Shown piece by piece: positions 1-63,171 of a stretch of DNA of 63,171 nt (its first letter is position 1; every line of letters begins with the position of its first letter). The stretch is from Basidiobolus meristosporus CBS 931.73. Lineage: Eukaryota > Basidiobolomycota > Basidiobolomycetes > Basidiobolales > Basidiobolaceae. The translations under genes and the position numbers were made by a program. The notes beneath the pieces were generated by a model. It made no database searches. It saw only the letters and a program-made list of their open reading frames with translations, and was not told the DNA's origin. Location: contig MCFE01000518.1 of assembly GCA_002104905.1 (NCBI GenBank), positions 1 through 63,171 of the forward strand, in the 5' to 3' direction.

Positions 1-640
1 GAGATGACATTGTACTAAAGCTTCCAAAGTCAAAACAACTGTAAACTCCACAAGCAGGGACTTGATAAGAGTGCAACTGTGGTCAATAGTTACAAAGACA
101 GAAATGTATCTTTGCCTGTACAAGAACAAACTTGGGAAAGAATCAAAAATGATAAAAGATACCTACTCTGAGTATTCCTCACAAGTAGTGCCTCCAAGGT
201 CAGTTGGCTGTCAGCACAGTTCCCTGGGAGTGTCCTATGGTCTGGGGTTGGAAGTTCAGATAGCAGCAGGCAGCAGTGATCACACTAATCAGCAAGTTGG
301 TATATTGATAAAAGGGATGATGATTTATTGTTGAGGGACTGCCTCCCTCATATACTTTTCTCACTGGCTAAGTGATTACTAATCATGGTGTTCCAGAAGG
401 TTCCAGATATTGATAGAAATCTGAGTGACATCAGAATGACCTAAGAATGTTCTAAGTTGGTACCAGAGGGTTCTAAGAGGTACAGCACATCTAACCAATC
501 AGGAATTAGTACTCTGGAACCTGTGTGACATAAGGATACCACTTATGGTATCAAAATGGTAGGGATGGTAACACGTACTGATCATGTGTTGCTGGTACTG
601 GTGTGGGTACTTGCCTAATACAAAAGCACTTACAGCTAGT
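1..640 (-). mobile_element. Gypsy-family leader/LTR fragment (third gypsy copy)
   Basis: The first ~200 bases resemble the untranslated leader upstream of gag in the two gypsy copies further right (about 6485-6660 and 13803-13985): shared, ordered blocks include attgtactaaagc, the 'caacTGTAAACTCCAC' stretch and tatctttgcct. The following ~400 bases resemble a diverged LTR ('ggttccaga', 'ccagaaggttc'). No coding capacity is visible. The left edge of the window cuts the element, so its length is unknown. The match was judged by eye. Confidence 0.5.
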
Positions 641-789
641 AATCATACATGAAGTGAGGGATAACTTATGCAATAAGGTAAGCAGATGTGATAGTCAACC
701 AGCTTATGGGATAGTATTGATCAGGTAAGACAAACGGGATAAAACTAAAATAAGGGTAGCAGAGAAATAGGGAAGTAGAAAATATAGGA

Positions 790-1684
790 ATGAGCACATC
801 TGTCAGTGGGTGTCACAGTGACCCCACCACAACAGGCTCCAAGTAATATTCATATGCATATGCAACAATACAAATGCAATGACTGGATGAACTGGATATG
901 TATTTATTCAAGTGGTGTCCTGAAGCCATTCCTACCAAGAGTACATTGGAAGCATTGGGAGTCATATGTGGGCATTGTAGGAATATTCATCAAGAATGGA
1001 TCATCAATGCAAACTTGACACATCTACAGCAGTTGTGTGGGGAGTTTGTGATGGGATCTGAGTGGCTATATTACAGACATAAAGCTGAATGTGTAGATCT
1101 CTGCCACTACTGTATCTATTCTCTACTCCATCTTGCATGGTGTGTGGAGAATATTGGGCCTAACTTCACCTTTTGGGAGTTTCCTATGGAGCAGATGTGT
1201 GGTGAGATAGGAAGTCAAGTCAAGTTGCAGGTACTACCATATCTCAATCTCATCAGGAATATTACCTTCAAGTCCATCATGGATGTGATGAGTTGGCACA
1301 TGGATGACAGCCAGAAAGAGTTGGAAAATACTGAGTACAAATGTGCACATGGAGAAACCTATGCCTAGGGGACTAAGAAGCTAAGCAGCCCCAATGAGTG
1401 GGTAATCCATTAGGCAATGCAAAGTTGGATTGGGTGCATATATATATATATATGCTATGCAAGTATTGTCACAGCACCAATAAAATATTGTCAAGTTTTA
1501 TCCCTTTATATGGTTGTAAAATTAGCAAAACACCATTATGATCCTGTCATAAGATTGTTAGTAGGGTCACTAATTCCAAGCTGCTGTTATTATGATGGTC
1601 TCTAACCAGGATCTTGACAGCTGATCTGGATTGGATCCACCTGCAGGACCAAGTTATTTTTCATAGGGAAGGTGTGCTTCTGTT
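790..1684 (+). mobile_element. DNA-transposon-like relic with a partial reading frame
   Basis: A partial frame (about 898-1366) reads ...LCHYCIYSLLHLAWCVENIGP then FWEFPMEQMCGEIGSQVK. A diverged second copy lies at about 17240-17680 with stop codons. The spacing (H-x-L-H-L-a..v.niGP..tfWeFPMErm.G.ig) is reminiscent of the DUF4218-like C-terminal part of CACTA-type transposases, but I cannot confirm the family by eye. Sequence just left of the copia LTR (1610-1680, 'aggaccaagttatttttca') recurs at 18530, so the copia LTR at 1685 appears to have landed inside this repeat. An AT dinucleotide run lies at about 1438-1453. Confidence 0.4.
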
Positions 1685-2033
1685 TGTTGTAAAAATTTGT
1701 ATTTCCACCTAAATATTCACCTAACTTAGTCACTTAGATCATTACCTTCAAATCCTAGAAAATACTGACCAAATTCCTTGTTGGGATTTACTTAGAATAC
1801 TTTTACCAAAATACCAGGTACCCAGAACATGAAAATTCTCAAAGTTGTCCAAATAGCCCCAAACTTTGCACACATGCTCTTGGGACCTTCCTAAACCTAT
1901 TTTACGTGTTTATAATGCTAAGACCAGGTAAAAGTATAAATAATACTTGTACATTGAATAAATCATTAAGTGAAAACCACATAATCTACTTGCCCTCCCA
2001 ATCACTTCCAATATCTCCAAGACTCTTACAACA
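1685..2033 (+). repeat. Copia-1 5' LTR (349 bp)
   Basis: It starts TGTTGTAA and ends TTACAACA, a perfect 8-bp terminal inverted repeat. At least nine other full, partial or solo copies of this LTR lie in the window (10893, 16858, 38451, 39274, 40642, about 40980, 42363, 42987, about 43618). A TATA-like 'gtataaata' sits near 1933, and an AATAAA follows at about 1958. Confidence 0.92.
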
Positions 2034-2046
2034 AGTTATGAGCCCC
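2034..2046 (+). promoter_or_regulatory. Copia-1 primer binding site, anticodon-arm type of initiator tRNA-Met
   Basis: Directly after the LTR the sequence reads agttatgagcccc. GTTATGAGCCC is complementary to the anticodon arm typical of eukaryotic initiator tRNA-Met (GGGCTCATAAC). Drosophila copia is known to prime from a half-tRNA-iMet cut in the anticodon loop. In the Copia-4 copy the site reads GGTTATGTGC at the equivalent place. The gag ATG at 2038 overlaps this site. Confidence 0.6.
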
Positions 2047-3120
2047 AAGCTGTCACTCTCTCCAATGTCTACTACTGCTATTACTGGAATTTTTCCCTTT
2101 GCTCAAAAGTTAGATGGATCTAACTGCTGTGTGTGGAAGGTGAAGATGAAGATGCTGCTAAAAGAAAGAGGCCTTTAGGATATTTTCATGAGAAAAGAAT
2201 GCCCTCCTAAAAGTGTGGGAGAGGAAGCCTTAAAGTACCAGAAGAAAGAACAAAGTGCCTTTCACTGCATTTGCCTTAATGTTAAGGACAAATTGCAAAT
2301 TCAATGCTCAAGAGCAAAAACGGCAAAGAATGCCTGGAAGGCATTAGACAACACCTACCGGTCATGTTCAGCTGCCAAGAAAATGTATCTGAGACAAAAA
2401 TTCTTTACTACATAGATGCAGCCTGGAGAAGAAATGAAAAATCTAATCAACAGAATTACCCTGCTCGTAGATGAGATGGAATCTGTGGGCGTACCAACTA
2501 CTGATGAGGATGTGATAGTTGCCATCCTGAATAGCCTGACAGACAAGTCTCAGGGCCTTGTATCAGCCCTAGAGTCCAGAACTGAAGATTTGACCTTAAA
2601 TTACATATATGGAAGGCTCCTGGATGAAGAATTAAGAAAATCAGGTGCCAATAAGAAGGAAGAAGAAAATACTTTAATAAGCAATGATAGCCAGCAAAGG
2701 AGGTACCCAAGACCCTACAAAGGCAAAAGCAACCTGTTTTGCAACTACTGCAAAAGGAAAGACACACATCAGACCAGTGTCTCAAAAAGAGAGATTATCA
2801 GCAAAAAAAGCCTGAATATGGAAATGCTGCAACAACTGAAGATAGACTATTTGTATCTGCACTAAATATGACCACAAACAAGGATTCTCAGACATGGTAT
2901 ATTGACTCTGGAGCTTCTTGACACTTTACATGCCAAAAAGAACTTTTTACCAAATATCAAGATATTCCAATTAAGAAGGTTTTGATGGGTGATGATAGAA
3001 CACTTGATGCAGTGGGAGAAGGAACTATCCAAGTAAGACTTAGAAGCAGTGAAGGAAGCTATACATTGACCTTTAAAGAAGTACTCTATGTACCAGAAAT
3101 AGCCAAGAGCCTACTCTCTG
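2038..3120 (+). pseudogene. Copia-1 gag and start of protease (broken)
   Basis: The frame opens at ATG 2038 (MSPKLSLSPMSTTAITGIF..) just after the LTR. It shows the UBN2-type gag signature (LDGSNCCVWKVKMKMLL; later a region ending DEELRKSGANKKEEEN) and a CCHC knuckle (CNYCKRK...SDQC, frameshifted inside the knuckle). The protease motif WYIDSGAS follows at about 2899-2920. In-frame stops lie at 2176-2178 and 2413-2415, the knuckle frameshift is near 2760, and another stop follows DSGAS. Gypsy-1 interrupts the frame after ..KSLLS at 3120 and it resumes at 7253. Confidence 0.85.
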
Positions 3121-3589
3121 TGTTATGAATAGACACAAGGCAGGAGAGTAGAGCTAGGCAAGGCAGAACCAGGAAAGGACTAAGGTGTGGATCAACAAGG
3201 CAAGGCGGATTTCCAAGGCAAGGCTGTTTATTCAAGGCCTGTGTTTATCAGACTGAGGAATACTTAAGGGGGGATAGGACTATATATACTTTTTGGCTAT
3301 ACTGATGCCAAGAGATATTAGCTAATACTAATGGGGTTGTGGGGTAAGGCACAGCAATGGTGCTGGGGATAATGACATAGATGACACGGCACTGAGACAG
3401 GATGGGGAAATGGATTGGGTCACCTGATCATGTGACTAAGTCATGTGACCTAGTATTTCCATATACGGTACTGGACTATGAAAAATACAATGGAAACCTT
3501 CCATGGAATGTTCCATTGTGTAACAATGGTTTGGAATGGCCAGGAACTTTCTGGAAGGTGGTAGAAGGTTCCAGAAGGAATCTCTTGGA

Positions 3590-5379
3590 GTAGTTTGCTA
3601 TGAACCTGCAATAGAAGTTGGCAAATCCCAGGAAGGATTGTACTTCCTTGACTGAGCTTGGAGTTTTCCAAGATTGGACTGAGTCAACTTTCTTTGGGTC
3701 CATGCTTGTTCCCTCAGGGCTGATGAGATAACCAAGAAATTCCACTTCTCTCTGGTCAAATTCACACTTCTCTAGCTTGGCACAGAGACCGGCAGAGTCT
3801 AGTTTTCTCAATACTTTCTTGACATGTTTATCATGTTCATCTTGGCTCTTGGAGTATATGAGAATATCATCAAGGTAGATTACCACAAAATGGTCAAGGT
3901 ATTCACGGAATATGTCATTCATGAGGTGTTGAAACGCAGCAGGGGCATTGGTGAGGCCAAATGGCAATACTTTGTATTCAAAGTGGCCATATCTTGTGCA
4001 AAAGGCAGTTTTCCATTCATCACCGGGCTTGATTCTGACAAGATTGTAAGCTCCTCTCAAGTCAATCTTGGTGAAGACTTGGGCAGCAGATAGCTGATCC
4101 AACAGTGTGTTGATCAGGGGCAGGGGGTAGTGGTTCTTGACTGTGATCTTATTCAAAGCACGGTAGTCCACACACATTCTGAGTGTGCCATCCTTCTTCT
4201 TGACAAAGAGGATTGGGGCTCCAGCACGTGATTTGGAGTGCTGAATAAAACCCTTCTGGAGTTTTTCTTCAATATAACCATGGAGTTCTTTCAACTCCAG
4301 CTGGGAGGGGTTATATATTGGGCCAAATGGAGGGACTTTTCCATCTTCAAGGTCAATAGGGCAGCCATAAGGCCAACGGTCAGGGAGTAGTTCTGCTTTC
4401 TTCTTGTCAAAGACATGGGCAAACTCTTGGTACTTGGCTGGTATGTTTGCTGAGGGGGCTCCTTCAGCTGGCAAGGTATCTTGGGCTGTTGAACTGTTGG
4501 CAACAGTCTTTTCACGGTTATCAGGGTCTGGATATTTCATGAAGTTGACTTGGTGGGATCTGGTGAATGACAGGATCTTGGATTTCCAATCAATACTTGG
4601 ATTGTGGTAGCTCAGCCATGAGCTTCCAAGCACAATAGGATAGTGTGGTGAGTTGATGATGTTGAAGGCGATTCTTTCTTGGTGGGCAGTGTGGGTTATT
4701 ACTGACTGTACTTGGTGAGTGGGAGAGCTTGTAGGTCAAGTCAGTACCACTTGGTTCAGAATAGCTTCCGATAGAAGGTAGCAAGGTAATAAAGACTTCT
4801 GTTTATTTTGTCCAAATCCCGTTGTTCTTCCTGGTTCAATTGGGTAGATATATATATCACTTGGGGGGGCTTAGACAATAGACAATGTGTTATAAAATAG
4901 GGTTGTGAACACCTTCCTGTTATGGTAAGTGTTCTAACTAGATAAGGGCAGGGATAGGAGGGGAGGACGCATGGGGGAATCATAGGGAGGGTACTGGAGG
5001 ACTTTGGGTAGGACTCTGGAGGGAACTCTTGGGAGAACTCTTGGGCGAAGAGTGGGTACTACATTGAGTACTCACAGGCAGTACTGGACAGCTGGAGTAA
5101 GCATGTCTCATGGGTAACGGCACCAGAGGATAGTGATCTTCCATCAATAACTTCTACTTGGACTGGACAGGATTTCAAGGTAACAGGGATAGAGTGCTTC
5201 TGGACAAAGGCTTGGTCAATGAAACAGGATGAAACACCAGAATCAATCAGGGCTAGGGCTGGGACAGGACTGGAGTCAGGGATCTGGATTTTGACAGGCA
5301 TTCTCAAGGACTGGATAAATTTTGTGGCATAGGAAGATTCTTGGATATGCTGGATTTTCATGGGTGGGTCCAGTTGCAA
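3590..5379 (-). pseudogene. Gypsy-1 protease and reverse transcriptase, interrupted by a solo LTR
   Basis: The aspartic protease motif ALIDSGVSSCFID lies at about 5245-5210. The solo LTR at 4690-5076 breaks the frame. RT resumes at about 4633 (LGSSWLSYHNPSIDWKSKIL) and carries the motifs [37 protein letters not shown] and the catalytic YLDD (VVIYLDDILIYS). It ends at FIANYSK, where the deletion joins the LTR. No RNase H or integrase follows. Confidence 0.88.
4690..5076. mobile_element. Solo LTR of another element inside Gypsy-1
   Basis: 387 bp beginning TGTGGGTTATTAC and ending GTACTCACA, flanked by the 5-bp direct repeat GGCAG (4685-4689 and 5077-5081). Gypsy-2 has the uninterrupted sequence at this site. 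The sequence matches neither the copia nor the gypsy LTR of this window, so it represents a further LTR family. Its direction cannot be settled. Confidence 0.8.
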
Positions 5380-5384
5380 GCCTG

Positions 5385-6317
5385 TCAGTGCAACTGGACA
5401 TTGGAGTTTCCCAACAGATCTGAATCAGGTTGGTTACTGGAGGACTGCATCAGCTTGAAGCTGGACTTCTTGTTGGGGCAGGACTTGGCAAAGTGACCTG
5501 GTTGGCCACAGTATAGACAGAGGTTGGCTTGTTGACGTCTGGATTTTTCACTCTTTGATAGTTTCTTGTATTTGGCACTATCAATCTGCATAAGATCTTC
5601 TGGAGTGACTTGGGGAGCAGGAGGGGCTGGGACTGCAACAGGAATGTGTCTTTGACGGTTCTTTTGCTTCTTCTGGAATAGTCTGTTATCACACCGGATT
5701 GCTTGGTGCATAGCTTCAACCAATGTATCTGGATCTGGGAGTGTGAGTAGCAGATCACAAACTTCATCATTGAGGCCATCTTGGAATTGGCTAATCAAGG
5801 CTGCTTGACCCCAGGAGCTGAGGTCACTGGAGAGTTGTCAGAATTCTGAAGCATAGACTGATTCTGGTTTGTTCCCTTGCTTGAGGGTCTTGATCTTGTT
5901 GGCAGCAGTTCTGGCTTGGTCAAGGTTACCAAATGTTAGCTCCATTTCAGTCCGGAAAGCTTGGTAGTCTCTGAGGAGGGGAGAGTTGGTCTCCACTAAT
6001 GGGGAGAACCACTTGAGAGCTGTACCAGTAAGCAGGTTGGAGATGAAACCAACTTTGGCCTGGTCAGTAGGGTACCGGTTGGGCTGGAGTGCGAGATTGT
6101 TCTTAACCATGTTGATGAAGCCACGGAATTCATTCTGAGAGCCATTGAACTTGGTAGCAGGAGTATACTTGGGTTCTTGGTAGACTGGGACATGGCTAGT
6201 TTGCTGGACACTTTGGTTCTGGAACTGAGCAAGAGTGTTTCTGAGGTCTGCATGGTCTGGCTGCAGTTGGGTAAAGGCAGCCATAAGCTGGGCAAAGTTC
6301 AGCTCTAGGTTGGACAT
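5385..6317 (-). pseudogene. Gypsy-1 gag (one nonsense codon)
   Basis: It starts at the ATG at 6317 (MSNLELNFAQLMAAF). It contains the retrotransposon gag region (FNGSQNEFRGFI...GTALKWFSPLVE) and ends with a CCHC zinc knuckle CLYCGQPGHFAKSCP near residue 285. One in-frame TGA at about 5838-5840 follows ..YASEF; the equivalent codon in Gypsy-2 is TGG. The frame then continues to a stop at 5385. The product would package element RNA; this copy is dead unless the stop is read through. Confidence 0.85.
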
Positions 6318-6710
6318 GGTAGCAAAGGAAGGCGGATGAACTTGCAAGGAATACTGGAATATACTTAACTAGATTGTGGGTTTGTAAAGCCACTAGTATG
6401 TCAAGAATACAACTATTGAGCCACAATCCCCAACTTAAATAAGTTAGCGTCACTTCAGAAGGTACTGGTTTCAACGTCCTTTGATAGAGTATTGTACTAA
6501 AGCCTCCAATACTGTAACAACTGTAAACTCCACCAGCAGGGTAATAAAGTGAATGCAGCTTTGACCAATAGTTTTACAAAGATAAAGTATCTTTGCCTTT
6601 ATAGTACAAGACTAGGGAAAGATGATGGGTGATACTTACGGTGAGTATTCCTTTTACAAGTTTTCTTCAAACTTTGGGCAGAAGGCAGGGATCCACAGGT
6701 AAGTCAGGGG

Positions 6711-6721
6711 AGTCTGATAAA
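6711..6721 (-). promoter_or_regulatory. Gypsy-1 self-priming site (Tf1-like)
   Basis: Two bases after the 5' LTR the - strand reads TTTATCAGACT. This is exactly complementary over 11 nt to AGTCTGATAAA inside the LTR at 6857-6847, placed where transcription should start relative to the TATA box. No usual tRNA 3'-end complement (TGG...) follows the LTR. Eleven-nucleotide self-priming is known for Tf1 and related chromovirus elements. Gypsy-2 keeps the primer site (about 14034-14044) with one mismatch to its own LTR. Confidence 0.65.
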
Positions 6722-6723
6722 AC

Positions 6724-7252
6724 TGTTATGAATAGACACAAGGCAGGAGAGTAGAGCTAGGCAAGGCAGAACCAGGAAAGGACTTAGGTGTGGATCAACA
6801 AGGCAAGGCGGATTTCCAAGGCAAGGCTGTTTATTCAAGACCTGTGTTTATCAGACTGAGGAATACTTAAGGGGGGATAGGACTATATATACTTTTTGGC
6901 TATACTGATGCCAAGAGATATTAGCTAATACTAATGGGGTTGTGGGGTGAGGCACAGCAATGGTGCTGGGGATAATGACATAGATGACACGGCACTGAGA
7001 CAGGATGGGGAAATGGATTGGGTCACCTGATCATGTGACTAAGTCATGTGACCTAGTATTTCCATATATGATACTGGACTATGAAAAATACAATGGAAAC
7101 CTTCCATGGAATGTTCCATTGTGTAACAATGGTTTGGAATGGCCAGGAACTTTCTGGAAGGTGGTAGAAGGTTCCAGAAGGAATCTCTTAGAAATTGAGC
7201 TAGGAAGCTGAAACTTGGCATGGGTGTTCATGGTTGTCATGTGATCATGACA
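6724..7252 (-). repeat. Gypsy-1 5' LTR (529 bp) with TATA box
   Basis: On the - strand it starts TGTCATGATC and ends TTCATAACA. A TATATATA box lies at 6891-6884 (- strand). About 34 nt downstream is AGTCTGATAAA (6857-6847), the likely RNA 5' end, which is complementary to the primer site next to the LTR. The 3' copy (3588-3121) lacks the first ~60 bases of the LTR. Confidence 0.88.
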
Positions 7253-8560
7253 CTCTGTAAGCAAGGCCACAGCAGAAGGACTCAGTTTCAGTTTTGACAA
7301 TTCTGGATGCAGGATCACTGATCAAAATGGTGCCCAGATTGCTTTGGGCATCAGAGATCAGGATCTATACAAGTTGACTTATATTCCATCATATCTGAAA
7401 GCCAATATAAATAACTTAAATGAAGAAGCACCAATGCTTTGGCACAGGAGATTTGGGCACATCAATTTTGATTATTTGCACCAAATGATCAAAGATCAGC
7501 TAATTTCTGGAGTGAGAATTGATCCCCCAGCTAATTTGGAGCACTGTGAAGCCTGCATATATTGGAAACAAGCTAGACAACTGTTCAAGAGCTCTGGGCT
7601 AATCAGTACTAAAAAAAATTAGATCTAATTCACTCAAATCTGTGGCAACCTATGCAAAATTTATCCTTAGGCAGCATGAGAGTATTTACTCACTTTTATT
7701 GATGATTATACAAGTTAAACATGGGTCTACTTCATGGAGAGAAAGGAGGAAGCTCTGTCTAAGTTCAGGAAGCTTAAAGCCATGGTGGAGAGAGAAACTG
7801 GTGAAAAAATCAAGAAAATATGCTCTGACAATGGTGGAGAATATACCTCAAAACTCTTCATCCACTTCTGCAAAATTCATGGGATAAAGCAAGAGACTAC
7901 TGTACTATACTCCCCACAGCAAAATGGAGTAGCAGAACATGCTAACAGATCAATAATTGATATGGCAAGATCTATGATCCATGATCAAAAATTATCCTAT
8001 GATTTTTGGGTGGACTCAGTTGCCACTGCTGTATACCTCAAAAATAGGAGTTATAACAGAATACTTTGTGATTCTATTCCATTTGAAGCATGATATGGAT
8101 ACAGACCAAGTGCAGAACATCTAAGAATATTTGGGTGTACAGCATATGCCAAAAAACTGGCCATAAATCAGGCAAAATTTGAGCCAAAAAGTGTAAAATG
8201 CATATTTTTGGGCTACTGTAATGAGAGTGAGGCATACAGACTCTACAATACCAAAGCAAAGAAGCTGGTCAAGTCCAGGGATGTGTTGCCTGATGAATAT
8301 TCAAAATTTTCACAAAAAATGAAATTAGATGATGCCAAAAATCTGATCTCAAGTCCACCAATTGACAGGATTGAATCACAGCAAAACAATGAAAATTTTT
8401 TCACTGCAGAAGACTCTACAGCTGTGGTTCAGCCAGAATCAGTGCCCAGGAATATTCAGAAGTGTTTATTACAGTGTCAAATGCCTGGAGATCCAATTGG
8501 ACAAGAAATAGCCCAAATTACTATATCAATGAGGGTACAAACTTAGCCTATGCCTATTCA
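7253..8560 (+). pseudogene. Copia-1 integrase region (broken)
   Basis: The frame continues from the protease (LLSVSKATAEGLSFSF..). It shows the GAG-pre-integrase motif LWHRRFGHINFDYL, a Cys pair (CEACIYWKQ), and the integrase core with SDNGGEYTSKLF and SPQQNGVAEHANR, typical of copia integrases. Stops and frameshifts occur at about 7619, 7735 and 8093. The downstream GCTAYAKKLAINQ..CIFLGY segment is the usual copia integrase C-terminal GKGY-like region. Confidence 0.85.
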
Positions 8561-10857
8561 GTCCATATTGGTGAGCCCCAGACCGTAAAAGAGGCCCTAA
8601 ATAGCCCTCAGACAAAGCTTTGGAGATCTGCAATGACTGAGGAATATCAGGCGTTGATGGAAAATCAAACTTGGGACTTGGTCAAATTACCAATCAACCA
8701 AAAATCTATTGGATGCAGATGGGTCTTCAAGACAAAATACAGGGCTGATGGTACAATTGAATGATACAAAGCAAGACTTGTCGCCAAAGGATACTCTCAA
8801 GCAAAAGAACTTGACTATACTGAGACCTTTGCACTGGTAGCAAAGTTTAATTCCATTAGATTAATATTGGCTATTGCAGCCAAATATAAGTTCTTTATTC
8901 ACCAAATGGATGTAAAAACTGCATTTTTGAGTGGAGAACTTGATGAGAATGTGTATATGGACCAGCCTGATGGGTTTGTTGACCAAGATAACCCCCATTT
9001 GGTCTGCAAGCTCAAAAAGTCACTATATGGTCTCAAACAATCACTGAGAGCCTGGAATTGCAAGATAGATTCTTACCTGAAATCTTTGAGTTTCAAAAGA
9101 AGTAATGCTGACTATAGTATATACTATAAGCCAGATAGAGCAAATCCAGTTCTATTAGCTCTATATGTGAATGATCTTATTATAGCTGCCAATAACCTAA
9201 AAACATTGGAAGAGACTAGATACAGTCTATCTAAGGAGTTCAAAATGTCCAATCTAGGAGAACTTAGTTACTACTTAGGGATTAAGTTCTCCATAGACCA
9301 AAGTACCCAGACTATCACCCTAAGCCAATCCAAGTATATTCAAGATATACTAAGGAAGTACCAAAAGGAAGACTGTAAACCGGCAGCTACACCAATGGAG
9401 ACAAACCTTAACTTGGTCAAAACTCAACCAAATTATGAGAGCTTGGTGCCATCTGAGATCCCTGACTTTCCTTATAAATCTATAGCCAGCAGTCTGAAGT
9501 ATGTCATGCTTGGAACACGTCCAGATATCTCATATTCAGTGGGAGTTGTCAGCCAACATAATAGACTTGTTCTGTTGGATAGTGCCACATTGAGCCATAT
9601 GTGCCAAATGATGCCATAGTGTGCCAGGGAGGCCAAGTGAGCCTACACTTGGCCAAAGAGTGTGCAGCACAGCTCTGCATCTTCATGCAAAGCAGCCCCT
9701 GTGTTTCACTCATTGTGTTGGAGAAAATCCATTTTTTGACCTTATTTTTTTGGTAAATGGTGTACAGGATGTGCAAGTGCACAAAGGGATTGAAGATATG
9801 CATCTGGTACTCAATACCCATGGCACTCTGAATCTAGCTCCTGTGGCTTGTAACATGTCACAAAAATGCATGGCACTATCTTGGTCCACTGGTACTATCC
9901 GGCACTATATTTAAATATTAGCCCTAAAGTAAGATCAATACAAAGCACTTATAGTGCCGGATAGTACCAGTGGACCAAGATAGTGCCATGCATTTTTGTG
10001 ACATGTTACAAGCCACAGGAGCTAGATTCAGAGTGCCATGGGTATTGAGTACCAGATGTATATCTTCAATCCTTTAGTGCTCTTACACATCCTGCACAAT
10101 ATTGATCCACAAAAAAACATCAAAAAATGGATTTTCTCCTGCATCATAAGTGAAACATAGGGGCTGCTTTGCATGAAGATGCAGATCTATGTTTTGCAAT
10201 CTGTGGCCAAGTATAGGCTCACTTGCCCTCTCTGGCACTCTATGGCATCATTTGGCACTCATGGCTCAATGTGGCACTATCTAACAGAACAAGTCTAATC
10301 AGAACTATGGATCTGATCATATTGCTGCAGTTAAGCGGATTTTTAGATACCTAAAAGGAACTGCTGATATCTGCTTAAGACACACTTGTAAGGATTCAGA
10401 ACAGGACCTTATGGGATACTCTGATGCTGATTGGGGACAAAATTTAGAAGACAGAAGATCCAACACAGGATACACCTTTCTTTACTGTAAAGGAGCAATT
10501 TCATGGAATTCAAGAAAGCAACCAACTGTAGCACTTTCCACCACAGAGGCAGAGTATATGGTAACCTGTGAAGCTACAAAAGAAGCAATGTGGTTAAGAA
10601 AACCTTTTACAGATTTTGGCCAATATCAAAAAATGCCTATTACTTTATTTCAAGATAATCAAGGATGTATACAAATAGGTAGAAATCCCACTTCTCATGC
10701 TAGAACCAAGCACATAGATATTAGACATCATTTTATACATGCAACTATAGAGAATAACTTAGTTAGCTTAGTTTACTGTCCTACAGATGAAATGATTGCA
10801 GACATATTTACCAAACTATTAGCTAGAGACAAGTTTGAATATCATAGGTCAAAATAA
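8561..10857 (+). pseudogene. Copia-1 reverse transcriptase and RNase H (split by a foldback element)
   Basis: RT begins at about 8570 (EALNSPQTKLWRSAMTEEYQAL), with [15 protein letters not shown] and PDGF. The catalytic motif reads YVNDL, so the first Asp of YVDD is replaced by Asn and the copy is catalytically dead. A stop at 8761-8763 splits the N-terminal part. The frame is cut at 9562 (VVSQHN) by the palindromic element and resumes at 10297. RNase H follows (GYSDADWGQNLEDRRS, STTEAEYM, KHIDIRHHFI, ADIFTKLL) to a stop at 10857. Confidence 0.87.
9563..10296. mobile_element. 734-bp palindromic foldback/MITE-like element
   Basis: The left half is the near-complete reverse complement of the right half. 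It begins AGACTTGTTCTGTT and ends AACAGAACAAGTCT, with a turn at about 9915-9945. It sits in the copia RT frame between AAT (9560-9562) and AAT (10297-10299), a 3-bp target duplication. Apparent reading frames inside it are a by-product of the palindrome. The superfamily is unclear; a 3-bp duplication would fit PIF/Harbinger or CACTA derivatives. Confidence 0.85.
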
Positions 10858-10892
10858 GGACTAGTCAGTATGCACATTTAGCTGAGTGGGAG

Positions 10893-11089
10893 TGTTGTAT
10901 AAATTTGTAATTCCACCTAAATATTCCCCTAACTTAGCCGCTAAGATCATTACCTTCAAATCCTAGAGAATACTGACCAAATTTCTTGTTGGGATTTACT
11001 TACAATAATTTCACCAAAATACCAGGTACCCAGAACATGAAGAATCTCAAAGTTGTCCAAACAGCCCCAAGCTTTGCACACATGTTCTT
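10893..11089 (+). repeat. Copia-1 3' LTR, truncated
   Basis: It starts TGTTGTATAA after a purine-rich tract (gctgagtgggag) that serves as the polypurine tract. It matches the 5' LTR up to 'cacatgttctt' and is then replaced by Gypsy-2 RNase H sequence. Confidence 0.85.
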
Positions 11090-12696
11090 TGTACTGGGAA
11101 AGGATTGCACCAAGTGCAAAGTCAGAGGCATCAGTTTCTATGATGAAAGGTTTCTCAAGGTCAGGGTGAGCAAGCAGGGGAGCATATAGGAAGGATTTCT
11201 TGATGGAATTAAAGGACTTGGACTGTTCCTCATTCCAGGCAAAGGGCAGATCCTTCTGGGTAAGCTTTGTCAAGGGAGTGACTATCTTGGAGTAGTTGGC
11301 AATAAATCTACAATAGAAGCTGGCAAATCCAAGGAAGGACTGCACTTCTTTTACAGAACAGGGAGTTTTCCATGACTGGATGGCTTCTACTTTCTTGGGG
11401 TCTATTCTTGTTCCATTTGAGCTGATAAGATAACCTAAGAACTCAACTTCTTTCTGGTCAAACTCACATTTCTCCAATTTGGCATAGAGGCCAGCAGTAT
11501 CAAGTTTGGTCAAGACTTTCTTGACATGGCAATTATGATCTTCTTGTGTCTGAGAGTAGATCAAGACGTCATCAAGGTAGATAACCACAAATTGGTCAAG
11601 GTATTTTTGGAAGATGTCATTTATCAGGTGTTGAAAGACTGCTGGGGCATTGGTGAGACCAAATGGCAGAACTTTATACTCAAAATGACTGTGTCTTGTT
11701 CTGAATGCAGTTTTCCATTCATCACCAGGCTTGATCCTGACAAGGTTATATGCTCCTCTGAGGTCAATCTTAGTAAATACTTTGGCAGCAGAGATTTGAT
11801 CCAACAGGGTGTTGATCAAGGGTTAAGGGTACCGGTTTTTGATTGTGATCTTATTCAGTGCATGGTAGTCTACACACATTCTTAGGGTACCATCCTTTTT
11901 TTTGACAAAGAGGACTGGGGCACCAGCTGGGGACTTAGAGTGCTGAATAAAACCTTTCTGAAGGTTTTCTTGAATATAGCCATGGAGTTCTTTCAACTTG
12001 GGTTGCAAGAGGTTGTAACAAGACAAAAAGGTGGGGTTTTTCCTTCTTCAAGGTCAATGGGACAATCATGGGGTCTATGGGCTGGGAGTAGTTTGGCTCT
12101 CTTCTTGTCAAAGACATGGGCAAACTCTTGATACTTGGCAGGTATTCCATTGAAGGGGTTTCTTCAGTGATGATGGGCTCCTGCGCCTGGGGTAGCTTAG
12201 GAAAGGATACCTCTTTACCTGAAAAATCAGGCGGTTTCATGGAGTTGACATGGTGGATTCTGGGGAATGTCAGGATTTTGGTCTTCCAGTTGATAGCTGG
12301 ATTATGGTGACTAAGCCATGAGCTTCCAAGAACTATGGAGTAATGGGGAGAGTTGATATTGTTGAAGGCTAGTGTCTCATTGTGACTAGTACTGGACAGC
12401 TGGAGTAGACTGGTCTCATGGGTAACAGCACCAGAAGAGAGGGACCTTCCATCAATAACTTCTACTTGGACAGGACAGGATTTCAGGACAGTGGGGATCT
12501 TGTACTTCTGGACAAATGACTGGTCAATGAAACAGGAGGAAGCACCAGAATCTATAAGGGCAAGGACACAGACAGGGTTGGATTCAGGGATGTGGATGTT
12601 GAAAGGCATTCTTAAGTACTGGATGGACTTGGTAGCATATGATGTTTCTTGAATGTGCTGAATTTTCATTGGAGGGTCCAGTTGCAAGCCTGTCAT
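11090..12696 (-). pseudogene. Gypsy-2 protease-RT-RNase H (broken)
   Basis: It starts MTGLQLDPPMKIQHIQ at 12696, in a frame whose ATG overlaps the gag TGA. Protease is LALIDSGASSCFID. A frameshift lies near 12030 and a stop near 11822. RT has [36 protein letters not shown] and VVIYLDDVLIYS. RNase H begins with KPFIIETDASDFALGAILSQYK and is cut there. Confidence 0.87.
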
Positions 12697-13625
12697 TGTA
12701 ACTGGACATTGGATTTTCCCAATAATTCAGGAAAAGATTGTTCACTGGATGATTGCAGGAGCTTGAAGCTGGACTTCTTGTTAGGACAAGACTTGGCAAA
12801 GTGGCCTGGCTGGCCACAGTAAAGGCAGAGGTTTGCCTGCTGACATCTATATCTTTCTTCTTTTGTGAGTTTCTTATATTTAGCACTTTCAATTTGCATA
12901 GGATCATCAGGCTTAGTATTGGGTGACTGGATTACTGGGAAGGAGGTTGGCTGATAAGAGTGTTGGAATTTCTGTTTCCTCTGGAAAAGATGATTGTCAC
13001 ATCAGAGTGCTTGATGAATAGCTTCACCCAAGGTGGTTGGGTCAGGGAGAGTGAGAAGTAGGCCACTGACTTCATCATTAAGCCCATCTTGAAATTGACT
13101 AATCAGGGCAGCATCACCCCAAAGGCACAAGTTGCTGGCTAGTAGCCAGAATTCAGAAGCATACATGGATGCAGGTTTGTTTCATTGCTTCAAGTTCTTG
13201 ATCTTGTTGGCAGCAGTTTGGGCTTGGTCAATGTTGCCAAATGTTAGCTCCATTTCTGTGAGGAAGGCATGGTGGTTGCTGAGTAGAGGGGAGCTGGTTT
13301 CCACCAAAGGGGAGAACCATTTCTGGGCAGTTCCAGTCTGCAGGTTAGAGATGTAACAAACTTTTGCTTGATCTGTTGGGAACCAATTGGGTTGTAGTGA
13401 CAAGCGGTGTTTCACTATATTGATGAAACCTTGGAATTCATTCTGAGAGCCACTAAACTTGGTAGTGGAAGTGATCTTGGGATCATGGTAGGAGGGAGCC
13501 TGGATAGACTGTTGAGCATTTTGGCCCTGGAGTTGAGCAACAGAGTTTCTGAGGTCTGCATTGTCTTGTTGCAGCTGGGCAAAGGCAGCCATGAGACTTG
13601 CAAAGTTATAATCTGGGCTGGACAT
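12693..13625 (-). pseudogene. Gypsy-2 gag (broken)
   Basis: It starts MSSPDYNFASLMAAF at 13625. The gag core (FSGSQNEFQGFINIVK..TAQKWFSPLVE) and the CCHC knuckle CLYCGQPGHFAKSCP are present. Stops occur after ..NKIKNLKQ (about 13180) and near 13003. The gag stop overlaps the pol start as ATGA (12696-12693). Confidence 0.85.
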
Positions 13626-14046
13626 GTCATGGTAGCAGGAGGCAGAGAAGTCTCTTGGACTTGTTCAGGAATACTGGATATTGCTAGCTAATTTGTGGGT
13701 TATAAAGCCACTAGTTTATCAAGAATGCAATTATTGAGCCACAATCCCCAACTTTGAATAAGTTAGCATCACTTCAGAAGGTACTGGCTTTTTACATCCT
13801 TTGATAGAGTATTGTACTAAAGCTTCCAATACTGTAACAACTGCAAACTACACCAGCAGGGTAATAAAGTGAATGCAGCTTTGGCCAATAATCTTACAAA
13901 GATAAAGTATCTTTGCCTTTAGAGGACAAGACTAGGGAAAGATTCAGGGTGATACTTACGGTAGGTATTTCTTTACAAGTTCTTCTCAAGAACTTTGGGT
14001 AGAAGGCAGAGATCCACAGGTAAGTCAGGGGCAGTCTGATAAAACT

Positions 14047-14573
14047 GTTATGAATAGACACAAGGCAGGAGAGTAGGGCTAGGCAAGGCAGGACCAGCAA
14101 AGGACTTAGGCGTGGATCAACAAGGCAAGGTGGATTTCCAAGGCAAGGCTGTTTATTCAAAACCTGTGTTTGTCAGACTGAGGAATACATAAGGGGGGAT
14201 AGGACTATATTTACTTTTTGGCAATATGGATGCCAAGAGATATTGGCTTATACTAATGGGGTTCTGGGGTGAGGCACAGTAAGTGTGCCAAGATAGAATA
14301 TACTAAAGAACAGACTGGAATATCACATGGAGATATGTCAGGGGTCAGCTGATCATGTGACTAGGTCATGTGACACGTAGTTACCATACATGGCATGGGA
14401 CTACATAGACTCTAATGGGAAGCTTCCATAGAATGTTCTGTTGCGTAACATTGACTTGGAGCTTTCAAGGAGTTGCTAGAATGTAGTAGAACTTTCTAGA
14501 AGGAACTGGGATTTCTTCACTGACTTAATTTGGCTAGATAATTGGAGACCAGGGATGTCATGTGATCACAACA
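14047..14573 (-). repeat. Gypsy-2 5' LTR (527 bp)
   Basis: On the - strand it runs from TGTTGTGATCACATG to TTCATAACA, matching the Gypsy-1 LTR with many substitutions. The TATA-like region is 'actatattta' and the putative RNA start reads AGTCTGACAAA (14179-14169), one mismatch to its primer site. Confidence 0.85.
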
Positions 14574-17207
14574 GGTGGAGAATATACCTCAAAGCTCTTC
14601 ATCCACTTATGCAGAATTCATGGGATAAATCAAGAGACTATTGTACTATACTCCCCACAGCAAAATGGCGTAGTAGAATGTGCTAGCAGATCAATAACTG
14701 ATATGGCAAGATCTATGATCCATGATCAAAAATTATCCTATGATTATTGGGTGGAATCAGTTGCCACTGCTGTATACCTTAAAAATAGGAGTTATAGCAG
14801 AATACTTTGTAATTCTACTCCATTTGAAGCATGGTATAGGTACAGACCAAGTGCAGAACATCTAAGAATATTTGGGTGTACAGCATATGCCAAAAAACTG
14901 GCCATAAATCAGGCAAAATTTGAGCCAAAAAGTGTAAAATGCATATTTTTGGGCTACTGTAATGAGAGTGAGGCATACAGACTCTACAATACCAAAGCAA
15001 AGAAGATGATCAAGTCCAGGGATGTGTTGTTTGATAAAAATTCAAAATTTTCACAAAAAATGACATCAGATGATGACAAAAATCTGATCTCAAGTCCACA
15101 AATTGTCAGGATTGAATCAGAGCAAAACAGTGGAAATTCTTTCACTCCAGAGGACTCTACAACCATGATTCAGCCTAAAATAGTGCCCATGAATATCCTA
15201 GAAGTGAGCATTCCAGTAGCAAATGCCAGGAGATCAAATCAGACAAGAAATAGCCCAAATTTCTATATCAATGAGGATACAAACTTAGCCTATGCCTATT
15301 CAGTCCATCTTGATGAGCCCCAAACTGTAAAAGAGGGCCTAAATAGCCCTCAGACAAGGTTTCGGAGATCTGCAATGACTGAGGAATATCAGACCCTGAC
15401 AGAAAATCAAACTTGGGACTTAGTCAAATTACCAATCAACCAAAAATCTATTGGATGCAGATGGGTCTTCAAGACAAAATGTAAGGCTGATGGTCAATTG
15501 AAAGATACAAAGCAAGACTTGTGGCCAACGGATACTCTCAAGCAAAAGGACTTGACTATACTGAGACCTTTGCACTGGTAGCCAAGTTTGATTCCATCAG
15601 ACTAATATTTGCTATTGCAACCAACTATAAGTCTTTTATTCATCAAATGGATGTAAAAACTGCATTTTTGCATGGAGAACTTGATGAGGATGTGTATATT
15701 AGCCAGTGTGATGGGTTTGTTGACCAAGATAACCCCCATTTAGTCTGCAAGCTTAAAAAGTCTCTATATAGTCTTAAATAATCATCAAGAGCCTGGAATT
15801 GCAAGATAGATTCTTACCTGAAATCTTTGATTTTCAAAAGGAGTAATGCTGACTATAGTATATACTATAAGCCAGATAGAGCAAATCCAGCTCTATTAGC
15901 TCTATATGTGGGTGATCTTATTGTAGCTGCCAAAATCCTAGAAACATTGGAAGAGACTAAATCCAGCCTGTCTAAGGAGTGCAAGATGTCCAATCTAGGA
16001 GAACTCAATTACTACTTAGGGACTAAGCTATTCATAGACAGAAGTACCCAGACTATTGTCCTAAGCCAATCCAAGTATATTCAAGATATACCAAACAAGT
16101 ACCAGATGGAAGACTGTAAACTAGCAGCTACCCCAATGGAGACAAACCTTAACTTAGTTATAACTCCACCAAATCAAGAGAGCTTGGTGCCATCTGAAAG
16201 CCCTGACTTTCCTTAGCAATCTATGGCTGGTAGTCTCATGTAAAGCATGCTTGGAACACATTCAAATATCTCATATTCAGTAGGAGCTGTCAGCCAACAT
16301 AATCAGAACTATGGATCTGATCATATAGCAGCAGTTAAGCAGATTTTTAGATACCTAAAAGGGACTGCTGATATCTGCTTAAGATACACTTATAAGGATT
16401 CAAAAAAGGATTGTGTGGAATACTCTGATGCAGATTGGGGCAAAATTTGAAAGACAGTAGATCCACCAGGGGATACATCTTTCTTTACCATAAAGGAGCA
16501 ATTTCATGGAATTCAAGAAAGCAACCAACTGCAGCACTTTTCACCACTGAGGCAGAGTACATGGCAGCCTGTGAAGCTACAACTGAAGCAATGTGGTGAA
16601 GAAAGCTTTTTGCAGATTTAGGCCTATGTTAAAAAATGCCTAAAACTTTATTTCAAGATAATTAACTAGTTGTCACTAGCTAATGGCTTGGTAAATATTT
16701 CTGTAATCATTTCATCTGAAGGACAGTAAACTAAGCTAACTAAGCTACTCTCTATAGCTTTATTAATAATATTTACCAAACCATTAGCTAGAGACAAGCT
16801 TGAATATCCTAGGTCAAAATCAGGACTAGTCAGCATGAACATCTAGCTGAGTGGGAGTGTTGTAAAAATTTGTAATTCCACCTAAATATTCACCTAACTT
16901 AGCCGCTAAGATCATTACCTTCAAATCCTAGAGAATACTGACCAAATTTCTTGTTGTGATTTACTTAGAATAATTTCACCAAAATACCAGGTACCCAGAA
17001 CATGAAAATTCTCAAAGTTGTCCAAACAGCCCCAAGCTTTGCACACATGTTCTTGGGACCTTTCTTAACCTATTTTATATGTTTGTTATGCCAAGACCAT
17101 GTAAAAGTATAAATACTACTTTTACATTCAAATAAATCTTCAAGTGAAAGCCACATAATCTACTTGTCCTCCCAATCACTTTCAATATCTCCAAGACTCT
17201 TACAATA
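14574..17207 (+). mobile_element. Copia-3: 5'-truncated copia element (integrase to 3' LTR)
   Basis: It starts abruptly in the integrase core (GGEYTSKLFIHLCRIHG) and runs through RT and RNase H to the LTR at 16858-17207. The long first frame to 15581 includes SPQQNGVVECASR and [14 protein letters not shown], then a frameshift to [12 protein letters not shown]. The catalytic motif is YVGDL, so the first catalytic Asp is lost. Stops occur at about 15779, 16214 and 16448, and the RNase H part is heavily decayed. Confidence 0.87.
16858..17207 (+). repeat. Copia-3 3' LTR
   Basis: It starts TGTTGTAAAAATTTG after 'ctgagtgggag' and ends TTACAATA (one base changed from the family's TTACAACA). Its length matches the other full LTRs. 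Confidence 0.88.
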
Positions 17208-19830
17208 TTATCTAGAAGCAGATCAAAAATGCCAATTTAGTGCATCTGCAGCTCAGATGCAGTTATTGTGCTACAGGATTTGAGCTACTGTACTGCAAGC
17301 ATAAAGCTGGATGCATATATCTCTGCCACTACTTTGTCCTTTCTCCACTCCATCTTGCTCAGTGTGTGGAGAACATTGGACCTTACTTCACCAGTTGGGA
17401 TTTTCCTATGCAGTGGATGTGTTGGCACATTGGAAGACAAGTTGAGTTGTGAATACTGCCATATCCCAATCTCCTTATGAATATAACTTTTAGGTCCATC
17501 ATGGATGCAATGAGCTGGCCTATGTAGGACATCCATGAAGAGTTGGCAAATACTGAGCACAGATATATACATGACAACTCCTATGCCTTTGGCATCAAGA
17601 AGCCAGGTAGCACCAAGGAATTGGTGATCAGTCAAGTAAGGCACAGCTTGGTTAGATGTAACATGCAACTAAATTTTTTAGGACAACTTTGACCCAGGAA
17701 TGCTGGGTATCATCTGGGTACAAGCCAATTTCTAAACCTTTCAATATGGAATTCACATAAACAAAAACCAGAGCTCACCAATAAGGGGGACTTGAGTCCT
17801 GCAGGGAGAGGGAGTCCATAGGTCATGTACTGAAAAATATTTTGCAGATACTCAGGAGGTACTCATGGCCTTAGTGGTGGTAACAAACATAAGCTTGGAC
17901 AATGTATATCTTTCCAGCAACACAAGGTATTTGCTAGTATTATACTGAGAAGTCATAATGCTGAGGTGATAGAGGCATGTTGATTGCTGTGGGTGTGCAT
18001 ACATACAAAGGTTACCAGGCAAGAGGCCATAATTTATTTTTGTTCAACCCATATGATGAGTACCAGTGGCAGTAGGGGTGCACAAATGAAGAGGTGTACT
18101 TCTATAGTGGAGTATATGAATGGCACAAGGGGAGGTAAGAAAAATTAAATATTAGTTGGTAAATTAGTATGGAAGGATCATACACAACTAGCTGAACAAC
18201 AATGTACTGCCATTAAAGTGCCTACAGAGGTCAACACAAAGACTGTCAAACCACCTTCATGACTTTAACCATATTAGGTAACAGCATGCTTAGGTCAGTT
18301 AGGTTTTATCAAGTAAATGTTAGCTGCATAAAGACCACCCAAATGCCATGCAAACCCTGTGCAAGGACCATTAAAAAGCCATCAAAGATTTTGCTACATT
18401 TGGCAGTAAAGTCAGCCAAATACTATCACCATCCCACCATCAACTATAAAGTGGGTCAGCACTGTATGCTGCTGAAACTGCAACAGCCTTATAGCAGGAT
18501 CTGATTGCTGAACTGGATTAGATCCACATGTAGGACCAAGTTATTTTTCACAGGGGGAGATAGGAAGAAGAGTGAAGCCACATCTACAATCATATTGATA
18601 TATCTACCAGAATATCACTCAAGAGTTTGTCAACAATGCTATTAGCTGGTGCATCAAGGATAGTTTATAAGAGTTGTAAAATTATGAGTACAGATGTGCT
18701 CATAGTTATAACTATATCCTTGACATCAGGAAGCCAAATATGTCTAATGTGGGGGTGTTCAGCTGAACAAGGCAAGGTAGGTTAGGGTGCACAAGCAGCT
18801 AATTTTTATCAGGACAACTTTACTGGAGGTAATTAGAACTCTTCTGAGCACAAAAGCTTCATACCTTTGAATATGGAGTTTGGGGAAGAACAAACAGAAG
18901 CACACCCTTAAGGAGGAGCAGAATCCAGCAAGCAAAGGAATATATTGGTAAAGTGCTGCAAGGTGTATATGGTCAGAGTGGTGATAACCAAGCATATGTT
19001 GGTAAGATTTGTATGTAACCAGGAATACAAGGCATACAAAATAGGATAAGATTGGATCAAACATGGGGCCAGTAATAAATGGCATATGGCAGCTTTGTCA
19101 GCATTTTATTGGAAAGCCGTATGATTGAGGTAATAGAGGTTTGCCAATATCAGCAAGCATACACATTGGTTGTAGTTCCTGGACAGGAGGCAGTGTATTT
19201 TAATCACAATTTTACATGGAACACCTGTGGTAGCAGTGTTTAATGCAACTAAAGGTGTGATTCTGCAGTGAAATATACAAGTTTGAAGAGCATAATGCCA
19301 TAGGATAAGTTGGTACTGTAGTATTATTTGGGAGAAGCTGTTGGCTGCCATACACCTAATAAAAAGACATCAAAAATTTGCTTAAAGGTGGCCCAAACAC
19401 CATCAAGCTTTTGACCATATAAGGCAATCAGACATATCACCCACCTTGGTACTGCCAAAATGAAAGAAACAAATACCATTTACAAAATCAGAAGGAAATC
19501 TGGTGAGCAATAACACAGTATTTCATGCAAGCAAGTTTAGGTGCCTGTCACAATCTTCCTAAAAAAAGACAAGAACACATCTGTGATCTAGGTTCCTAAC
19601 TGTTATGTGAGCCATTATGATATCCCTACATATATAAGAGTTAGCTGGAAGATACACCTGTGAACAATGTGGTCATAGGATTCTTGAATCAGAATACTGG
19701 GAGCTATCCAAGGATGAAGTTTGCTGGATACTCACCAGGGAAATTACTAAAGATGCTCAGCTCACCAAGGTGGCCCAAGACTTTGAACACAGGTTCCTGG
19801 GGACCTTCCTGAATGAATCTTTGCCATGGC
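17208..19830. mobile_element. Decayed DNA-transposon repeats, no intact gene
   Basis: 17240-17680 repeats the frame seen at 898-1366 (LCHY...LHLAQCVENIGPYFTSWDFPM) with stops. 18500-18850 carries a further diverged copy of the following segment ('catcaagaagcca' / 'catcaggaagcca', 'aggacaacttt'). Nothing else recognisable is present up to about 19830, where base composition shifts sharply to GC-richer sequence. I see no terminal inverted repeats or target duplication. Confidence 0.4.
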
Positions 19831-19959
19831 ATCTACATGGTGATGTCACAACCTGGACTTCATTGCATTTCATTCAAAGGGTCAGAGGTGGGTGAGACCA
19901 GGGTTAGGTGGCAGAAGATACTGGGGTATTCTGCAATATGCAAGATGTATGATGGTCAT

Positions 19960-20935
19960 CTACCCTCCTCATCTACGAAATATCAAGCCTGGTCGCCAGC
20001 ATCTCTACTCGTCGAGCGTGACCCAATGATGAAATCGATAAAGGGGGTGAGACAGCATGAAGAGGCGGCAATACCAGTCATCAAGCCAAGAGCTGATCTG
20101 CCAGATATTGTGAGTGAGGGATGGGGGGAAGCTGAGCTTCTCAAGGTTTTGGTTCAGACGGATGAAATTGGCCTGTGTTGGGCCGAGACTGTTTGCAAAT
20201 CAACAGTCCCCCCCCCATCAGGACAACCCATCAATCCTTGAGTTTCGACTGGGTAGTCAGTAGGAGATATGGACCGACAGTTATAATTGTGGAAACCTCG
20301 GAAATCACTAGCCATACCGGATTTTCCCCACAGCTCCCTGGGGCCTTCCTCGATACACCTCCATCCTCACTTTCAAATGGCACCACCACAGGTCCAAACC
20401 CTTCATCAGACCTCGATACCCAATGGCGGGATAAGCTGAGAGGTAAAGGACAGGGAAGCGGGGACTACAGTCCTGGATACGTCAGACACCACCGACCACG
20501 TGGAAGATTTCCCGTGACCAAGTGGGCATCGTACACGAAACCGAGTGGCCAGACCACTGTTTCCAATCGATGTAACAACTGATCACGACCTGGCACTCCA
20601 TGAGACGCAACCCTCGGGTTCCCCAAGTTCCGTCGGTGTCCAGGGCGTCGTCCCCGATCAACAGATCGACCGGTACCCATGGGTGCCCGGGCTCACATCC
20701 GGAATAGCCATGGTATCTGGGACTTTCTTCATGGGAATGAGCACATCCACGTAATCACCCGGCCTTGACCCCCACCTCACCTTCTCTGCAGTAATGCTGA
20801 TCGTGAGAAGGGGATTGGGACTTGGCCAGAGGGTACAAGGACGAGTTGGAAACCTAACTCGCCACCGATCCAAAGCATTGGTCATAGCCCGTCTGGGGGT
20901 GGGAAGATTCTGGAGGATTGGCCTCACGTCAGACG
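19960..20935 (-). pseudogene. Possible decayed or unrecognised gene
   Basis: GC-rich sequence with coding-like but discontinuous - strand frames. One runs 20927-20658 and includes RPGDYVDVLIPMKKVPDTM; a second overlapping frame continues VDLLIGDDALDTDGTWGTRG and ends at about 20472. Joining them needs a 1-nt shift near 20680, where I see no intron signals. I recognise no family. It could be a pseudogene, a gene with a sequencing indel, or non-coding DNA that happens to be open. Confidence 0.25.
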
Positions 20936-21463
20936 TCGGATGGTGATGGTATCGGTAAGGAAGACGTAAGTTGGAAGAGGAGCATTAAGTGACCTGGATC
21001 AGGTTCCGATCTCAGGTGGAGTATGGACCAAATACCTCCCCCCCTCCTTCACCCCCTAGGGATCGATGGGTGATGGGGTGATGAGAGTCGGGTGTGAGCG
21101 TGGGATGATCAATATAAAGGAGATATTTATAAACCTGTATTATTATATTGAATTGATTAGATGGTGCTACATTCAAAGGAGGTGGGGTGCCAAAACATCG
21201 GATTCGGGGGGGGGGGAATGGGGGCCATGGGTGCACAAATGGGCCGTCCCCTGGTACGGGCACTGACACGGGTGCGGGTGCTGGTACGAGTACGCTGGGG
21301 TGGAGATTCGTCATCTAGTAATGGCATGAACACTTCAAATGGGACCTAGGAGAGCGCATGGGTAGAGAAAGAAACGATGGAAGGGAGGTGGGGTGTGGTT
21401 AGGTTTGGTGGGTGGATGGGAGAAGTCCAGGGGAAGGGGCGGAATGGAAAATGCCCAGGGGAA
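20936..21463. other. Intergenic, low-complexity G-rich
   Basis: It contains a run of ten G near 21208 and 'gtgcgggtgctggtacgagtac'-like repeats near 21270. No gene seen. It is downstream of the membrane-protein gene that ends at 21464 and probably includes its 3' UTR. Confidence 0.5.
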
Positions 21464-24169
21464 TTATCGTTGAACGGAATTCTTGCGCTCAATGGTGTCG
21501 TTGATCTGGAAGTGGGAGCCGGAGAAATCGGTACCCTTGCGGGCGATGTTCTTGGGACCCTTTCTTTGGGCCAGGTGGCTGTACACGTGGGAGATGATGG
21601 ACAAGACGATACCAAGACAACTGGAGACCAAGGAGAGGAACGGGGCCAGCTTGAAGTAGCCGTTGTGGGTTTTGTACATGGCCTGGAATGGGAGGTGTTA
21701 GTTGAAAAGGATGAGGTAAGTGGGGGAGGGGGTTTCCCTTACCTGGATGACAAGCTGGGGGATGTCTTCCACAATGATGTCCACCGCGGTACACAACAAG
21801 ATCCACTTGGAGACGTTCTCGGACATGGGGGCGTCCAGATCGCTGATCCCGGCGAATTTGCTTCGGAGCAGATTCAACAGGTAGGGGTTGGTGGCGCTAA
21901 GCACCGACACCGCGCTGGTGACCAGAGTCCTGCGGGAGAACCACTCGTGGAAAGACGGGTTAGTGGACACCTCCTTGACGATGATCCCGGTGGAGGCGAC
22001 CATGTTGAAGGCGAACGGCACGATGAAGAAGATGATACTGGGGACCCGGAGCGAGGGAACGTCACCGGAGTTCATGATGATGAAGAACAAGTCGGAGAAG
22101 AAGTCGAACAGGGAGATGGCCAAGATGATCAACAGCAGGTTGTCGCTATCGGGGAATCGGCGACACATGACGACATACGCGATGATCACCACGATGATCC
22201 CGCACAAGATGCCCACCAGGGCCCACTTGTTGGTGGTGAAGACATTCTCCTCGATCACCGCGCCGTAGCTCATATCGATCGCCTGAGTGGTGGAGCCAAG
22301 GAGAAGTCCAGAGGAGGTGGTATCCCGCATCATCGCCTGTAGATCCAGTGCTAGATTGGCTGCGGTCTGCTTGCCATTGCCACGAAGTTTCTTGAGGCTC
22401 ACCTGGAAGATGTCGGCATCGCTTCCATCGCTACGTAGATGGCGGACAGATATGCGATTGCTTTCGATGGGCAGGATGGTGGTGAGCTCGGAGGAAAGCT
22501 GCTTTGAAATATCGTCGTTATCGTTGGGGATGGCTGCGGATTTGACCACGCGGATCTGGACGACGATGTCGGACTTCTCGTTGCCTTCGGTCGCATCGGG
22601 GGTCTTGAACGACCAAACACCCTGCTTGATGCCTGCGAGCGGCTCCTCAATGTTGCTCTGGAAGGCCCCACCATCCACGGTGACGTAGTATTTGGTACTT
22701 GGTGAGTTGAAAGCGTAGCGGGAGACGGGGATGGTGTAGGTCAGACCCATGCTCGTGGTACCAGGGATGATGGTGATGAACTGTCTCGGAGACTGTGGGT
22801 AGTTGGCGTCATAGATCGAGACATTCCCCAGGCCGTTACGGAAGGTGTCTCCACTGAACGAGATTCGGATGGAGGCTGCGTTGATCGCGACGTTTCCGCC
22901 AAGGGTGGGTAAGGTGTTCAGGATGGCTGGGTTGTTGTCGTACCTGGACTCGTTGGAAAACTTGGGCGCGTCGACAACGTTCGCCTTGAACCCATTGAAG
23001 ATCACCCAATCCCCAGCCTGGGCCTGCGTATTCTGAGCCACGGTGATCACGGTGTTGTTGGGCAGCACCACGATGGGATTGGTGAGGGCGAAGCCGTTGG
23101 GAGCGGCAAAAGTCTGGGCGGCCCATTGGTTGTTGAACAACTGGGTGGACGTGTTGGAGGCTAGCAACAGACCGCCGTAGGGGAGCCCGGTGCCAACTGT
23201 ACCTTGGAACTTGGATCCAGTCACCGTGGCTGCGGTTTTTGTGAGGGGGTTGGGTGGGCGATAGACAGACCCCGAGTACGAAAAGACGGACACGAATGGG
23301 ATGCGCGAGAAGGTTGCGCCGCTGACGGTGGCCTCATCATACAGGCAGTAGTACCCCTCCCCGATCTTCATCGACTCGCATTTGGTGATGGACATGAATG
23401 CGATATTGTTGCTTGAAGCGGTGGCAGCGATGAATGGCTTCGACACCAGCTGGCCTGGCTTGTAGTAAGCGGCACGAATGGCCTTGACGTTATCCCGGGT
23501 CTTATCAGGCCATGCTAGCAGGAAACTGCCATCGGCGGCGGTAGTGATGAAGATTTTTGGGGGAAGGGCGGTGACGGAGGTATCAAATGAGGCAGGGATG
23601 GGATATGGGTCAGCGACCTTGCTGCCGTCCGAATTCAAGACCATCAATTTTACCGCATTGCCGCTCTGGTTGTCGACGGTGACTACAGCGACGTAGCTCT
23701 TCCCGTTCACCGGTTGGGAGCTGGAGATGGCCGAGTAGCAGAGAACGTTGTCGAAAGCAAGCGGGCTGGACTTGGGCTCTCCTTTGGAGTTATATATCTG
23801 GAGGCTGAGGCTGCGATTGCCGAAATTCACGTAGAAGTAACCCAAATCCCCGTTCGGCAGAGAAACCCACTGGGCGTCTCTGTCCTCCACGACCTTGGGG
23901 ACGTCCATTGAGAAGATGAGAGTGCGATTGTTATCAAACGCCACAGCTTTGTCATTTTTACTGGCAGCGTCCAACCGTTGAGCGACGCCAGCCTGAGTTA
24001 TATCCACACCAGCTGACCATATGGTGGGGTCCCTATTAGCGATATTCCAGATGGTCCGGCCATCAAAGACATAAGCGTTTTCCCGTACAATCGACGAGAT
24101 CTGGCCATATATTAAGGTGAATTTAAACAAACAAAATACTAGTAGGGTGCCAAGGTTCATGGACTTCAT
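21464..24169 (-). CDS. Secreted-ectodomain membrane protein with C-terminal multi-helix domain (EDIPQ motif)
   Basis: Two exons: 24169-21743 and 21682-21464. The intron (21742-21683, 60 bp) has gtaagg and cattccag ends and phase 0. The product is 881 aa. An N-terminal signal peptide (MKSMNLGTLLVFCLFKFTLIYG) leads a ~620-residue, beta-rich, Asn-glycosylation-rich ectodomain that I cannot assign. About five membrane segments follow: ~649-669, 677-698, 710-733, 789-808 and 822-846. Helix four carries VEDIPQLVIQ (EDIPQ at 801-805), preceded by the cytoplasmic motif NPYLLNLLRSKFAGISDLDAP. Similar E-D-x-P-Q helices occur in XK-related and other fungal/protist membrane families. A receptor or lipid-related role is inference only. 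The long acidic frame on the opposite strand is a shadow of this gene. Confidence 0.85.
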
Positions 24170-26973
24170 GACTTGAGTTGAGGGCTTGGTGAGGAAAGGC
24201 CGATGACTTATTCGATGGGGGAGTACACACCCTGTGAGATTGCAAGTTGTGAGTGGGTTGCGGGTGCGGGTGCGAGTGCGAGTAGATTAACAAAAGGGAG
24301 CCAAAATCCAAGGACAAGTTAGGTGAGAAAAGAAGCATCGGCACACGGCCCCCAAATAGCCTTTATACCCCTAGCTCAATGGGGAGACTGATTGGCCGAG
24401 AATCAAATCATTAAAGGCTTTTCCAGGTTTGGCAATCATGAGTACAGCACCCAGTTATTGTGCCAAAAATAAATCATGCCTCATACGCCATACCCACTCC
24501 TGAAGACTTGCTTTAATGTTACACTGTATTGAGACCACCACCAATGGCCGTGGATGGATGGATTTCCATGGCAATGACTAATACATTTCTGACATACAAA
24601 TGATTCGAGATAATGCAGTAATTTATTAATATCATCAGTGCTATATGAAGTTGACACCAGAGTCGAATCAAAACACTACCGCCTGCGCTGGTTGTTTGGC
24701 TTAGACTCGACAATGAGCCACTCTAGCAAGAAATCCTTCTCTCGGACCGTTCGCCCACCAGTGGGCATGTGTGTGTATTTACCGCCCCGTGGTACTTTTT
24801 GTGCAGCCTTTGGCTTGTTTGTTGGCCACGCCAGTGGGGTGGTGAGGCTCACCCAGGTACGTTTGGATATTCCAGCTTGGAGCATTGTAAGAAGAGCAGG
24901 GTTGTCAGCAAATGGTTCAAATGTAGCTACTTTAGTCAAGTATGACACAATGAAGTATAAACATCATTAAGGGTCATGTCCTTAGGGATTGATTGATTTT
25001 CGGCATTCACATGACGGGCCATCATCATGCTGCGCTACTCTCATAACCCCAGCAGAGGTTACATAGCACTTATTATGCATAGGCAGCGTACACTCCGCTA
25101 AGCACTTGCTATTGTCGTATTACGGTCGCATATTATTCGTAGAGTCACTGGATTCGATTCGCTTGACTGTCCAGTCGTAGGATGCATCCGTGTATTTCGC
25201 CCATGGATTGATCAGCATGGAGAGTAGGTAGCTTGTACCGATAGCACCTCTTTGGCGGTGTTTTACAAATAGACTTTGAGGGACAGCAATTTGCGAAAGA
25301 TGGGGTATTGACGTTTCCGGAAGAATGGGATAATAATTGGCAAATCACAGCGGTGGTGCGAGAATGCGGTCTAAAACCCGCCAGCCAGCATTGATCGAGT
25401 GGGCCTTCTTCCATGGCTGGCTGGGACTGTGGTTACATTGGTGCATCCACCAATTCATTCCAGCAATACTGGCTTCAGGGAGGGCTTGGTAAATCCTACA
25501 ACCTGCGCCGCTGATAGGAAGACCCACACATCCCACCTACGGCCCCTCAGACACTCAGACCAGGGGATCTCTTCCTTGGGCGGGCGCTGACTCTGGTATC
25601 TGCAGGTTGCTGAGCTCCTTCGCATCAGCTACGAGAGGCGAGGTGGAGCGTCCTGCTTCATGGCCTGTACTAACCCTGACCCGCACCTTGTTGGCGCCAG
25701 GGTACCCAAGAGCGATGGATCCCTAGGCTCCGAAGCAGTGCTGCACTCGTGTGGGCACTATTTCCACTGCAGTGCGACCAAATAAATTGAGCCGATTTGA
25801 TTCGTACCCATTCGCTTGCAGAAGCCAGAGCAAAAGGGCACAGTAGTAGATGTGTGTCGATCGAAAAGTCAGGAATGCATGGTGGTTTGCGTAGCTTGCG
25901 CAGGAGATTTCGAGATCGCAATCAAGCCCATGATGATCGGAGAATGTAAATTAATGTCTGTCTACGCTAGAGGGAATGCAGGGGGAGAACGAGCTTGCTC
26001 TCCACACTGCTCCTGTGATGCGCACCTATGGTTTGCTCCTGCCAGGCCTCCACCGGATAGGTCGACCCCGCAGCATAGCCACTCAGAGAGCTTCTCTGAC
26101 AGAAATTCCGCTGCAACACCACACATATTGCTGTTCCAGTTGATTTGTTTTGCGGAACGCAGCGGTTACACCCCAAGCACTATCCGATTAGCATTCTATT
26201 TGTGTAGCTTGATAATCAATCGAGTGCTCGCTCGGGTAGAAAATTAAAAATAGAAGCCAGCACCAACAGGATCTCCCCGCCGCAAATAGATGGCTGCTCA
26301 TTTCGAAGCCGATATTAATGAAGTCATCCACTTGTGGGTTTGCAGTACGTGGAGCCAGCAGGCCGATTTCCAACCACTCATCGGCCTAGCTGGAGCCAAA
26401 AAGAAAAGACCCGTACAAGTATGTCACCCAAGGGGTTGCACCAAGGTTTCTGTATTACATGACCTAAATAGAGGTGCTAAGCGGATGAAAAATGCTTCAC
26501 CATGCTGGCATGCGAGTTGGGCATACAGCCTGCCGAATATGGCGAATCTCATTATTGATTGCCCTAATTTGGCCACAAAGTGGGTCAGCACTGCTTCTTT
26601 GGGAAACCGCAAATGTCAAGGCAATCAGTACACAAAACAAGGTTCTCGCTGGATCTTTCATCTGTAGGTGAGTACCCCTCCCGACATATAATACCCGCTC
26701 TTTTTCACATCACACGTTTTTTGGTTAGAGTTTTCTTCTCTCTTGATTCGCATTCGCCCTCCTCTCCGCTAACTCCCTTCGTTTTCTAGGTTAGTTCCCT
26801 TCTTCAGCCTCACACTTCCATCTCGTTGCCATTTTGTTCTGATATATATGGTTTGATCCCAGAAAACTCCCTTGATATCTCGAACTTCGCAGCATTCTCT
26901 TCGTAGTGGCCTCATACTCCCCACTTTGTAATCCAAATATACATATCCTTGCCGCTCCAAGTAAGCGCTTGCG
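24170..26973. other. Intergenic, 2.8 kb
   Basis: It contains the divergent upstream regions of the membrane-protein gene (- strand) and the Knh1-like gene (+). Short frames near 24640-24970 exist on both strands but neither resembles a protein I know. The last 300 bases before 26974 are pyrimidine-rich (ttttcttctctcttgattcg), a common fungal promoter/5' UTR feature. 25000-26600 holds nothing I can identify. Confidence 0.5.
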
Positions 26974-28300
26974 ATGAGGCTAAAATGTCCCAAAATACCC
27001 TCTTGTTATCTTCTATTATGCTTCACGTTGGTTTTCTTGGACGTGGTGTGTGCCAAAAGTGTTCTGTCTAATGGGGTAAGCTTAGTGGCTAGGGATGGTA
27101 AATGGTTTTCAATACTGGGCGCTATCCCCTGGGCTTTCGGAACCCTATTACTAACTCCTTTCTTCAAGAACTCACTGAGCCCTGCGGGCCCGATGTGTAC
27201 TGCCTCCCTAAAACCAACGACACCTGGGTGATGGGCAGCACCGGAACTCTGCGCTGGAATCAGAAGTACACCACCTTTCTTGTCCAGGGCTTTGTAGACG
27301 TTCGGCTGTACGAGATGACCGACCCACGGAACCCGGTCCTAGACTGGCTGAACATCCCCAACGGTGAAGGGTACCTGACGGTCTTTCTGAATGACACCAA
27401 AATCTTCCCCCCTGTTGCAAATAGACCTTTCAACACCACGGCTGAGCGGAAATACCAGTACCTGGTTACCGCACACGGATACCCCATCACTGGTCAGCAA
27501 AGAAGCCCCATATTCAATATCATAGGTATGCTTGTGATACGTTCTCCCACACGCTCGGTAGCTGATAACGGCTTGCCCCACAGACCCCCCCTCCGCTGAC
27601 AATGTGAGTCCCGCCTCTGCCGCGAATCCTACAACGCTTAGCACCCCTGGCTCCACTGGGCAGACCGAGCAGTCGGACGGCTCCCAACCCAGACCTCAAA
27701 TCATGGACACCAACAGCTCCAGCGGCAGGCTCTCAGCAGGAGCCATTGTTGGTGTGTCTATCGGGTGTGTTATCGCCGGCGTCCTCGCTGCCACTGCATA
27801 TCCTTTTTCCCTCGCACCTTTGAGTGGTTGTCTTGTTGTCAGCATATCATCCTTAACCACGGGAATCCACTCTTTTCGTCATTGTACGTAGGAAACAGTC
27901 CACCACCAAGCGAGGCTCGTTAAACGAGAAACCTCTGGTGCCACCTTTCAACCCCTTCTCCGACAACAACAACTTCAGCACCACCACCATTGAAGACAGC
28001 ACCCATTCCACCAAGAGCCCGATATGCAACATGGAGGATGCTAGCCGCAGCTCGCTAAGGCTCACGGTAAAGGATGCCCAGATGATTGCCGACACATATC
28101 GTCGCCTACTGCGCAAGCCCAGTTGGAACAGCTCGGATCTGGAGGAGCTCACTACCCAGAATAGCTATAGTGACGAGTTGCTACGACGCGAGCTAGAGGC
28201 AGAGGGCCATGGTGTGAAACAGGTTTCCACCGGACCTGCCATCGTGGTGACGCCAGAAGACGAGCTGATACGGAAATCCTCCGTGAAACGGGACACCTAG
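26974..28300 (+). CDS. Knh1/Kre9-like secreted type I membrane protein with an AT-AC intron
   Basis: Four exons give 374 aa: 26974-27097, 27169-27525, 27584-27797, 27871-28300. Intron 1 is GTAAAT...TACTAAC...CAAG (phase 1), intron 2 GTATGC...CACAG (phase 1), intron 3 ATATCCTTT...TCCTTAAC...CCAC (phase 2, minor type). The signal peptide (CYLLLCFTLVFLDVVCA) is followed by an Ig-like region with GSTGTLRW and a closing SPIFNI, as in Knh1/Kre9-like N-terminal domains of fungal surface proteins. A Ser/Thr/Pro-rich stalk and one membrane helix (GAIVGVSIGCVIAGVLAATALFVIV, ending RRK) precede a ~130-residue cytoplasmic tail. A role at the cell wall is inferred from the family resemblance. All exon phases agree only if the AT-AC intron is removed. 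Confidence 0.85.
27798..27870 (+). other. U12-type (minor spliceosome) AT-AC intron, 73 bp
   Basis: The 5' end is ATATCCTTT, an exact match to the U12 donor consensus. TCCTTAAC at 27850-27857 matches the U12 branch consensus, and the branch A is about 14 nt before the terminal AC. Removing 27798-27870 joins ..AGVLAAT-A-LFVIVRRK and completes a membrane helix in frame (phase 2). No GT-AG pair in this interval gives a comparable result. Confidence 0.85.
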
Positions 28301-30060
28301 CTCGCTGGCACGCTCTTCACCGGGTGGCCTTGCACCAGATAACTTGAAACCGGTTAGGTTCACTTTCAAAATCCTCCTCGACTCGCATGCCCTTGGTTGG
28401 AGCAAGACGCCCCCCTCGGGCTTTCTTCAACCCAGGATCTGTCAGCCGTCCACGGGATGTTGTTGTGGCTTCCGCGCATACACACGCACCCACCCACCCA
28501 AGTGTTCATCTTATTTATCTCACTATATTGACTTGACTTCTATTTATAATTCTATGCCAACCAATGTCCATGGCAATTGGATAAACATCAATCTCATTGA
28601 AACTCCCCAGCTCCAGCAGGGCTCACTTCGAGGTGTATTAAACGCCGGCCCGCCATATAAATATGTTTTGCCCCTTGTCAGGCGATCAGTGTTTTCCCGG
28701 ATGATGTGCTCTAGAGCCTAGACGGCAGGTTCGGCGCTGGGTGACTTCAGCAGTGCGCGGGGTGGCTGGGAATTCGGTGAGAAACCAGCGGTCAAGGAGA
28801 TTTGTAGACGCATTCTTGCTCCCCAGTGGCGAATGCTGATCATTGGACGTAAGCGCAATAAATGAGGCACATGGCTGCCCTTGAAACAGAGAATGGTGGT
28901 CAGGTGCAGGTGTCCTGATTGAGCCGCTCCCATATACAGCGAGCTGATCCGTTTCCCGTGACCATATTTGGGTTGCTCGAGGGGCGACCGATGGCAATGG
29001 GGATTCATTGGGATCCATATGGGCACTCACTCGGCTGCTGTTGCGCACGCATCAGAAGCGGGCCGGGTCCAGCTAGCGTGGAAGGGGTGGTACGTGGGCT
29101 AGGGAGAGAGAGAGAGAGAGGGACAGGGCTCTCCACGCAAACCAGTGTTATATCGGCCATTGAGATCATGCTACGAATGCTGTGAGGCGGTATGAAGCCT
29201 CATATGCGTCCATGAGACGTCGCGAGTCACTTGCCAGATGATCTGACTCAACTCAACGCAATCCACTAGGCAAAATAGGAAAGCCTTAGCTGGGCCTGAC
29301 CCAAGAGTCCAGTATGAGGCCAAGTCCACCCATCGCACATATGACGTCTGAGCCTTTCCTGCCGGATGACCGCTTACTGGTCCACCCTACACGTTGACGA
29401 TGGGACTCAGGCAATGCGATTTGTTTGGTTAGCAGGATCCCCTCTCCACGAATGGGAGGAGCGTGGATCATCCGATCCTTCACTTCTCCATTGACGAGAA
29501 CTAACACGTCGCTGAGCTACTCCAGTGATTCCCATTATAAAGGCTGGAGGGGTTCTCTGGAAGTGACCACGCTGTATGGTCACCCGACAATGGCCGAAGT
29601 AACACAGCCTTTTGATTTGATGTGCTCACACGATGAACTGTAGTTCCAATTCCAGATTGCCCATTAAATATATCTGTGTTCTGCGAAGCCCATCTTTGAA
29701 AATATGACCATCTCGCCTCCCCATTTCTACGTACTTCGTACCAACCCACGCCGGATTTACCATCGACATCTCCAATCACACTAACCATTCCGCTTTAACC
29801 AACCTTTAACCCAACAATAGCCAACCAGTTTTGGCCGGAGTGTCTTATTCTTCAGTTCGGGCCAGCAAAGATACCAAGAGCCTTTCGCGGATCTACCTTA
29901 CGTTTCTCTCACCTCGATACCTTTCGCTAAACCTTGAGTTCTCTTCTCACCTGTAGGTTGCTAGCAAATACCCTATTTGGTACCGTTGTTCATTTATTTC
30001 CCGACATCACCCCTCATTTTAACCAGCACACCATAGAGACGCACTTAAGAGGTTCAAGGA
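28301..30060. other. Intergenic, 1.76 kb
   Basis: No gene recognised. It contains a GA microsatellite at about 29103-29120 and, next to the carrier gene, a pyrimidine-rich probable promoter/5' UTR (29780-30060). Short frames here show no family features. Confidence 0.5.
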
Positions 30061-31548
30061 ATGGAGACTCTAGACAACTTTCGAAATCACCTTCGGTATG
30101 TACCATACCCCTCGACCCTTTCTTTTCTCCCACGCTCGTACGTCAGTATTTTCGTACCCTCTCGTGGGTACGCTAGCCCACAGAAACCCCATCCCCTTTC
30201 CGCAACGGCGACCCTTCTCCTCACGTATTAACCCCTCCCCATGAACCTTCAGGAATTCCGACAACCTCAAAAACACCGTCGCTGGGGCTGGGGCTGGTTG
30301 TGTCACTTCTATCCTGACGTGCCCGCTGGATGTAGTGAAGACCAGGCTGCAGAACCAGGGTCACCTTATCAACGAAGCGGCCCCAGGGCACAAGAATTAC
30401 AAAGGGACAGCAGGTTGTAAGCGACGTTCCATTCCGTGGGTCAGCCTCGACCATCCTACCCGCTGGTTGCGGGAGGGGGGAGCTGGAAATCCGGTTTGAT
30501 ACTCTGACTAACTGTGGGAATGTGTGGGGTTTTGTAGGCACGCTTACCAGAATCTGGGCAGAAGAAGGGATTCGGGGGTTGTACCGTGGTTTAGGACCAA
30601 CGATATATGGCTACCTCCCTACCTGGGCCATCTATTTCAGCGTGTATGATTACCTGAAGCTCGCGGTGGCCGATAAGTCTAGTAGGTGTACCAGACATTT
30701 ACTTCCACCTTGCCAATGGATTCTATGCTTTAACCCACCCAACCACCCAACACCATGGCTAACCCCTTGAATGATGGAAATTACAGAGAGATCCCATGAC
30801 GACGTGGTTGTACATATCTTCTCGGCGATGGGGGCAGGCGCAGCTAGTTCCATCATGACGAACCCATTGTGGGTGATCAAAACCCGGTTCATGGTACGTG
30901 AAGGAGGCGAGCAATTTACAGGTGGCTTGGTGTGCTTCCTGCTAAGGCTACTCAATTTACAGACACAGTCGGAGCGAACCACCTACCATTACCGTAACAC
31001 GCTAGACGCATTTGTCACCATATGGAGGCAGGAAGGGTTCCGGGGGTTTTACAAAGGGTTGACTCCCAGTCTACTCGGGATTGTCCATGTGGCGGTGCAG
31101 TTTCCTCTCTACGAGAAGCTGAAGATCATGCTTCGTAAGTACCAAGGTGCGATCCCTTCTCTGTTATCCCGATTAAGCTTGTATCCGTAGGGCCCGAATC
31201 TGGTGAGTCCCTGGGAACGGTGTCCATCCTGGTCGCATCGTCGTTATCCAAAATGGCCGCCAGTGTGGTGACCTACCCCCACGAGGTAAGTGCGAGATGG
31301 CCGGTGTCCTGGCAATCTGAACTAACCCGCCTGGATTCCCAAAGGTGATTCGTACCAGACTGCAGAACCAATGTGTGCCCCCATTTAAATACTACGGGGT
31401 GATGCACACCGTTAGCACTATCAATCGGGAGGAAGGATGGACTGCCTTTTACAAGGGGATGCCGACCAACCTGTTCCGGACTGTGCCAGCCAGCGCGCTA
31501 ACCATCCTAACCTATGAATTGATCGTCAAGAAATTGAATCAACTATAG
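30061..31548 (+). CDS. Mitochondrial carrier, NAD+/pyrimidine-nucleotide (Yia6/Rim2) type
   Basis: Seven exons give 305 aa: 30061-30095, 30253-30413, 30538-30681, 30787-30893, 30963-31134, 31191-31285, 31345-31548. All phases agree; the second donor could also lie 3 nt further on (GTAAGC). It is a mitochondrial carrier (SLC25) with all three signature repeats: PLDVVKTRLQ, PLWVIKTRFM and PHEVIRTRLQ, each followed by a G-rich second helix (EGIRGLYRGLGPT, EGFRGFYKGLTPS, EGWTAFYKGMPTN). GYLPTWAIYFSVYD after repeat 1 and YPHE in repeat 3 resemble yeast Yia6/Ndt1 (NAD+) and Rim2 (pyrimidine nucleotides). Substrate is inferred only. Length is normal for the family. Confidence 0.9.
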
Positions 31549-31929
31549 CATCCGGCGGCATGCGTGCACCAAAATCGACCACTAAATCACTTGAATCTGT
31601 ACAAACATGCATTCATTGTTGATTATAAATACACTCCCTCATCCCCTCCTTCCCTCAAACATCCTTGTATTATTCACCCTTCTGACTACCTTTCCATTCT
31701 CCTTTATTCTGAAGCCGGTTCAACCTGCCATAGGTCCCACCTTGCTTCTGCCCACTCTACCTTCCTTTTGGGTGATCGATTGGTCATCATTTCAGATATG
31801 ATGGATCCACCTATAAGCATGGCAAATCCCCATGTAACCAATGACATCAATTTCCCACCCATTTACGTTTGAGCTAATCAAGAGCCTCTAAAATTCTAGT
31901 ATATAAAGTGGTACATGAATCAGTGGCGA
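31549..31929. other. 3' flank of the carrier gene
   Basis: AT-rich 3' UTR-like sequence with no convincing gene. Short frames in this stretch are low in complexity and unsupported. Confidence 0.4.
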
Positions 31930-32200
31930 TCACGTGTCTCCAATTCCACGCGGCAGCCCGACTTGATGGCCAGAAATATTCTCGTGTCAGGGCTGTCATC
32001 AGTGTTGGAAGCTCTAGGGGTGCTGGCCTCGTTTGCGCTGAGTGGAAAGCCAAAGCTTCTCTCTAGGAATATGGACTGACCGTCGGCCACCCCCTTGGCA
32101 CAGCTGGTGTTAAGGTGGAAGAAGCGCGGTTCTTTGGCAATTACTCTTGTTGTCCACGGAACTTCAAAACGTAATAAGCGTATATATGCATAGAGCGTTG
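31930..32200 (-). other. Open - strand stretch, possible orphan exon
   Basis: About 88 codons are open without an ATG, including RFFHLNTSCAKGVADG and ERSFGFPLSANEAST, ending in TGA near 31923. It lies 3' of the protease gene in the same direction. I recognise no family. It could be a terminal exon of an undetected gene, or chance. Confidence 0.22.
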
Positions 32201-32419
32201 TTTATTGAAAGATCCACTTTCCAGCTAAATCCGTCGTTGAAAAATGCCTGAAGAGAGAGACTCGGCGAGTACCGACTCGCGTAGGCGGTCGATGCTTTCT
32301 GTCAGAGCCCAATAGATCAGAGTGAGTAGTGTGGTGTATATATCAGTAGTCTATGGGTATGTGTCTATGTTACCGCTAGGGTATGGGAATGAACAATATT
32401 GGGCAGGGAGAAGGAAGGT

Positions 32420-33337
32420 CTATGCTCTAGTCGATGTGGACAATAGTGTGGCGAGCATGGCGGCAAGGACAACCACTGAGTTCCGGGCAGAGTATTTGAG
32501 GCCAGCAGACACTAGGTAGCCTACTTTCTGTTGGTTTCTTTCCGAGGTAAGCTCCCTGCGACTGAGCCCTGTCACCCCTTCGATATAGGCCATGTGATGT
32601 GCAATATGGGTGTACACACCTACCGTATCAGCTCCTCCACACTTTCGTTCATCGTTGGGATTGTAGGTACCATAACTGGTAAGGCCGACCAGCTTTAGAA
32701 CCCCGTTCTCTGAACGGAACAATGGGCCACCACTATCTCCCGGGCAAGTATCTTTTCCTGGAGTCAATCCAGTACAGATCTGAGGGCCAGAGTAATCCTG
32801 GAAGTCGGCAATGTAGAGTTTACACACCGCCAGCGAGGTGGTCTGAACCTCGACTTCTCTCAGCTGCTTTGAGCTGGACTCCGCCTCTGTTTGCCCCCAC
32901 CCGGCAGCTCTCAAAGTCTCATTGGCCTTGATGTCGCTAACGCTGATGGGAATTCGTTGGCTGCCTCGGTCAAACGAAATCTCCTTCTCCAACCTGATCA
33001 GCGCAATATCGTTCTTGAAGGTGCCCGCCTCGTAATCCGGATGACAGATCAATTTACTCGCTCGATACGCTTTCCCGTCCCCGTCCCCGTCCCCAACCTT
33101 CACGGTCAACGGTCGGTTGATAAGAGCATTGTTTCTGGTAAGACAGTGAGCGGCAGTCACAACCCAGCCGGCGCTAAGTATGGCAGCGCCGCACTTGGGG
33201 TGGTTATCCACCAAAAGATGTGCAGCAAAAGGAAGTTCGTTGGCCGTGACTACCGAGCCACCCACTATAAATGACGGGTGCTCGGTAGCAAGACTCAGGA
33301 CAAATGGGATAAACGGCAGATACGCTAGTAACAACAT
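32420..33337 (-). CDS. Secreted trypsin-like serine protease (S1A) with C-terminal GPI-type tail
   Basis: 305 aa, no intron; the start chosen is the ATG at 33337 because a good signal peptide follows (MLLLAYLPFIPFVLSLA). The in-frame extension upstream lacks these features. A short propeptide is followed by IVGG at 24-27, the activation site. The triad is His64 (TAAHC), Asp110 (FKNDIALI) and Ser202 (GDSGGP). Asp196 in KDTCPGDSGG occupies the trypsin S1-pocket position 189, so cleavage after Arg/Lys is expected. A GDGDGDG loop at 82-88 is coded by a CCCCGT-type microsatellite. The C-terminal hydrophobic stretch (NSVVVLAAMLATLLS) looks like a GPI-attachment signal or membrane tail, unusual for a trypsin. 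It is likely extracellular or surface-bound. Confidence 0.93.
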   Translation of the reverse strand: MLLLAYLPFIPFVLSLATEHPSFIVGGSVVTANELPFAAHLLVDNHPKCGAAILSAGWVVTAAHCLTRNNALINRPLTVKVGDGDGDGKAYRASKLICHPDYEAGTFKNDIALIRLEKEISFDRGSQRIPISVSDIKANETLRAAGWGQTEAESSSKQLREVEVQTTSLAVCKLYIADFQDYSGPQICTGLTPGKDTCPGDSGGPLFRSENGVLKLVGLTSYGTYNPNDERKCGGADTVGVYTHIAHHMAYIEGVTGLSRRELTSERNQQKVGYLVSAGLKYSARNSVVVLAAMLATLLSTSTRA

Positions 33338-34329
33338 GAAGAGGCTGGTGGGGTGCGGTTCTGGCTTTGCTGATCTTACTTTTATAATCCAGGTAGAATG
33401 GGCCTGGCCAGTCCCCGGGAGCCGTTGAGCTTGCATTGGCCAGCATTAGGATGTCAAGTTTGTGAGTCGCTGAGCCTTTGGTTGCTAGAAAACCAAATGG
33501 GCACCACGAGATCCCTTATTTGGTGCGAAGCCAATATCGGATCCGAATGGGATCCGATATTCATTGCTAGGCTCGACTAGCAGCAGTTTAGGAAACCCGG
33601 TGGCCGAATTATCAAGCTGAGCCAATATGAGTAGCTTAAGCGGGGAATTATGCGATTTGGAGTTTTAAATAAATTTTTCCTCGATCCTTCACGCGATTGG
33701 CCATCGAGTGATTTCATCAATACGAGCGACAAATCATTTCCCACGAGTTTGGCAGATAGCGTTATGGAATGTCGGTGGGGATTTCTTGGGTTTGTTGAGC
33801 TACCCCAATTCGGCCAGATGAACCAATTGGCTGGATTCGAACTTGACAAGAACATGGGCCAATCCTGATGCCGTTAAGCCAATTCCCCTCCCATTGCACA
33901 AGACCAATCAGCGGTATGGTTCCTGATGTCGCGGAGCCTCTGCCAGACTACTCGGTGCGGGTTGATGCACGCATCTCTCATCCTCGCACGAGTCATGGCC
34001 CTGCTGATTCTGCGCACTACTCTCGACCACTCAACCCTGATGTGGCAGGGTTGGGTCCAGGGGAACGCGGCACACCTCAGCATCACAGGCTCCGCTCAAC
34101 AACGGGGCTGCATGTTTGAGGCCAAGTTACACTAGGTACAGCCCATCCTTGGGTTGGGAGATCGAACGAGGAATGGATGGGGCCATTTTAGCCATATTGA
34201 TTAGCTGAGCCTCTTCATGCCCAACCCGGCAGTTCCATCGTAAACCCTTTGGAGTACTTTACGCTTATATGGATAATGTACACTCAACAGACGTGCTTAT
34301 TTGGTGCCCGTTTATTCACGTCGCTGACG

Positions 34330-34836
34330 AGGATCCTATTTGGCTGGGCCCTGATCGATCCGCTGGAAATAAGCTTCAGAATTGGTGGTGTGATATGTAT
34401 GAAAATGGTTAGAAGGTTTTGAAGCAGGAGGCGTAGGGACACAGCCACCGATTTTCATCTCACAGCCAGAACAGACGACAACCCTAAGGGATTTTCCAAT
34501 AGCCCCAAACCTACAGTTGTCACACTTCCAGAAGGCCTAGGTGCCGGATGCCTTCCCCAGAGCGAGCGCTCCCCGCCCACTCCACGCGCTACTCGCTAGC
34601 AGCCAGAGTAGAGCCGCGGAGGCCTGTCTTGCCTTGGTGCCGGGGTGGAAGGGTCGCAGGGTTTCGGCCCCGAAGTCAGGCCTAAGCAACCGGGTGAAGG
34701 GTCCACTGAACTCCAAAGTGCTGTCTACAACCTGGATGGTTTCGGCAGTCTACCTAATAAAGGGTAAAAATTTTAGCGCTTCAATACTGCCGGATTCGGC
34801 ACCACCTAAATCAATTAGACCATAATGGCGCGACGG
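34330..34836 (-). pseudogene. Decayed frame with a zinc-ribbon-like CX2C..CX2C motif
   Basis: The - strand is open for ~165 codons except for two TAG codons (near 34754 and 34538). It reads ..LIDLGGAESGSIEALKF.. and then WKCDNCRFGAIGKSLRV followed by VVCSGC, giving CX2C-X13-CX2C spacing. No ATG is evident. I cannot name a family. It may be a gene relic or a gene with unseen introns. Confidence 0.25.
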
Positions 34837-35221
34837 TCTTGATCAGAACACACACAATTCGTTGTTTAGGCGCTGTCTTCCGGTGGAGTCGACCTCATTC
34901 CCCCAAACCTTAATTCTGCAGCCAGTGGCTTCGTAACCTAGATCCTCATTCTTCGTGGTTCAATGTTACCATATCCCCGCTCGGCCTTGCCTCATGATAC
35001 TCACGAAGTGTTGAACACGCACACAGCGAACTGAGGCCGAGCGCTTGCTTGGTGCCTGCTGTTGTTGAGCGAGATGGCCGAAATGGCATTGCTATGTATG
35101 GGTCGCTGATTTCCGATCCAAACAAGCGACACTTTTAATTGATCCTAGATTTGGAAAGCCGTTTCTCAACCTTAATCCTAATCCTGCGACGAGCAAGCGC
35201 GCGCAGAGGCGATTCACGTTC

Positions 35222-35235
35222 CATATAAAACGTTG
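35222..35235 (+). promoter_or_regulatory. TATA-like element of the nucleoside transporter gene
   Basis: 'catataaaacg' lies about 65 nt before the ATG at 35292. The intervening leader is pyrimidine/A-rich (catcatcatcaac...ctctctactcc), consistent with a short fungal 5' UTR. Confidence 0.5.
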
Positions 35236-35291
35236 GCCCGACAGACTCCCATCATCATCAACTACACCTGCTTGCTTCTCTCTACTCCAAT

Positions 35292-36974
35292 ATGAATGTG
35301 GAAAATCCCATCGAAACCACTGAGGTTTCCCCAACCTCCGAGTCCCACCCCACCTCTTTTCTCCCCGTAAGTGCCAACGATACTTACCCCGATGAGAAGA
35401 AAGAGGTGGACTCGTCCAAGGAAGACCAGCCACCAACCTTTTACCGCCGTTATCGTTTGTGGTTCCACGTTCTCATGTTTGCCATCATCACCGGGCTGAT
35501 GATTGGGGCGTGGATCCTGCATGGAGACAGATCGCTGGTGCTTTCCCTCCTGTGGGCCTTTGTCTCTCTGAAGCTCATGTTCTACCATGTACCCACCCGA
35601 ATCGTTTCCAAGCCCTTGGCCGTTGTTTTCGGCGTTGTCGCCAAAGGAGTCTTGGCCATCCCCGAAAAAATCCGCCGCATCCTAGGCGTCTTGCTTCCCA
35701 TTGCCCTGCTCGTAACCGTAGCCCTGGTTCTTCCAACCCAGGATGGCCATAGCAGCCGCATGGATCGGTTGAGATCCCTCCTCGGTCTTGCCGTGTTCAT
35801 CGGTTTGCTATTCGCCACATCGACCAATCGTAGATGTATCCCCTGGAGAACCGTCATTGTTGGTGTCTTGTTCCAGTTCTTCCTCGGTTTGTTCATCCTC
35901 AAGACCTCCGTCGGATACGACATCTTCAGCTGGCTCTCCAACATGTGCTCCACCTTGCTCCAGTTCTCCAAGGCCGGTCTGTCGTTCGTGACCAACGACG
36001 ACGTCGCCAACATCGGGATTTTCGTGTTCACCGTGCTGCCCGCTGTCATCTTCTTCGCTGCCATCGTCAAGGTTGTCTACTACTTCGGCGGTATGCAATG
36101 GATTGTGCGTAAGTTTGCTTGGATGATGGTGAGACTGATGGGCACTAGTGGTGCGGAGTCTGTCGTCGCCGCTGCCTCCCCCTTCGTTGGCATGGGTGAA
36201 TCCTCGTTGCTTGTTCTGCCATTCCTGGAGACCATGACTCGTAGTGAGCTCCATTCCGCCATGACCTCGGGTTTTGCTACTATTTCAGGCTCAGTTTTGG
36301 TTGCCTTTATTTCCATGAATGTCGACGCCCAAACTCTAATCACTTCCTGCGTGATGTCGGTTCCTTGTGGCCTGGCCATCTCCAAGATGCGCTTCCCCGA
36401 GACTGGCGAGCCCGTTACCAAGGGAAAGGTCCGCATCCCCGAGAGCGAAGACAAGGAGGCCAATTTCCTTCATGCCGCGTCAAATGGTGCAGCGCAAGGT
36501 ATTGAGCTGGCGCTGCTGATTCTGGCCACCGTTCTCTCCTTCATCTCGCTCCTCGCCTTGGTCAACTCGTTCCTTACCTGGGTCGGAGGCTTCTTCAACA
36601 TCGATAATCTTACCCTCGAATTCATCGTGGGCTACTTGTTCTATCCATTCATGTGGTTGGTAGGGATCCCCAACAAAGATCTACTCACCGTAGCCCGCTT
36701 GATGGCCACCAAGATGTTTGTCAACGAGTTTGCTGCTTTTGCCGAGCTGGCCAATCTGACCAACGAAGGAGTGCTTCAGGGGAGAGCGGCCTCTCTCGGC
36801 ATCTACTGCCTCTGCGGATTCGCCAACTTCGGATCCATTGGTATCCAGATCGGTGCTCTGGGAGCCATGGCACCTTCTCGTAAGAAGGATCTTGCTGAGC
36901 TGGCGTTCTCAGCCATGCTGTGCGGCACAATGTCTACTCTGATGAGTGCAACCATTGCCGGTATGCTATTGTAG
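35292..36974 (+). CDS. Concentrative nucleoside transporter (CNT/SLC28/NupC family)
   Basis: 560 aa, uninterrupted. A ~55-residue hydrophilic N-terminus is followed by about 12 membrane segments in the CNT arrangement: N-terminal domain (ILGVLLPIALLVTVALVL; FQFFLGLFILKTSVG), Gate domain (MGTSGAESVVAAASPFVGMG) and C-terminal domain (ESSLLVLPFLETMTRSELH, MTSGFATISGSVL, TKMFVNEFAAFAEL). The family couples H+ or Na+ to nucleoside uptake at the plasma membrane. The conserved GxxE substrate loop, GQTE or GQGE in many members, here reads GMGE, so the Gln that contacts the base in studied CNTs is Met. AATAAAG at 37129, about 155 nt after the stop, could be the polyadenylation signal. Missing introns contrast with the neighbouring genes. 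Confidence 0.95.
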   Translation: MNVENPIETTEVSPTSESHPTSFLPVSANDTYPDEKKEVDSSKEDQPPTFYRRYRLWFHVLMFAIITGLMIGAWILHGDRSLVLSLLWAFVSLKLMFYHVPTRIVSKPLAVVFGVVAKGVLAIPEKIRRILGVLLPIALLVTVALVLPTQDGHSSRMDRLRSLLGLAVFIGLLFATSTNRRCIPWRTVIVGVLFQFFLGLFILKTSVGYDIFSWLSNMCSTLLQFSKAGLSFVTNDDVANIGIFVFTVLPAVIFFAAIVKVVYYFGGMQWIVRKFAWMMVRLMGTSGAESVVAAASPFVGMGESSLLVLPFLETMTRSELHSAMTSGFATISGSVLVAFISMNVDAQTLITSCVMSVPCGLAISKMRFPETGEPVTKGKVRIPESEDKEANFLHAASNGAAQGIELALLILATVLSFISLLALVNSFLTWVGGFFNIDNLTLEFIVGYLFYPFMWLVGIPNKDLLTVARLMATKMFVNEFAAFAELANLTNEGVLQGRAASLGIYCLCGFANFGSIGIQIGALGAMAPSRKKDLAELAFSAMLCGTMSTLMSATIAGMLL

Positions 36975-37849
36975 TAATCCCGCATGCTCTCTCTCAACTT
37001 AGGGAGCAGCTTGGCTGCTGCAAAAATCCTCTAATTCCCCCACCAAACCACCGATTTGCATCTTGTTATCATTGGATCTATATACCACTCAGTAATTTTT
37101 GTACAGCTTGATTGTTCCTGACTGAAGCTAATAAAGTATCTTCTCAGATCCCCTGTTGTTGATCACTCTTATTGACGTGGCGTTATGGCCCAAACCAATC
37201 CTTCTACGACCGCCCGGAATACTCAGCCAGTTGACGAAGTCCCATCAGTCGTGGAAGCGGTGTTCTTTCACTCGGCCCACACGAGATGCCTCTGGAAATT
37301 GGAGTGCGCTTGAGCGTCCAAGTTTGTCAATATTCCCTTCCTGCCGATACCTGGCGGCAATCGCTATTTCTTAATCTTGCATTGCCAAACGATGCTAGGC
37401 AGCCATAAATGCAGTGCCCCTAACTTTGAGATGTCCCGGATACATCGCGCAACGTTTCTTTCTTGTCGGAACCGAAATATAGGGAAATAAGACGAGATCC
37501 ACAGATATGCGTGGAGTGCCAACCAATGATTCACTCCAGCTTACCTCAATTTTAGAGCCTAGTGACCCGTTTCTCTGGGGGTGGGCATGCAATGCCTGGT
37601 AACGAGGCTATATGAAGCTTGGAATTGAATAGGGATGTCCACTGAGACCCTATGCGCCATACCAAATGGTTCGGACATTGCATAGTATGTGTCTCAATTT
37701 AAGTGATAACTTCCATCTCGTCACCATTGCTTCTTTTGATGAAGTATCTTAGCAATGATTAGTGACTCCTGGTGGTACACCTATATACATATGCATTAAT
37801 AAAGTCAAAGTCATCTGGGGTATCAAGGCTGTCTGATATTCTTAGAAGT
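36975..37849. other. 3' flank of the transporter gene and intergenic
   Basis: A probable polyadenylation signal lies at 37129 (aataaag). No other gene is seen before copia-derived sequence begins at about 37850. Confidence 0.5.
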
Positions 37850-38450
37850 TTGGATGTAACATGGCCCAGCAGGCACAGGCCAAGCAAGGTTTAATAAAAC
37901 AGTACGCCTTGAAGCAGGCCCAATGGAGTGGGGCATTGAACACTTGTTGGCTTACATTTTGACTGATTTCTGAGCAGTTTTGTGGCATATGCTCTGCAAC
38001 CAAATATTCTTGAGCACTTTGCATGTGGTCCATATTCTTACCATCCCTCACATGGAGTAGAACTACAAAGTATTTTGCTATAGCTCCTATCTTTAAAATA
38101 TACTGCTGTAGTAATTGATTGCACCCAAAAATCATAGGAACATATTTGTTCATAGATTTTACTTCTTTCCATATCAGTTGTTGATCTGTGTGCATGTTCT
38201 GACACTCCATTTTGCTCTTGGAAGCATGATCCAGTAGTCCCATCTTTATCCCATGACTTTTGCAGAAGTGGATGAAGAGTCTTGAGGTATGTTTGCCTCC
38301 ATTGCCAGAGTGTATTTTCTTGATTTCTTCACCAGTTTCTCTCTCAGCATGAATTTAAACTCTGTGAACTTAAACAGGGCATCTTCCTTTTTCCCCATGA
38401 AGTGGACTCACATGTGTCATATAGAATCATTAATAATTATGATTAATTAC

Positions 38451-38799
38451 TGTTGTAAAAATTTGTATTTCCACCTAAATATTCACCTAACTTAGTCACT
38501 TGGATCATCACCTTCAAATCCTAGAGAATACTGACCAAATTCCTTGTTGGGATTTACTTAGAATATTTTCACCAAAATACCAGGTACCCAGAACATGAAA
38601 ATTCTCAAAGTTGTCCAAACAGCCCCAAACTTTGCACACATGTTCTTGAGACCTTCCTTAGCCTATTCTACATGTTTGTAAAGCCAAGACCAGGTAAAAG
38701 TATAAATACTACTCCTACATTTGATAAATCATTAAGTGAAAACCACATAATCTACTTGCTCTCCAAATCACTTCCAATATCTCCAAGTCTCTTACAACA
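38451..38799 (+). repeat. Solo copia LTR with target duplication
   Basis: 349 bp, TGTTGTAA to TTACAACA, flanked by the direct repeat ATTAC (38446-38450 and 38800-38804). It lies inside Copia-4 integrase sequence. It marks an insertion followed by LTR-LTR recombination. Confidence 0.9.
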
Positions 38800-39273
38800 A
38801 TTACTACATATCACACAAGGATATATCTTGCACAGGTCCATGCAGACCTCTATATATTAGATCAAATATTTACTGAGTTTTGATTAGCCCAGACCTAAAG
38901 AATGCTTTTCTGACTTTTTTTGCATATACTCAGGCCTCCCAGTGCTTCAAACTAGATGGAGGATCAATTTCACTGCTGAAATTAGCTGATTTACTATTAT
39001 TTTGCTCCAAAAATAAAAATTAATATGTCCAATTCTCATAGACCATATTGCTTGCGTGTTTTCATTTCAGTTAGATATTTTGGTTTCAAGATATGATGAA
39101 ATATAAGTTAAGCTGTACAGATTCTGATCTCTAATACCAAAAGCAATATAGGCATCATTTTAATCAGTGATCCTATGTCCAGAGCTATCAAAACTGAAGC
39201 TAAGTCCTTCTGCTCTAGCTTTGCTTATAGATGGTGATTTAAGAATGTGTAATTTATCCCAAAGATTCACTAA

Positions 39274-39560
39274 ATGTGGTAATTTAGATTCTCACCTAAA
39301 ATCATAGAGTACTTTGACAAAACTTCATGTAGGATTTTACTTGGAATACATTTAGCAAACATCAGTTACTGAGAGCACAGAGTCTCTCAAAGTTGGCCAA
39401 ACAGCTCCAAGCTTTGCACACATGTTATTGGGACCTTCCCAAACATACTCTACATATTTGCTCTGCCAAGACCATATAAAGGAATAAGTATCACCTTTAA
39501 GTTCAGTAACTCATCAAGTAAAAACAACATAATCTGCATGTTTCCCAGTCACTTACAACA
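39274..39560 (+). repeat. Old, diverged copia LTR
   Basis: It shares ordered blocks with the family LTR ('gctttgcacacatgtt', 'gggaccttcc', ending 'cttacaaca') but has many changes and a degraded start. It sits at the protease-integrase boundary of Copia-4, close to the place where Gypsy-1 entered Copia-1. Confidence 0.65.
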
Positions 39561-40974
39561 TCACCAATGCTCTGATAAGAGATAATAGGCTTCTGACAGT
39601 TTCTGGTACAAACAGTGCTGCTTTGAAGGTCAGTGTGTTGCTTCTGTCACTGCTTCTGAGGTCTACTAGGATAGTTCCCTGTCTAACTGCATCAAGTGTT
39701 GTGTTGGCACCATAAAAACTTTGTTGATTGGAATTTCTTACTACCAAGTAAAAAGTTGTGTTTAACATGGAAAATGTTGAGATGTTCCAGAGTCAGTATA
39801 TCACATCTGAGAGCCCCTTTTTGTGGTTAATTCAGTGCAGATATAAAGTTGTTGCCACATTTCTATATTTTTCTGCTCACTTTCTCTGTTTCTAAAGGTC
39901 TAGTCATACATGTATCCTTTCCATTTGCAGTAGCTGCAAAACAGGTTGCTGTTACCATTATGTGGAATTGAGCACCTCCATTGGTGGCTATCATTGCTTA
40001 TTAATGAATTTTCTTCTACTTTCTTGTTAACACTTTGTTTTCTTAATTGCTGATCCAGGAGTCATCCATATACAAAATTTAATGTCCAATCTTCAGTTTT
40101 GAGCTCCATGCCTGATTCAAGGACCCAAAACCTGTCTTTCAAGCTATTCTGGAGGGCAACTGTAACCTCTTCATTAGTAGCTTGTAGGCCCCACAGACTC
40201 CAAATTGTTTACCTGCACATTAATTCTGTCAATTGGGCATTTTGTAGCATCTCTTGGGAGCATTTATGAGGTAAAGAGTTCTTGTCCAAGTTACATTATT
40301 TCAGCAGCTGAACATGACTGGTTGGTGTCATCTAATGCCTTATATGTATTCTTTGCATTTTTGCTCTTGAGCATTCAATTAGCTATTTATCTTCAATATT
40401 AAGTAAATGTATTTGAAGGCACTCTGTTCTATCCTCTAGTACTTTGAGGCCTCCTCTCCTACATTTTTGAAGGTAATCTTTATCCCATGAAAATATCACA
40501 AAAGCCACTCTCCTATAGCAGAAACTTCATCTTCACCTTCTACACTTGGTAGCTGGATCCATCCAACTTTTCAGCAGAGGGAAGAGTAACAGTAGTGCAG
40601 TAGTGGATATTGTAGAGAGCAACAGCTTGGAGCACATAACCTGTTGTTAGAGTCTTGGAGATATTGGAAGTGAATGGGAGAAGTAGATTATGTGGTTGGC
40701 ACTTAATGATTTATGAAATGTAAAAGTGGTATTAATACTTTTACATGGTCTATATATAGCAAGCAGATAGAGTATGTTTAGGAAGGGCCCAAGAGCGTGT
40801 GCTCATGGCTTGGTGCTGTTTGGACAACTTTGGGAATTTTCATGTATTGGATACCTGATATTTTTGGTGAAGCTATTCCAAATAATTCCCTACAAGGAAT
40901 TTGGCCAATATTTTTGATGATTTGCAGGCAATGTTCCAACTATGATGGGTGAATATTAAAGTGAGATTACAAAT

Positions 40975-41147
40975 CATTAAAACATTCTTAGCATACTTCT
41001 GGAACCCCCTAAACTACTCTACATACTTATTTTGTTAAGATCATGTAAGAATACAAGAACTACTTTTATATTTACTAAATTTTCCAAAAACCACAAAATC
41101 TACATGATCCACCAGTCACTTTGAGCATCTCTAAAACTCTTACAACA
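40975..41147 (+). repeat. Partial copia LTR (3' half)
   Basis: It matches the distal half of the LTR (actctacatac..., ending 'actcttacaaca') with drift. It is directly adjacent to the inverted LTR of Copia-4. Confidence 0.6.
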
Positions 41148-41224
41148 TTGATATCTTGTTTTATTTGTCAAACTGATAGAACCCAGGATATTTAATGCTA
41201 TATTTGTGAGAACTTGGTATTCTG

Positions 41225-42711
41225 CTAGCTATTTTTAATTCAAACAATCACCAAGAGCCTGGAACTGCAAGATAGATTCTTATTTGGAATCTTTGAGTTT
41301 TAAAAAGAGTAATGCCGACTATAGTATATACTATAAGCCAGATAGAGCAAATCCAGTTCTATTAGCTCTATATGTGGATGATCTTATTATAGCCGCCAAT
41401 AACCTGGAAACATTGGAAGAGACTAAATCCAGCCTATCTAAGGAGTTCAAGATGTCCAATCTAGGAGAACTTAGTTACTACTTAGGGATTAAGTTCTCCA
41501 TAGACAGAAGTACCCAGACTATTACCCTAAGCCAATCCAAGTATATTCAAGATATACTAAAGAAGTACAAAATGGAAGACTGTAAACCGGCAGCTACCCC
41601 AATGGAGACAAACCTTAACTTAGTCAAAACTCAACAAAATCAAGAGAGCTTGGTGCCATCTGAAAGCCCTGACTTTCCTTATCAATCTATGGTCGGCAGT
41701 CTGATGTATATCATGCTTGGAACACGTCCAGATATCTCATATTCAGTGGGAGTTGTCAGCCAACATAATCAGAACTATGGATCTGATCATATTGCAGCAG
41801 TTAAGCGGATTTTTAGATACCTAAAAGAAACTGCTGATATCTGCTTAAGATACACTTATAAGGATTCAGAACAGGACCTTGTGGGATACTCTGATGCTGA
41901 TTGGGGACAAAATTTGGAAGACAGAAGATCCACCACAGGATATACCTTTCTTTATTGTAAAGGAGCAATTTCATGAAATTCAAGAAAGCAACCAACCGTA
42001 GCACTTTCTACTACAGAGGCAGAGTATATGGCAGCCTGTGAAGCTACAAAAGAAGCAATGTGGTTAAGAAAACTTCTTACAGATTTAGGCCTATGTCAAA
42101 AAACACCTATTGCTTTATTTCAAGATAATCAAGGATGTATACAATTAGGTAGAGATCCAACTTTTCATGCTAGAACCAAGCACATAGATATTAGACATCA
42201 TTTCATACATGAAGCTATAGAGAATAACTTAGTTAGCTTAGTTTACTGTTGTACAGATGAAATGATTGCAGACATATTTACCTAACCATTAGCTAGAGAC
42301 AAGTTTGAATAACTTAGGTCAAAATTAGGACTAGTCAGTATGAACATTTAGCTGAGTGGGAGTGTTGTAAAAATTCGTATTTCCACCTAAATACTCACCT
42401 AACTTAGTCACTTAGATCATCACCTTCAAATCCTAGAGAATACTGACTAAATTCCTTGTCGGGATTTACTTAGAATATTTTCACCAAAATGCCAGGTACC
42501 CAGAATATGAAAATTCTCAAAGTTGTCCAAACAGCCCCAAACTTTGCACACATGTTCTTGGGACCTTCCATAGCCTATTCTACGTGTTTGTAATGCCAAG
42601 ACCAGGTAAAAGTATAAATACTACTTTTACATTCAATAAATCATTAAGTGAAAACCACATAATCTACTTGTTCTCCAAATCACTTCCAATATCTCCAAGA
42701 CTCTTACAACA
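41225..42711 (+). mobile_element. Copia-5: 5'-truncated copia element (RT, RNase H, LTR)
   Basis: It starts inside RT (CKIDSYLESLSFKKSNADYS after a shift) and keeps an intact YVDDL motif at about 41370. A long clean frame runs 41284-41974 and stops at a TGA that replaces the Trp codon of SWNSRKQ. RNase H continues in frame from 41977 to a TAA near 42283. The LTR follows at 42363-42711. It is the least decayed copia coding region here. Confidence 0.85.
42363..42711 (+). repeat. Copia-5 LTR
   Basis: TGTTGTAAAAATTCG to TTACAACA, 349 bp, preceded by the polypurine tract ctgagtgggag. It is immediately followed by RNase H sequence of another copy. Confidence 0.88.
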
Positions 42712-43334
42712 GGCCTATGTCAAAAAATGCCTATTACTTGATTTCAAGAGAATCATGGATGTATACAATTAGGTAGAAATACAACTCTTCATACTAGAAC
42801 TAAGCACATAGATATTGGACAGCATTTCATACATGAAGCTATAGAGAATAACTTAGTTAGCTTAGCTTACTGTCCTTCAGATGAAATGATTGCAGACATA
42901 TCTACCAAACTATTAGCTAGAGACAAGTTTGAATATCTTAGGTCAAAATTAGGACTAGTCTGTATGAACATATAGCTGAGTGGGAGTGTTGTAAAAATAT
43001 GTAAATCCATCTAAATATTCACCTAACTTTGTCACTTAGATCTTTATCTTCCAATCCTAGAGAATACTGACCAAATTCCTAGTTGGGATTTACTTAGAAT
43101 ATTTTCACCAAAATAACAGATACCCAGAACATGATAATTCTCAGTTGACCAAACAGCCCCTAACTTTGCGCACATGTTTTTGGGGCCTTCCTTAACCTAT
43201 TCTATATGTCTATTATGCCAAGGCCATGTAAAAGTATACAAACTACTCTTACATTCAATAAATCATTATGTGAAAACCACATAATCTACTGGTCCTCCCA
43301 AATCACTTCCAATATCTCCAAGACTCTTACAACA
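42712..43334 (+). mobile_element. Copia-6: RNase H tail plus LTR
   Basis: 42712-42974 repeats the end of copia RNase H ('ggcctatgtcaaaaaatgcc', KHIDIG.HFIHEAIENN, ISTKLLARDKFEYL) and then the polypurine tract and an LTR at 42987-43334. The join to the Copia-5 LTR at 42711 looks like recombination between elements, because no 5' part is present. Confidence 0.8.
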
Positions 43335-43617
43335 TGAACAACTGTATGAATAGAAAACTTTAATGCTGCAGACATTATTATGCCACATTATGGCCATCAG
43401 ACTTGTCCTAGCATTATCCCCCAAACCAAAAGCTTAGAAATTCATGCAGAGATTCTTGTTACCTGTTGACAGGTTTTGTAACACTTTGTATCATTATCAA
43501 ATATAACAGAATGCAGTATGACAGCATTTATTGAATGTATTGTAGCTTGATGTTGTAAGCTTTAGCCCCTAGGCACATAAGCTGCTTATATATTTGTGCT
43601 GCCTGGTCCAATACCTT

Positions 43618-43851
43618 AAGATTCACTTAGAATATTTACCCAGAACATGAAAATTAGATAAGATATCCAAACAGCCCCAAGCTTTGCACACATATTCTCA
43701 GGACCTTCCTAAACCTCTTCTACATGATTGTTATGCCAAGACCATGTAAAAGTATAAATACTACTTTTACATTCAATAAATCATTAAGTGAAAACCACAT
43801 AATCAACTTGTCCTCCCAATCACTTCCAGTATCTCCAAGACTCTTACAACA
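43618..43851 (+). repeat. Partial copia LTR (3' portion)
   Basis: Distal LTR sequence from 'cacttagaatattt' to 'ctcttacaaca'. The stretch 43335-43617 between this and the previous LTR shows no gene. Confidence 0.65.
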
Positions 43852-44207
43852 TATTAATAGCAGGTATTAGCAAACATGAAAGATATAGCTGAAATGTATC
43901 TACATATTATTATTATTAAGTAATATTTGCCACACACTCTAAGCAACAAATAGCCTGACAAGTTAATACCTTTTGCTTGATTTTTCATAGAGTTGATTGT
44001 GTCTGAGCAAATTACTATAAATATGTATTGAAGATGCATATCAGTCATAGTTTTCATTACTTTGAGTTTTGTCAATAGGCTCAGTATATTACTCACTTTG
44101 ATCTACACAGTATTCAACACACTGGTTCTCCTCTACTGGCTCTGAGTATTGAATAACCTGAACTGGCTGCATAGAGATATATGGATGGGAAGTGTTATCC
44201 TCTGAGT

Positions 44208-44633
44208 TCACAATCCCCTACTGCCTGGCAGACACTGAGGCTCCCGGTGGGCCTTCTCATTTACTGCTGGGGCCTGCATGCTACTTGGCATTGAATCATT
44301 TTCCACCATCAGCATAAGTGGTATTGAAGTAGTCATGCTTTTATATGGCCGGGGGAGCACCTGTTTCATCAGTGGGACTTTGGCCACTGGAGCGAATGGA
44401 AGTACAAAAGCTCCCACTTTAGGAAAGCACGGTGTTACTTGCTGCCTGCACGGTACTCGGCGAAGATGAATTTTCTTGAAAGGTGGAGGGTATGGTAAAG
44501 TGTAGCCGGAAAGAACCGCAGTGAAGACCATCAGAGTAATCAAGCATAAGATAAGTAGTCCGATCTGTTTTTAAAAATCACGTAAGATAAAAGTAATCCG
44601 ACCAGTACTCGATTGATGTACCAATTGAGAATT
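44208..44633 (-). CDS. Possible small secreted or signal-anchored protein
   Basis: The frame from 44543 starts MITLMVFTAVLSGYTLPYP, a signal-peptide-like segment, and continues for 111 residues rich in Pro, Met and basic residues. A short upstream exon is possible: ATG at about 44645 (MNGSNSQL), a gtacat donor, and an 'aaaaacag' acceptor at about 44573, which would extend the hydrophobic core to IGLLILCLITLMVFTAVL. No family is recognised. Both the gene and its exon structure are uncertain. Confidence 0.3.
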
Positions 44634-44645
44634 GCTACCATTCAT

Positions 44646-45783
44646 CCAAGATCTCTGCCCTGAAATTTTCTTCTATTCGGGTATCAGCTGGTTCTTCTTC
44701 CATTGCCATTTCTGAATCCCATTCTTTTATTCACATACTCTAAGCCAAGCCAGGCTCTACAGCTGATAAGGGGTGCACAGGGTTGGGTACTATGTTCCTG
44801 CATGTCTTTTGCACAATAGTAGAGTAGCGAGGCCCAAGTTTTTCCTGACCGCCAAACTACACTTCGGTGTTTCTTATCCCTATGTAAAGGATATCCACAC
44901 TAGAATATCTAAAATGAGATGGCCACTAATATTGCTCTGTAGATATGGAGACGCTTACCATCATCAAAGTTGATAATCGCAAGTTCTAGGTGGCAACAAA
45001 ATACATGGAGGTATGCCACTTTCAATACTAAGCCTTAAATCCGGCAAACATTAGGTATGGCCGGTATCAAATTACTCTAATTAGATTCACACTTAATCGT
45101 CGTGGTTTTGTTGCGTATTTTTAACGCCAAGTACCGATAACAAGTTAAGAAAGTTACGTTTTTGATATTTCCGTGGTAGAAAGTAGAGTATCGGGATGGT
45201 ATTCCAAGAGTTGTGGCGGAAAAGTGTGATCCAATTGATCGCCCAATAAGAGTTTTTAAATCATGGAGGTATATTTATTAACCCGGATGCTGATCTAACT
45301 CTAGTATGCAAATAATTCTATTATGAGTAGACTAGCCTTTTACAGTAGTAGACTCCCACCGCCTCCTGGTGTAGTCGATGTATTTATAAATTCATCGGAT
45401 TACTCCATGTATTGATCAACAAAACAATGCCATTCCGTGGCTATCTCGATTTCTGATGCTACTTACTGAGGTACAAGATTCACGATCTTTGGGTTGTAAA
45501 GGCCCGTAAAACAGGGAAAATATACTGGCATTGCGCTGAGGCCTGATAGCATCTTTGATAACTAATGTGATTATAGCGATGACACTGATTCATAGCAACA
45601 ACCACGATTGGCTTTGGAAAGAAATTGGTTTATCTGCCATCGATTTAGATATCTGAAAGTAGTCTACCATGCGGAAGATAATGCAGTCTTGGTATTTCTA
45701 TTTACCGGGCACTATACCCGGCCCACTGGGTTCTCGAGCAAAATGTGCCACATACATTACAAACTACCTCCCATCTAGATACA
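44646..45783. other. Intergenic, AT-rich
   Basis: No convincing gene. It precedes the duplicated lipase block that starts near 45784. Confidence 0.5.
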
Positions 45784-46985
45784 CCTATTCAAAGCCACGT
45801 TTGGGCCACGAGGGACAGCTGAGCTTGTGTTCAAAATCATTCAGCAATTTAACCAAAATTGGCGCTTATCTTCCAGATACAACCTGCGGGTAAAATGTGG
45901 AGGTCTCGTTGACCATTGTCATTCCGGGCAAAGTATTGAGAAGGACCACAAGAGGTCGCTTTCAGTGAGTATAAAAAACGCTGTGTGCGTGTTGGTCATC
46001 TTCACACAATGCTATCCAAAAGCTTCTGCCTTCTGTTCCTCGGTGCTGCCGCTGCCTTCCCTTGGAGTGATCCAAGCTCCAACTCAGCTGCTGATGCGTA
46101 CAAGGCAATTGACAGCGATACCCTGGCTATGCTGAAGACCTCGGCCAGATATTCGGCTGTTGCCTACTGCACTGAAGATCAGATCATGAATTGGTCGTGT
46201 GGACATCGCTGCACTGGCAGCCTCAATGTAACCACCTACTTCCAGAACAGCACCACCGAGATGGCCGGCTATATCGGATACAATGAGCAAGACAAGCAGA
46301 TTGTTGTCAGCTACAGAGGGTAGGTTTTCCTGAACCAATCAGTTACTGAACATGAAAGATCTAATAATTTGAATCAGCACTTCTAACCTAGAAAACTGGA
46401 TCCTGGATTTCGACTTCATCCCCAAGTCCTTTGTGTACCCTAAGGAGTACCCCAATACCAGGGTGCATCGCGGGTTCTATGAAGCTGCCAACAGTGTCTC
46501 AGCGCAAGTCAAGACCGGCTTGGCCAAGACTCTTTCGATCATCGGAAGCAAATCGTCCGATTACGAGCTTCTTGTTACCGGTCACTCCTTGGGAGCTGCC
46601 GCGGCTACACTCGCCGCTCTGGATATCAAGCAGATCTACCTCAATCCTGAGCACGAGGACTCGTTTGAGCCGGAACTGCTGAGTGTGGTGGACGTCAGTA
46701 GAATCCGGTTGCACAACTATGGCTCACCCAGAGTTGGAGATGAGGCGTTTGCCAAGCTAGCCTACTCTACCATCACCAACGGCGAGGAGGACTACCAGAA
46801 GCTCTGTCGGGTAACAAACCAGAACGACATTGTCCCTAGAGTCCCACCCGAGGCATTTGGCTATCTCCACACCCCTCACGAAATCTGGATCAACTATGAT
46901 GAGGTCACTGTTGATTGCCACGATATAGTCAATGGAACATTCATTGAGGATAAGCACTGCAATGCTGGACAATTCCCCATGAGTA
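45784..46985 (+). repeat. Duplicated block, copy 1 (promoter and most of lipase 1)
   Basis: Nearly identical to 48665-49870, from 'ttcaaagccacgtttggg' through the promoter, exon 1, intron and most of exon 2. Similarity falls abruptly after the codons for CNAGQFPMS. Outside the block only weak similarity remains. Confidence 0.85.
45970..45978 (+). promoter_or_regulatory. TATA box of lipase 1
   Basis: 'gtataaaaaa' lies about 39 nt before the ATG at 46009. The same element precedes lipase 2 (about 48856). A second upstream motif, gccacgtttgggccac, is shared by both copies and recurs weakened at about 50483. Confidence 0.6.
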
Positions 46986-47059
46986 TTCTTGCTCATATTA
47001 AATACTGGGATGTCCAATTTGGGCCAGGGTGTGGTTCTGAGCTATATAAGCTTATCTAA
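46009..47059 (+). CDS. Secreted class 3 (Rhizomucor-type) lipase, copy 1
   Basis: Two exons, 46009-46319 and 46378-47059, give 330 aa. The intron is 58 bp, gtaggt...aatcag, phase 2, with a TCTAAT-type branch. A signal peptide (MLSKSFCLLFLGAAAA) precedes the alpha/beta hydrolase. Landmarks are SYRGTSNLENWILDFDF (oxyanion/lid region), the nucleophile elbow VTGHSLGAA with Ser174, Asp254 in NQNDIVPRVPP, and His310 in AHIKYWD, matching the spacing of fungal triacylglycerol lipases. Cys pairs (CGHRC and C-terminal) suggest disulfides. It hydrolyses ester bonds of lipids outside the cell. The start is the ATG 39 nt after the TATA box. Copy 2 lies 2.9 kb downstream in the same direction. Confidence 0.95.
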
Positions 47060-48664
47060 TGGCTTTTCCATTCTCTTGAAAGAAATTAGTATGTCAAATA
47101 TACTACTCAACTTGATCGAGCTTAGAATAAATTTCTCATCGCTATAGAAGTCCTGCGTTTTGTATTCTAGCCGGCTTATGCAAACAGTTTCTCCTAGTAT
47201 TTTGCCAAGATGGTGAAGCTTGTTTGGTGTATCATTTTTTTTACTATCGATGTGACCGCAATAATCCCTTCTTAGGATATTGGAAGAACAAGTTGCAGTA
47301 TTTGGTTCTACCATTAAATCGTTTTTCTACTCTGATTGACACGGAAAGCGATTAAACAAATTATACTGAAGACGCTGCAAGGAGGCACCTAAGAAAGTGT
47401 TATATCTAAATGAGAAGCAGTTAGGCCTTCTATATAATCAGTCCAAATACACTCAGGTCTTTCATAAGCTCTGTCATGTGGTATATTGTACTACTTTGAT
47501 GCATAGTGAGAAAACGGGAGCTGGATCCGAAATATACATTATTGATGTCCTTTGCATTACGATTATGCAACAGGTCTCCAAAACTATAGTAGAAATCAGA
47601 ATATTTGTCATTTCGTATTTGTTGACCTCAGATTCTTCAGTGTTGCTTATCAAGTAAATATACAGGATTGGAAAACAGTCTAATTTTTTATAGTAACAAC
47701 GCCATGCTGCATTGCCCTATGAAATGGCTTTAGTAATGGTGGAAGCATTTACTAACCTGAATCAAGATCTGTAAGAATTTCCAATCTAAATGATCTACCT
47801 GTTATCAACACCGATACATCTAATCCAACCAATTTAGCCTTTTCGAGCAGCAGTGTTGCTTGGCTCCAAGGCCAGCGTCATCAAGAGTAACGTGTCCGTA
47901 TGTGTTGTATCTGCCCGAATTCATTTGGAATTCCCAAGTTTGCATGCGCGAAAATCTACGTTGAAATTATTGGCTTTCATACGAACCAATGGATATGTAT
48001 TTTGGTAGCAATTATATTGTGCCCAAAAGACCATGACTGTAAGCTCTCTAGGTTGTGTTGTGAAAGACTAAACTTTCATGAATCCTTTTCCGAATTTCAG
48101 AAAAAACATGCAACTAAGAGCAGCTGACAATGTTATCATCAGTCCAGCTACTGCCAGTACTATCATCCAAAGTATTTGCGTAGATCATGGACGTCGATTG
48201 TGAAAGCTGTACAGGCCGTTCTCAATGTTAGCGATAAGACCAGTTCTTCGCTTAAGACCTTACTCAGCCTTGTTGGGTAAAGCATCCCACAAACCATTAG
48301 TCTTGCCATAGTATCGCCATATCTTGATGACCCCACTTTGAGTACCATACACTAGTGTGTCTCATTTGTCAATGTAAATCAAGTACTCTTACATTGCAGG
48401 TACCAGAAAAGACTTTAAGGAAGTTATATTGGTGTCACTGTTCAATAATGCAAATTTCAGGAGAGCATTTACTGATGCCAGGAATAACACTTTAGAGTAC
48501 GGAAGCAATTTGCTCTCCGCGTCTCATTCCAAAGAGATGCTTCTTTGGTAAGCCCTCCATGGAGAAGATAGTACAGCTTAGGAAGTTCATATAGACCATA
48601 AGTCATAACACCATAGTTACCGAGCAGGATGTATAATCTTACCAATAACTAACATCCTATCTAT
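47060..48664. other. Spacer between lipase copies
   Basis: AT-rich, no gene recognised. The stretch at about 47740-47850 ('atcaagatctgtaagaatttcc') is related to 50930-51005 downstream of lipase 2. The original duplication unit was therefore longer than the near-identical block. Confidence 0.5.
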
Positions 48665-49870
48665 GTACACTTGTTCAAAGCCACGTTTGGGCCACGATGG
48701 ACAGCTGAGCTTGTGTTCAAAATCATTCAGCAATTTAACCAAAATTGGCGCTTATCTTCCAGATACAACCTGCGGGTAAAATGTGGAGGTCTCGTTGACC
48801 GTTGTCATTCCGGGCAAAGTATTGAGAAGGACCACAAGAGGTCGCTTTCAGTGAGTATAAAAAACGTTGTGTGCGTGTTGGTCATCTTCACACAATGCTA
48901 TCCAAAAGCTTCTGCCTTCTGTTCCTCGGTGCTGCCGCTGCCTTCCCTTGGAGTGATCCAAGCTCCAACTCAGCTGCTGATGCGTACAAGGCAATTGACA
49001 GCGATACCCTGGCTATGCTGAAGGCCTCGGCCAGATATGCCTCTGTTGCCTACTGCCAGGAAGACAAGATCATGGATTGGTCGTGTGGACATCGCTGCAC
49101 TGGCAGCCTCAATGTAACCACCTACTTCCAGAACAGCACCACCGAGATGGCCGGCTATATCGGATACAATGAGCAAGACAAGCAGGTCGTTGTCAGCTAC
49201 AGAGGGTAGGTTTTCCTGAACCAATCAGTTACTGAACATGAACGATCTAACAATTTGAATCAGCACTGCTAACCTAGAAAACTGGATCCTGGATTTCGAC
49301 TTCATCCCCAAGTCCTTTGTGTACCCTAAGGAGTACCCCAATACCAGGGTGCATCGCGGGTTCTATGAAGCTGCCAACAGTGTCTCAGCGCAAGTCAAGG
49401 CCGGCTTGGCCAAGACTCTTTCGATCATCGGAAGCAAATCGTCCGATTACGAGCTTCTTGTTACCGGCCACTCCTTGGGAGCTGCCGTGGCTACACTCGG
49501 TGCCCTAGACATCAAGCAGATCTACCTCAATCCTGAGCACGAGGACTCGTTTGAGCCGGAACTGCTGAGTGTGGTGGACGTCAGTAGAATCCGGTTGCAC
49601 AACTATGGCTCACCCAGAGTTGGAGATGAGGCATTTGCCAAGCTAGCCTACTCTACCATCACCAACGGCGAGGAGGACTACCAGAAGCTCTGTCGGGTAA
49701 CAAACCAGAACGACATTGTCCCTAGAGTCCCACCCGAGGCATTTGGCTATCTCCACACCCCTCACGAAATCTGGATCAACTATGATGAGGTCACTGTTGA
49801 TTGCCACGATATAGTCAATGGAACATTCATTGAGGATAAGCACTGCAATGCTGGACAGTTCCCCATGAGC
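48665..49870 (+). repeat. Duplicated block, copy 2
   Basis: Partner of 45784-46985. Differences are clustered, for example RYASVAYCQEDKIMDW versus RYSAVAYCTEDQIMNW in exon 1, and a cluster just after GHSLGAA. Long identical tracts lie in between. Confidence 0.85.
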
Positions 49871-49942
49871 CCCGCTGCACATGTCAAATACTGGGACATT
49901 CATTTTGGCCCCGGATGCGATAAGCTGCTTTATTTCCTTTAG
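48895..49942 (+). CDS. Secreted class 3 lipase, copy 2
   Basis: Two exons, 48895-49205 and 49264-49942, give 329 aa. The intron (49206-49263) is almost identical to that of copy 1. The signal peptide and the elbow GHSLGAAVATLGAL are present, with Asp in NQNDIVP and His in AHVKYWDIHFGPGC. It differs from copy 1 mainly in one patch of exon 1, a patch after the elbow and the last ~25 residues (C-terminus CDKLLYFL versus CGSELYKLI). TATA box and leader are shared with copy 1, so co-expression is likely. Same extracellular lipase role. Confidence 0.95.
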
Positions 49943-52900
49943 ACGTATCTGCTTATCGGATACTTTTCCATACCCAAGTTAATAAAGGGGTTGATCTAGA
50001 TGAATCACCATATTTGGTTTGGCATAAACTCATTTCCGGCAAAATGCTGATTTGACCATTTCGGAATGATCATGGGGAGTTTCCTTTTAGTATTTGGGAT
50101 TACCTTCTGGTTGCGCAAGGTCATAGACGTGGTTCATTCCGAGATTATTTAAAATTCCTGAGGGAATGATGATTGAGTTGCGTTGTTTCCCTCATGACTT
50201 GACGTTTCACATCACCAAATCTTCCAATCCAATGACACATTATGTGTAAATAGATTCTAATATCACAAAGCCAGATGTAATATAAAGCGTAATGAGCGAC
50301 TGGCCTGTCGATGGCTTATTTTTTGAAGCCAACATCGTCAGTCGGCATCCGGGGTCAATATTTTAACACAAGATATTTCCACCGACTAGGGGGTTGATCT
50401 TGTCTAATCCGCACTTAAGGTGAATCTGACCAAAAGAGCCTTTTATAGTTAAAATAACAAGTTTGGTTATATCTAATCGAAGTCACGTTTAGGCCACAAG
50501 ATGCATTAGCAAGTAAATTTATAATCTGATGACGGACGTTAACATATTCAGGAGTGGGCTATAGCACAAAAAGTCAGCCACAAGCCGGATATCTGAGCAC
50601 TTGAGTAGTAGGTATATTAAAGCTTCAAGTAAGTACTTATTGAGTTGTATAGCGTGATTGATGATTGCCGCAGCATCAAAAGGTACAACGCAGCAGAACG
50701 GTATAACTACGGAGTAATTACATGTCGCATGGAGGCTTGAAAGTTTTAGCCCAGAATCGACTTCCATGGGTCTCAAACAGAATATCCATCATTTCGTATG
50801 CATTGACTTAGGATCGGCCTAATTTTTGCATCATTCAAACAAACCAGACTCGAAAAAACTGGGCCTTAATATGAACCAAGTCATACTTCGTTGTCTAATC
50901 AATGTGTTATAGCGATTGAGGAAGCATGATTAACTCGAATCAAGATCTGTAGGTATTTCTAATCTGTGTCCTGGGTAACACATCTCATCTAACCAATTTG
51001 GGTTTCTATGGTGGCGCACAAAACAGCTTATTACATTACCAAATAGTCTCAAATGAGATTGGCATAAAAACCAAAGGGGGTTTGCTTAGAAAGAAGGCGT
51101 CCTCATCTTCAGCAGGTGCAGTTAATAAGTGGCTTGCTCCAATTTGATCACAAAATCTCGATGACTGAAGATAGGCGGAGATTACTAACGAGTTCGTAGT
51201 AAAGATATGTACGCCAAGTGCAAAATTGCTTCTGTTGATGCTTCAAAACAAAAGTTAGCGAGTGTCCAATAATTGGTTCGCAACCACGCAACACGAGCGA
51301 CTTGCCGGTCTATTTATTGCATTTGAGTATTATCAATCCGAGCGCTATGAAAATTCAAAATTCATATGGCAATGTACCAAAGTGGATTCGGTCACAACTT
51401 TATCAAGTAAACTAACCATGATTTCGACTTACCTCAAGTATTGCAGCGGTATGTCGCGGCGAATGGGGTGGGATAACTGAAAGAGAAATCTGGCATAATT
51501 CATTGAAGCCACATACACTGTGAATTATTCATTTAACTGTGGACCAATCTTTCGAAGCCTATCAACCGACAACAAATCGTGGTAACGGATCCATAGAAAT
51601 ATATATCTAACAGATATAAAGCCATGATGATTATGCCCAATTGATAGTATATCCACAGATAAAACCAAGCTCAGAGCAAGAAAAAATACTTCTGAATACC
51701 AGACAATAATGGTGATTCTCTAATTCCGTATTATGCTTTTCCAGAAGCAATCGGAGCATTAATGCGAGATTAACTATATGTGGCCTACGTTTACTGAGAT
51801 ATATACAAGTATGGGAATATTTCGATCAATTTAACTGGTTGATTCAAATGTTGCGCCGATGCCCATGGTTGTGAATTCACCTCGCAATGTTTCTTCCTCT
51901 GATGATACGATATAGTGTCCATCCTCGAGCTGATCAATAATGTTAGTACCGCTGGACTTTCATACTATCGTGGCGCTAAATAAGCGCTTATCCTTCGTCG
52001 CTACATTAAAACCGGTTGTTCTGCATTAGCTATTAGTTGCTCCAGCAATTATCTACTACCTTTGCTACTGATGGCGAAGCATGTGTTGTATCGTGATTTG
52101 GTGCACCGATGCTTGTTCTGGTACTCTATATGATGATTATTTTGGTAAGCAGCTTTCTCATGAGGTATCTTCTCCAGCCTGACGGATTCATTTCGATTTT
52201 AACTCAGGTTTACCAGCCAGCTGCTACGTTCAGGAAGATTGCCAGGATTAGTGATATTACATAGACCCTTAACTATTGTCAAATAGGGGCATGAGCACCT
52301 CGCTTCCCAGGTCACTGGATTTACCGAACTTGGTTAAATGAATTTGTGAAGGCCTGTGTGTTAGCCTATTAGTGAGAGATAGTTCTTAGTTTCAGAGTCA
52401 CCGGATTTTCCCGGATTAAGTTGGGTAATTTTTTGCAGTCCCTGCATACTTGCCTAATGCATAAAATCGACCCAGATACTGAAAGATGATCCGAGTGGAT
52501 GATCCATACTTGTTCATTCCAAGAGAGATACATGCTTAATAAAGGCTGATAAGGCCTTGAGTCAAATACACATCATTGGTCTATTAATGATATCGGTGCT
52601 TATCTTGAGTCAGATAGTAACATCAGTCTTTATCTTTCAGTAGTCATTCATACATATTGCGGTAATGTTAAAATGCTAACCGATGTAGTAGTGCTTGATA
52701 TTCGAAAGCGAAAAGTAAATTTATTCTGCTTGTGAGGTAGTAAAAGGTAGACCGTTATTTACGGAAAGGAACTTTGCTTATCGAGATAATGATTTTCTAA
52801 TCTTCAATGATTCTTAGAAAAGGCACATAACATGTAAGATAAGACAAAATCATCAAGCTGCCACTAGAATCCACTTCAATGTATCCTTTAAGCTTTGGTA

Positions 52901-53285
52901 GATGGAATTCTTATCGACAGTTCCAAATGGAGCTGCACGTACCCTTTGAAGTGGCTGCTAAGTCGAGACACCCATCAATATTCAGCTTAACGATGCTGAG
53001 CAGAAGAAGATGGATTACGCTGTTGCTGCCATGAAGGCCGCTCTTGTTGAGTGCGACTAAGCAACTGATCTTGTCAGCTGCATGTGATCTTGACGTTGAC
53101 AAGTTATTGATCTTAATCCTAGATTTATACATAGCTTACTTCATATTATCATTTCATATCATACTTTTGAATTAAAAGTAATATTTATACTACAATCTTG
53201 CTCCATAGCCAAATAACACTGGAATGTCAATCAAAGGAACAGAAATCTCACTAAATGTGATGAGAATACTAAGAATCGGAGGGAT
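49943..53285. other. Long AT-rich gene-poor region
   Basis: 3.3 kb between the lipase pair and the telomeric array. Weak similarity to the copy-1 flanks occurs near 50483 (promoter-like motif) and 50930-51005, which may be a decayed third repeat of the lipase unit. No intact gene apart from the short exon-like stretch at 52960-53061. Confidence 0.5.
52960..53061 (+). pseudogene. Isolated exon-like segment
   Basis: A GC-richer island within AT-rich DNA. One frame reads VETPINIQLNDAEQKKMDY then AVAAMKAALVECD and stops at a TAA (about 53059). A possible acceptor 'gctaag' lies just upstream. Composition and wording look coding, but no partner exon is visible. Probably a gene relic. Confidence 0.28.
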
Positions 53286-53290
53286 GACAA

Positions 53291-53600
53291 AGGGAAGGGA
53301 GAGTTACCATTATGGTGAAATCTTGATTTTTCCAAGTAGATACTCAATTATTGTATATAAAAATAATTAAGGCAGCCAAGAGTTCTGCAATCTCTTAAGT
53401 AAATAATCCAAGTTATGCTCGTCAATATGACAAATATTAATGCAAAACCTGGAATCACCTTCTCAAAGAAAGGGTTATGGCCTTTTAGGTAACTCTGCCA
53501 AGGTGCACAAAGGTCATTAAGGGCTAGATCTTTGGGCCCTTTGGCTTTCCACAACTTTGCAGCTATCTCAGTTACTGGACAAGAGTTGGCAAGGGCTAGG
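53291..53600 (-). mobile_element. Telomeric LINE unit 1: 3'-end fragment
   Basis: The 3' end toward the centromere carries the shared motif (hairpin ACCAT-T-ATGGT at 53306-53316, then 'gaaatctt'). Upstream on the - strand is the RT C-terminal part: LCAPWQSYLKGHNPFFEKVIPGF, close to RSMWQSYLQVHTPFLLHLIPGW of unit 6. It is truncated 5' at about 53600. Confidence 0.65.
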
Positions 53601-53765
53601 GGGGTGACAATCATCAACAGGTGAAATCTTTATTTCAGGTGAGACAGAAAAGCCAATGCTACTGTTGTATATTTGATATAAGATTGTGTAGCTGAGGGGA
53701 TTCAGATGGTGAGTTAATTGGAAGAAATGTTCCAACTTCAGTGCTCAAGATACTGTTCAGTGGCA
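53601..53765 (-). mobile_element. Telomeric LINE unit 2: short 3' fragment
   Basis: It begins after 'ggctagggggg' with 'caatcatcaacaggtgaaat', followed by 'tctttatttcag' and 'agccaatgctactgttgta', the same 3' UTR as unit 4 ('agccagcgctactgttgta'). About 165 bp, truncated at the next junction. Confidence 0.8.
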
Positions 53766-54190
53766 AGGGGGGAGATGGTCACCAACAGGTGAAATCTTTA
53801 TTTTGGTTGAAACAAAGAATCCAGAGTGTGTTGCTGAGGGAAATAGACAGGTAAGCTAATAAGTAGAAATGAAAGCTTTTGGTGCCTGAGGAATTATTCA
53901 TTGGGAATGGGGGTAGCCAAATGGGTAAGAATGGCATATCAACAACATTAGTAAGGGGAACATGATATAAACTGAAACTCCCCATGAAGGTAGTGAGCTA
54001 CTTCAGATATTGCTGCCAAAGGTCTGTCAAGCACATCATATGGGCCAACTTGGAACCTCTGACTACATGATATAATTAGCACACTTCTTGACATCTGGAT
54101 CTCCAGGTAAGATTCTCCAGCAAGAGCCAGGGGTACTATGATGTGTGCTCTCCCAGGCCTTGATCAGTGAGTTGTTGCAGTGTTGTGCAT
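53766..54190 (-). mobile_element. Telomeric LINE unit 3: 3' fragment with RT C-terminal relic
   Basis: The junction is 'caaggggggagatggtcacc', then the shared 3' end. The sequence follows unit 4 (54590-55010) with many changes up to about 54185, covering the end of RT (..TPGSCWRI..GDPDVKK). 54190-54536 is unrelated AT-rich DNA with no gene. Confidence 0.75.
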
Positions 54191-54540
54191 CAATGTTTAA
54201 GACTTAGCCAATTTTACTCTGTGAGAAAATCTAGTACCCTAACTGATTTTCCCTAATCCAAATATAACTAATCCCAGTTATGGTTTATTTTATCACATCT
54301 CAGAATCTACTTTTAGCCATCACACCTGATCATTCTCAAGTGATCATTACATCCTCAACTGTTCTACTAAGTCTTTGCAAGTGATTAGTCATCTGAGATA
54401 TAGCCACCACTTTGCAGTTGCTAAAACATCAGCTGAATGATGATGCAATTTTCATATATCTTATACACCTAGCAATACCCCATCTGATTTCAATTAGTCC
54501 AGTCTCTTGGGGCTTACTAATTTAACTTGATCAGAAACGG

Positions 54541-54570
54541 GTTAGGGTTAAGGGGGGGAGGGTTAGGGGG
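54541..54570 (+). repeat. Internal telomere-like junction
   Basis: 'gttagggttaaggg' and 'gagggttagggggg' directly precede the 3' end of unit 4. This is the most telomere-like of the internal joins after those at 56143 and 61767. Confidence 0.85.
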
Positions 54571-56142
54571 GAGACAGTCACCAACAGGTGAAATCTTTAT
54601 TTCAGTTGAAACAAAGAAGCCAGCGCTACTGTTGTAGCTTTGACACAAGAGTGTGTAGCTGAGGGGAATTTGTAGGTAAGTTAATAAGAAGTGATGATAG
54701 TTCTTCAGTGCTCAAGACACTGTTCAGTGGGAAGGGGGGTAGCAAGAGAGGTAAGAATGACTTGTGAACAACATTAATGAGGGGAATGTGATAAGGATTG
54801 ATATTCATCATAAAGGGAGTGTGCTGCTGCAGATATTGCTGCCAAAGGTCTGTCAAGTACTTCAGGTAGGCCAGCTTGGGTTTTTCTGACTGCAGAATAT
54901 ATTGAGCAAACTTCTTGACTTCAGGATCTCCAAGTATAGTTCTCCAGCAGGAGCCAGGTGTAGTGTGGTGTGTTCTCTTCCAAGCCTTAATCAGTGGGTT
55001 GCTGCAGTTGTGAAGTCTGAGGTATAATCTGGTTCTAAGGTAGAGAAGTCTGATCTTATAGGGCATAAACCCAAAAGCACCAAGAATAGCATGTCTGTAG
55101 GGGCATTCAGGCAGATGAGGCACCAAGGAGGTAATGCACCATACTGCAAACTTGTCAAGCTTAGTGCAGTCTCTAGAAGTAAGAGAGAGAAGTGGTAAGC
55201 CAAATTCCAGGACAGGGAAGACAAACTGCTTGAGTAGAAGGAGGCAGCTGGGAGCTGAAGTTGTAGGAGGAGTAACAGCCAGTAGCTTGTGGAGTGCCTG
55301 TCTTGCCAGGATAATTCTCTTCTTCAGGTGTGCTCCAGAGTCTAGTCCAGTAGGAAGGAAAGGAAAGCCAAGATATGTAGCAGAAACCTGAGCAGGTAGA
55401 GTGGAGTTCTCCAAGTTGATGGGAGAGCCCAAAGGTACTGTCTTTGCAATGGAAAGCTGGAGATTATTCTTCTGCAGATACTGGTGGATGGTCTGGGAGT
55501 CTTGTTGCACATTGGAGGAGGATATTCTGATGTCATCAGCAAAGAGAGTAACCAGGCAGTCAGCTGAGAGTCTTGGGAAATCATTCAGGAAGATGGCAAA
55601 CAGTATAGGACCAAGCACAGAGCCTTGAACCACTCCATTAGGAACTGAGAACACAGCTGATTGCTCACTTGGGTGCAGAATTCTTGCTTGTGGATCCAGA
55701 AACAGAGACCTGACAAGGAGGGTGAGAGAGGTACTGGAGAATCATTGCAACTTGGACCAAAGCAGATTTCTGTCAACTGAATCAAAGGCCTTAGTAATAT
55801 CAAACAGAACAGAGGGATACTTGCACTGGAGAGAGTGATCTTGGCTAAGTATGACTGCATATTTCAAGGAGAGGCCAGGAACAAAGCCAAACTGTGCAGG
55901 ATGAAACTTGAGGGAGTCAGAGTAGAGCTCCTGAGCAAGCAGAAGCTCAAACACCTTTCTGCAGGTGGGCAGCAGAGATATTGGCCTGTAGGAGCTAGGA
56001 TCCAGGTGCTTTCCTTTACCCTTGTACAGTGGCAGAACATTTGCAAAGGACCATTCCTCAGGAGTAGAAAGCTGGGCTGAGCATTGCTGAAACAGTGGAA
56101 GCAGAAGTGCAGACATGGCCTTGGTACTAGTCTTCAGAAGCT
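54571..56142 (-). mobile_element. Telomeric LINE unit 4: 5'-truncated reverse transcriptase copy
   Basis: It carries the 3' end motif (54576-54606), a short 3' UTR and then RT coding to the 5' junction at 56142. Truncation is inside RT at YELLKTSTKAMSALL, fused directly to the TTAGGG side of unit 5. It is typical of incomplete reverse transcription. Confidence 0.88.
54626..56142 (-). pseudogene. LINE reverse transcriptase of unit 4 (one internal UGA)
   Basis: About 505 codons. RT motifs: LYKGKGKHLDPSSYRPISLL, ILFDITKAFDSVDR-type (SVLFDITKAFDSVDRNLLW), NGVVQGSVLGPILFAIFLND and the catalytic LFADDI. A single TGA at 55742-55744, inside ..WSKLQ*FSSTSLTLL.., interrupts an otherwise open frame to the stop at 54626. 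The N-terminal endonuclease is absent because of 5' truncation. Compared with unit 6 the protein is clearly diverged, so the two are separate lineages or old copies. Confidence 0.87.
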
Positions 56143-57044
56143 CATAGGGTTAGGGGGGATGATAATCACCACAGGGTGAAATCTTTATTTAATCATAAAT
56201 ATAGAAGCCAAGTTCAAATATGAATATTTGAGATGCAGTAAGCCTACAAGATAAACTTGGACTTTGCTGTATCCCAAATATCCTCAATATCAAAGTCTAG
56301 AGGAGAATGTAGCAAAACTGCTTGTTCACTGTAGTATTTCTTGAGGAAGTTTGTGACTTGAAGGGAAGGAGAGTTTTTCAACAAGCTGGTAAACCTTTTG
56401 AGGAGTTCTTTTTCCAGAGAGAATGGTACAAAGAGTGGAATGTCTAAATGATATCTGAATATATGCTCTGAGGGCTCCCAATCCAGCATATTTTTGACTT
56501 CCTCTGTAAAATCTTCAACAATATCTTTGTCAAGAATAACTTCCAAGAGATCCCTGGCAATGTACTGAATGTTAATAATCTTAGGCATATGAATACCTAG
56601 GTCCTTGAGGTAGTTTCTTTGTTCTGAAATTGGGAGATAGCCAGCATCTCTGAAATAGCAAACAGCCCAGTTGGCAGTGGGAGGAGTATCAGGGCTGACA
56701 GGGAATCTTCTTCTGGCTTTAGGGAGCACTGGCTTAGTTGACTGTCTTGTTGGAAGGGCAGCTGGCTTTGGATGATCTTGAAGTGCTTGGGAGTATGTCT
56801 GAGTATGAATGGCAGGAGTAGCTGGTTGCTGACAGTGTTCAGATTGACTGGAGGAAGTGCTGGTTGAGGGGTTGCAAGGTAAGGAAGAAGCTGAAAGAGA
56901 AGTAGAGAGTGCAGGGTGAAGTTCAGAGAGAGTTTTGAAAAGAACCTGGATCTGAGATTTCAACATAGAGTTTTCAGCTTCAAGAAGTGAAACTCTTTGT
57001 TCAAGGTAGGAAGTCTGTAAAGAGTGAAAGTTGGGTAAAGACAT
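56143..57044 (-). mobile_element. Telomeric unit 5: ORF1-only element
   Basis: The 3' junction is 'catagggttagggggg' (56143-56158), followed by the hairpin TCACC-acag-GGTGA and 'aaatctttattt'. After a ~75-bp 3' UTR comes a complete ORF1. The 5' end coincides with its ATG (CCCCTAATG at 57050-57042), against the 3' end of unit 6. No RT follows. Confidence 0.85.
56244..57044 (-). CDS. ORF1 protein of a gag-only telomeric retroelement (unit 5)
   Basis: 266 aa, intact. The start is the ATG at 57044 (MSLPNFHSLQTSYLEQRVSL), aligned with MPSLHSLQISFLEERLAL of the second copy. Residues ~5-45 form a leucine-rich coiled coil. A Ser/Pro/Thr-rich linker follows, then a compact domain beginning NWAVCYFRDAGYLPISEQRN with EVILDKDIVEDF and WEPSEHIF, and a helical C-terminus (RFTSLLKNSPSLQVTNFLKK). 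Coiled coil plus RRM-like domain plus C-terminal domain is the general plan of LINE ORF1 RNA-binding proteins; assignment to that fold is inference. Presumed role: binding element RNA and delivering it to chromosome ends. There is no zinc knuckle. Confidence 0.85.
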   Translation of the reverse strand: MSLPNFHSLQTSYLEQRVSLLEAENSMLKSQIQVLFKTLSELHPALSTSLSASSLPCNPSTSTSSSQSEHCQQPATPAIHTQTYSQALQDHPKPAALPTRQSTKPVLPKARRRFPVSPDTPPTANWAVCYFRDAGYLPISEQRNYLKDLGIHMPKIINIQYIARDLLEVILDKDIVEDFTEEVKNMLDWEPSEHIFRYHLDIPLFVPFSLEKELLKRFTSLLKNSPSLQVTNFLKKYYSEQAVLLHSPLDFDIEDIWDTAKSKFIL

Positions 57045-57131
57045 TAGGGGAGTGAAAGTCACCAAGTTGGTGAAATCTTTATTTCAGTTAAGAACTAATC
57101 TAAGTACAAATAAAGAAGCCAATTAAGAGGT

Positions 57132-58748
57132 CTAGAACCTCTCTAATAAGTAATCTAATTTATGTTTTGTTTCATCTCTAATGTTTGTTTCAATAAAGTA
57201 AAGCTCATCAGGGGTAAATATAAAATTTAGGGGTTTTGGGGGAAGTACAAATTGTAGATGTTTCTGATCAATATAATCCAAGACTGGAACCCAGCCTGGG
57301 ATTAGGTGTAGTAGGAAAGGTGTGTGGACTTGTAAGTAGCTCTGCCACATAGATCTTAGATGGTCCTGAGCTAGTAGTCTTGGTTTCTCAGCTTTTTGAA
57401 GTTTTGAAGCAAGCTCTGTTACTACAGCAGTGCCAACCAGGGTGTGCCAGCAAGAAGATTTCAGGGAGGAGTTAGATTGAAGCCATTGTTTGATGGAGGG
57501 GTTATGTGATTTCTGAAGTTTGACTAGGAAGGAAGCCCGGAGATAGATCATTTGGATTTGGTATGGGTAGAACCCAAAGGCTCCATTAGTTGCATGAACA
57601 TAGGGAGATACTGGAAGATAAGGTACCAAGGATCTGATACACTGATGGAGAAATTTATCCAGGTGGTGAAGCTCTCTGGAGGTTAGGGGTATAATGTGGA
57701 GACCAAATTCAAGTACCGGCAGTACATACTGCTTCAGAAGTATAGGGATCTTTTGAATTGGAGTGTCTGGAGTGACTACTACCAGAAGCTTTTTGAGAGC
57801 CTGTTGGGCAAGACGGATCCTATTATTCAGGTGGAGCTTTGAGTCAATCCCATGTTGACAAAATGGCAGACCTAGGTATATTGCAGTTTGTTGTGGCAGA
57901 ATGCTAGTGTTCTGTATAGTTGTAGTGCATCCAATTGGGACTGTCTTGGAAATTGAGAGTGAGAGGTTGTTGGCAGCCAAGTACTTCTCAATGATGGCAG
58001 TGTCTGCTATGGGATTAGGAGTAGCAATCTTGATATCATCCGCATAGAGAGTTAGTAGTGGATAGGGAGAGTCTGGTGAGGGGCCTTTTGGAAATAAAGG
58101 AAAGTCATGTAGGAATATCACAAATAGTAAGGGACCTAGAACAGATCCTTGGACTACTCCATTTGGAACCTCATAAGTCTCTGATGTGCAACTTGGATGC
58201 AAAATTTTGGCTGAGTTCTCACAAAATAGAGAACGTACAAGAAGGGTCATTGGTAGTGTGGTAACTGCTAATAGCTTTCTCCAAAGCAGAGCTCTGTCCA
58301 CAGAGTCAAAGGCTTTAGTAATGTCAAACAGAATGGTTGGCAATGAGAATTGCAGTGAATGATCATGACTTAGCACTACAGCCATATCCAAGGAGAGTTT
58401 GGGCAAGAAGCCAAACTGAGAAGGATGGAATGGATATAGTTGAGATTGCAAGGATCTTGCTATTATAAGCTCAAAGATTTTCCGGCAGGTTGGTAGGAGT
58501 GAAACTGGCCGGTAAGAACCTGGGAGTGAGTGTTTCCCCTTCCCTTTGTATAAGGGTATTACATTTGCCTGTGACCAGGCCTTTGGGGTAGTCAATTGTT
58601 GGGCACAGATAGAGTAGAATGGGAGAAGTAAGTGACTCATTTTGGAGTAGCACACCCGGAGTAGATTGTAGGTAATCAAGTCATGTCCAGGTGCAGTATT
58701 TGCAGGAAGCTTCTTTAAAATTTTCTCCAGAAGCTTTGCTGTAACCAC
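57132..58748 (-). CDS. LINE reverse transcriptase domain of unit 6 (intact segment of ORF2)
   Basis: 538 codons open from the GTG/ATG-like start at 58748 back to a stop at 57132; the true ORF2 begins upstream but is frameshifted. Non-LTR RT motifs in order: GKHSLPGSYRPVSLLPTCRK, ILFDITKAFDSVDR, EVPNGVVQGSVLGPLLF, TLYADDIKIA (catalytic ADD) and SISKTVPIG. The C-terminal ~200 residues (thumb and beyond) include FGLHIIPLTSRELHHLDKF and SMWQSYLQVHTPF, shared by units 1, 3 and 4. No RNase H or CCHC is evident. Function: copying element RNA from a primed 3' end, here presumably at the chromosome terminus. Confidence 0.88.
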   Translation of the reverse strand: MVTAKLLEKILKKLPANTAPGHDLITYNLLRVCYSKMSHLLLPFYSICAQQLTTPKAWSQANVIPLYKGKGKHSLPGSYRPVSLLPTCRKIFELIIARSLQSQLYPFHPSQFGFLPKLSLDMAVVLSHDHSLQFSLPTILFDITKAFDSVDRALLWRKLLAVTTLPMTLLVRSLFCENSAKILHPSCTSETYEVPNGVVQGSVLGPLLFVIFLHDFPLFPKGPSPDSPYPLLTLYADDIKIATPNPIADTAIIEKYLAANNLSLSISKTVPIGCTTTIQNTSILPQQTAIYLGLPFCQHGIDSKLHLNNRIRLAQQALKKLLVVVTPDTPIQKIPILLKQYVLPVLEFGLHIIPLTSRELHHLDKFLHQCIRSLVPYLPVSPYVHATNGAFGFYPYQIQMIYLRASFLVKLQKSHNPSIKQWLQSNSSLKSSCWHTLVGTAVVTELASKLQKAEKPRLLAQDHLRSMWQSYLQVHTPFLLHLIPGWVPVLDYIDQKHLQFVLPPKPLNFIFTPDELYFIETNIRDETKHKLDYLLERF

Positions 58749-59186
58749 AATTGGAGATGTTGGCTGCTGGATATGTTACCAGTATGGTAGAAAGGAGGAG
58801 TGGGATGCACGGTTGAATCAAAGAATATAGGGGCTAGTTTGTCTGGTGATGGTATACTCCTTGCTTGGGGTCTCATGGCTTTGTATACTCTTGATATGGA
58901 CCTTGTGGTGGCATTCATATTTACTAAGGGCAAGGTATCCATGATATGAGCCCATAATCTATATGCTCAGTGATCTGTAGTGACTTGGAGTAGGAGATTG
59001 CGCTTTCCAGGAGGTTCTGTGTTTTTGGGTTAGGGAAATCATAGGTAGCTGGAATTTAAGGCAGAAATGATGGATTTCCATTTAAGTTGGTTTGCAGATG
59101 GCTTTTGGTAGGACTTGGTGGGCAGGGCCAGACAGCCAGTGATTATGATGAAATGCTGGTAAAATAGCCATAATGCATTTATATCA

Positions 59187-59981
59187 TCACAAATCCATGC
59201 AGGTGAGCTGGGAAATGCATATTCTGTAAGCAAGGATAGGTAGTTGGCAAAGTCCTGTGTCTGTGACACTGAAGCTTTGGCTGGCAGGATTGTAAATGGC
59301 TGAAGAAGGGTGCCAATTGGTAGGGTTTTTCTGGACAGAAATGATAATATGTATTGGCTTGTGATCAGATTTCTCTAGTGAACCACAGCTGATATCCTCT
59401 GGAATGCTTGTAACCTGGTGGATGTACTGTAAGGCAGCTGGAGTAGCTGTTACCCAGTCAACACAACGTTGAGCTTGCTGAGTGTTTACAGTGACCAGAT
59501 GATTTTGTCGGAGGAACTTTGTAAAGTGCTCCTCTTGGGTTCTAAGTCTGGATGAAATAGTGGTGATATTTTCAGGGTGGGGGATATTTATATCTCCCAC
59601 TACCATACAAGGGATTGATGAGCTATTGATGAATTCTGATGTGGCCAAGAAAATTGCCAGTGTTATGGAGTTAGACAGAGATGGAGGGAGATAGATAATA
59701 ATGGCTACTATAGTTGGAAGTGTTAGAGCATAGCAGTAATACTCATAGATGATGGATACATTTGCTGAGGGTGCAAGCTTAGAAGATGAAAGAGCAACAA
59801 GTGCCATTGAGTGAGCTGGAAATTTTGGGTGAGCAGATGAATATGCATTCAGTCTAGAGGGAAGTTTTGGCAACTTAACATCAATTAGTAGGAGCAAGGA
59901 ATATTCCTTTTTCAGTAAGTTTTCTAATTCAGCTACAGTTGGAGTGATGGAGTTGCAATTGAGTAAGAGTATGTTCTGTAG
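59187..59981 (-). pseudogene. LINE ORF2 N-terminus: APE-like endonuclease (unit 6)
   Basis: In the frame directly after the ORF1 TGA it reads LQNILLLNCNSITPTVAELE, matching the usual start of LINE endonucleases. VVGDINIPH (GDxN) and SDHKPIHI (SDHxP) are the conserved catalytic motifs. At the place of the metal-binding Glu in 'LQE' the sequence has LLLLID, so Glu appears to be Asp. The frame is lost near 59270 by an indel; a shifted frame continues to 59039 (YAFPSSPAWICDDINALWL). Presence of an endonuclease separates this element from endonuclease-free telomeric Penelope-like elements. Confidence 0.85.
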
Positions 59982-61465
59982 TCAGGCAGACTCTGAGGTT
60001 GCCTGTTCCTGCTGAAACTCTTGCACTGCCCTTTGTAAATTTCCAGAATTATTCCACAACTCTTCAAATGGAGCTTGTGTAATGTCTTTCAGGATTCTAA
60101 TTGCTTCCTCTTTCAAGAAGTAGGCCACATCATAGGTTGGAGCCTGTTTCTTAATGGCAGCAAAGAAAGCCATAATTGCCATGTGAGCTGGGGCTTGTTG
60201 AATATTCCTGGCTCAGTGTCCATTGACTCTGGTGGAATGATTGTGAATTTGGTAGGCACCCAGTTTAGATTTTTTGCCAGATACTTAGTCAATGCAGTGG
60301 AGAAGTTTCTGTCTACAATCATTTCTAGGATCTTTCCTCTTCTCCAAGCTAGGTTAACAATTTTTGAAGTGTCAATATTTAGAGAGCGGAATGTATATCT
60401 GATGTTTGATATAGTAGTCCATGGAACATTGGCAAAGTATAGCAAGGACCAATTCTGGAGCTGAGGTAAGTTTGCTGGAGGCTTATAGGTAGACTTCCTG
60501 GCAGGTTGTGTGGTAGGCTTTAGTGTTTCCAAGGTAGCAAGTTGTGGTTGAGACTTTTTGGAATTACGTATGACTTTGGAAAGAATTCTGCCAGCAACTG
60601 TGTCAGGAATGTTAGTACTCATTGATGGTGCAGGGCCTGGCTCCTGGTACTGCTTTTGTAGAATACTTGAGTATGTCTCTTTTTGTTTTCCTTTATCCAA
60701 TGTGCTATGCCTTGGAATAGGGATTTTGGGGAATAGAGACTTCAGGTATCAACTCTGGGGTCTGGTGATTGTCCAACATTGTTGCTTGAGCTTCCAGCTT
60801 TTCCTCTAAGATTTGAACTCTCTGCTTAAGCTCATCATTTGACGCTATAAGTGTTGCATTGTTTGGAGCCAGGTCAGGTGTTGAGTTATGAAGGCAGGTT
60901 GAGCAGCATTCTAACTCCTTTGTTTGGTCATCCAACTTATCTTCTAAGGTTTGAACCCTCAATTTGAGTGCACCATTTGAGGTTAGAAGCTCCAAGTTAT
61001 CAGCCTGCAACTTCTTTAGATCCCTGAATATCTCAAATATCTGTGCCTGCAAGTCTTTAGCAGTGATATGTTCTGATGGGTACTATTTCCTCTAGGAGTT
61101 CTTCTTGAGCCAGGTGAGTATTGGGACTTGAGCACTCTACTGAAGGAGTTGCTGGAATTTCCTCAATGTCTGACAAAACTCCTTCACTTGCAGCATCAGT
61201 TGTATGATTATCCTGAGTAGCAGCAACAACCTCAAGTTCACAAGGACCAGTTGAAGTAAAACATCTCTTGGGTGGGACTATCTCAAGAGGCTTGGGTGGG
61301 ACTTTTGCTTTGAATGGTGAGGTACTAGTATCAGGAATTGGGACTGGGACAGAAGCTATGGTGTCTATTTCAGCAGCAGTTGCTGTAGAGCTACTGGGGC
61401 TCTGACTGGCCAGTTTTTTGGTCTTTGCCTTCACTCCTGCTACCAATTGGTCAAGACCACAAATC
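59982..61465 (-). pseudogene. LINE ORF1 of unit 6 (frameshifted)
   Basis: Successive frames together cover an ORF1: 61446-61057 (Ser/Pro-rich N-terminal region), 61052-60705 (two coiled-coil stretches with LEDKLDDQTKELE and LEEKLEAQATMLD), 60700-60113 (NWSLLYFANVPWTTISNIRY then KILEMIVDRNFSTALTKYL, the same domain as in units 5 and 8) and 60182-59982 (AIMAFFAAIKKQAPTYDVAYF). Breaks lie near 61075, 60712 and 60180; each is consistent with a 1-2 nt indel. It ends in TGA followed by CTA, and ORF2 continues in the same frame. Confidence 0.8.
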
Positions 61466-61770
61466 TTTAGGGAGGAAAGTCACCAAGTGGTGAAATCTTA
61501 TTTACTTATGACAAGTATCTAAAGAAGCCAAGTTAATCTGAAGTTATCTAGAAAGCTAGGTCTGAGAGATATCTTCCTGGTAAGCCAGTCTGAGAGTTGA
61601 GAAGCTGAGTGTACTATATTTCCTAGTTAGCTAGTCTGAGAGAGTTTCCTGAAAGCCAGCTGAGAAGTGAGAATCCAAATATATCTGAGCTAAGTTATAC
61701 TGTTTGCGTAGCTGAATTGTGCCGGAATGCAGTAGACTGGGGAACTGAGATGAATTTCTGGCAATCTTAG
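61466..61770 (-). mobile_element. Telomeric unit 7: short non-coding element, copy A
   Basis: About 295 bp between 'ctttaggg' (61466) and 'cttaggttaggg' (61766). It is the same element as unit 9, with 'gtcaccaagtggtgaaatc' at its 3' end. Compared with unit 9 at least ten differences are the loss of one base from a doublet or homopolymer (gtggtact to gtgtact, ctggttt to ctgttt, gtggccgg to gtgccgg). No coding frame. Confidence 0.85.
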
Positions 61771-62672
61771 GTTAGGGTTAGGGGAGGGAAAGTCACCAAA
61801 GTAGGTGAAATCTTTATTTGATTTCAGACAAGTCTAACTACAAATAAAGAAGCCAGCTGGGAATAGAAGATTCCCAAAGTAAATACTAAGTTGAATATGA
61901 ATAAATCTAAGCTAAAGTTAAGGCAGTATCCCAGAGTACACTGGAGTTCAGGTTCATGGGGGAGTGAAGTAGATAAGCTTGAGAGATATAATAATCTTTT
62001 AAGAAGTGGGTAACAGCAGGTGAAGGGGAGTTTTTGATAAGTGAAGTGAATCTTGAGATCAGAGATTCCTCTAATGAGAAGGTCTTGTAAACTGGAGAAT
62101 CAGGAAACTCTTTGAAGGCATGGTCAGTAGGTTCCCAGTAAAACTGGTCAGAGACATTTTGAGAGAATTGTGTTGCAATACTTTTGTCAAGTACTACCTC
62201 CAGAGTGTGATGGTTGATAAATCTCATGTTAACAATCTTGGATAAGTTGTAACCTTGTTGCTTGAGATACATCCTATGCTCAGATATAGGAATAAACTCC
62301 ACATTGGCAAAGTAGCAGACAGCCCAGTCAGTAGCAGGAGGCAAATCAGAAGTGGCAGGAAACTTTCTTTTAGTCTTGGGAGGAGCAGCAGGATGTCTTG
62401 AGGAAGCAGGAACAGACTTTTTGACAACTTCAGAGTAGGAAGAGTGAGCAGGAGCAGATGATTCTTGGGGAGTCTTGTTGGCAGGAAGAGTTGGCTCAGG
62501 GACAATAGATTCTTGCAGATCAGAGAAGGCAGAAAAGAGCTTTTGAACTTGTTTCTTGAGTAGAGCATTTTCAGCTTCAACAAGTGCAAGCCTTTCCTCA
62601 AGGAAAGAAATCTGAAGGGAATGGAGTGAAGGCATAAGAAATAAGAAGAAGAGGGTAAGATGGGGTGGGTGG
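61771..62672 (-). mobile_element. Telomeric unit 8: second ORF1-only element
   Basis: The 3' junction is ggttagggttagggg, then agggaaagtcaccaaagtag (hairpin TCACC-aaagta-GGTGA). A ~85-bp 3' UTR, complete ORF1 and ~30-nt 5' leader reach the junction 'gggtgggttagggg'. Same architecture as unit 5 but clearly diverged in sequence. Confidence 0.88.
61907..62635 (-). CDS. ORF1 protein of a gag-only telomeric retroelement (unit 8)
   Basis: 242 aa, intact, ATG at 62635. A coiled coil (MPSLHSLQISFLEERLALVE then NALLKKQVQKLFSAF) is followed by a Ser/Pro linker, a domain with DWAVCYFANVEFIPISEHRM, LEVVLDKSIATQF and YWEPTDHAF, and a C-terminal RFTSLIKNSPSPAVTHFLKD, YYISQAYLLHSPM and WDTA. It aligns end to end with unit 5's protein at moderate identity. 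Two diverged yet open copies indicate that ORF1 is kept under selection in its own right. Presumed RNA-binding gag-like protein; function not shown. Confidence 0.87.
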   Translation of the reverse strand: MPSLHSLQISFLEERLALVEAENALLKKQVQKLFSAFSDLQESIVPEPTLPANKTPQESSAPAHSSYSEVVKKSVPASSRHPAAPPKTKRKFPATSDLPPATDWAVCYFANVEFIPISEHRMYLKQQGYNLSKIVNMRFINHHTLEVVLDKSIATQFSQNVSDQFYWEPTDHAFKEFPDSPVYKTFSLEESLISRFTSLIKNSPSPAVTHFLKDYYISQAYLLHSPMNLNSSVLWDTALTLA

Positions 62673-63030
62673 GTTAGGGGAGGAAAGTCACCAAGTGGTG
62701 AAATCTTTATTTACTTATGACAAGTATCTAAAGAAGCCAAGTTAATCTGAAGTTATTCCTAGAAAGCTAGGTCTGAGAGATATCTTCCTGGTAAGCCAGG
62801 TCTGAGAGTTGAGAAGCTGAGTGGTACTATATTTCCTAGTTAGCTAGGTCTGAGAGAGGTTTCCTGGAAAGCCAGGCCTGAGAAGTGCGAATCTGAATAT
62901 ATCTGAGCTAAGTTATACTGGTTTGCGGTAGCTGAATTGTGGCCGGAATGGCCAGTAGACTGGGGGAACTGAGATGAATTTCTGGGCGATCACTGGCCAT
63001 ATTTTCTAGGCAAATCTGGCCAATTAGCAT
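62673..63030 (-). mobile_element. Telomeric unit 9: short non-coding element, copy B, adjoining the telomere
   Basis: About 350 bp. The 3' end is gtcaccaagtggtgaaatct (after ttagggg) and the 5' end is fused directly to the terminal TTAGGG repeats at 63031. Inside are four 5-bp-stem, 4-nt-loop hairpins at 62758-62771, 62787-62800, 62835-62848 and 62863-62876. The stems alternate CCTAG/CTAGG and CCTGG/CCAGG, and each hairpin is followed by TCTGAGAG or a near variant. No reading frame. It is non-autonomous, comparable to a SINE that uses the LINE's 3' end. Confidence 0.85.
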
Positions 63031-63036
63031 TTAGGG

Positions 63037-63077
<41 letters not shown>

Positions 63078-63171
63078 GGTTAGGGTTAGGGTTAGGGTTA
63101 GGGTTAGGGTTAGGGTTAGGGTTAGGGTTAGGGTTAGGGTTAGGGTTAGGGTTAGGGTTAGGGTTAGGGTT
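63031..63171 (+). repeat. Telomere, (TTAGGG)n
   Basis: 141 bases of TTAGGG repeats in the orientation expected for the right chromosome end, interrupted once by TTTAGGG (63055-63061). The window ends inside the repeat, so true telomere length is unknown. Confidence 0.98.

What the first reader, a model, noticed from the sequence alone, without database searches (positions are those of the whole stretch)
53291..63030. Head-to-tail array of same-orientation non-LTR retroelements capping the chromosome under a TTAGGG telomere
At least nine units, all on the - strand with 3' ends toward the centromere, are joined at about 53290, 53600, 53770, 54560, 56150, 57045, 61470, 61780 and 62675. Most joins carry TTAGGG-like or G-run sequence immediately before the shared 3' end. 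This is the arrangement expected if element RNA is reverse transcribed from the 3' G-strand end of the chromosome, as for Drosophila HeT-A/TART. Known fungal cases (MoTeR in Magnaporthe; endonuclease-free Penelope-like elements in basidiomycetes) differ in element type. A LINE with APE-like endonuclease, gag-only partners and short partners stacked beneath TTAGGG repeats looks undescribed to me. Terminal attachment is inference; insertion into telomeric repeats by endonuclease cleavage (TRAS/SART style) is the alternative.
Basis: partly seen in the sequence, partly recalled or inferred. Interest (0 to 1): 0.95.

Follow-up and report, generated by a model that had tools for sequence, protein, structure and literature searches.

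The report
Telomere-capping retrotransposon arrays in a fungus
The end of this probably fungal chromosome is a stack of broken copies of several kinds of selfish retroelements, all facing the same way beneath the normal telomere repeats; the same stacks occur at many other chromosome ends of this genome, and they look as if elements are repeatedly pasted onto worn chromosome tips, with telomerase sealing each one.

Summary
Confirmed. Nine units at the stated joins, all sense on the - strand, lie below a 142-base TTAGGG cap. They fall into five families with a common 3' hairpin: two LINEs (ORF1 with zinc-ribbon-like and coiled-coil parts; ORF2 with APE-type endonuclease and RT), two gag-only elements, and a 519-nt unit with Pol III A/B boxes (a tRNA-like SINE). 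Genome-wide, 1,611 exact 3' ends match. All 69 distinct ends tested, on contigs over 60 kb with known length, lie within 22.2 kb of a contig end and point to it; one 313-kb contig carries mirrored arrays at both telomere-tipped ends. At least two internal arrays exist (exceptions). Units are separated by about one telomeric repeat (median 5 nt before a G-run; 140 of 147 at most 18 nt) although terminal tracts are 142-233 nt. Truncated ends join telomeric sequence with excess microhomology. Best reading: element RNA is reverse transcribed from the G-strand 3' end of short or uncapped chromosome ends, HeT-A/TART-like, while telomerase also works. Endonuclease insertion into telomeric repeats remains possible. 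The fungal telomeric LINEs I read about (MoTeR, FoTeR, Cnl1) are CRE/R2-group elements. The LINE type, gag-only partners and telomeric SINE look new.

The parts
53291..53597 (-). unit 1, old 5'-truncated relic; 3'-end hairpin core TTACC..GGTGA
   Evidence: 71.5% to the one other copy found
53598..53765 (-). unit 2, B-type LINE 3' fragment, relic
   Evidence: median 81% to other B copies
53766..54558 (-). unit 3, B-type LINE 3' part, relic
   Evidence: median 76%
54559..56149 (-). unit 4, B-type LINE, 5'-truncated; RT C-terminal part in frame 54626-55741; telomeric tract and a possible 2-nt false start (GGGGGGGAG|GGTTAGGG) just before it
   Evidence: RVT_1 E 2.1e-11
56150..57044 (-). unit 5, C-type gag-only element; frame 56244-57083, first Met at 57044 (coiled coil plus Gag C-terminal domain)
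   Evidence: 42% identical to the D Gag, 34% over 79 residues to the B LINE ORF1
57045..61467 (-). unit 6, E-type LINE: RT 57132-58775, EN 59187-59981, ORF1 part 60113-60748; frames broken
   Evidence: RVT_1 E 6e-21, Exo_endo_phos_2 E 5.4e-4 below cut-off; 94-99% matches in other loci
61468..61771 (-). unit 7, A-type SINE-like unit, 5'-truncated
61772..62668 (-). unit 8, D-type gag-only element; frame 61907-62710, first Met near 62635
62669..63029 (-). unit 9, A-type SINE-like unit, cut short by the telomere
63030..63171 (+). terminal TTAGGG telomere repeats, 142 nt, contig end

Best explanation
A telomere-dedicated consortium of retroelements. Two LINEs (B, E) supply an RT with an APE-type endonuclease; two gag-only elements (C, D) and a tRNA-like SINE (A) borrow it through a common 3' tail (UUCACC-loop-GGUGA hairpin followed by a C-run). 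Shown: the families, the orientation and end location in the sample, the shared tail, short tracts, truncations and microhomology. Inferred: the borrowing; that the RNA's C-rich 3' tail (with or without CUAA) pairs with the G-rich 3' end of a short or uncapped chromosome end, which primes cDNA synthesis; that RT stops at the RNA 5' end or earlier; that telomerase, or the tail of the next RNA, adds about one TTAGGG through 1-3 nt of microhomology; that the next unit is then attached and telomerase finally builds the 142-233 nt cap.
For: Orientation: 122 anchors toward the nearer contig end and 0 the other way in 37 held segments (loci were chosen by hits, many segments do not reach a telomere, and in C27 and C80 the end side was assumed). 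Location: 37 of the 100 listed 3' ends lie on 11 contigs over 100 kb, all within 22.2 kb of an end and pointing to it; 33 of 100 listed E-type ends, on 28 contigs over 60 kb whose length I had, likewise, median 5.9 kb; one end is in both samples, so 69 distinct. Contig C424 (312,558 b) has telomere-tipped arrays at both ends in mirror orientation. Tracts: of 147 unique junctions, median 5 nt before the G-run, 140 at most 18 nt, largest 41; 11 telomere-tipped contigs have outermost interstitial tracts of 0-20 nt under terminal tracts of 142-233 nt, probability about 4e-10 under uniform insertion. Microhomology: mean 1.59 nt at 79 truncations (about 1.47 without one outlier of 11) against null 0.38, sd 0.09. 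Of 127 distinct 24-mers before the tract, only the A full-length end (13 contigs), one F and one D place recur between contigs, plus 2 near-identical pairs; the 3 cross-contig duplicates removed beforehand all follow the A full-length end. Units of only 15-50 nt, then TTAGGG and a new start, in four loci. An E unit follows a cut copia-type sequence at C45:14633 through TTAGGG. SINE: A and B boxes together in 0 of 5000 dinucleotide shuffles; 32 distinct full-length matches, 31 of 518-521 nt and one of 490.
Against: The B-type ORF2 keeps the APE residues Y, GDxN, D and SDH, an APE fold nearest to TRAS1, and frames of 922 codons in at least 15 listed copies, so cleavage of telomeric repeats is possible. 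A TERT-like domain and TTAGGG caps show that these elements are not needed as sole telomere. Two internal arrays, at C558 95.4-98.8 kb of 218 kb and C726 56.8-59.8 kb of 69.6 kb, the latter pointing inward, break the rule. Age gradients are not significant in 3 of 4 arrays. The tract counter stops at the first odd base, so a few tracts are longer than counted (C405:140507 is visibly longer than the 7 nt scored). Of 147 junctions 21 had no comparable copy and 7 stayed unresolved, and 19 of 98 resolved truncations did not continue in telomeric phase. No new insertion was observed.
Confidence: 0.6

Rival explanations
1. TRAS/SART-style insertion: the APE endonuclease nicks the TTAGGG strand within telomeric repeats and that nick primes reverse transcription; later insertions into the remaining repeats build the array.
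For: APE domain kept, fold nearest to TRAS1 EN; the 3' junction follows a GGG phase throughout the scored junctions (the scan itself asked for a G-run); telomerase repeats are present.
Against: Interstitial tracts are about one repeat, also at the outermost junctions below 142-233 nt caps; 5' junction phase varies with microhomology rather than being fixed.
Confidence: 0.25
2. Recombination: de-capped ends copy other arrays by break-induced replication through interstitial TTAGGG, as reported for part of MoTeR array growth.
For: Family F (TTAGGG|TGTAGGTG..., Kelch/SNF2-like ORF on the opposite strand) has the same fixed proximal end and variable distal truncation; a 148-bp tandem duplication at C365; passages in PMC7367193.
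Against: Among 122 truncation points only 2 near-identical pairs and 2 places shared by two contigs, and no truncation junction was lost by removing duplicates; fixed full-length 5' end of the A unit at 21 of 147 junctions, followed by different families.
Confidence: 0.1
3. Assembly artefact: arrays at contig ends are collapsed or chimeric repeat joins.
For: Draft of 1311 contigs; telomere triplets very unequal between strands (8002 against 103); the two internal arrays could be chimeras.
Against: The same grammar at many independent contig ends, telomere-tipped contigs, and mirrored ends of C424.
Confidence: 0.03

Closest known systems
Drosophila HeT-A/TART/TAHRE
   Same: Tandem arrays; gag-only element (HeT-A) beside RT-bearing partner (TART); assumed attachment to the 3' OH of chromosome ends (PMC4700185, passages); 3' ends toward the centromere (recalled).
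   Different: Telomerase repeats and a TERT-like domain present here; a SINE partner; a probable fungus rather than a fly.
Bombyx TRAS1/SART1
   Same: LINE bound to telomeric repeats (PMC10088271 section 9); APE-type endonuclease (recalled); best PDB fold match is the TRAS1 EN, 1wdu.
   Different: Tracts of about one repeat, gag-only and SINE partners; clade membership not tested.
MoTeR1/2 (Magnaporthe), FoTeR (Fusarium), Cnl1 (Cryptococcus)
   Same: Fungal, telomere-bound; MoTeR arrays are head to tail with short TTAGGG tracts, a non-autonomous partner and truncated copies seeded with telomere; Cnl1 forms subtelomeric arrays (passages of PMC7367193; sections 3, 18, 19 of PMC12857005; passages of PMC12810828).
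   Different: Those are placed with CRE/R2-group elements and MoTeR1 and FoTeR carry REL domains; here an ORF1 plus an ORF2 with an APE endonuclease, Gag-coding partners and a unit with Pol III boxes.
tRNA-derived SINEs that share a LINE 3' tail (recalled kind)
   Same: A box, B box, short unit, 3' tail like the LINE's.
   Different: Copies sit in telomere-bound arrays; Rfam and ARAGORN do not call the head a tRNA.

Membership tests
HeT-A/TART system | Head-to-tail array, 3' ends toward the centromere | tested here: met
   122 against 0 anchors; 69 of 69 distinct ends tested for distance; two internal arrays excepted
HeT-A/TART system | Gag-only element plus RT-bearing partner with homologous Gag | tested here: met
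HeT-A/TART system | No telomerase and no short telomeric repeats | tested here: not met
   TTAGGG caps; Telomerase_RBD 40.5 and 34.7 bits, cut-off 25
HeT-A/TART system | Priming from the free chromosome end | tested here: inconclusive
   tract and junction statistics favour it, no direct observation
TRAS/SART (R1 clade) | APE-type endonuclease | tested here: met
   Pfam hits below cut-off
TRAS/SART (R1 clade) | Sequence-specific nick inside telomeric repeats | tested here: inconclusive
   GGG phase at the 3' junction but variable 5' phase
TRAS/SART (R1 clade) | RT in the R1 clade | not tested
   no named reference RT set at hand
MoTeR/FoTeR/Cnl1 (CRE/R2 group) | REL-type endonuclease | tested here: not met
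   ORF2 has an N-terminal APE fold, with an ORF1 upstream
Penelope-like (Athena/Coprina) | Penelope-type RT without APE endonuclease | tested here: not met
   APE fold present; closest solved RTs by sequence are LINE-1 ORF2
tRNA-derived SINE | Pol III A and B boxes at tRNA spacing | tested here: met
   positions 11 (1 mismatch) and 54, 0 of 5000 shuffles
tRNA-derived SINE | Head recognisable as a tRNA relative | tested here: inconclusive
   alignment to nine host tRNA places, best z 6.0; Rfam and ARAGORN give no hit
tRNA-derived SINE | 3' tail shared with a partner LINE | tested here: met
   common hairpin and flanks in families A-E

The most novel reading that the evidence does not exclude
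Retrotransposons and telomerase share the job of chromosome-end extension: a set of LINE, gag-only and SINE RNAs competes with telomerase for uncapped ends, and chains of units are laid down in one episode by the RT jumping from one RNA to the CCCUAA/C-run tail of the next, so that arrays are long tracts of cDNA built at the tip rather than separate insertions. It would include a SINE dedicated to telomeres.
Probability: 0.3. Interest if true: 0.9.

Novelty: new variant of a known kind. Interest (0 to 1): 0.75.

Why it matters
HeT-A/TART are usually read as a substitute for lost telomerase. Here the same division of labour (gag-only element, RT-bearing LINE) appears with telomerase repeats still in place, in a probable early-diverging fungus, and extends to a SINE-like unit. 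With 1,611 exact 3' ends in one genome it makes it testable whether end-attachment evolves before telomerase is lost, and how a LINE and telomerase compete for one primer.

Tried and rejected
Telomerase-RNA read-through: a filler TTAGGGTGTAGGTGTTATAG... seemed a copy of telomerase RNA, but it occurs 80 times and extends for over 5 kb; it is another telomere-bound family, F. Abortive starts inside the C45 terminal telomere (three of the 11 rows): rejected, since GGGGAGAT belongs to the 5' end of a further family, G. C45:14633 and C32:3325 were labelled D by my script; one search lists them as E and they are treated as E. Rfam and ARAGORN gave nothing on the A head. P0002 is not identical to any listed place in the genome (best 98% over part; 68 of 1599 candidates scored), so the species is not proven. 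RT clade not placed. Paper searches for telomeric SINEs, Basidiobolus telomeres and telomeric LINEs of early-diverging fungi found no description of this; one search listed one frog genome paper with the phrase 'subtelomeric SINE' (PMC10794172, listing only, not read). Rows left out of counts: 63 of the 100 places lie on contigs of about 20 kb or less and were not used for distances; 67 of the 100 lie on short contigs or contigs whose length I did not look up. Of 165 junctions, 3 were dropped for short flanks and 15 as duplicates (12 within one contig, 3 between contigs, all after the full-length A end).
Full report
Observation. The window is a whole contig (G000:C778, 63,171 b, of an 89-Mb genome in 1311 contigs). 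Its last 10 kb hold nine units in one orientation below a TTAGGG cap. The shared 3' end (window + strand: G-run, then GTCACC-loop-GGTGAAATCTTTATTT, with variants) recurs at each join.

Organism. The best named RT relative is from Basidiobolus meristosporus CBS 931.73. That predicted protein repeats an RT stretch several times, as expected from head-to-tail truncated units. It matches this genome at up to 98% over part of its length. I take the host to be a Basidiobolus or close kin; this is inference. For B. ranarum, numerous small chromosomes are reported, estimates about 60 to many hundreds (PMC3281927, passages), which would fit the many telomere-tipped contigs.

Families. B LINE: ORF1 with a weak zinc-ribbon match and coiled coil (below Pfam cut-offs), ORF2 with APE-type endonuclease and RT, open over 922 codons in C3. 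E LINE: window 57045-61467, broken frames, 94-99% matches elsewhere. C and D encode only a Gag-like protein; the two are 42% identical to each other. The C protein is 34% identical to the C-terminal part of the B LINE ORF1 over 79 residues, and the D protein 29% to that of the E LINE over 90 residues. A: 32 distinct full-length matches in held loci, 31 of 518-521 nt and one of 490, with an A box at 11 (1 mismatch) and a B box at 54, a combination seen in 0 of 5000 dinucleotide shuffles. Among the 100 listed places, by loop sequence counted by hand: B 48, A 28, D 12, C 6, E 6. Two more telomere-bound families, F and G, are not in the window's array.

Shared tail. In RNA sense the five families end in UUCACC-loop-GGUGA followed by a C-run. 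The stem is nearly invariant and the loops differ, so covariation was not tested. G-runs before the 3' end vary: A 2-10, B 3-10, D 3-6, C 4-6; one E, 4; F 3 in 21 of 21.

Location and orientation. 1479 forward and 132 reverse exact 3' ends. TTAGGG triplets are also skewed, 8002 to 103, so contig orientation probably explains the skew. Distances: 37 of 37 ends on 11 contigs over 100 kb and 33 of 33 E-type ends on 28 contigs over 60 kb point to the nearest contig end, at most 22.2 kb away; these are 37 and 33 of the 100 places that each listing showed, with one end in both. C424 has mirrored arrays at both telomere-tipped ends. Exceptions: the RT search (225 matches, 68 of 1599 candidates scored) led to an internal array at C558 95.4-98.8 kb of 218 kb, and a left-pointing array at C726 56.8-59.8 kb of 69.6 kb, inward of that contig's right-end array. 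Each keeps one orientation; no telomere or opposing array was seen in the 4.9 and 5.8 kb fetched beyond them; at C558 the base joins non-array DNA through GTTAGGGG. A third suspect, C217, is a 13.8-kb contig with all anchors one way. The two look like internalised former ends or assembly joins; this is inference.

Junctions. In 147 unique junctions the telomeric tract before the G-run has median 5 nt, 140 of 147 are at most 18 nt, maximum 41; the counter stops at the first odd base, so some are undercounted. In 11 telomere-tipped contigs the outermost interstitial tract is 0-20 nt under terminal tracts of 142-233 nt. 21 junctions follow the fixed 5' end of A, 21 had no comparable copy, 98 truncations were resolved against a longer copy, 7 were left; 79 of the 98 continue in telomeric phase, with mean microhomology 1.59 nt against 0.38 expected (sd of mean 0.09; one outlier of 11 included, a few rows begin inside telomeric sequence). 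Of 127 distinct 24-mers before the tract, three recur between contigs (A full-length end in 13, one F and one D place in 2 each), and there are 2 near-identical pairs. Very short units of 15, 24, 43 and 50 nt, each followed by TTAGGG and a new unit, occur at C291, C32, C237 and L070; starts of 2-4 nt at C323, C778, C512 and C45:17292 are suggestive only.

Endonuclease. The B-type N-terminal 240 residues fold with pLDDT 85.6. The best Foldseek match is the TRAS1 endonuclease 1wdu (E 1e-9, TM 0.63 and 0.69), with APE-type repair enzymes, L1 and R1Bm endonucleases close behind, so TRAS1 kinship is not established. G125, D126, N128, D171 and H202 are invariant and Y93 and D201 nearly so across 18 sequences, while the position where others have Glu reads Asp here (with the translation; the catalytic assignment is recalled and by eye).

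Mechanism. Short tracts, microhomology, private truncations and aborted starts are what end-primed reverse transcription on uncapped ends would leave, with telomerase (TERT-like domain at C880:173109-173423) sealing each product. Random insertion into tracts of the present length is excluded as a model; insertion aimed at the boundary, or repeated cutting of short tracts, is not. Template jumping between RNAs would explain the near-constant single repeat and is my boldest reading.

Prior work. MoTeR arrays are head-to-tail with TTAGGG tracts from half a repeat to over 20, have a non-autonomous partner, and truncated copies carry telomere seeds; MoTeR1 has a putative REL endonuclease (PMC7367193, passages). 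FoTeRs are telomere-flanked and group with MoTeR1, Cnl1 and CRE elements in RT and REL-domain trees (PMC12857005, abstract and sections 3, 18, 19). Cnl1 forms subtelomeric arrays and is nearest to MoTeR (PMC12810828, passages). [quoted passage not shown] HeT-A/TART statements come from passages of PMC4700185. I found no report of APE-type telomeric LINEs in fungi, of gag-only fungal partners, or of a telomere-dedicated SINE (one frog paper with 'subtelomeric SINE' listed but not read); the library lacks most subscription papers.

Noticed in passing
L049:2222-6721 (C32:12222-16721), L050 from 5366, C80:1400-7588: Family F: fixed proximal end TTAGGG|TGTAGGTGTTATAG, 80 exact copies (70 and 10 by strand), internal tandem repeats of about 155 bp and a Kelch/SNF2-like ORF on the strand opposite to the LINEs; truncated distally at many points. 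Possibly a telomere-linked helicase region copied to ends.
   Followed up: partly
C880:192180-193055; C45:18195-19040: Family G: telomere-bound unit starting TTCTAGTGCTTTATTGGG with its own 3' hairpin (TTGCAC/GTGCAA) and 86-bp repeats at its 5' side.
   Followed up: partly
C558:95400-98750; C726:56750-59800: Internal arrays, the C726 one pointing away from the right-end array of the same contig: fusion relics or assembly joins.
   Followed up: partly
whole genome G000: Telomere triplets 8002 on one strand against 103 on the other: most telomeres seem to sit at contig right ends, unexplained.
   Followed up: no
C249:12600-12700 (L097): A TTAGGG tract begins directly at a cut tRNA gene, next to the contig end: looks like telomere addition at a break.
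   Followed up: no
window 3476-4735 (-) and 14538-15581 (+): Other retroelements upstream: an RVT_1 ORF and copia-type pieces.
   Followed up: no
L066:813-1240, L059, C237 segment: Tandem repeat of about 101 bp in the 5' region of what looks like the gag-only D element.
   Followed up: no
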